The notes beneath the pieces were generated by a model. That model saw only the letters and a program-made list of their open reading frames with translations. It did no database searches and was not told where the DNA came from. This document shows positions 1 through 30,010 of a stretch of 30,010 nucleotides of DNA, in pieces; positions within the stretch are counted from its first letter, which is position 1, and each line of letters begins with the position of its first letter. Made by a program: the position numbers and the translations under genes. Where the stretch lies: positions 1-30,010 of IMG/VR virus record IMGVR_UViG_3300030107_004410; one strand, written 5' to 3'. The stretch comes from a virus.

Positions 1-77
1 CGCTCCAGGTACCGCCTGCACTGCTTACACGTCACCCGGTCAGGTGTAGTGGTCCGGCTCAGTAGTACCCAGCGAGA
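1..77. repeat. Left copy of the 77-bp terminal direct repeat
   Basis: Bases 1-77 are identical to 29934-30010. An exact overlap of this kind at contig ends is what a de Bruijn assembler leaves when a circular or circularly permuted molecule is assembled, and 77 is a commonly used k-mer size. I therefore infer a complete genome of 29,933 bp rather than a biological 77-bp terminal repeat. The repeat lies inside a gene that crosses the junction. Confidence 0.95.
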
Positions 78-155
78 GCAGACCGTGCGCCAGAGCAGGA
101 ACCCGGTGGGGTCTCTCTGCCTCTGGTCTCCTACTGTCCAGTGGGTGGCCCTCAT
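1..155 (-). CDS. Small zinc-finger-like protein, 5' part (gene crosses the contig junction)
   Basis: This is the first 51 codons plus two bases of a 62-residue gene that continues at 29933 and stops at 29900. The ATG at 155-153 overlaps the methyltransferase stop by four bases (ATGA), with a GAGGAGGG ribosome binding site six bases upstream. The product is basic and has Cys26, Cys43 and Cys46, with the segment PDRVTCKQCRRYLERL. That TxxPDxVTCxxC pattern is familiar from small phage proteins thought to bind zinc, but their function is unknown. It is the last gene of the early operon. The reading frame is open through the whole 77-bp overlap, which supports both the gene and circular closure. 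Confidence 0.75.
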   Translation of the reverse strand, partial: MRATHWTVGDQRQRDPTGFLLWRTVCSRWVLLSRTTTPDRVTCKQCRRYLE

Positions 156-955
156 GCTGAGCCCTCCTCAAGCTGGAGCACCACCCGGCCCACCACCTCG
201 GCCACCTGAGGCACTACGGCATTCCCTAGACATCGCAATCGGTCCACCCGTCTGGGAACCCCATCAACCACTCGACCCATGCTGTGTTCAGGTGCCCAGG
301 GTTCTCGGCTCTCTGTAATCGCTCGCCTGAAAGTTCTGGCAACTTGCCTTGAGCTTCGTATGGGTGTTTTCCGTTCAGCATCACCATCGCGTCCCCTTCC
401 GATAGTGCCCCGCTCAAGACCTTTGCCCTGAGCAACCTCACATTGCCCTCGCATGGTCGGCATGGGGAGGCCGTAGGAGTAGGCCACAATAAAGAGCCGG
501 TCACGGCGATGAGGGGCGCCGACGGCGGCAGCTGGTATGCAGTCCCAGATCGCATCATACCCGCACGCGGCCAGGTCTCCGAGAACTCGACCCATCCCCC
601 CAGAAAGGAGCGCTGAGACGTTCTCCACAACGACGTATCGGGGTCGTAGCTCGCCAATGATGCGCGCATATTCGGACCACAGTCCGCTGCGCTCTCCGTT
701 GATGCCTGCTCGCTTTCCGGCGACGGACAAGTCCTGGCAGGGAAAGCCGCCGATGCACATATCGACGGGTGGCAGGTTGTGGGCTCCGACTTGTCTGACA
801 TCTTCATACCTCTGTGCTTTGGGCCAGTGCTTGGCGAGTACCGCTCTAGCATATGGATTCTGCTCCACCTGGAAGACTGTGTGCGCGCCTGGGATGGCTC
901 TCTCGAGGCCAAGCTCTAGGCCGCCGATGCCACTAAACAGGGATCCGATCCTCAT
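152..955 (-). CDS. dcm: DNA (cytosine-5-)-methyltransferase, phage Dcm type
   Basis: The 267-residue product carries the ordered motifs of C5-cytosine methyltransferases: motif I FSGIGG (7-12, SAM binding), motif IV GGFPCQ with catalytic Cys73, motif VI ENV (111-113), motif VIII RRDRLF (150-155), a short target-recognition region (~160-225), then LGNAVVPQ (243-250). It is compact, but no core motif is missing. The ATG at 955 overlaps the upstream stop by four bases. No restriction endonuclease gene is visible nearby, so it is probably an orphan enzyme that shields phage DNA from host restriction. The target sequence cannot be read from the protein. The same DNA contains a second plausible coding frame (226-801). 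Confidence 0.93.
   Translation of the reverse strand: MRIGSLFSGIGGLELGLERAIPGAHTVFQVEQNPYARAVLAKHWPKAQRYEDVRQVGAHNLPPVDMCIGGFPCQDLSVAGKRAGINGERSGLWSEYARIIGELRPRYVVVENVSALLSGGMGRVLGDLAACGYDAIWDCIPAAAVGAPHRRDRLFIVAYSYGLPMPTMRGQCEVAQGKGLERGTIGRGRDGDAERKTPIRSSRQVARTFRRAITESREPWAPEHSMGRVVDGVPRRVDRLRCLGNAVVPQVAEVVGRVVLQLEEGSA
226..801 (-). CDS. Candidate overprinted gene within dcm (WPTP / WVEWLMGFP family)
   Basis: A 191-residue frame lies on the same strand as dcm, shifted by one base. It starts at ATG 801, seven bases after AGAGG. It is open further upstream to 912, but no better start was seen. It contains FPARTCPSPE, SYDPDTSLWRTSQ, EFSETWPRAGMMRSGTAYQL, LWPTPTAS and, near the C-terminus, LNTAWVEWLMGFPDGWTDC. 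I recognise these as conserved motifs of phage proteins often found beside, or annotated as, cytosine methyltransferases. Because dcm motifs IV, VI, VIII and X are all intact in the other frame, this is either true dual coding or a recurring shadow of conserved dcm codons. Function is unknown. Confidence 0.4.
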   Translation of the reverse strand: MSDKSEPTTCHPSICASAAFPARTCPSPESEQASTESAADCGPNMRASLASYDPDTSLWRTSQRSFLGGWVEFSETWPRAGMMRSGTAYQLPPSAPLIAVTGSLLWPTPTASPCRPCEGNVRLLRAKVLSGALSEGDAMVMLNGKHPYEAQGKLPELSGERLQRAENPGHLNTAWVEWLMGFPDGWTDCDV

Positions 956-1167
956 GACTGCCACTCAGCATCCAGGTATTCGTTCAGGTGCGCCTTGAAC
1001 CGCTCGATGGTCCTCACTGCTATGTCCCTTTCCCGGCGGGCTCCCTCGATCTGAATCTCCAAGGCGCGAACCTCAGCCACCAGCCACTCCATGTCTCTGA
1101 CGGTGTTGGCGTTGTAGCCCCTCTCCTTCATTACCTTGAGGCGGCGCTTTACATCCTGCAGGGTCAT
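952..1167 (-). CDS. Small coiled-coil protein, unknown function
   Basis: This 71-residue protein is almost wholly helical and highly charged. Heptad-like hydrophobic spacing across residues ~20-65 (WLVAEVRALEIQIEGARRER) suggests a coiled coil, so it may be a dimer or a helical partner of another protein. The ATG overlaps the stop of the FmdB-like gene by four bases (ATGA, 1164-1167), and its own stop overlaps the dcm start in the same way, so all three are probably translationally coupled. I recognise no family. Confidence 0.7.
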   Translation of the reverse strand: MTLQDVKRRLKVMKERGYNANTVRDMEWLVAEVRALEIQIEGARRERDIAVRTIERFKAHLNEYLDAEWQS

Positions 1168-1373
1168 CCGTCCCCCTTGAGTCCGTAGTTGTCACGGGCC
1201 CAGCCATCCCCGGCCAAGTGAAACGATCCGACGCTGACCTGCCGGGTCATGTAGGGCGTCTCAGGTGGTAGGACCTCATCACAGGGACCACAGACGGGCG
1301 CGGGGTCGCTGTGCTTCTGGAGCACCTCCACCCGGTGGCCGCATGCCTGGCATTTGTATTCGTACAGCGGCAT
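1164..1373 (-). CDS. FmdB-type zinc-ribbon protein
   Basis: The 69-residue product opens with MPLYEYKCQACGHRVEVLQK and continues with a second pair, CGPC (28-31). This is the hallmark of the FmdB-family zinc ribbon (Cys8, Cys11, then a CxxC). The family is small and poorly understood. Members are proposed to bind nucleic acid or act as regulators, and copies occur in many phage genomes. The start shares one base with the upstream stop (TAATG). It lies between the helicase-loader-like gene and a coiled-coil gene, which puts it in the replication/modification operon without defining its role. Confidence 0.8.
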   Translation of the reverse strand: MPLYEYKCQACGHRVEVLQKHSDPAPVCGPCDEVLPPETPYMTRQVSVGSFHLAGDGWARDNYGLKGDG

Positions 1374-1951
1374 TACTCACCCCCACGCGGATTGCTTGGC
1401 ACATCGACTAAGCTCTGCCAGGCGCCCGTGGTGGCTGCCTGGTTGCGCTCCCGGACCTTCTCCATGATCTCAGGGTGTAGCCGCTGCTCCTGTGTCAGGT
1501 TCGGTTGTTCATGCGTGCCGTAGTAGACCGCCTCTGTGAACGGGTCGGCCCTCATCTTGTCCACGACATCGCGCCAACACTTGACCGCAAACCGGGAGCC
1601 CTTGGGGCAGTCACAGGCAGCCAGAAAGGTAGTGACCTGGAGCTTCCCTCTTGAACTGTACCAGTGCGCGACCTCCCTCCACCCAGTGGATCGACACGCT
1701 CCACAGCCCTCCAGGGCTATCGCCTCTTTCCCTTTGCGGTTGGCTTGGATGAACTCGATCACCGCTGCCACGTTCGGAAGCTTCTTGCGAGTGCGGACTA
1801 TAGACCGCACCGCCTCCTCCACCTCTGAATCGTCGTACTTGTTGAGGGCCTGGAACCAGTCTATTCGAGACTCTTCTGCCCACGCTGGGACCTTGTTGTA
1901 GTTGCGCTGGATGAGCCCTAGGATCGTCCGTATGCATACGATGCTTGCCAT
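1373..1951 (-). CDS. Replicative helicase loader-like protein (lambda P / G39P-like role)
   Basis: The N-terminal ~70 residues (ILGLIQRNYNKVPAWAEES, then WFQALNKYDDSEVEEAVRSI) resemble the helical domain of phage helicase loader/inhibitor proteins such as G39P. Those proteins bring the host DnaB-type helicase to the phage origin. The middle holds four cysteines (Cys83, Cys86, Cys113, Cys115) that could form a zinc site, and the 192-residue product ends in a charged tail. It follows directly after a winged-helix initiator-like gene, the same order as lambda O and P. No phage helicase, primase or polymerase is encoded, so recruiting the host replisome would be required. The start is preceded by the shared leader CACACACGGAGAGA. 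The helicase-loader role is inferred from resemblance and position. Confidence 0.65.
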   Translation of the reverse strand: MASIVCIRTILGLIQRNYNKVPAWAEESRIDWFQALNKYDDSEVEEAVRSIVRTRKKLPNVAAVIEFIQANRKGKEAIALEGCGACRSTGWREVAHWYSSRGKLQVTTFLAACDCPKGSRFAVKCWRDVVDKMRADPFTEAVYYGTHEQPNLTQEQRLHPEIMEKVRERNQAATTGAWQSLVDVPSNPRGGE

Positions 1952-1977
1952 GATGTCTCTCCGTGTGTGTGGTGATT
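1952..1977 (-). promoter_or_regulatory. Conserved translation leader upstream of the helicase-loader-like gene
   Basis: The gap reads (minus strand) AATCACCACACACACGGAGAG, then ACATC, directly before ATG. The CACACACGGAGAGA core is the same leader found before most early genes. GGAGAG is the ribosome binding site. There is no hairpin in this copy. Confidence 0.7.
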
Positions 1978-2463
1978 CTAACCCAAAAGTGGAAAGGGCG
2001 TGTGATCGTCCTCAGTGCGTGCGTGTTCGTCCTCGTGTGCGCGCGCGATCTCAACGCTAGTCCGATCACGGCGTATAGAACGATCTGTTCTGTTCTGTTC
2101 CTGTGACTGTAGATCCGCGCGCGTGATGTCCGGAATCGTGCGTTTTTTGTCCGATTCTTGTCCGATTCGGCCTCGTATGTTGCCGGGATTATTCGGTATG
2201 GGTGGCCGGGAGGTGTGTCCGACTTGTGTCTGGTCCTCCCAGGCGGTCAGATAGACCCTGGCACTATCGCGTACCCTGCGCGCTCGGTGTCGGGTCCATC
2301 CTGCCCAGGTAGCCAGGCGACGGATGGACCACGGGTGTCCTGCCCTCATCCGGTCCAGTGCAACCATGAAGCCCACAGCTTCCGGCGCTGGGTGGTCGGT
2401 GGTCCATCGGTGCGCCAATAGGTCCACCGCTAGGGCCTGCGGCATGGGGTGCCAATATTCCAT
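1978..2463 (-). CDS. Winged-helix replication initiator-like protein (lambda O-like role)
   Basis: The start is ATG 2463 (MEYWHPMPQALA), nine bases after GGAGA; the longer open frame up to 2541 lacks a good start. The product is 161 residues. Its N-terminal ~95 residues look like a winged-helix DNA-binding domain (WSIRRLATWAGWTRHRARRV is a likely recognition-helix region). The rest is a low-complexity, polar linker rich in Arg, Asp and Gln. The DNA encoding that linker contains tandem direct repeats, as in lambda O, where the origin iterons lie within the initiator gene. The helicase-loader-like gene follows. The initiator call is inference from architecture and neighbours; a transcriptional regulator is the main alternative. 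Confidence 0.6.
   Translation of the reverse strand: MEYWHPMPQALAVDLLAHRWTTDHPAPEAVGFMVALDRMRAGHPWSIRRLATWAGWTRHRARRVRDSARVYLTAWEDQTQVGHTSRPPIPNNPGNIRGRIGQESDKKRTIPDITRADLQSQEQNRTDRSIRRDRTSVEIARAHEDEHARTEDDHTPFPLLG
2086..2168. repeat. Iteron-like tandem repeats within the initiator-like gene (candidate origin)
   Basis: An 11-bp unit, TTGTCCGATTC, occurs twice back to back at 2147-2168, next to a run of six T. Nearby, TGTTC is repeated three times without a break at 2086-2100. Both lie in the polar linker region of the winged-helix gene. Clustered direct repeats inside an initiator gene are the arrangement of lambdoid origins. I cannot show binding, and simple repeats in a low-complexity linker are the alternative. 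Confidence 0.4.
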
Positions 2464-2591
2464 TCTTGTCGGTCTCCATTCGTTTGTTGTGTCTGTTCTC
2501 CTGGTGGCGGCCCCCCCCGTGGAGGAGGGTGACCGGGTCACCAGAATGGAGAACAGTGACCTGCCGGGGGATCAATCCCGGCACCCTACGG
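2464..2591 (-). promoter_or_regulatory. Intergenic region with two inverted repeats between rusA and the initiator-like gene
   Basis: This 128-bp gap holds a 7-bp stem hairpin just after the rusA stop (TGCCGGG at 2562-2568 pairing with CCCGGCA at 2577-2583). A second palindrome, GGTGACCGGGTCACC, lies at 2530-2544, with a run of eight C at 2511-2518. No T-run follows either hairpin on the minus strand, so they are not standard intrinsic terminators. They could be operator or origin-associated sites, or RNA-stability structures. The ribosome binding site of the next gene (GGAGA) lies at the low-coordinate end. Confidence 0.5.
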
Positions 2592-3041
2592 TTAACCTAC
2601 AGGCAGGTAGATTGAAAGATCTACCCGTGGCTGTTGGTCCTTCTCACAGTATGCCGCTTCGGCTCTTAAGCACGTCACTTGTCCGTCATCCGCCCACAGC
2701 CCCGCCTGGCTGATACTATCCAGCAGAGCCTTGGCCACGTTGTCCAGGTCGGGCCGGACTGCGTGCGGTATCAGCCCTGCCGGGTCTTTCTTCCTCATCA
2801 GGCGCTTGGGCCGTGGGAAGATCGCCAGGATGTCCACCCGGACGGGAACCCCAGCCGGGGCCAACTCACGCGATCGAGTCGCGGCGCTGATCGCCCACGC
2901 GGCGCGGTGCTCATACTGCACGGTCTTGGCATCGGTGAACGTGCGCACCTTGCCGCCACGGGTCGAGAACCTGGGCCGTCCTTTTGGGACTGGCTGGCCG
3001 GGTATGGTGATTTTGAGGGCAGGAGCCCAGACGATTGACAT
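2592..3041 (-). CDS. rusA: RusA-family Holliday junction resolvase
   Basis: The start is ATG 3041 (MSIVWAPALK). The 149-residue product opens with IPGQPVPKGRPRF, the typical RusA N-terminus. It carries the catalytic block RPDLDNVAKALLD (Asp98, Asp100, Lys104) followed by the acidic pair Asp118-Asp119 in ADDGQV. In RusA these aspartates bind metal and the lysine is needed for cleavage. The enzyme cuts four-way DNA junctions symmetrically as a dimer, resolving recombination or replication intermediates before packaging. Its length is normal for the family. It sits in the same cluster as the annealing-type protein, which makes a recombination module. The ribosome binding site is modest (GAGG, eight bases upstream). 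Confidence 0.92.
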   Translation of the reverse strand: MSIVWAPALKITIPGQPVPKGRPRFSTRGGKVRTFTDAKTVQYEHRAAWAISAATRSRELAPAGVPVRVDILAIFPRPKRLMRKKDPAGLIPHAVRPDLDNVAKALLDSISQAGLWADDGQVTCLRAEAAYCEKDQQPRVDLSIYLPVG

Positions 3042-3152
3042 GGCAGGACGCCTCGCGGGTGATATGGTGGGGGATGTGAGAGGGTCGAGCTTGCTCCCCC
3101 TCTCCGTGTGTGGCCCCACCCGATGCTGTTGTAGACGTCGGGTGGGGTTTTC
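3042..3152 (-). promoter_or_regulatory. Intergenic region with a 10-bp-stem hairpin and a stranded leader motif
   Basis: Right after the upstream stop, CCCCACCCGA (3114-3123) and TCGGGTGGGG (3138-3147) form a perfect 10-bp stem with a 14-base loop. Reading on the minus strand, this is followed by CCACACACGGAGAGGGGGAG, the leader sequence found before other early genes, but no start codon follows for about 60 bases. On the plus strand the stem is followed by TTTT, so it could stop antisense transcription. On the minus strand there is no T-run. The hairpin may act as an RNA processing or stability element. Confidence 0.55.
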
Positions 3153-3383
3153 TCACATCTTCTCGAAGGTGAGCCGGTAGCCCTTGGCGGCCATCGCCTT
3201 GATCAACCGCTGGCGGCTGGCCTCTGATCGCTCCTCTTGCATGTGCTTGGGCAGCGGTGGTCCGTACTGGACCGCCGGGTATCGGTATGCCTTCTTGCTT
3301 GGCCGGTGTCCCTTGCAGAAGCCAGCCACATCCTGTGGCGGCCTCCACGCCAGTGCTCTGGACTTGTAGATGCTTTCAGACAT
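3153..3383 (-). CDS. Hypothetical basic protein
   Basis: The ATG at 3383 shares one base with the stop of the annealing-type gene (TAATG), giving a 76-residue, strongly basic product. It has one Cys-His pair (CKGH, near residue 23), aromatic residues in AYRYPAVQYGPPLP and a charged helical C-terminus. Tight coupling to the ssDNA-annealing gene and position just before rusA suggest a part in DNA metabolism, but I recognise no family. The longer open frame to 3506 overlaps the upstream gene out of frame and is rejected. Confidence 0.65.
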   Translation of the reverse strand: MSESIYKSRALAWRPPQDVAGFCKGHRPSKKAYRYPAVQYGPPLPKHMQEERSEASRQRLIKAMAAKGYRLTFEKM

Positions 3384-4108
3384 TAGAAGGGGATCTCCTC
3401 TTCGCTGTATGGCGGAGGCTGCTCCACCACAGGCGGCGCGGTCTCTTCCTGTTGACTGGGTAGCGGCCACTCCCTCGGCCAGTCCTCCCAGCTTGCCCAC
3501 GGCCACCCGTTCCGGCCCCCGCTACATTTCTTGCTACTGCACTTCCACAGCGGCCCGTCGGGGTTCCGGCCTGGATCGTTCCGGTTGTCCCACACACGAG
3601 AGGAACACACCGGGCATTGCTTCGCACTGCCTGCACTCACAATCGCTTTTGCTACTTGCTCGCCCCTGGAGGGCCCTTGAGGCGGTTTCTGCTCCCTTGG
3701 TGGGGTGCTCACACCCTGACGGGCGCTCGGGCGATTCTGGGCCGTTTCTTGGCCTGTTGGGATCTCCTCCGCTGTGGTAGCTCCTTCGCCTATCAAACAC
3801 CGCAGCGCGCGGTTCAGGGCTCGGGTGTGGGCCATCCTGGGCAAGGCGGTCGCAATCATCTTGCCGACGTTGGCCCGGCTGGCGTCCCCGATCGCGGTGT
3901 GGCTCACGTCCCCACTCGTGACCGTGACGTGAACCTCCATGTACAGGGGCAACCCCTGGTCATCGAAGACCCGCTCCACATGGTCTACCGAACTGGACCA
4001 GGGCCCCTGCCGGGTGGCCAGCCAGACCAGGCCGGTGTGGGTGATGTACTCCTTCCCCTGGAGACGTACGACGCCGTCCGATGGGAAGCCTTCAGGATAC
4101 TTGCTCAT
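3383..4108 (-). CDS. ssDNA annealing-type protein with zinc ribbon and SSB-like C-terminal tip
   Basis: The N-terminal ~115 residues contain YITHTGLVWLA, GDASRANVG and RMAHTRALNRALR. The 'GDAS..NV' and 'RMAxTRAxxRALR' signatures are those of Rad52/ERF-like phage single-strand annealing proteins. A proline-rich linker follows, then a zinc ribbon (Cys165, Cys168, Cys190, Cys195) and an acidic tail ending EEEIPF. That ending mimics the DDDIPF tip with which bacterial SSB recruits replication and repair enzymes. The protein probably coats or anneals ssDNA and may engage host SSB partners. RusA lies two genes downstream. It could instead be the phage's SSB. The ATG has the common leader GGAGAGAACC. 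Confidence 0.72.
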   Translation of the reverse strand: MSKYPEGFPSDGVVRLQGKEYITHTGLVWLATRQGPWSSSVDHVERVFDDQGLPLYMEVHVTVTSGDVSHTAIGDASRANVGKMIATALPRMAHTRALNRALRCLIGEGATTAEEIPTGQETAQNRPSARQGVSTPPREQKPPQGPSRGEQVAKAIVSAGSAKQCPVCSSRVWDNRNDPGRNPDGPLWKCSSKKCSGGRNGWPWASWEDWPREWPLPSQQEETAPPVVEQPPPYSEEEIPF

Positions 4109-4197
4109 GGTTCTCTCCGTGTGTTGGTGGGGCTCATGCCCCTGGTGAATCTAACAGGTGCGAGGGTGGCGGGGGGGCTGAGCCCCCCGGTGAGTGG
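4109..4197 (-). promoter_or_regulatory. Intergenic unit with two GC hairpins and conserved leader
   Basis: On the minus strand the stop of the Cys-rich gene is followed by a hairpin (4172-4188, GGGGGG arm paired to CCCCCC). A second, smaller hairpin follows (GGGGC 4129-4133 with GCCCC 4138-4142), then CACACGGAGAGAACC before the ATG. No T-run follows either stem, so these are not ordinary terminators. The first hairpin is the same sequence as at 4576-4592 and 6791-6807. Confidence 0.65.
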
Positions 4198-4551
4198 TTA
4201 GCGGCAGATGTAGCGCACTGGAATCTTCTTCTTGCAGACGGGGCCGATAGTGTGCAGGCCCATGTAGCTGGCGTCATTCTCGTCTGCGGGGGTGTCGGTG
4301 TCCTGTGGGTAGCAAACCATCCCACCGCTCACGCACTCGACCCAAAACGCGCGCTCTGAGACGATAGGCCGCCCACACACGCTGCAATTGTCGTCGCAGT
4401 CCTTGGAGCCCTTGCGCCCCGTGTTGCGGTCGAACGTGTCGCCGTCGGGCGTGATGGACGCAAGGTCGAACAACTCGGGGCCCTCTGTGTCCTCTGCGGG
4501 TGCGGGGTGAGTGCCGATAGCACTGGTGATGCGTGGTGAAAAGCGGGTCAT
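4198..4551 (-). CDS. Hypothetical Cys-rich protein (putative zinc binding)
   Basis: The N-terminal half of this 117-residue protein is acidic and probably flexible. The C-terminal half has Cys52, Cys56, Cys59, Cys73, Cys80, His100 and Cys106, including CSVCGRPI, which looks like a treble-clef or zinc-ribbon type site. A phage transcription or replication accessory role is possible, but I recognise no family. It is the second gene of the block headed by the regulatory region 4937-5062 and is preceded by hairpin plus leader. Confidence 0.7.
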   Translation of the reverse strand: MTRFSPRITSAIGTHPAPAEDTEGPELFDLASITPDGDTFDRNTGRKGSKDCDDNCSVCGRPIVSERAFWVECVSGGMVCYPQDTDTPADENDASYMGLHTIGPVCKKKIPVRYICR

Positions 4552-4601
4552 GTTGTCTCTCCGTGTGTGTGTGGTGGGGGGCTGAGCCCCCCGGTTGGTG
4601 G
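4552..4601 (-). promoter_or_regulatory. Hairpin-leader unit
   Basis: Minus-strand order is stop codon TAA, CCACCAACC, hairpin (4576-4592), then CACACACACACGGAGAGACA and ATG. The hairpin has six or seven G-C pairs and a 3-base loop and lacks a following T-run. The whole unit matches 6762-6816 closely and 6502-6548 with a changed loop. Confidence 0.7.
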
Positions 4602-4931
4602 TTAGGCGCGGGCGGCGCGACGTGCGGCGCGACGTGCGGCTACCCGGGCTGCTCTGGCGGCACGCTTGGCTTCGGTGGGGATTCGGTTGAGGGCCCCCGT
4701 GAGCACTGCCTTCTCGGAGCCAGCAGCCACCGTGCGCGCGGCGGCCAGGATGGTTGCGATCTTGTCCCAGTTGTCCAGCGTCGTGCTGAACACGAACCGA
4801 TCATAGTGCCCGACCTCCTCAGTCCTATCATCGAGCGAAATGCTTGCGAGGTTGGCCGCGTAGATCACGCGGTGACTGGCCTTCTGTGAGAGTTCGACTG
4901 ACTGGGCGGTGTTTGCGGTGTTGGCGTTCAT
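4602..4931 (-). CDS. Hypothetical protein with Arg/Ala-rich basic tail
   Basis: The first ~85 residues of this 109-residue protein look globular (HRVIYAANLASISLDD, FVFSTTLDNWDKIATILAAA). The last ~22 residues are almost only Arg, Ala and Lys, like the tails of histone-H1-like or other nucleic-acid-binding proteins. It is the first gene after regulatory block 4937-5062 and so is probably expressed early and strongly. Binding of phage or host nucleic acid is inferred only from composition. Confidence 0.68.
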   Translation of the reverse strand: MNANTANTAQSVELSQKASHRVIYAANLASISLDDRTEEVGHYDRFVFSTTLDNWDKIATILAAARTVAAGSEKAVLTGALNRIPTEAKRAARAARVAARRAARRAARA

Positions 4932-4936
4932 GGTGT

Positions 4937-5062
4937 CTCTCCGTGCTTGGTGCTTACAGCTTAACCCCCTGAAACACCCTGTAAACCCCTTACACCAAAT
5001 CTATGTAGTGCCAGAGACAACAAATGCAGACCTATCCAACGAATAGAAATCTGAAAAAAAAC
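4937..5062 (-). promoter_or_regulatory. 126-bp regulatory block, copy 1
   Basis: This non-coding block precedes the 4602-4931 gene and matches 6979-7104 with 16 mismatches and no gaps by hand alignment. Fully conserved parts are the T8 run (5054-5061 as A8 on plus), ATTTCTATTCGTTG, a 21-base core at 4993-5013 (minus strand begins TGGCACTACATAG), and the leader from TTAAGCTGTAAGCACC to GGAGAG. It is much more AT-rich than its surroundings. I infer a promoter/operator region for the cluster. I see no convincing sigma70 -35/-10 pair common to both copies. Confidence 0.65.
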
Positions 5063-5108
5063 CGAAAACGCCCCCGAAATCCCCTAACAATAGGTGAAAC
5101 CGGGGGCG
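5054..5108 (-). terminator. Probable Rho-independent terminator after the 5116-5646 gene
   Basis: On the minus strand CGCCCCCG (5108-5101) pairs perfectly with CGGGGGCG (5076-5069), leaving a 24-base loop. TTTTCGGTTTTTTTT follows at 5068-5054. Stem plus T-run just beyond a stop codon fits an intrinsic terminator, though the loop is large. It would isolate the cluster starting at 4931 from upstream read-through. Confidence 0.7.
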
Positions 5109-5115
5109 CACTTGT

Positions 5116-5646
5116 CTATCGCTGCGGCAGCTTTTGTCGGTTTTCGCGGGTCTCCCACGCTATCAGCCAGGCTTCCAGCTCCGCGTAGGTCGTGCACTCC
5201 TTGGTCGAGCACATCCAGACCACTCCCGGATAGGCACCGTCCATTGCTCGGAAGGTGGCGCGCTTGTCCTGGCCTCCAGAGCACTGAACACGGGCCACCG
5301 TCCAGCGGCTACCGGGCCCCGTCCCGTAGTCCAGGACATACTCGGCCGCAGCCGGGTCGCAGACATCGACCACACGGGAGACATCCTGCCGGGCCTGAGA
5401 CTGAACAGGGCAGAACAGCTTAGCCCAGTCGAGCGCCTGGATCTGAACCTCCAGCACAGCTGACGGAACCACGCCGGGTCGCATCGGTCGGCCGTGTGCA
5501 TCCATGCAGTCCAGCCGGATCCCCTCCTCTGCTGGATCGGGTCGGTGGATCTCGATCCTGAGCGGCTGGATCCGGTGGTTGTCCAAGGTGGGTAAGACAT
5601 GGCCAGCGAGAACCGCTGCCAGGTGGGTGGTGGTGTCGATGTTCAC
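5116..5646 (-). CDS. Hypothetical protein
   Basis: The 176-residue, mixed alpha/beta-looking protein has a start overlapping the regulator gene's stop by four bases (ATGA, 5643-5646). Visible features are two acidic/proline-rich segments, Cys residues spread through the C-terminal half (CSGG, WMCSTKECTTY) and a helical, charged C-terminus. It is the last gene before the terminator and regulatory block 1. Coupling to the wHTH/RHH gene suggests joint expression with that regulator. I recognise no family. Confidence 0.68.
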   Translation of the reverse strand: MNIDTTTHLAAVLAGHVLPTLDNHRIQPLRIEIHRPDPAEEGIRLDCMDAHGRPMRPGVVPSAVLEVQIQALDWAKLFCPVQSQARQDVSRVVDVCDPAAAEYVLDYGTGPGSRWTVARVQCSGGQDKRATFRAMDGAYPGVVWMCSTKECTTYAELEAWLIAWETRENRQKLPQR

Positions 5647-6146
5647 AGCATCACCTCCGCACTCTGGAGCCCGGTCTTGAAGCGATAGCCGTGGATCATC
5701 AGGGCACGCGCCATCGCTCCAGGGTCGATCCTGTGCTCCAGGGCTATTGACTGGATCGCCGCGTACTCGTCAGCAGTCAGGCAGATGGTGACCCGCTTGG
5801 ATCTCCTCTTCCCGGCTGGCGTCTTCGGTCCCGACTTCTTGTTGATGTCCACGCCCTCGATGGCCACGTAGACCCCAGCACGGCGGCCGGAACTGGTGAG
5901 CCGCTTGATGTTGGACCGATAGACGGCGCCCATGATCTCTAGCTCTCGACGGCGTGCAGATGCGGTCTGGTGCTTTAGGTCAAGAGCCGCCTCCACCTCT
6001 GAGTCCGTGGCGCCGTGTGCGCCCCTCTCAAGGATGTAGAAGTAGACCCGGTGCCGTAGTGTCGGCGCGTGCTGCTTCATGCTCTCCGCAGCCTCCTGGC
6101 TGGTCTCTGAGCCCTTCACATAGGGCGGGGTGAGTTGCTGTGTCAT
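5643..6146 (-). CDS. Putative transcriptional regulator: winged-helix plus ribbon-helix-helix-like domains
   Basis: Residues ~25-95 look like a winged helix: TDSEVEAALDLKHQTASARR is a helix-turn-helix with a typical phage wHTH recognition helix, followed by the wing SSGRRAGVYVA. After a Lys/Pro-rich linker (KKSGPKTPAGKRRSK) the C-terminal ~45 residues resemble an Arc/MetJ-type ribbon-helix-helix: strand RVTICLTADEY, helix AAIQSIALEHR, turn, helix AMARALMIHGYR. A DNA-binding regulator is likely. The duplicated blocks 4937-5062 and 6979-7104 are natural candidate targets, which is inference. The leader before the ATG is CACACACGGAGAGAAC. Confidence 0.7.
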   Translation of the reverse strand: MTQQLTPPYVKGSETSQEAAESMKQHAPTLRHRVYFYILERGAHGATDSEVEAALDLKHQTASARRRELEIMGAVYRSNIKRLTSSGRRAGVYVAIEGVDINKKSGPKTPAGKRRSKRVTICLTADEYAAIQSIALEHRIDPGAMARALMIHGYRFKTGLQSAEVML

Positions 6147-6163
6147 GTTCTCTCCGTGTGTGG

Positions 6164-6244
6164 TTAGAGCGCCATCAAGGCGCAGATTGATAGTAACAGG
6201 GCCAAGGCCCCAAGAGCGTCGAACGCGATCTGCTGTGTTGTCAT
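6164..6244 (-). CDS. 26-residue single-span membrane microprotein
   Basis: The ATG at 6244 shares one base with the upstream stop (TGATG), and the frame ends with TAA at 6164-6166, just before the leader of the regulator gene. The product is MTTQQIAFDALGA followed by LALLLSICALMAL, which is a short polar N-terminus and a hydrophobic segment long enough for one membrane span. It fills what would otherwise be a ~100-bp gap in a compact operon. Small membrane peptides are common in phages, but function is unknown. A chance short frame is possible. Confidence 0.5.
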   Translation of the reverse strand: MTTQQIAFDALGALALLLSICALMAL

Positions 6245-6501
6245 CAATAGCCCCGCTCCGAGTCCTGAGCCTCAGTCAGCCCCGTGTCAGGGCTGCGCCA
6301 CTCCACCAGGGGCTTGGCTGGCTCTGGTATCAGACGGATGCTGGTGACCTCTTGGACCTGGTCGGGGTGGTCGCTCAGGTGCTCCAGCAGGGCCTCGAAA
6401 TCCCACGCGGCCGGGTCGGTCTCCACCAGTGGCACGACGGCCTTGATGGTGACGTAGTGGGCCAGGGCTTCGGGCTGTTCGTGTTGGCTTGGGTTGCTCA
6501 T
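6244..6501 (-). CDS. Hypothetical acidic protein
   Basis: This 85-residue acidic protein has the segment LAHYVTIKAVVPLVETDPAA and then an amphipathic helix (FEALLEHLSDHPDQV). Short beta-strand-rich phage proteins with this look are often early host-directed proteins, but I recognise no family. It has the hairpin-leader unit upstream and is coupled to the microprotein downstream. The ATG is preceded by GGAGAGAAC. Confidence 0.65.
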   Translation of the reverse strand: MSNPSQHEQPEALAHYVTIKAVVPLVETDPAAWDFEALLEHLSDHPDQVQEVTSIRLIPEPAKPLVEWRSPDTGLTEAQDSERGY

Positions 6502-6548
6502 GTTCTCTCCGTGTGTGTGGGTGGGGGCTTGCGCCCCCCGGTGGGTGG
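6502..6548 (-). promoter_or_regulatory. Hairpin-leader unit, variant loop
   Basis: Minus-strand order is stop TAA, CCACCCACC, hairpin (GGGGGC 6523-6528 with GCCCCC 6533-6538, loop of four), then CACACACACGGAGAGAAC and ATG. The stem is kept, while the loop differs from the CTCA type in the other copies. That points to selection on structure rather than a recent perfect copy. Confidence 0.65.
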
Positions 6549-6761
6549 TTAGGCGGTGACCGGGACCACAGCCGAGGCCGCGGGGTGGCCGGATGTGCCG
6601 GGGATGGACTCGAAGGACGCTGCGAAAACGTGGGCGCCCTTGCCGGGGATAAGGGACACGAAGGTCTGCACGTCGGAGGGGGTGAAGCCCTCAGCGGCGA
6701 TCTCCGCGTGGGCCTTGGATGCGGCGGCCTTCTCAGCGTCAGAGGTGGGCTTGTGGGTCAT
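6549..6761 (-). CDS. Small hypothetical protein
   Basis: The start is ATG 6761 (MTHKPTSDAEK), six bases after GGAGAGAGAAC. A longer frame reaching 6875 would run through the intergenic hairpin and is rejected. The 70-residue product has an Ala/Lys-rich helical N-terminus and a central segment FTPSDVQTFVSLIPGKGAHVF. I recognise no family. It sits in the first early cluster downstream of regulatory block 2. Confidence 0.65.
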   Translation of the reverse strand: MTHKPTSDAEKAAASKAHAEIAAEGFTPSDVQTFVSLIPGKGAHVFAASFESIPGTSGHPAASAVVPVTA

Positions 6762-6816
6762 GTTCTCTCTCCGTGTGTGTTGGTGGTGGTGGGGGGCTGA
6801 GCCCCCCGGTTGGTGG
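6762..6816 (-). promoter_or_regulatory. Hairpin-leader unit
   Basis: Minus-strand order is stop TAA, CCACCAACC, hairpin (6791-6807, identical to 4576-4592), a CCA-rich spacer, then CACACACGGAGAGAGAAC and ATG. This copy has an extra GA repeat in the leader. No terminator-like T-run is present. Confidence 0.7.
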
Positions 6817-6975
6817 TTAGGCCTTGGTCTCAAACTCGATGATGCCAAACTCATTAATGACTTGGCACTTCGCAAATCCCGCGTTGACGGCCAAGGCGTA
6901 GGCCAATCCGTAGGGGAGCCCCTCCCTGGTTTCGGGCTGGCTGTTCGGGTTGTTCCAAATCTTGATGCTGTACAT
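6817..6975 (-). CDS. Small hypothetical protein, first gene after regulatory block 2
   Basis: A 52-residue frame starts at ATG 6975 with GGAGAGAAC upstream and stops at TAA 6817. The product begins MYSIKIWNNPNSQPETREGL, then GLAYALAVNAGFAKC, and ends with a beta-like segment INEFGIIEFETKA. It looks like a small alpha/beta fold. Its position right after the regulatory block parallels the 4602-4931 gene after block 1, so it is likely one of the earliest transcribed genes. No family recognised. Confidence 0.7.
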   Translation of the reverse strand: MYSIKIWNNPNSQPETREGLPYGLAYALAVNAGFAKCQVINEFGIIEFETKA

Positions 6976-6978
6976 GTT

Positions 6979-7104
6979 CTCTCCGTGCTTGGTGCTTACA
7001 GCTTAACACCCTGAAACACTATAACAACCCCTTCCACCAAATCTATGTAGTGCCACACGCACAAAATGCAGAGACATACAACGAATAGAAATCTGAAAAA
7101 AAAC
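6979..7104 (-). promoter_or_regulatory. 126-bp regulatory block, copy 2
   Basis: This non-coding block lies between the lysis region and the first early cluster and aligns without gaps to 4937-5062. The conserved 21-base core is at 7035-7055 and the T8 run at 7096-7103 (A8 on plus). Differences cluster in two short windows, leaving long identical stretches, as expected if those stretches bind proteins or RNA polymerase. I infer a promoter/operator for the genes from 6975 downward. Confidence 0.65.
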
Positions 7105-7148
7105 TTCAGATAACTACGAAACACCCACCAAATAGGTGAAACAGGTGG
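7091..7148 (-). terminator. Possible terminator at the end of the late operon
   Basis: After the stop at 7154, CCACC (7148-7144) can pair with GGTGG (7129-7125). Further on, ATCTGAA (7111-7105) pairs with TTCAGAT (7097-7091) around a T-rich loop. The structure is weaker than the terminator at 5054-5108, but it shares the TTTCACCTATT segment and the T8 run with it, at the boundary where late transcription should end. Confidence 0.45.
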
Positions 7149-7153
7149 AGCGG

Positions 7154-7375
7154 TTAGGGCCTCTCGGGCTCGCCTTTACACTCTGCAAGCTCAGCGATCA
7201 GCACATCCACAGCCGCTGCGCAGTCCGCCGCCGCTTGCTCCAGGTCTGAGCAGTCCGCCGCGCTTTCGATGTTCCGGGTGATGGTGATCCCAGAACCCGC
7301 ACCCGTTCCCACCAGGCCCGCAGCCACTGCCCAGATCCACGTCGGGACCTTTATCTGTGGTAGTTGTTCGGCCAT
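7154..7375 (-). CDS. Small membrane protein of the lysis region
   Basis: The 73-residue protein has one predicted membrane span near the N-terminus (WIWAVAAGLVGTGAGSGITI). A C-terminal helical tail with three cysteines and Ala/Glu-rich heptads follows (CSDLEQAAADCAAAVDVLIAELAEC). It begins directly after the stop of the candidate endolysin gene. An N-anchored, helical periplasmic tail would fit an inner-membrane spanin or an accessory lysis protein. This is inference from topology and position. Confidence 0.6.
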   Translation of the reverse strand: MAEQLPQIKVPTWIWAVAAGLVGTGAGSGITITRNIESAADCSDLEQAAADCAAAVDVLIAELAECKGEPERP

Positions 7376-7981
7376 CTACCAGGTCGGCTCATCGATCAAC
7401 GTGTAGGTGAACGTCTCGGACCACGTCGGGTGGTGCTTGATCTGCTTCCTGCATAGCTCCAGAAGCTGCTGGAGGCCGTTCTCGTCCTCTTGGAAGACCT
7501 GACACCCTGCCGAATATGGGCCGACCTTCTGAGTCTTGCCAGAGGACGCGGCACGGTGGATATTGAGGCCCGCATACCCGGACTTAATAGTGGCCGGGTC
7601 TAGCTCCAGGACATCGTCGCGATCGTTGTCCCTGTAGAAGGACACGCGCGCCCCTCGCTGAACCAGCGCCGTGTACGTCCGATGGGTTCCGATCTTATAC
7701 GCTCCCCGGTATTGTCCGGGGGCCATCGCTGCGCAGCCGCTGGAGTTCATAGGCCGCACCAGATAGCGGATCCCCGGGTCGGTCGTGGCGGCCCATGTCC
7801 GGGTGATCCACTGGTCCGACTCGTCGCGATAGATGCAGCAGATCCGATCGTCGAATGTGTCCGGCGTGGAGTGCTCAGCACTCGACCGGATCCCTATGAT
7901 GTTGAGGTCGTACAGCGGAGAGTCGAACACCTTGTGCCCAAGGCTCTCCACATAGTCCAACAGGATCGGACGCCTACTCAC
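7376..7981 (-). CDS. Candidate cell-wall enzyme (endolysin)
   Basis: The start is taken as GTG 7981, overlapping the upstream gene by eight bases; no ATG fits, and the ribosome binding site is weak. The 201-residue product contains YAGLNIHRA (137-144) followed by PYSAGCQVF (155-163). His142, Ser157 and Cys160 form an 'IHxx...SxGC' signature reminiscent of L,D-transpeptidase/YkuD-like active sites and of phage peptidoglycan-active proteins with NIH...SAGCQ. It is flanked by small membrane proteins, so a lysis role is likely. It has no signal peptide, as expected when a holin provides release. The exact chemistry is uncertain. Confidence 0.55.
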   Translation of the reverse strand: MSRRPILLDYVESLGHKVFDSPLYDLNIIGIRSSAEHSTPDTFDDRICCIYRDESDQWITRTWAATTDPGIRYLVRPMNSSGCAAMAPGQYRGAYKIGTHRTYTALVQRGARVSFYRDNDRDDVLELDPATIKSGYAGLNIHRAASSGKTQKVGPYSAGCQVFQEDENGLQQLLELCRKQIKHHPTWSETFTYTLIDEPTW

Positions 7982-8297
7982 AACGGGCGCCAAGCTTGTC
8001 ACAGAGCACAGCCATGTTGCGATCCATCTTCTGCTGCCGGTGCTCGATGCGCTCGATCTGGTGCTCGATCTCGCTTTGCTCGGTCTCCAAGGCAGCAACA
8101 CGAATACCCCTGGTGGCGTGGGCGTCACCGTTGGCCGTGTGCTCCGCTAGCCCCTCTTGGGACTCTTCCAGGGTCTCCTGGACCTTGGCCACATCAGCCG
8201 CCAGCGCATCGAGGCGGGCATAGCTGACCACGCCCAAGGCCGCGATTCCGCACAGCCAGATCAGCATCCTGGAGTCCAGCCACGCCGGTAGAGTCAT
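7974..8297 (-). CDS. Membrane-anchored coiled-coil protein (spanin-like)
   Basis: The 107-residue protein has an N-terminal membrane segment (LIWLCGIAALGVVSYA, ~13-28). A long charged helix follows, ending in clear heptads (VAALETEQSEIEHQIERIEH). An N-in anchor with a periplasmic coiled coil is the topology of an inner-membrane spanin. The start overlaps the upstream stop (ATGA). No outer-membrane lipoprotein partner with a lipobox is obvious, so the spanin reading is tentative. Confidence 0.6.
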   Translation of the reverse strand: MTLPAWLDSRMLIWLCGIAALGVVSYARLDALAADVAKVQETLEESQEGLAEHTANGDAHATRGIRVAALETEQSEIEHQIERIEHRQQKMDRNMAVLCDKLGARCE

Positions 8298-8698
8298 CGG
8301 GCACCCCCACGTCCAGTATAGTACGCGCCCACCGTCAAGCCCACACCGACCCCCAAAGTCACACCAACGGCACCGCCGATCAATCTACTCACCCACGGCC
8401 GCTCGGCATCCTTGATCCGGGCTCTCAAGTCCTGGCGCTGAATCTTCAGAAGTTCGATATCCGCCAGGTGAAGCGCGTTTTCAGCTTCCACGCTCAGGAG
8501 GTACGCTGTATCAGATGTGGGCACAAGCACCCCGCCACACCTGGCAACGCATAGACCCTCGACCACATCGGAGGAAACAGGCAAGCCAGCCTCAACGGCA
8601 AAGGACTGGTGACACTCCCCGGGCACAGGTAATCCCGGCGGGGAGGGTGTCAGAGTGTCACCAGCCCAGGAAAGTGCCGCCAACAGCAGAAGCCCCAT
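8294..8698 (-). CDS. Exported/membrane protein of the lysis region
   Basis: The start is ATG 8698 (TGATG with the upstream stop); a GTG three bases earlier is an alternative. The N-terminus MGLLLLAALSWAGD looks like a signal peptide without a lipobox. A middle part with paired Cys residues (GECHQ, GLCVARCGG) follows, then a charged helix (IELLKIQRQDLRARIKDAE) and a C-terminal Gly/Val-rich membrane segment (GGAVGVTLGVGVGLTVGAYY). Two membrane-active ends with an extracytoplasmic Cys-rich part suggest an envelope role. Function unknown. Confidence 0.6.
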   Translation of the reverse strand: MGLLLLAALSWAGDTLTPSPPGLPVPGECHQSFAVEAGLPVSSDVVEGLCVARCGGVLVPTSDTAYLLSVEAENALHLADIELLKIQRQDLRARIKDAERPWVSRLIGGAVGVTLGVGVGLTVGAYYTGRGGAR

Positions 8699-8961
8699 CA
8701 CCGTTTTCGCTCTCGCATCGCGTTAGCTTCGTCGGCCAAGAGTTGCTCCGCGTTGTCCGACTCCATTGCGCCCGCTATCCGGTCCAGGTTGGCCCGTGTT
8801 GCGTTTTTGATGGCTTGCCGGGTCTTGGCAGCATCAGCACGGGAGCCACGCCCCCTGGGCCGCTTTCCGGCCGGTCTACGCTTTGCTCCGCTCAGACACA
8901 GCATCACCAGGGCCGCCAATACGGCAGCCGTGGAGATGACCCATGGGAGCGCCTCTGCCAC
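8698..8961 (-). CDS. Small single-span membrane protein with basic tail
   Basis: GTG start (8961) with AAGGG upstream. The 87-residue protein has an N-terminal span (PWVISTAAVLAALVMLCLSG). A very basic stretch (KRRPAGKRPRGRG) then predicts a cytoplasmic C-terminus (N-out, C-in), and a charged helix follows. It may be a holin or antiholin component. No family recognised. Confidence 0.58.
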   Translation of the reverse strand: MAEALPWVISTAAVLAALVMLCLSGAKRRPAGKRPRGRGSRADAAKTRQAIKNATRANLDRIAGAMESDNAEQLLADEANAMRERKR

Positions 8962-8964
8962 ATC

Positions 8965-9156
8965 TCAGCCCTTGACCTGCTTTGCAGCTTGGCCGTCTAC
9001 GTACCCTTGGCCGAAGATGTACGACACAACCACCGCTGCGCTGAGCTGTAGACTCTCGGCCAGTGTGATGTCTCCACTGAAGTATTGGGCCACCAGAGGC
9101 AACACAGCCCCCAGCAAAGCAAACACGAATTTCCGGCTTTTCATCTTGTCGAACAT
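8965..9156 (-). CDS. Candidate holin (two short membrane segments)
   Basis: The 63-residue protein starts with charged MFDKMKSRKF and has two hydrophobic segments (VFALLGAVLPLVAQYF and LSAAVVVSYIFGQGYV) separated by a polar turn, ending in a basic tail. Size and two-span topology fit a class II holin, which would let the endolysin reach the wall. Similar sequences recur in phages next to lysis genes, but function is not proven here. It is the first membrane gene downstream of the tail fiber cluster. Confidence 0.55.
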   Translation of the reverse strand: MFDKMKSRKFVFALLGAVLPLVAQYFSGDITLAESLQLSAAVVVSYIFGQGYVDGQAAKQVKG

Positions 9157-9164
9157 GTCTTGTC

Positions 9165-9359
9165 CTATGTCAGTGAGTTGATGAAGGCAGCCAGCACGCC
9201 CGCGTCGGCATCATCTGCCAATGCTGCGTCCAGGTCCGCCTTCCGTATCTGAAGCTCAACGCATACAACCTCGCATGCGTCGACATCCTCGCCGTCTAGC
9301 TCTCGAATCTGAGCAAAGCCGAACGTAACTGAATCGGCGTTCATTTCTTCTAGTGTCAT
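9165..9359 (-). CDS. Small acidic hypothetical protein
   Basis: The 64-residue acidic product (MTLEEMNADSVTFGFAQIRE...) is joined to the upstream structural gene by a four-base overlap (ATGA). It has two cysteines and alternating hydrophobic residues suggesting beta strands (CEVVCVELQI). It sits at the boundary between fiber-type and lysis genes. No family recognised. Confidence 0.62.
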   Translation of the reverse strand: MTLEEMNADSVTFGFAQIRELDGEDVDACEVVCVELQIRKADLDAALADDADAGVLAAFINSLT

Positions 9360-10135
9360 GCTGGGTTCCAGTCCGCTGCACCTGTGACCGAATACCAGAT
9401 CCGGAAGTCGGCGCTGACGGCGCTTGAGATGGTGGCGCGCACGCCACAGGAAACGAACGCATACACGGGGCCAGTGGTCGCCGTGGTGACCGGGCTTTGC
9501 CCGTACGTGGTCGCCGTGGTGAGTCCGTCGGTGTTGTCCGCTGGATTGTATTTGTAGTTTAGTATCTTCCAGTGCCCGGACTGGTTCAGGTACCGAGGCC
9601 CGCGCTGGTAGAACGAGTAAAAGTCGAAGGCCTTATCCGTCGTCGCTGTGCTCTGGTTGTTCCGCCTAAAGATCACCTCTCGGCTGTTGCTGCTGAGATC
9701 CCAGGCTACCGCCTCACCAAGGCACGGATTCGTATCGTCCAACGCCGAAGTGTAAGCAGTGAGCCCAAACCCATAATAGATCTTTGTGTTCAGCAGATCG
9801 TCGCGGTTGCTCTCTACAGTCTCGATGAGGAAGTGACACTGCCACGGACGATCCCAGGAGAGTGACTCCCCGTTTGCATCCTTCAACTCGATTCCGTACA
9901 AGGCACCCTGGTTCGGGATGTGGTTCTGATCGCCGGTGGAGATGGTTATCGAGGCCGCCGAGGTCCAGGTGGTTTTATCGGCATCCTCGACCACAGACCC
10001 GTGCTGGCTCTGGCTGTCCTCTGTCCATGTCGCGTCGCTGAGATAGAACCGACGCCAGCCCAGGTTCGCTGGGTTGTTTGTGCCGGTCTGGTTGTGCCCG
10101 ACTTTACCGGGCACCCGTGTTCGGTGTGTAGACAT
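9356..10135 (-). CDS. Putative virion structural protein (tail tip/fiber region)
   Basis: The 259-residue protein is rich in aromatic residues, Thr, Ser and Asn and has a beta-sandwich look (WTSAASITISTGDQN, WQCHFLIETVES, PVYAFVSCGVRATISSAV). It has no catalytic motif. Placement after the repeat-containing fiber gene suggests a receptor-binding or fiber-associated virion protein. That function is inferred from composition and location. Confidence 0.6.
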   Translation of the reverse strand: MSTHRTRVPGKVGHNQTGTNNPANLGWRRFYLSDATWTEDSQSQHGSVVEDADKTTWTSAASITISTGDQNHIPNQGALYGIELKDANGESLSWDRPWQCHFLIETVESNRDDLLNTKIYYGFGLTAYTSALDDTNPCLGEAVAWDLSSNSREVIFRRNNQSTATTDKAFDFYSFYQRGPRYLNQSGHWKILNYKYNPADNTDGLTTATTYGQSPVTTATTGPVYAFVSCGVRATISSAVSADFRIWYSVTGAADWNPA

Positions 10136-10138
10136 GAA

Positions 10139-10504
10139 TCAGGCCGCGTCGATGAGGTTGACATAGCCGGTGATGTTCACCTTGTTGGCCGTGTCGGCGA
10201 ACGCCTTAACGATCAGCGCCGTGGATGCGTTGCCCTTGATGATCCACCCAGGTGCGATCAGTACGGTTTCCAATGGCTTGATGATCGTGGTGAAGTGGTC
10301 GCCGGCTTGAGTAGTGCCGCCCCACTCCAGCGTTAGGATCTCGTCCGTCGTGGAGAATGAGCTAGCCCACAGCCAGATCTCCTCGTAGTCAGCATCGACC
10401 GAGGGGCCCGTGTGGATGGTGGTTCCTGCGCTGCTGGTAGCAGCCACCGCGATCCCACGGCCATCCGTGGATCCGCTGAGCTTTGTTCTTGATATTGTAG
10501 CCAT
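10139..10504 (-). CDS. Small beta-rich protein of the fiber cluster
   Basis: The 121-residue product begins MATISRTKLSGSTDGRGIAV and is rich in Thr, Gly, Ala and Ile, with beta-strand patterns (EILTLEWGGTT, TVLIAPGWIIKGN). It resembles small structural or decoration-type proteins found next to fiber genes in environmental phages. Expression signal is AGGAGA before ATACACATG. Function unknown. Confidence 0.6.
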   Translation of the reverse strand: MATISRTKLSGSTDGRGIAVAATSSAGTTIHTGPSVDADYEEIWLWASSFSTTDEILTLEWGGTTQAGDHFTTIIKPLETVLIAPGWIIKGNASTALIVKAFADTANKVNITGYVNLIDAA

Positions 10505-10543
10505 GTGTATTTCTCCTGACGTGTTGCCACGTCCTTGAATAGT

Positions 10544-12040
10544 TTATGCGAAGACCTGCATATGTAGGATGGTGCTGGCATCATCTGCCGCAGCACCGCC
10601 GCCGCCAGCCGTGCCCGTGCCCGTCGTCAGTTGGATGTCGTCGCCGGCATCGGTTGTGAAGTACAGTTCATTCGGTGTTGCGGTCTTGACCCACAGCTGG
10701 CCATACGCGGCCGTATCTGCGGCGGCGCTTGCCGCTTCCTTGATCTTCAGGCCGGTACCGTCGAACTGCAAGTTCTCTTCGGCGTTCATCGCGTCGGCAC
10801 CGGTAGCCGTCACAAGTCGGTTGTCAGATCCGTTGGTCATGAAGTCCGAGACATCCACGCTGATAGCATCCGCCGCAACGTCAATCCCTGTGCCTGCGCC
10901 AACAGCCAGGGACACCCCGCCAGAGGTGCCGCCGCCCGTCAGGCCATCGCCAGCGGTTACGCCTGTGATGTCTCCGACCGTAGGCGCCGAGGCTACCCAC
11001 TTGGCTCCATCATAGGTGAGCACATCGGCAGAGCTTGGAGAATCCTGGCCGATCTTGGTGACATGGCCGCTGCCATCAAAGGTGATAGCGGCAGTGCCGC
11101 CCGCCTCCTTGAGTGACCCACCATCGTCCAGGATGATGTCTCCGGTGACCTGCACATCGCCGGCAGCCGTGACCTTTTGGGCCTCATCGATGGTTACCGC
11201 AGCGGTCAGCGATGAGCCTGTGTGAGTCGATAGGACCATCTTGCCTTTGGTGTCATCCGCCGACCCGCTGTGCGTGACTTCGATCTGGCCCAGTGCCGCG
11301 TCCGCGTGGTCCTCGAAAACGATCCGCGACTCGCAGCCGCCGTCCGTGTTCTCCGCTGTGGAGTTCTTGAGGGTCACATAGGGCGTGGTCCCTTCGACTT
11401 GTAGCTGGGTCCCGGGTGTCTCAGTGCCGAGACCGACCTGCGAGTTGAACACTACCAGGTCCGTGTCCGCACCGGATCGCACGTGAACCTTAACCGCCGA
11501 CGAGTTGGTCCTACCGAGGCGCACAGAGTCCGCGCCATCGGTACCGATCTTGATGTTGCCGCTGGCCCGCACATCGAGGGATCCCGTGGTTTTGAGGTGC
11601 GCTGTCGAAGTGGCCGTAGGGGTTAGCTGGATATCCCCGTCGACTTCAAGTGCGTCGCTCGGGTCCTCCATTCCGATTCCGACCTTGCCATCCGTGACCA
11701 CCAGATCTGCATTCGAGCCGGAGCGGATATGCACCTTGCACGCGCTAGAGTTTTCCCGACCGATCCTGATGCTATCGGCGCCATCGGTCCCGATCCTGAT
11801 GTTGTCTGAGGCGCGGATATCCAGAGATCCGGCCGTCTTAATGTGGGCAGTACTGGTAACCGTGGGCGCCAGGCTGATGTCGCCATCGATGCCCAGGGCT
11901 TCGGCCGGCGAGGTGGTGTTGATGCCGACGCGGTTGTTTGACTCATCGACCGACAGGGTGCCGCTGTCCACTTCCAGATCGGAAGCCGTGACGGTGGTAA
12001 AGGTCGGGGATGCTGAGGTAGGGGGTACGCTGCTTTTCAT
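10544..12040 (-). CDS. Tail fiber protein with 82-residue tandem repeats
   Basis: The 498-residue protein has an N-terminal part with two full copies and a partial third of an 82-residue unit. The copies start with VGIN/VGIG/VGLG at residues 38, 120 and 202 and contain DGDI, STAHxKTxGSLD, IGTDGADS and SSAxKVHxRSG. Further on are glycine-rich beta turns (VTAGDGLTGGGTSGG) and a C-terminal globular part. Such repeats are typical of trimeric beta-structured fibers of aquatic phages. It probably forms the host-binding fiber. GGAGGG lies upstream of the ATG. Confidence 0.8.
   Translation of the reverse strand: MKSSVPPTSASPTFTTVTASDLEVDSGTLSVDESNNRVGINTTSPAEALGIDGDISLAPTVTSTAHIKTAGSLDIRASDNIRIGTDGADSIRIGRENSSACKVHIRSGSNADLVVTDGKVGIGMEDPSDALEVDGDIQLTPTATSTAHLKTTGSLDVRASGNIKIGTDGADSVRLGRTNSSAVKVHVRSGADTDLVVFNSQVGLGTETPGTQLQVEGTTPYVTLKNSTAENTDGGCESRIVFEDHADAALGQIEVTHSGSADDTKGKMVLSTHTGSSLTAAVTIDEAQKVTAAGDVQVTGDIILDDGGSLKEAGGTAAITFDGSGHVTKIGQDSPSSADVLTYDGAKWVASAPTVGDITGVTAGDGLTGGGTSGGVSLAVGAGTGIDVAADAISVDVSDFMTNGSDNRLVTATGADAMNAEENLQFDGTGLKIKEAASAAADTAAYGQLWVKTATPNELYFTTDAGDDIQLTTGTGTAGGGGAAADDASTILHMQVFA
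11390..11929 (-). repeat. Tandem 246-bp repeats within the tail fiber gene
   Basis: Two full units (11929-11684 and 11683-11438) and the start of a third encode the 82-residue fiber motif. The spacing between equivalent VGI/VGL motifs is exactly 82 codons both times. The units have diverged in sequence, so they are an old duplication kept in frame. Confidence 0.8.
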
Positions 12041-12043
12041 GGT

Positions 12044-12358
12044 CTAGCCCTCCACCATCACGGAGCACACCGTGGAGCCAGTGGCAGACGCCACATAGAA
12101 GGACGTCACGCCCTTTGATGAGTTGATGCCATCCAGCAAGCTGAACTCATTGGTCGTGTCACCGGCACAGATAATGTGAGCAGCCGCGACCGCTCCACCG
12201 TCGGTACCAGTGAACGCCAGCTTGCCGTCGTTCGACTCAAACCGCACGGTGGCTGTGGATGCTGTGGGAGGAATCACCACCTGGGTGGCTACGTTGGAGC
12301 CTCCAAGGGTGAAGCGTACAACCTGCGGAAAGGCTGAGCCGTCTAAAGTTTGAGCCAT
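12044..12358 (-). CDS. Small beta-rich virion-type protein
   Basis: The 104-residue product has alternating hydrophobic patterns (VVRFTLGGSNVATQVVIPP, TVRFESNDGKLAFTGTDGG) consistent with a compact beta barrel or sandwich. AGGAGA precedes the ATG. It lies between the hub-like tail gene and the fiber, so it may be a fiber connector or tail-tip component. No family recognised. Confidence 0.6.
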   Translation of the reverse strand: MAQTLDGSAFPQVVRFTLGGSNVATQVVIPPTASTATVRFESNDGKLAFTGTDGGAVAAAHIICAGDTTNEFSLLDGINSSKGVTSFYVASATGSTVCSVMVEG

Positions 12359-12367
12359 GGGTATCTC

Positions 12368-14062
12368 CTAGGGGGTTTTGCGGGTTGGCAGGATGGCCAC
12401 TTCAAGCCCTACGGATCCCCGGATCCAGTCCGGGCGCGTGGCTGTGATCATTCCTACGGTGTTAGAGTAGAGACCCTCCCGGCCTATGATGTGCCGGGAA
12501 GTGATCGAGACTAGATCACCAGGCACGAGAGCAGCATAACGCAAGCCCACCGTCGTGATCTTCAGTTGTTCAGGTATGCGCGTGTACCAGGTATGGGCGC
12601 GCGTGGTCAGCGTTCTGGCATCGGCCTGGGCTTCGGATGTGCCGGCCTCCCAGGCAGTCCGCCCGTCTGGGCTGTTCGCGCTTTCGCGTGTGAGCCCGTT
12701 GGCCGCTATGGACTTCTCGTATTTCTCCAGCCAAGGCCGCGAGATTGGGGTGTCTCCTTTCAAGGAATACAACGCGCCATCGGCATCCTGAAGACCACCG
12801 ACCCGCAGAAACTCCACCTCAGCATCCGGGTGGTACAGTTCGTGACCGTCAATCGTGGCGATCCAGTCGTCGTCGATGTAGTCCGCTATCACGCCGTCAG
12901 AATAGGCGTGATAATCATACGCCATCCGGATCGAGACCTCGTCCTCCAGGAGGACCGGAAACATATTGAAAGACCCAAGGCCCTGCTGGATGAACTGAAG
13001 CATATCGTCAACCGGGCCCAGGACGAACGGTGTCCACTTCGGATCCAGGTCGGTGCCTGTTGTCATTGCTACGTGGTCGTTGAGCGACGTGATGTCGTCC
13101 GCTGCTATCATGTGCAACGGTAGCCCCACGCCCCACGCACTTGGCAACGTGTCGAACCCTGTGCTTGACTCCGCGCCTGTGCTGCGCAGGATCCGCGCCG
13201 CCACGTTCCACGGCTGGCCAGTGATCACCCCGTAGGAATGAACCACCGACCCGATCGGATATGTCCTCGCTGTATCGTTCCCAAACCAGTCTTTAGTCCC
13301 ACTGGCGATCAGGTTCCCGGCTCCACTCGTGGCGCTCCTTCCAGAGTAAACGAACCACCAGTTATCCCTGGGTGGATCTGCCGCCGGATCACCCTCGATC
13401 ATGGCCACGCCCACAGCGCCGGATCTCGCATCCTTCAGGAAGAAGTTCAACGAAGCCACCGGCAAGTTGTCGCCGCTGTTGCTGGTCCAGTTTCCCGAAC
13501 CCGACCCCGTGCTGGTGGTGGTGGTGGTCTCGATCGTCCGGTTGAAGAACTGATCCGGCTCTCCAAACTCGGTAGCGGCTGGCCAGTCTCTCGTCCGGAT
13601 AACGCTCCACATGTCGCGGCAGTTCACGTTCCAGGTATCCCCAGCATGGGAGATCCCATCCAAGGTGCCACGGGCTACCACCTCGAATCCAAGCGAGGTC
13701 ATGCCAGCAAAGCCGATCCGGACCTGCACAGCGACCCCACGCGCGGGACTGAATGGCAGGTTGTGTTCACCTGGCTTGCTGCTGGTCAGGGCAAAGGAAA
13801 AGCCGCTGTGCGTGGTCGTCCAGTCCCGGATCCGCACCGACTGACCAGAGCACCGGACATCTGCCACAAAGAAGTCCGGACTGATCGCCGGTCCTCCTGG
13901 AACGTAGAAATGGCTCGAAAACGTAGTGCCTAAAGGCGTACCCGCACCCAATCCCATAAACGATCGGTCATCCGTCCAGGCAGACATTCCTACGTCCACC
14001 AGAATGATTGGCTCTAGCTGCGGATCCGATAGGGCCGCCTTCCAGCTTGAGGTCCAGCCCAT
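12368..14062 (-). CDS. Baseplate hub / tail-tip protein
   Basis: The start is ATG 14062, sharing one base with the Dit-like stop (TGATG); a longer frame to 14296 lies inside the upstream gene and is rejected. The 564-residue protein includes VQVRIGFAGM, a Ser/Thr/Gly linker, then a C-terminal part with LYHPDAEVEFLRVGGL and RYAALVPGDLVSITSRHI. The latter resembles the C-terminal region of siphovirus hub/tail-associated proteins. Gene order (tape measure, Dit-like, then this) matches the usual tail-tip order. No peptidase or lysozyme motif is evident. Confidence 0.65.
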   Translation of the reverse strand: MGWTSSWKAALSDPQLEPIILVDVGMSAWTDDRSFMGLGAGTPLGTTFSSHFYVPGGPAISPDFFVADVRCSGQSVRIRDWTTTHSGFSFALTSSKPGEHNLPFSPARGVAVQVRIGFAGMTSLGFEVVARGTLDGISHAGDTWNVNCRDMWSVIRTRDWPAATEFGEPDQFFNRTIETTTTTSTGSGSGNWTSNSGDNLPVASLNFFLKDARSGAVGVAMIEGDPAADPPRDNWWFVYSGRSATSGAGNLIASGTKDWFGNDTARTYPIGSVVHSYGVITGQPWNVAARILRSTGAESSTGFDTLPSAWGVGLPLHMIAADDITSLNDHVAMTTGTDLDPKWTPFVLGPVDDMLQFIQQGLGSFNMFPVLLEDEVSIRMAYDYHAYSDGVIADYIDDDWIATIDGHELYHPDAEVEFLRVGGLQDADGALYSLKGDTPISRPWLEKYEKSIAANGLTRESANSPDGRTAWEAGTSEAQADARTLTTRAHTWYTRIPEQLKITTVGLRYAALVPGDLVSITSRHIIGREGLYSNTVGMITATRPDWIRGSVGLEVAILPTRKTP

Positions 14063-14930
14063 CAGCCACGCCACCAGGTCGGGGTGTACATCTCTGTCAC
14101 TACAGGATCGACGCGCTCCAGGGTGTCTATTTCGGCGCCATCGGCCGGCGTTAGGGCCGGGGATGTTGTGCGGATCAGGGTGTCGATGTCTGTGGAGCCC
14201 ATCGCGCTGGTAGTAGTTGGCGCGATATCGTCCGCCGCGTCTACCAAGCTGGCAGCCCAGTACGGGTAGAGAACCGCCGAGCATTCCCAAGTCCAACTGA
14301 TACGATGGTCGTGAGTGAGCATCGGCCGAGACACCTCCGCCTCGGGCACATACAACACCGGGAAGAAGTCCCGGTGACGCAAGACCGCTGGATAGCTGTG
14401 GTCATACCTCAACGCGCTATCCGTGGTCAGTGTGCTCCTAATGGTAGTCATGCTCCAGGCATCGAGCTTGTGCTCTTCCCGGTTGTTCCGTGGACTGGGC
14501 CCGCTGATATGTACGATGTCATTCGCTGCCAGGGTTGCCGCCGACTCCCACTTACGGAAGATGTTGGCACTGCCTGTTACGTTAGTGCTGCCTCTCGTCC
14601 AGCCGGAACCAGACGGGACCACCGCCACCGCCTTTGCTGAGTCTCGGGCGAATCCAAAGGACTTGCCGCGCTCAGCGTGACTGCTGAAACTGTACAGATC
14701 GCGCGCAAGTTCGTCGTCCGTGAACCGCTCCAGGGTGATCCGAACTGCGATGCCGGACTGGTACGACGTGCGAGAAGCTCGACCACTGAGGCTCACTGTA
14801 TCCGCGACACGGCGAAGGGGCGTGATCTGGATGTCGGATATCGGCTCTCCGAAGTCTACCTTTTCAAGCAGTCCAACCGTCCCCGCGCTGATACTGGTGG
14901 TCGGGTAATAATACAGCGTTGGGTTTCCCA

Positions 14931-14931
<1 letters not shown>
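14062..14931 (-). CDS. Distal tail-like (Dit) protein
   Basis: The 289-residue protein follows the tape measure gene and precedes the hub-like gene, the standard position of Dit. Segments such as IQITPLRRVADTVSLSGRAS and IAVRITLERFTDDELARDLYSF recall the N-terminal beta barrel and helix of distal tail proteins. The C-terminus ends in an acidic, Thr-rich stretch. Sequence similarity visible by eye is weak, so the call relies mainly on order. Confidence 0.58.
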
Positions 14932-17438
<2,507 letters not shown>

Positions 17439-17447
17439 GTGCCTACC

Positions 17448-17654
17448 TCAACGGATCTGGATGGTCGGGAATATCGGGGTGCCTGCTCTGCTCATCCGCT
17501 CCACCATCTGCGCAGACGTGGCGTCCGCTTGCTGATAGCAAAGCATGCACAGCCCAAGCTCCCACGGGTCAAGCTCCAGCACTTCGTGTGGGTACTTCCC
17601 CAGTGCTTTCGCTAGATGCCACAGACCGAGCAGGACTTCCGGTTCCGCTGCGAA
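17448..17654 (-). CDS. Tail assembly chaperone extension (T part, +1 frame)
   Basis: This frame lies +1 relative to the upstream chaperone gene and has no start of its own. Read after a shift at TTTC (17655-17652) it gives FAAEPEVLLGLWHLAKALGK, followed by YPHEVLELDPWELGLCMLCY, and ends QIR at TGA 17448-17450. The YPHEV..LDP.ELGL..LCYQ pattern is the familiar T-domain of siphovirus tail assembly chaperones. It fills the space up to the tape measure start. Phe-tRNA could slip from UUU to UUC with full pairing. Frameshifted chaperones are near universal in these phages; +1 is rarer than -1. Confidence 0.75.
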   Translation of the reverse strand, partial: FAAEPEVLLGLWHLAKALGKYPHEVLELDPWELGLCMLCYQQADATSAQMVERMSRAGTPIFPTIQIR

Positions 17655-18090
17655 AAGAGCGCAGCCGATCGGCTGCTGCTCCCTGGTCTGTGCTTAGTGC
17701 CATGCAAGCCTCGAAACATGCCGCGACCACTCCAGCCGGGAGACTGTTCACACACAACACGCCCGCGTCGGCATCCTGCCGGGCCGGGTCAATCACCAGC
17801 CGCAGCGGTGTCCACTCCTCCCCATCTTCAGACACCGCGCTAACGCCAGCGGCTACGGTGGCATCCTGAAGGGCTGCCAGCTTCTCCGCTTGCTTGGGTG
17901 TCATCCGGTTAGAAAGGTCTCGCTCCGTCTCTGGTGCGTCATCCGGATCCGATGGCGTGGCCATCGCCAGTGCGGCAAAGCCCACGCGGGCCAGGTCTGC
18001 ACTGCTTACCTTATTGACGCGCCAGAACATGCCGGAAGCTTCGACGGTATCCGTGGCGGCGTTTTCGATTGCGTGTAGGATCGTTGTCAT
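17569..18090 (-). CDS. Tail assembly chaperone (G part)
   Basis: The start is ATG 18090 (MTTILHAIENAATDTVEASG). The 173-residue product is helical and acidic, as is usual for the G-type chaperone located between the major tail protein and the tape measure. Its last ~28 residues (after RLRSF) are a Ser/Gly-rich tail with no fold-like pattern, while the +1 frame at that point continues with a well-formed domain. The unshifted protein would be the abundant form and the shifted one (~213 residues) a minor form that binds the tape measure. The longer frame to 18198 is rejected. Confidence 0.75.
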   Translation of the reverse strand: MTTILHAIENAATDTVEASGMFWRVNKVSSADLARVGFAALAMATPSDPDDAPETERDLSNRMTPKQAEKLAALQDATVAAGVSAVSEDGEEWTPLRLVIDPARQDADAGVLCVNSLPAGVVAACFEACMALSTDQGAAADRLRSFRSGTGSPARSVASSESTGEVPTRSAGA

Positions 18091-18118
18091 GTTGTAGCCC
18101 TCCCCAGAGCTTGTGAGA

Positions 18119-19057
18119 TCAGCCGCCCGTGGCGCTGCTGTTAGCGTTGACGATTGCAATGGCCAGGCCTTCGTCTGAGCCGTCCGACTCACCCACAAAG
18201 GTGAGAGACTGCGTGACGATTCCAGCGGACGTCACAGGGTCGCTGGCGCCGGTCAGATAGGCATTGTGAACAGTAAAGCCCGCACTGACTGATCCGGTTG
18301 CAAATGATATTGTTGCATCCCCCTGGGTGTCCGCCAGGAACGCCGCATATAGGGCATCCTCGACCTCAACCGTGACGCTCAGTTCAATGCTCTGGAAGTC
18401 ATTCCGGAGTGGTTGCTTTGTGACTGCTGAGCCAAGAAGCTGCCGACGGGCTAGCGCATTGTTTACAGTTAGCGACATATCCACGAGGTCATAGCTCGCA
18501 GAGTTGAATCCGAACTGTCCAGAATGGCTATGCAGCACCGGGGTATCCCCTGCACCATAGGACGGCGTGGGGGCTGATCCACGTGCCGCCGATGTCTCGG
18601 CGATGATGTCCATTTCAAGCGACATCACACCGCCGGCAGACACCGAAAATGTCCCAGTGTTGATGCGGCAACCTTCGAACACCTCACTAGTACCCGTGCC
18701 GCGCACGTTCTCAACGGTCAGCCCAGTAGGCAGGGTGCCCAGGGTGTAGGTGTGAGTGTATGGACCGGAGCCCGTGGTGGCCGCTGCTCCCATCAGATGC
18801 TTTACCCACATGCCACAGTTTTCATACGTCAGCTCGATAGAGCAGGTTCCACCTGCATTGTCTGCCGCCGTAAAGTGTGAGCGACGCATAACGCCGGCAG
18901 CACCCGTCTGGAGGTTGGGGCGTGGTACCCGCTCGATAGTGCGGAGCAGGTTGGAACTGATAGCGGGCCGCCAGTTGACGCGACTCACGGCCGTGCCCCA
19001 CGTCGACTCCTCGCCGATACCCAGGGCCGCGCCCCTTCCAGAATAGATTGATGCCAT
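18119..19057 (-). CDS. Major tail (tube) protein
   Basis: The 312-residue protein begins MASIYSGRGAALGIGEESTW, a common tube-protein start ('xxGIGEESTWGT'), and is rich in beta strands, Thr, Ser and Gly (TCSIELTYENCGMWVKHLMG, GVMSLEMDIIAET, SIELSVTVEVEDALYAAFLA). Position right before the chaperone/tape-measure genes fits a tail tube subunit. The C-terminal LSVTVEVED...TISFATGSV region is typical of phage tail tube families. Confidence 0.82.
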   Translation of the reverse strand: MASIYSGRGAALGIGEESTWGTAVSRVNWRPAISSNLLRTIERVPRPNLQTGAAGVMRRSHFTAADNAGGTCSIELTYENCGMWVKHLMGAAATTGSGPYTHTYTLGTLPTGLTVENVRGTGTSEVFEGCRINTGTFSVSAGGVMSLEMDIIAETSAARGSAPTPSYGAGDTPVLHSHSGQFGFNSASYDLVDMSLTVNNALARRQLLGSAVTKQPLRNDFQSIELSVTVEVEDALYAAFLADTQGDATISFATGSVSAGFTVHNAYLTGASDPVTSAGIVTQSLTFVGESDGSDEGLAIAIVNANSSATGG

Positions 19058-19066
19058 GATGATGTC

Positions 19067-19846
19067 CTACGGTGTGGGTGCTGAGATATCCCGCACCTTG
19101 ACGGTGCAGTGGAAGTTAAGAGTGCGACCGCTGGTGGTTGTTACCGTCAACGTGATCACATAGTTTGCAGTGGATGAGCCGCCCTGAATCGGTGTGACCA
19201 CCCAGGCAGGATGCAGTGTCCGGATGGAACCCGTGATCCCCATGCTGCTGGTGGTGTTGGTTCCGTCCGAGTGCTTGACCGTGTAGGTCACTGTCTCGAT
19301 CTCTTCCAAGAGCTTGGATCCCTTGCTGGGTACCCTTCGCTTCATCATCGCGGGGAGCAGATTCCACCAGACGTTCTGGATCTCTGCTGCCGTCTTTGAG
19401 ATGGTCACCGTGCTCTGAGTGGCCCCGGTTGGTTCCGGCCGCGCGTTGATCACATACTCGGATCCGCTTCCTGGGTTGCCGATCTCCACGTACCCAGTCT
19501 TTTCACCACTGACCGAAAATGTACCGGCCGCGCTTGAGGGGTCGGCATCGTTGTCCCAGTAGATCCAGATCTGGTGCGTTGCTGCTGGGTTGCTCGATTC
19601 CCAGCCGTCCACCTGAATGTTGCCGGTCTTGGCTGAGTAGTCCCACGAGTTTAGCTGATAGGTGAGCAGCGTTCCGGTGCCGTCTGTTACCCGAACATCA
19701 TTGCCGTTCGACATGACGTTATTCCAGAACGCCGGCCACTCAGCAGCCGACGGAATGGCCATGGTGATGTCAATCGTACCGGACCCGGCGTGCAGGTCTA
19801 CGATCATTGGGGCGCGTCTCTTCCATGCTGCATCGAACCAACTCAT
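19067..19846 (-). CDS. DUF2341-type virion-associated protein
   Basis: The first ~125 residues (MSWFDAAWKRRAPMIVD, then WNNVMSNGNDVRVTDG and IWIYWDNDADPSSA) match my memory of the DUF2341 beta-sandwich, a domain seen in secreted and envelope-linked proteins and some phage structural proteins. The second half is another Thr-rich beta region (ITLTVTTTSGRTLNFHCTVKV) ending at a polar tail. It lies between the tail terminator and the major tail protein, where a tail-completion or decoration protein would be unsurprising. Role unknown; carbohydrate binding is a guess. The start overlaps the upstream stop by one base (TAATG). Confidence 0.62.
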   Translation of the reverse strand: MSWFDAAWKRRAPMIVDLHAGSGTIDITMAIPSAAEWPAFWNNVMSNGNDVRVTDGTGTLLTYQLNSWDYSAKTGNIQVDGWESSNPAATHQIWIYWDNDADPSSAAGTFSVSGEKTGYVEIGNPGSGSEYVINARPEPTGATQSTVTISKTAAEIQNVWWNLLPAMMKRRVPSKGSKLLEEIETVTYTVKHSDGTNTTSSMGITGSIRTLHPAWVVTPIQGGSSTANYVITLTVTTTSGRTLNFHCTVKVRDISAPTP

Positions 19847-20307
19847 TACGCCCCCGCTCGCTCAGTGTAACGCACGACCACAGATAGGATGCACATCCCC
19901 AGGCCCGGCCGATCTAGTTCTTGCCCGTCCAGACTTGATGCGCTGATCTCGATGTCTCGGGCGCTGCCGCCCAGGCTCCGATCCGCCTCAAGGGCCCGCA
20001 TGATATCGTCCATCAGATCGACCGCCTCAAGGGCAGCGTTGCCCGGCGTGCTGTTCTCGGCTGCACACCAGCCCTCGACCTGGACATTCATCGTCCGATC
20101 GTAGGCCGTGAGGCGAGTCGTGCCAGGGGTCTGAGCGGTGGTGACGTTCAGGAAGTAGACGTAACAGCCGGGCACCCTGTGAGGCTGAAAGCTCTCGCCC
20201 AAGACTACCTGGTCGGTGCCGCTCAGGTTGAACGTGTAGGATCCCGACCCGTTCACGTTCTGGATCTGTGTCTGGATGGCTGCCAGGATCGTCCGCTCGG
20301 TGCTCAT
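19846..20307 (-). CDS. Tail terminator-like protein
   Basis: The 153-residue alpha/beta protein starts MSTERTILAAIQTQIQNV. It has beta segments (TMNVQVEGWC, GMCILSVVVRY) around a helix (AALEAVDLMDDIMRALEAD), the layout of tail terminator/completion proteins such as lambda gpU. It follows the gp10-like gene in the order expected for the head-tail joining set. Four-base overlap with its upstream neighbour (20304-20307). Confidence 0.62.
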   Translation of the reverse strand: MSTERTILAAIQTQIQNVNGSGSYTFNLSGTDQVVLGESFQPHRVPGCYVYFLNVTTAQTPGTTRLTAYDRTMNVQVEGWCAAENSTPGNAALEAVDLMDDIMRALEADRSLGGSARDIEISASSLDGQELDRPGLGMCILSVVVRYTERAGA

Positions 20308-20792
20308 CGTCCACCCTCCAGCACTCGCTGGATCTCAGTGGAGATCACCTTGTCGGCTTGCCTGGAGATGTGGACCAGGGCCGGCTGGAGGAAGGGGCGC
20401 GGTGGAATGGTTACAGACGTAACCTTTGCCCATCCTTTGCTGCCCTTGAAGTGTAGGTATTTGCCCTTTTTCGGTGTGATCGTGTCGCCCTCTTCATGGA
20501 TGCGCGCATACGGTACAGCACCGAATCCGGACTTTCCGCCACTGCTCAGGACCACGTCCACAGAACGCGGACGGGCTTCCACCTCACCAGCCAGGGAACG
20601 CACTAGGTTTCCGCGACCGATGCCCAGACCTCTCGGCCTGCCCGGCGTGTGTGATGCGAATTCTACGGCCTTTCTTTGGCCTTGCATGGCGAGCGAGTCC
20701 GCTGCTACCTGTAGCCCTTTTGCGATGGCTCCAGTGCGGACCATTTGCGCAAGCTGGTCACGCCACTGCTCGATGGTGATCGTGGTAGCCAT
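20304..20792 (-). CDS. HK97 gp10-like / tail-completion protein
   Basis: The 162-residue protein begins with helices (IEQWRDQLAQMVRTGAIAKG). It then has PYARIHEEGDTITPKKGKYL and ends with TIPPRPFLQPALVHISRQAD. The 'YAxIHEEG' and 'PPRPFLxPA' signatures are those of HK97 gp10-like and P2 gpS/Mu gpG-like tail completion proteins, which sit at the head-tail interface. Order (connector, this, terminator) agrees. TGATG junction with the connector gene. Confidence 0.8.
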   Translation of the reverse strand: MATTITIEQWRDQLAQMVRTGAIAKGLQVAADSLAMQGQRKAVEFASHTPGRPRGLGIGRGNLVRSLAGEVEARPRSVDVVLSSGGKSGFGAVPYARIHEEGDTITPKKGKYLHFKGSKGWAKVTSVTIPPRPFLQPALVHISRQADKVISTEIQRVLEGGR

Positions 20793-21394
20793 CAGGCCAC
20801 CCAGGAAGCGGGCAGCCGGTGAGCCGCCAGGGCTTGACGTACTTCAGGCAGTAAGCCCAGATCACGCACCGCGATCGAGCCTCCACCCTGTGAGATGTTG
20901 GTTCTGCCGATGTGGTCGCGGCTGGTGTACCAGTGCGACACCTGCATGCAGCAAGCGTGGACGATGGAGTCGGGGATAGTCGCCCACCCCAGCACGGCTA
21001 CCACCTTGATCCCGCGCTTGACCTTGGACCATGCGTCGGTAGTGCCATCGTCGTCCAGATAAACGATCCCTTCGTCTCCGTAGACCGTATAGTCCCCGGA
21101 CGGTATCAGGTCGGCAGAGCTATACAGCCGATCCTCAGCATCGTGGATGCTGGTCACCGACTGGATCGGGTACACAGGCAAGCGCAAAGCACGCCCACCA
21201 GGACCATCAAGGATCAGTGTGTAGGTCACATCCTCGATGGTGGGATCGCCGCCAGCAGACGCAGGAGGAAACCCCAGATAGGACGCGAACAGCGAGTCAC
21301 ACCGAGCGATCAGTGTGTCCAGTGTCGTGTCTTCTGAAGTCCCAGTGAGACCACGGATGTAGTCCCGTGCCTGCGCTGCTGTGGCGATTGCCAT
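20792..21394 (-). CDS. Head-tail connector protein
   Basis: The 200-residue protein opens with helices (AAQARDYIRGLTGTSED, TLDTLIARCDSLFASYLGFP), continues with strands (ALRLPVYPIQSVTSIHDA, DYTVYGDEGIVYLDDDG) and ends in helices (IVHACCMQVSHWYTSRDHIG). This is the typical pattern of gp6-like adaptor/connector proteins that attach to the portal. GAGGAG lies upstream of the ATG, within the end of the preceding small gene. Confidence 0.78.
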   Translation of the reverse strand: MAIATAAQARDYIRGLTGTSEDTTLDTLIARCDSLFASYLGFPPASAGGDPTIEDVTYTLILDGPGGRALRLPVYPIQSVTSIHDAEDRLYSSADLIPSGDYTVYGDEGIVYLDDDGTTDAWSKVKRGIKVVAVLGWATIPDSIVHACCMQVSHWYTSRDHIGRTNISQGGGSIAVRDLGLLPEVRQALAAHRLPASWVA

Positions 21395-21397
21395 TGC

Positions 21398-21559
21398 CTA
21401 CTCCTCACCCTTGGCGGGCTTGGCGGCCTTCTTGGCCTTGGCAGGCTTTAGCCATGCGGGCACCTCGGCATCCTTAGACACCTCGATGTCCCGCACCTCT
21501 CCAGGGGTCCAGTGAGTCCCGCTCGGCCACTCCCCAGTCACTTCGCTCTTGTACTTCAC
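21398..21559 (-). CDS. Small Lys/Ala-tailed protein of the head region
   Basis: GTG start at 21559 overlaps the preceding stop by four bases (GTGA) with AAGGGGG just upstream; the frame ends at TAG 21398. The 53-residue product begins VKYKSEVTGEWPSGTHW, has an acidic middle, and ends in a Lys/Ala/Pro tail (WLKPAKAKKAAKPAKGEE). It lies between the capsid and connector genes. The lysine tail resembles that of the preceding 80-residue protein. Similar small proteins often sit here in phage genomes; role unknown. Confidence 0.68.
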   Translation of the reverse strand: MKYKSEVTGEWPSGTHWTPGEVRDIEVSKDAEVPAWLKPAKAKKAAKPAKGEE

Positions 21560-21798
21560 TGTTCCCCCTTCTTGGCCTTAGACGGCGCAGCCCGTCGCTT
21601 AGTTGGGCTCTTGACCGCGCGCGTTTTGGATGGCTTGGATGGTGCCGACCCTACAGCCTCGAAAGCATCACCGAAGGTGTCCAGGAGGTAGGCAGCATCC
21701 TTGTCGGATACCTCCCGCTCCTGGCCCTTGGTGAACCGTCCGATCGGACCATTGTATAGGTCGGTATGGGCAAAGCCCTTGAACTGTAGAATCGGCAT
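21556..21798 (-). CDS. Small head-region protein with Lys-rich tail
   Basis: The 80-residue protein has a compact N-terminal half (LQFKGFAHTDLYNGPIGRFT, EREVSDKDAAYLLDTFGDAF) resembling short head-protein domains of connector-adjacent genes. Its C-terminal half is very basic and low in complexity (SKPSKTRAVKSPTKRRAAPS). It starts nine bases after the capsid stop with AGGGGTGAG as ribosome binding site. Possibly a decoration or DNA-contacting head protein; not recognised. Confidence 0.66.
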   Translation of the reverse strand: MPILQFKGFAHTDLYNGPIGRFTKGQEREVSDKDAAYLLDTFGDAFEAVGSAPSKPSKTRAVKSPTKRRAAPSKAKKGEQ

Positions 21799-21807
21799 CT
21801 CTCACCC

Positions 21808-23229
21808 CTAGCTGGTTGCGACGTTGTAGCCGTAGGCCACTGACTTGTTGCCGTTGGACATGTCGATCAGGCAGCTACGGCGTGTAGCAACGATCTCGAC
21901 CGTACCGGCCACAATTTCGCGGTCGATGTCGACGGTGTGGGCCTTGTAGTTACCCATGCGCCAGCTTGGACGGTGGACAATGACGTATCCGGACTTGATA
22001 TCATCGGCGGGTGTGCCTGAGTGGACGCCCGAAGCGTTGAGATCGTCGGTCATAAACCCACTGACCAGAATGTCCATTCCGCCAAGCTTACCGATGGAGC
22101 CGTTGAGGATTCCAGCGGCTGGGCCGAACTTCTCAAGGGTTGCGGTCTGCTCAAGTTGCAGAAGGTACTTGGTCATCACGATCGGGGACACCACCATAAG
22201 CAGATCGTCGGATGCCTGATATCCGCCGCCCAGCGTGGACCGCGTGGTCAGGATGTCCGCATAGTTCATTGCGTTGGCATCTCTGCCGGTGCTGGCATCA
22301 AAGGCCGCCGCGCGGAATCCGATGAAGGCCCGGCGATGGTCGGCAGCCGTGGAAGCCACCGAAGAGGTGTTCCACCGGCCTGAACCATCCCACAGCCGCG
22401 GCGAAGCGGTTGTGTGCAGATCGGCGTGCGCGTCCGTTGAGTCTCCGTTTATGCAGGCGTCCTCAATTGCATGGCCCAGAGCCGTGGCAAGCTCATCGCG
22501 GAAATAGTCCATCGCTGCCACGATTGAGTCGGCAGCGGTGTCCTCATCTGCGGTGATGCGTGCGGCGAAGCTCTTGGCGGTCGCGCTGATCTGGCTGGTC
22601 GTGCTGTCACTTGCGGTGATGCTGGACCATGTAGCGGCCGACTTGAGATAGGGCGCAACGGCTGCCGAACTAAATGGAATTTTGAGTTCTTTGCCGGGCA
22701 TGGCGAAGGATGGAAGAGCCGCTTCAAGGGCGGTCGGCTGGTACAACTTCCGGCCAAGCTCAGGCAAGAAGACATCGGGCACGAAGTCCGCACCGACGCT
22801 GGAAGCATCGGAGAACACGCGCTTAATGATGCCAGGAGCCTTGTCCATGTGGTCAGCCAGCTTTGCGTCCAGAGATGTGGAACCCTTGCCGGACTTCGTG
22901 AGGAGTCGGCAGAAGTTGCGATCGTCCACCAGGCGCTTGAATTCAGCATGCCACTCACCGCGATCGGTCTCATCGGTGCATAGGCCAGCCATATCCACGC
23001 TGCCGTCCTTGTTGATGAAGCGGCGCAGGGTGGCTTCCTTCTCGCTGACGGTCTCCACGCGGGGAGCCGCAGACTCTGCGATCTGCTGTTGGATCGCCTT
23101 CATGTCTGTGGCCATCTTCTCGATGACCTCAGTGCGAAGCTCGCGATCGGAATCGGCGAGGCGCTTTTGCTCTGCTTTGATGTCGGCCAGGGCCTTGAGG
23201 GCCTCCTGGCGGTTGGTAATGTCGGACAT
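21808..23229 (-). CDS. Major capsid protein, HK97 fold
   Basis: The start is ATG 23229 (MSDITNRQEALKAL) after GGAGAC. Residues ~1-85 are charged and coiled-coil (AEQKRLADSDRELRTEVIEK), like the HK97 delta/scaffolding domain. The rest shows the capsid signature: FVPDVFLPELGRKLYQPTAL, PGKELKIPFSS, FRDELATALGHAIEDACING, SPIVMTKYLLQLEQ, and AGTVEIVATRRSCLIDMSN at the end. Length (473) suits a precursor cleaved by the adjacent protease. It assembles the icosahedral shell. Confidence 0.92.
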   Translation of the reverse strand: MSDITNRQEALKALADIKAEQKRLADSDRELRTEVIEKMATDMKAIQQQIAESAAPRVETVSEKEATLRRFINKDGSVDMAGLCTDETDRGEWHAEFKRLVDDRNFCRLLTKSGKGSTSLDAKLADHMDKAPGIIKRVFSDASSVGADFVPDVFLPELGRKLYQPTALEAALPSFAMPGKELKIPFSSAAVAPYLKSAATWSSITASDSTTSQISATAKSFAARITADEDTAADSIVAAMDYFRDELATALGHAIEDACINGDSTDAHADLHTTASPRLWDGSGRWNTSSVASTAADHRRAFIGFRAAAFDASTGRDANAMNYADILTTRSTLGGGYQASDDLLMVVSPIVMTKYLLQLEQTATLEKFGPAAGILNGSIGKLGGMDILVSGFMTDDLNASGVHSGTPADDIKSGYVIVHRPSWRMGNYKAHTVDIDREIVAGTVEIVATRRSCLIDMSNGNKSVAYGYNVATS

Positions 23230-23263
23230 GATGTCTCCAAATGTTGCCCCATGGGGGCGGGGT

Positions 23264-24133
23264 TTAGTCTTTGTCGAACAGGTCGGACCACCCATCGCGG
23301 GCCACCTGTGCGGGGTCATCGGTCAGGGCAGCGTCAACCGCCTCCTGGACCTGGGAGTCGTAGCCGAGCAAGTCCAGCAGGGTAGCGCGTACAGTGGCCT
23401 CCAGGGCGTCTGTGCTGGCTTCTGCCGTCTCGGGAGTATCAGGGGCAGCCTTGGCGGGTGCGAGGCTCCAGAGGTCGTCTGAGGCCTTCTCCTCTTCCTC
23501 CTCCTCGTCGTATGCGTCAACCTCTGCGGGTGGCTCCTCTGTGGGCTCATCCTCTGCGGGGGCCTCATCCTTGGCCATGGTGATCGTCACCGTGTCTTCG
23601 TCCTCGGTCACGTTCAGGATGTGCCGCTGGACCGGGTCGGGCTCAAGGCCCCACATCTTCGCGCGGATGGCCACGGCTTCCGGGTTGGCTGGTATGCTCA
23701 CCGCTGAGATCTCCAGCAGTTCGTTCCCGGTCAGGTATTGTCCGGACTTGCCGGCCGCCGGGTGGTCCTTTGGTAGCTCCTTACGTGGTGTGCTGGATGA
23801 AGGGGCAAAGCCCACCGACACAGCTGAGAGGAAGCCATCCCGGAACTGTCGGGCCACGGTGGCGCCCATGCTGCCGGGTTCTGAGTCATCCCACTTGATG
23901 GAAGCGATCAGCGAATCCCCGTCCATGCTCAGGTCCGTGACCTTGCCAACCGGCGGCTGGCTGTAGTCATGAGACCACACGACAACCGGGTTGGCGGCGA
24001 ACCGTTCCAACTGCCAGTCAGGTGCGACCACGTCGCCGTAACGATCCACGGATGGAGTGGACGCGATGACCTTGGTGGTCCCGTCTGTGCCGGTCTCCGC
24101 TCGCATCATCCAGGTCTTGAATACTCCGCCCAT
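23264..24133 (-). CDS. Prohead protease (U35/HK97 family) with long acidic tail
   Basis: ATG 24133 shares one base with the portal stop (TAATG), eight bases after GGAAGGAG. The N-terminal ~165 residues carry the family pattern: ASTPSVDRYGDVV, WSHDY with His55, DGFLSAVSVGF with the likely nucleophile Ser106, and LLEISAVSIPANPEA. This serine protease trims capsid precursors during maturation. The C-terminal ~125 residues include a strongly acidic stretch (DAYDEEEEEEKASDD) not needed for protease activity. It may act as an internal scaffold or cargo segment (inference). Total 289 residues. Confidence 0.9.
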   Translation of the reverse strand: MGGVFKTWMMRAETGTDGTTKVIASTPSVDRYGDVVAPDWQLERFAANPVVVWSHDYSQPPVGKVTDLSMDGDSLIASIKWDDSEPGSMGATVARQFRDGFLSAVSVGFAPSSSTPRKELPKDHPAAGKSGQYLTGNELLEISAVSIPANPEAVAIRAKMWGLEPDPVQRHILNVTEDEDTVTITMAKDEAPAEDEPTEEPPAEVDAYDEEEEEEKASDDLWSLAPAKAAPDTPETAEASTDALEATVRATLLDLLGYDSQVQEAVDAALTDDPAQVARDGWSDLFDKD

Positions 24134-26229
24134 TAGCTCACTCCTTCCACGAATGGAACTGCCACACACCTGCAGTTTATGTCCTCCTCACCTCGGCCCA
24201 TCTCTCCAGGACCGTTACCCGTTGCCCCGCTTGGGCTTTGGAACTCCTCACCCACGGCAACCCGGTCGCCGTCCATGTCCATGTGTGAGTCCCTCACGTT
24301 CCCGTCTCGGGCGCTCACCCATTCCTTCTGCATCCGGACCCCACGGGCCTCGGCCTCTTTCATCGCCTCGATGGAGCCCGCAGAAACGGCGCGGGTGCTC
24401 TCGGTGCGGGCAATAGTCAGGGCGCGCGCTGGGCTGAATGTCTTGGACTGGACCAGGGTGCGCTGCATTTGGCCCACGCTCTCACCCTCAGCCAGGCCCA
24501 TCTGGATCGACTTCCTGACCTGTTGGCGGGTGGTCTCTGCTACCCGGGTGATCATCTTGCCGATCTCATCGTTCACCAGGACGTTGATCCGCTCAGGCGT
24601 GAACTCGATGTCGATCGGTAGTTGTCCGGATGTTCCCTTGATAGCGTCGGCAAGCATAGACCGGAACAGCGGCCGGAAGATCTCCAGCACCTTCTCACGC
24701 TCCACTGCCGCGTCCAGGATCTTGTCTAGGGTCACATCATCGATCGCGCGCTTGACCGGCACCGCGCCCGCCTTGGTGCCAAGCTCCTTCTCTAGCCGCT
24801 TGGCTACCCTGGCCCCGTATGCCCTGAGATAGCGGCGCATCGTCAACGTGATCCGGCGCTCGTGCGGTTGGTGGACCTTGTCGATGTAGGCACGCCAGAG
24901 ATCCGCGCGGCCCTCTTCAGTCTGTGGAGCCTGGAACGGTCCCCCGCCATCGAGCACCAGCCACCGCGCCAAAGGGTCAAGGCGGCGCTCCTCTTCCGGG
25001 GCCTCCGCCTCCGGTGTGGGCGCGGCCTCTGGGCCAGTGTCCTGGGTGATCTCGTCGAACCCTTCCAAGGCTGCGGCCTCTGAAAGTGGAATGCCCATCA
25101 GCCACCAGGACTGCACCCGGTTCACCCGTGCATCCCTGGACTCCTGGAGGGCCTCCACCCCACTGAAGTCGTGGGACACATGCACATCCGCAGAGTCTGA
25201 GAACATGCGGGCCAGTCGCGTCAAGGCTGAATCTACCAGCGCAGCCTTGGACTTGAGGCTTTCAAAGTACCTTTTCGCCTGCTCGCGTGCGGTGGCATAG
25301 TTGGCGCTTGGAAGCCCGATCCGCGTGGGCGGGACTCCGATCGAGGCCATCACGCTTTGTCGGACAAGCTCTCGGGTTGCCTGATACTCCATGTCTCGCG
25401 GCGACCACGAGAGTGGCTGATAGCTCACACCGGATCCCAAGAACAGGGCGGCGCCTTGCTTCGACATCTTGCGATCGAATGCGTCACGCATCACCGCGAT
25501 CTGCTGTTGGCTCCAGGTGTCGCCCTCAGCGGACGGGCTGAAGATCCCAGTCGGCTGGCCATGGTCGGCACTGTTGGCGGCCAGTTCGGCGGCTTTCTTC
25601 TCGGTGGTCAGGTCATTGGCCAGGGCACGGATCGCACCATTGCCGTACAGCCCCTTGGGCCCGTCTTCCCAGGATACCTGCCGGATGTGTAGCACCTGGT
25701 CCCAACCGTACCGAACCACCTTGCCGCCCTCATCGTATTCATACGCGGCCGGCTGGCCATCGGCAGAGGGCACAACCGTGACCCGCTCAGGGTGTAGCCG
25801 GATAAGGGCGGCCGGATCTGTGCTGGACATCCCCACCAACAGGTAGGCATCACCAACCAGCACCAGGTCCGTGACCAGTTGCCGGCGCATCAGGATCCCC
25901 GACATCCGGCTTGTGGGCTGGTCCAACAGGTCTAGCACCGGGTGGTCCTCGATGGGCTCAGCAGCTTTGCCGCGTCCCTTGGTCACCTTGATGGGCAGCA
26001 TCGAGAGATCATCGGCCACGGCTGACACGCTGGCCTGTACCCATGGGAACGCAGCAAGGGCGCTCATGCTGTTGATGGCACTCATGCCTGGCGAGCGCGC
26101 GCGGCCGTCTGCGAAGTCGGCCCCGGCTACGTGGCTAGTGTCTCCATCCGGACGCACTTCCACCAGCTTCAACGCGCGGAGAACGCGGGCCACCCACGTC
26201 TCCCGGAGCACCAGTGAGGAGTCAGCCAC
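24133..26229 (-). CDS. Portal protein fused to MuF-type head morphogenesis domain
   Basis: Residues ~50-430 match HK97-type portals (FPWVQASVSAVADDLSMLPI, HPVLDLLDQPTSRMSG, RQLVTDLVLVGDAYLLVG, RLHPERVTVVP, GNGAIRALANDLTTEKK). The last ~240 residues carry a SPP1 gp7/MuF-like part ending ARTESTRAVSAGSIEAMKEA, then DSHMDMDGDRV and the terminal INCRC signature. Portals form the DNA entry dodecamer; MuF proteins are minor head proteins. In most phages these are separate genes. The frame has a GTG start without a clear ribosome binding site; GTG 26193 with GGGAG upstream is an alternative. Confidence 0.88.
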   Translation of the reverse strand: MADSSLVLRETWVARVLRALKLVEVRPDGDTSHVAGADFADGRARSPGMSAINSMSALAAFPWVQASVSAVADDLSMLPIKVTKGRGKAAEPIEDHPVLDLLDQPTSRMSGILMRRQLVTDLVLVGDAYLLVGMSSTDPAALIRLHPERVTVVPSADGQPAAYEYDEGGKVVRYGWDQVLHIRQVSWEDGPKGLYGNGAIRALANDLTTEKKAAELAANSADHGQPTGIFSPSAEGDTWSQQQIAVMRDAFDRKMSKQGAALFLGSGVSYQPLSWSPRDMEYQATRELVRQSVMASIGVPPTRIGLPSANYATAREQAKRYFESLKSKAALVDSALTRLARMFSDSADVHVSHDFSGVEALQESRDARVNRVQSWWLMGIPLSEAAALEGFDEITQDTGPEAAPTPEAEAPEEERRLDPLARWLVLDGGGPFQAPQTEEGRADLWRAYIDKVHQPHERRITLTMRRYLRAYGARVAKRLEKELGTKAGAVPVKRAIDDVTLDKILDAAVEREKVLEIFRPLFRSMLADAIKGTSGQLPIDIEFTPERINVLVNDEIGKMITRVAETTRQQVRKSIQMGLAEGESVGQMQRTLVQSKTFSPARALTIARTESTRAVSAGSIEAMKEAEARGVRMQKEWVSARDGNVRDSHMDMDGDRVAVGEEFQSPSGATGNGPGEMGRGEEDINCRCVAVPFVEGVS

Positions 26230-26294
26230 GTTTCGAGGGTAGCGCAGTTTCAGAATTTGGGCAACTTGGACTATTTGGCTTTTGCTTTTTTGGA
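26230..26294 (-). promoter_or_regulatory. AT-rich gap with a direct repeat between large terminase and portal
   Basis: This is the only sizeable gap in the head gene cluster. It is A-rich on the minus strand, and the 9-base word ATAGTCCAA, which includes the terminase stop TAG, occurs twice 24 bases apart. No hairpin with T-run and no clear promoter pair were found. It could be a regulator site or an old duplication. Confidence 0.35.
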
Positions 26295-27671
26295 CTATCC
26301 AACGGCGAAGGATGCCGACGATCCAAGCTTGGTCACGAGGTATCGCATGGCGTCAAGAAGGTGGTCCGCCTGGCGTGGCTTTGGTTGGTCTCTAGCCTCA
26401 CCGCTGCCCCGCTCATCCCACACGTAGCCCTCGATCTCTCGGATGAAGTGGGAGCAGGTGGCGAACACCTGAAGCCCTGGGCGGCCTTCCACATCAGGGG
26501 CCAGGCGCTCCGCGATCGAGTTGATGCCACGGGCCACCGAGCCCTTCCCCTTCTTGGCTGCGGCGTTGGCCAGCCCATGGTCCCGCGCCAAGGCCAGCCG
26601 TGCCCCCCGGTCCTCAGGGTCGCACACGATCCACTCCGGCTGCCCCCACTTGGCTATCAGTGCGTGGATGGCTTTGGCGTGCTCGCTGAGCGTGGCCTGT
26701 GCTCGGTAGTGCTCATCGACCAGCACCAGGCGGTCCCGCTTGTGGTCGAGGGCACACACCACCACGGCCGTCGGTGCGCGGGTTCCGAAGTCCATCCCCA
26801 GATAGATCGGCCAGTCCTCTGGGATCGGCTGTGGCTCGATGACGTGGAGATGCCGGGCCCAGTCCTGGTACACCCGGCCCTCCAGGGTGGTCCACTCACC
26901 ACGGGCACGGGCGGCGCGCTCGTGCGGTCCGTACTGCCTGAGTAGGCGAGCCAGGGCACCCGGTGGGAGGTGGGGGTTGTCCTCTCCGTGGATGTAGTGG
27001 ACGCGCACCTCCTCGGAGGGCTGAGCTATCCAGCGGTCATGTAGCCAGGTCATCCCCCGCAGTGGGGTCATGCTGAACAACATGCGGCCGCGTCTATCCA
27101 CCAGGCGCATCAGGCACTCGTTGACCACGCCCTGATCGGCGGGCTCCTCGTCGAACCAGCACAGGTCCACGGCGCTGCCCTGGAAGCTCTCGCGACCAGC
27201 CGCCACGCTGAGGAATATCACCCTGCCGCCGCCAGGTATCTGGACCTCGGCGCGCCCGTAGCCCTCCCGGTTGCGCCACTTGCTCCCTGCTGGCAGGTAC
27301 TCAGCGATGGCGGGGCGCATGTACTCCCGCCCATCTGGCGAGTCCAGGGCGATAGCCCACACGGTCGCGGGCCGGTCTGGTAGCACCTCTGGGTCTATGT
27401 CGTTGATCCGGCACCACCGCGCGGCGTCTGGGTGGTTCCTGCCCATCGCATAGGCCACCGAGAACATGGCGGATCCGCGTGTTTTGCCTGCCCGGTTGCC
27501 TCCGCATACCACGGTCACCAGCGGCCCAAGCTGCTGGAACGCGCGGCGCTGGGAGGTCCGTGGTAGCTCCCGATCCCATAGCCGGGCATAGGCCAGCGGG
27601 TGGTCCTTCTTGTGCTGCTGTAGGCTCTGAAGCTGACCGAGCAGGGGAGCCAGGGCGGCGGTGGTGCTCAC
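26295..27671 (-). CDS. terL: Terminase large subunit
   Basis: GTG 27671 (VSTTAALAPLL) overlaps the methyltransferase stop by four bases (GTGA); the longer frame to 27935 lies inside that gene. The 458-residue product has the ATPase Walker A GGNRAGKT (57-64), Walker B VDLCWFDEE (168-176) and coupling motif LFSMTPLRG (198-206). A C-terminal RNase H-type nuclease follows (YLGMDFGTRAPT with Asp294, CDPED with Asp351, ADHLLDAMRY with Asp437/Asp440). It is the packaging motor and genome-cutting enzyme, acting on the portal encoded next. Confidence 0.95.
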   Translation of the reverse strand: MSTTAALAPLLGQLQSLQQHKKDHPLAYARLWDRELPRTSQRRAFQQLGPLVTVVCGGNRAGKTRGSAMFSVAYAMGRNHPDAARWCRINDIDPEVLPDRPATVWAIALDSPDGREYMRPAIAEYLPAGSKWRNREGYGRAEVQIPGGGRVIFLSVAAGRESFQGSAVDLCWFDEEPADQGVVNECLMRLVDRRGRMLFSMTPLRGMTWLHDRWIAQPSEEVRVHYIHGEDNPHLPPGALARLLRQYGPHERAARARGEWTTLEGRVYQDWARHLHVIEPQPIPEDWPIYLGMDFGTRAPTAVVVCALDHKRDRLVLVDEHYRAQATLSEHAKAIHALIAKWGQPEWIVCDPEDRGARLALARDHGLANAAAKKGKGSVARGINSIAERLAPDVEGRPGLQVFATCSHFIREIEGYVWDERGSGEARDQPKPRQADHLLDAMRYLVTKLGSSASFAVG

Positions 27672-28930
27672 TCCAGCGCACCGACACCGGGCTCTTGGCC
27701 GTGGTCCTTGGCCCACCGGGTCCAGCGGCGGCGGATGACATCGCAGTATCGTGGGTCCAGTTCGATCAGACGTGCGCGGCGGCCGGTCATGGCGCACGCG
27801 ATCAGGGTGGAGCCACTGCCGCCGAACGGATCGCCGACCAGCCAGTTGCCCTCGGTGCTGTTCTCCAGCATCGGACGGATAAGGTCGATTGGCTTCATGG
27901 TCGGGTGTTCCTTCGATGCGCCGGGCCGCTTGCACTCCAGCACCGTGTCAACGGTGCGGGGCACCGGGTGGAGCCTGGCGGCCCCATCGAACCACCCGTG
28001 GAAGATGGGTTCGTGACGATAGTGGTAGTCGCCACGGCCCATCACAAAGCGGTCCTTCACCCAGATTAGCATCCGCTTCCATCCAACGCGCACCATCACT
28101 GGAACGATGGCGCTCCATAAATCTGGACGATCAGCCGAACACGCATACCACGCCGCGCCGGGCTCGCTGATCCGCTGCAACTGGGCGAAGGCATCCGACC
28201 ACAGTGCAGCCGTATCCTCAGGTGTCATGGAATCGTTGCTGACCATCAGGCCATCCGTGCGACGGTTCAGCGCCTTTGCCTCATCGACCGACTTCACCGC
28301 ATTAACTGACACCCCATAAGGCGGATCCGTCCACACGCACCGCAACCGCTCATCACCCACCAAAGCATCCCACGCAGCCGGGTCCGTCGAGTCTCCACAC
28401 ACCAGCCGGTGCGGTCCCAGTTCGTACACCTCGCCGGGCTTGCTGTGGACCTCCTCCTGGAGATCGGGCACGTCGTCCTCGCTGCCGTCTGGCTCGATGG
28501 GCGGTGGTGCCGTCAGGGCGTCCAGTTCCTCAGTGCTCCACCCCAGCCCATCCAGGTCCACCCCATCGGCGTCAAGCTCCCGCAGGATGTCCTCCAGGCC
28601 ACCGGTCCAATCGGCAAGCTCCCCCAGCCGGTTGTCAGCCAGCGCCAGCAGCTTTGCATCAGCGGGGTCCAGGTCCATCACCCGGACGGGTACGCGGTCC
28701 AGTCCCAGGCTCTGGGCTGCCTTGTGCCTGGTGTGACCGGCCACGATCTCTAGCCCTCCACCGTCGATAGGCCGGGCGATGATGGGCGAGGCAAACCCGA
28801 ACCGCTTGATGCTCTTGGCCACCTCCGGCACGGCGTGCTCGTTGTCGCGCGGGTTGTCTTCCCACGGCGTCAGGCTCTCGATGGGCAGCCACTCAGCGGC
28901 CGCCTCTGTTGTGTCATCCTGCTTTCGCAT
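27668..28930 (-). CDS. ParB-like domain fused to DNA (N4/N6) methyltransferase
   Basis: ATG 28930 (MRKQDDTTEA) follows GAGGA. Residues ~13-140 are a ParB/Srx-type N-terminal domain (WLPIESLTPWEDNPRDN, IVAGHTRHKAAQSLG with the GHTRH box at 65-69). Residues ~170-410 are an amino-methyltransferase with VCGDST, catalytic DPPY (202-205), HPTMKPIDLI (342-351) and the SAM motif DPFGGSGST (367-375). The order DPPY before FGGSGS fits the beta class. This architecture is common in phages. It methylates adenine or N4-cytosine, possibly to resist restriction. It sits unusually between packaging genes, coupled to terL. No endonuclease partner was seen. Confidence 0.9.
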   Translation of the reverse strand: MRKQDDTTEAAAEWLPIESLTPWEDNPRDNEHAVPEVAKSIKRFGFASPIIARPIDGGGLEIVAGHTRHKAAQSLGLDRVPVRVMDLDPADAKLLALADNRLGELADWTGGLEDILRELDADGVDLDGLGWSTEELDALTAPPPIEPDGSEDDVPDLQEEVHSKPGEVYELGPHRLVCGDSTDPAAWDALVGDERLRCVWTDPPYGVSVNAVKSVDEAKALNRRTDGLMVSNDSMTPEDTAALWSDAFAQLQRISEPGAAWYACSADRPDLWSAIVPVMVRVGWKRMLIWVKDRFVMGRGDYHYRHEPIFHGWFDGAARLHPVPRTVDTVLECKRPGASKEHPTMKPIDLIRPMLENSTEGNWLVGDPFGGSGSTLIACAMTGRRARLIELDPRYCDVIRRRWTRWAKDHGQEPGVGALE

Positions 28931-29183
28931 GTTGTCCTCTGCTCTTGGTTGGTTGTGGAACCGCGTCCAGGGCACGGCGTCCGGTTGGCGTGACTCTGAG
29001 CCGGCGACCGTACGCCATCAGCCCACGCTGTTGGAGCGCGTACACGGCCGCCCGCACGCGGGTCCAGGGCTCGTCCATGTCATCCGCCATCGACTTGATC
29101 GACCACTCACCCGGATCCGATGCGGCCCAGACCAGCACCCGCCACCGCAGGGTGTCACGCATGATCATCGGGGGCGCGGTCAC
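28914..29183 (-). CDS. Winged-helix DNA-binding protein
   Basis: The start is taken as GTG 29183 (GTGA overlap with the upstream stop, AAAGGG seven bases upstream), giving 89 residues; TTG 29201 and ATG 29168 are alternatives. RWRVLVWAASDPGEWSIKSM, then EPWTRVRAAVYALQQRGLM and RRLRVTPTGRRAL form helix-helix-recognition helix and wing, a typical wHTH. It lies between terminase genes and the ParB-methyltransferase. It may regulate the late operon or assist packaging recognition (inference). Confidence 0.72.
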   Translation of the reverse strand: MTAPPMIMRDTLRWRVLVWAASDPGEWSIKSMADDMDEPWTRVRAAVYALQQRGLMAYGRRLRVTPTGRRALDAVPQPTKSRGQHAKAG

Positions 29184-29398
29184 TTGGTGCCCTTTGTGCA
29201 ATCGTCCGCGCTGATCCAGCCACGGTGACCAGACTCACACAGCCACTCACCTTGCGGACTCCCATCGCTCACCAGATAGGGCACAAGAGCCCACGCACGG
29301 CGCAAGGTGCCGCACCCCCTGGCGCGACACTTAGAGCCCTCCAGGGCCCACTGGGGTCCATCTGCTGGCGGTTTGGGTGGTGGCCAGGTGTTACTCAT
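29180..29398 (-). CDS. Small Cys-rich hypothetical protein
   Basis: ATG 29398 (MSNTWPPPKPP) overlaps the stop of the small-terminase-like gene by eight bases. The 72-residue product has a proline-rich start, then CRARGCGTLRRAW (CxxxxC) and later EWLCESGHRGWISADDC. The Cys and His residues could bind one zinc ion. Tight overlap with terminase genes suggests joint expression. No family recognised. Confidence 0.66.
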   Translation of the reverse strand: MSNTWPPPKPPADGPQWALEGSKCRARGCGTLRRAWALVPYLVSDGSPQGEWLCESGHRGWISADDCTKGTK

Positions 29399-29873
29399 CG
29401 GGCACCACATCCAGCACCGGCAGTTCCAGCGCGGGCGCATCCACTCCCAGCACCTCACAGAGCATAGGCACGGCCTCCAATAGCTGCCGGGCTACCTGGT
29501 CCGGGTCTGCCTCTGCCTGGACCCTGGCGTCTATCTGGAGCCTCTGCGGTGCGTCGAAGCCCTCCACCCTGGCCTCCATGCTCAGCAGCTTGGCGATGGT
29601 GATGCTGTGGCCGTCCTTCTGGGCCTGGCGATAGGTCTGGTCCAGGCGTTGACGCCAGTGCGCGTGCCGGTCCTCCAGGGATAGCTCTGACTCCATCTGT
29701 GCCCACTGCCGGCGTACCCATGCGGCATCCTTCCGGATCTGGGCTGTGCTGATACCGTACCGCTCAGCCAACTGGGCCTGCACCCGTAGCGACCACTCCC
29801 CCGCAACCAGGGCAGCCTCCACCACGTGCCGGCGCTCGTCTACCTGTTCAGCCGTGCCCCTCTTGCCTGCCAT
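29391..29873 (-). CDS. terS: Terminase small subunit-like protein
   Basis: The 160-residue protein begins with a helix-turn-helix-like region (RRHVVEAALVAGEWSLRVQA, LAERYGISTAQIRKDAAWV). A helical, charged middle (RQRLDQTYRQAQKDGHSITI) and a short C-terminal tail follow. N-terminal HTH plus helical oligomer core is the small terminase layout, and it is the first gene of the late operon ahead of terL. Four other genes, including a methyltransferase, separate it from terL's reading frame or overlap nearby, which is not usual. It is preceded by CACACGGGGACAGA. The call relies on architecture and position. Confidence 0.65.
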   Translation of the reverse strand: MAGKRGTAEQVDERRHVVEAALVAGEWSLRVQAQLAERYGISTAQIRKDAAWVRRQWAQMESELSLEDRHAHWRQRLDQTYRQAQKDGHSITIAKLLSMEARVEGFDAPQRLQIDARVQAEADPDQVARQLLEAVPMLCEVLGVDAPALELPVLDVVPDE

Positions 29874-29925
29874 TCTGTCCCCGTGTGCGTGTGAGCATAT
29901 TATGTGCTCAGCCGCTCCCCGTCAA
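29874..29925 (-). promoter_or_regulatory. Strong sigma70-like promoter of the packaging/late operon
   Basis: On the minus strand TTGACG (29925-29920) is followed after exactly 17 bases by TAATAT (29902-29897), close to the bacterial consensus. Transcription should begin near 29890, about 15 bases before ATG 29873. The -10 box overlaps the stop codon TAA of the junction-spanning gene. A partial palindrome, GAGCA-N7-TGCTC (29893-29909), surrounds the -10 and could be an operator. Confidence 0.75.
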
Positions 29926-30010
29926 CGGTCAGCCGCTCCAGGTACCGCCTGCACTGCTTACACGTCACCCGGTCAGGTGTAGTGGTCCGGCTCAGTAGTA
30001 CCCAGCGAGA
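29900..30010 (-). CDS. Small zinc-finger-like protein, 3' part (continues across the contig junction)
   Basis: This is the C-terminal part of the gene that starts at 155, displayed through the repeated end. In the closed circle the frame runs 155-1 and then 29933-29900, ending ERLTVDGERLST and TAA. The stop codon lies within the -10 box of the late promoter. The 11-bp word TCAGCCGCTCC appears twice 21 bases apart (29909 and 29930), encoding the two ERL motifs; it may be coding coincidence or a two-turn protein-binding repeat. Confidence 0.75.
   Translation of the reverse strand, partial: SRWVLLSRTTTPDRVTCKQCRRYLERLTVDGERLST
29934..30010. repeat. Right copy of the 77-bp terminal direct repeat
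   Basis: Identical to 1-77. It should be removed once when the genome is circularised, leaving 29,933 bp. The physical ends of the packaged DNA (cos, pac or headful) cannot be read from this overlap. Confidence 0.95.

Follow-up and report, generated by a model that had tools for sequence, protein, structure and literature searches.

Does one stretch of phage DNA encode two conserved proteins on the same strand, or is the open frame inside a cytosine methyltransferase gene an echo of the gene that it overlaps? The question is raised by a dcm-type gene in the window, i.e. the whole stretch of 30,010 nucleotides of virus DNA analysed here (positions 1 to 30,010 of IMG/VR record IMGVR_UViG_3300030107_004410). 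An earlier note on this DNA had proposed conserved gene overprinting, with a 'hidden partner' of the modification enzyme in the second frame. Phage methyltransferase genes of this kind usually serve to shield phage DNA from host restriction.

Layout of the locus

The dcm frame, referred to as alpha, occupies positions 152–964 on the minus strand and encodes a C5-cytosine methyltransferase of 270 aa with motifs I–VIII and X and without motif IX. It starts at GTG 964, with ATG 955 as an alternative. In the +1 frame relative to dcm, the same strand is open from 226 to 912, for 228–229 codons, as the earlier note had described with 228 codons; every peptide that it quoted was found. In synonymous-codon shuffles of the window dcm, the longest +1 run has a mean of 102 codons (p = 0.003), and the same shuffles give an ordinary open run for the +2 frame (p = 0.38). 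Nested within alpha's +1 frame lies beta (226–801, minus strand), a predicted chain of 191 aa from ATG 801. A Shine-Dalgarno-like AGAGG (809–813, minus strand) precedes this ATG with a 7-base spacer, again in agreement with the earlier description. The second frame is real and, judged from its sequence, very probably a translated protein.

Two other genes of the window may be mentioned here. A small Zn_ribbon_8 protein (PF09723) is encoded at 1164–1373 (minus strand), close upstream of the methyltransferase gene and on the same strand. At 27668–28975 (minus strand), a ParB-like N-terminal domain is fused to an N6/N4 DNA methyltransferase (PF02195 and PF01555), which gives the phage a second DNA methyltransferase.

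Distribution of the methyltransferase motifs

Alpha matches PF00145 with an E-value of 3e-43 (148.9 bits, cut-off 22) over residues 4–168 only, which corresponds to motifs I–VIII and includes FPCQ and ENV. A profile of alpha (36 relatives) aligns with M.HhaI 13–178 and, weakly, with 298–318, the motif X region, placing alpha in the PF00145 family on motifs I–VIII and X. Motif IX was found in the alpha frame neither by the PF00145 match nor by the comparison of the profile with M.HhaI, which is unaligned between 13–178 and 298–318. Because motif IX is not in the same chain, alpha is regarded here as one subunit and not as a complete enzyme. This corrects the earlier statement that all dcm motifs are intact, as motif IX is located in the second frame. 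The example given of bases shared by two motif sets does not hold either: the dcm residues over WVEWLMGFPDGWTDC are GRVVDGVPRRVDRLR, and GNAVVPQ lies downstream of the second frame's stop.

Beta matched no Pfam or NCBIfam family, and its profile found no methyltransferase among the PDB sequences. It does match phrog_1008 (5.5e-31), as do the betas of related loci; the label of this PHROG, 'DNA methyltransferase', is silent on a second, overprinted subunit. The most conserved block of beta is G-LNPxWVEWLMGFPxGWTD. In the window, LNTAWVEWLMGFPDGWTDC (235–291, minus strand) is the equivalent of motif IX, based on profile comparison of the block with single-chain enzymes (hhalign, 96%, E-value 1.6e-9) and on locus L204, where it shares its frame with motif X. 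Aligned with M.HhaI, the single-chain profile puts the block at motif IX (LHPRECARVMGYPDSY); the score is weak (-2.3 bits), but the match is colinear. Upstream, LWPTPTAS (466–489, minus strand) carries an LPTP motif kept in the beta alignment. In single-chain enzymes, the dcm frame itself carries LPTP, past motif VIII and ahead of motif IX, which is the place of the target-recognition region. Between these two elements, EGNVRLLRAKVLSGALSEGDAMVMLNGKHPYEAQG (346–450, minus strand) is probably a target-recognition cassette, L204 having the same one. An AlphaFold model of beta alone reached a pLDDT of 60.6 and a pTM of 0.26, the C-terminal helix with motif IX being modelled better. Such a poor model would be understandable for a chain that needs alpha in order to fold, though it is no proof of this.

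Both frames are open and conserved, the motifs are split between them and, as described below, selection acts on both. We consider it highly likely that the product of the locus is a C5-cytosine DNA methyltransferase of two subunits, with beta overprinted in alpha's +1 frame. Alpha would provide AdoMet binding and catalysis (motif X and motifs I–VIII, FPCQ and ENV included), and beta the target-recognition region and motif IX. We infer that translation of beta starts inside the alpha gene, the probable start being ATG 801 served by a separate ribosome-binding site, and that the two chains join into one heterodimeric enzyme, as in M.EcoHK31I. The overprinting would be mutual, with the N-terminal part of beta over alpha motifs IV–VIII and the C-terminal linker of alpha over the recognition region and motif IX of beta. 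The enzyme would then methylate the phage genome and serve against host restriction. The 'hidden partner' would be a real one, but rather the methyltransferase's own second subunit than an unrelated protein.

Interleaved, single-chain and split relatives

With the second frame (ORF2) as query, viral contigs yielded at least 567 relatives. Genomes spread over many phyla yielded 363, and of the 80 best of these, 71 are interleaved like the window. Among the loci retrieved by dcm alone, 35 of 37 carry the second frame and are interleaved, and two are single-chain. In the type of Salmonella S9-5 and Acinetobacter ABMM1 (L007, L008 and many of L153–L201), the second frame reaches nearly to the dcm start; in L007 and L008 it starts four bases after it.

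In the single-chain relatives from actinophages (Tweety gp72, L127–L148), the dcm frame contains the block LNPELTEWMMGWPAGWVT immediately ahead of GNGVVPQ, so that motif IX is followed in frame by GNGVVPQQA. The structure predicted for a single-chain enzyme can be superposed on M.HhaI along its length (Z 20.2, rmsd 3.5, 235 aligned residues), with low model confidence in the recognition region. The catalytic half and the motif IX block of Mycobacterium phage Tweety gp72 and related actinophage enzymes are homologous to those of the window. Unlike the window, these enzymes have motifs I–X in one frame, and their +1 stops are at chance overall.

A third form is represented by L204, from an archaeal MAG. 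Here, the dcm frame closes at a stop (1827) shortly past motif VIII, and stops also interrupt the remaining forward frames. Only the beta frame stays open, taking in the recognition cassette, LNPDWVEWLMGWPVGWT and then RASRLKAIGNGQVPAQ, so that motifs IX and X stand together in it. Window beta is identical to this alpha-free stretch at 31 of 66 residues (E-value 2e-15). The two have the cassette MLNGKxPxxAQG in common, which overlies unrelated alpha residues in the window and in L204 lies mostly past the point where the alpha frame has closed. Since beta-type sequence exists in L204 without alpha above it, the C-terminal half of beta is not a dcm shadow, and homologues free of an overlapping dcm, which the earlier note had considered informative, do exist. 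L146, L149, L150 and L151 are split like L204.

Several further observations were made among the relatives. In L280 (1791–1793) and L281 (1704–1706), a single in-frame stop breaks alpha, and beta is open throughout. The alpha frame is also broken in phage Llama (L002, 1753–1769) and its close relatives when compared with Spikelee (L003); because of this interruption, the methyltransferase is listed there as two genes, 74 and 75. In L127–L152, the part of the dcm frame that lies between motifs VIII and IX consists of repeated LPTP cassettes of about 45 residues; they vary in order and number, as if shuffled between phages, and are seen in both frames. WNPARGVWET of the single-chain genes was considered as a homologue of beta YDPDTSLWRTSQ (hhalign 99%). 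This homology is suggestive only, because an HMM built from the WNPARGVWET stretch by itself gave scores no better than those of synonymous shuffles; the two stretches overlie different dcm residues.

In the single-chain loci L001, L127–L148 and L152, some 100 codons of the +1 frame form an open ORF under codon constraint over dcm residues 121–180, where 4 stops are found against 18 expected and the codon ratio is 2.0. It reads WNPARGVWETTQ..SETWPSSGSMRSG..LPTPRAS, over the dcm insertion EPCPWCVGD. This short ORF is not accounted for by the two-subunit model.

That single-chain enzymes seem to keep this ORF, despite having motif IX in the dcm frame, would suit a beta protein that is genuinely overprinted but serves a different purpose, e.g. 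to regulate or inhibit either the methyltransferase or host restriction. The same can be said of the N-terminal part of beta (YDPxTSxWRTSQ..), which has no counterpart in M.HhaI-like enzymes. However, the best-conserved part of beta is motif IX, which is absent from alpha and needed there, and the split relatives join the motif IX part directly to motif X. A separate function for beta is therefore very unlikely, and a second subunit remains the preferred reading.

Selection on both frames

Loci were collected in three ways, so that ORF2 was not always needed for retrieval, and synonymous shuffles served as the null. The sets used for stop counts hold only genes with a detectable ORF2, by which few genes are lost, given the share of interleaved genes among the loci retrieved by dcm alone. 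For the 27 genes retrieved by the window dcm, 67 stops were observed in the +1 frame against 158 expected (+2 frame: 270/279). The corresponding numbers are 34 against 206 for the 41 genes retrieved by a single-chain dcm (+2: 550/485) and 263 against 485 for the 70 genes retrieved by ORF2 (+2: 858/817). No depletion was seen in the +1 frame of 21 single-chain control genes (207 observed, 200 expected). Across 116 window-like interleaved genes, dcm residues 91–225 contain no +1 stop at all, compared to about 305 expected. The depletion sets in near dcm residues 46–75, and stops reappear after residue 246, where beta ends. Conserved overprinting, as first proposed, is thus supported even for loci that were retrieved by dcm alone, and the frequent second-frame stops in related dcm genes that would have spoken against it are not seen, stops being rarer than expected.

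How often a shared amino acid has an identical codon, relative to expectation, was determined for gene pairs that are 40–62% identical over residues 1–170. The ratio is about 1.0 at residues 1–60, 1.1 at 61–100, 1.5–1.8 at 101–140, 1.2 at 141–160 and 1.7–2.0 at 161–200. It reaches 2.56 at 226–245, under motif IX, and falls to 0.99–1.14 past the beta stop; these ratios are given without p-values because the gene pairs are not independent. Residues 101–120 (1.49) include alpha LRPRYVVVENVSA, which is overlaid by beta YDPDTSLWRTSQ (613–648, minus strand). The strongest double constraint is found in alpha residues 226–245 (the HSMGRVVDGVPRRVDRLRC region, 230–289, minus strand), the bases of which are common with beta motif IX. 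For example, the codon of Gly235 is GGG in 158 of 160 genes, whereas Gly247, just past the end of beta, uses all four. The ratio of third- to first-position differences is 0.72 under motif IX versus about 2 (1.9–2.15) outside beta, and 2.46 at motif IX of single-chain genes. This is the expected pattern, as the third positions of alpha are the second positions of beta in a +1 overlap. Synonymous constraint in dcm beyond the amino-acid demand, another expectation of the earlier note, is found exactly under the conserved motifs of the second frame. In other words, purifying selection acts on the second frame beyond the demands of the first.

A Shine-Dalgarno-like sequence with an ATG in the +1 frame is present within dcm residues 49–58 in 33 of the 116 window-like genes (9.1 expected). 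The ATG alone is hardly enriched there (73 versus 67); ATG 801 of the window is at residue 55.

Synonymous shuffling is an imperfect null: in one version of the tests, similarity above the shuffles appears in the +2 frame too. In particular, the mean ORF2 similarity exceeded the shuffles with z 69 in the +1 frame, yet with z 28 in the +2 frame. As this test is not frame-specific enough, it was replaced by the stop, codon and position tests. Similarity of ORF2 among phages was likewise rejected as stand-alone evidence, since single-chain controls score 45–91 bits without an intact beta.

These scores, obtained against the ORF2 profile by the +1 frame under motifs V–VIII, are what would be expected if the second frame were an untranslated shadow, with its similarity due to conserved dcm residues and shared codon choice. 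The FPARTC region has little extra constraint as well (same-codon ratio 1.12), and this N-terminal part of beta may be just a leader. Part of what the earlier note put forward is weak evidence: FPARTC and SETWPRAGMMRSG mirror conserved residues of dcm and count for little on their own. The SETWP..GMMRSG block is largely a dcm shadow, because single-chain enzymes show it too. Nevertheless, a shadow is very unlikely to explain the whole frame: the stop depletion is confined to the +1 frame of interleaved genes, the third-position constraint ends at the beta stop, the C-terminal segment is kept in L204 even though the dcm frame has ended there, and the dcm frame is without motif IX.

Programmed frameshifting, by which alpha would be read through motif VIII and slip to +1 to yield a fusion of motifs I–VIII, the recognition region and motif IX, would restore the order that single-chain relatives have in one frame, and the alpha/beta overlap runs in the required direction, but it has hardly any likelihood, because the window fusion would be without motif X (which lies past the end of beta), the +1 frame is open from about residue 61 and codon-constrained from about residue 101, far upstream of motif VIII and unneeded for a slip, and a Shine-Dalgarno sequence with ATG is enriched near residue 55.

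Comparison with known systems

The two-subunit reading has known counterparts. Lee, Kam & Shaw are reported to have described in 1995 that the small chain of M.EcoHK31I is encoded within the large-chain gene in another frame; by this definition, the window has a nested small-subunit gene too, with beta nested in alpha. M.EcoHK31I (YGGCCR) is a natural two-subunit enzyme with motifs I–VIII and X in the large chain and IX in the small one (PMC3404938), and the window, likened to it by description, shows the same division. The recognition domain of M.EcoHK31I is placed in the large subunit (PMC3404938), whereas LPTP and the cassettes of the window are apparently in beta. The correspondence may thus be inexact, as the recognition region sits in the other subunit. 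In M.AquI, two chains form one enzyme that is split after motif VIII (PMC3404938). This layout is also present, with an overlap, in L204, L146 and L149–L151. L204 and L146 have the M.AquI-type small subunit with motifs IX and X; the window does not, since its motif X is in alpha and its beta is nested and not following.

Escherichia phage K1ind1 (GU196279) has a nested same-strand pair in which both frames are annotated, ORF29 as a C-specific methylase and ORF28 as a 'putative Mte8-like protein' (L282, 1065–1889 and 1153–1845). Its beta is homologous to window beta over the C-terminal half (E-value 7e-9). K1ind1 represents a more distant branch, with an SPPCQ alpha and a beta with LNPAHSRWLMGYPPEWD, in which it differs from the window. 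The kind of layout is hence already known from M.EcoHK31I and the K1ind1 annotation, and the window adds a member. No paper describing the interleaved layout in phages was found in a partial coverage of the literature, and no earlier description of how common it is was found in the literature searched.

Public records of other relatives show one frame only: beta in Rctr197k (L005), ReT1v-2 (L004) and Mwe-JY08 (L006, partial), and alpha in Salmonella S9-5 (L007).

Implications for the family

Annotation pipelines retain one frame and lose its partner. Many 'orphan' C5-methyltransferases of phages and bacteria seem complete but are without motif IX. When cloned from the annotated frame alone or recoded for expression, such genes would probably be dead, because the second subunit shares the same bases. 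The family also offers about 150 distinct, widely diverged long same-strand overlaps with a probable function on both sides, i.e. a test set for overlap-detection methods.

On a broader level, we would give even weight for and against the proposal that the interleaved layout, with subunits mutually overprinted, is no oddity of a single E. coli strain but the prevailing and ancient form of a very large methyltransferase family of phages and bacteria, whose genes switch between single-chain, split and interleaved forms, perhaps via indels in the LPTP recognition cassettes by which motif IX changes frame. The natural single-chain and split forms provide material for studying how overprinting begins and ends.
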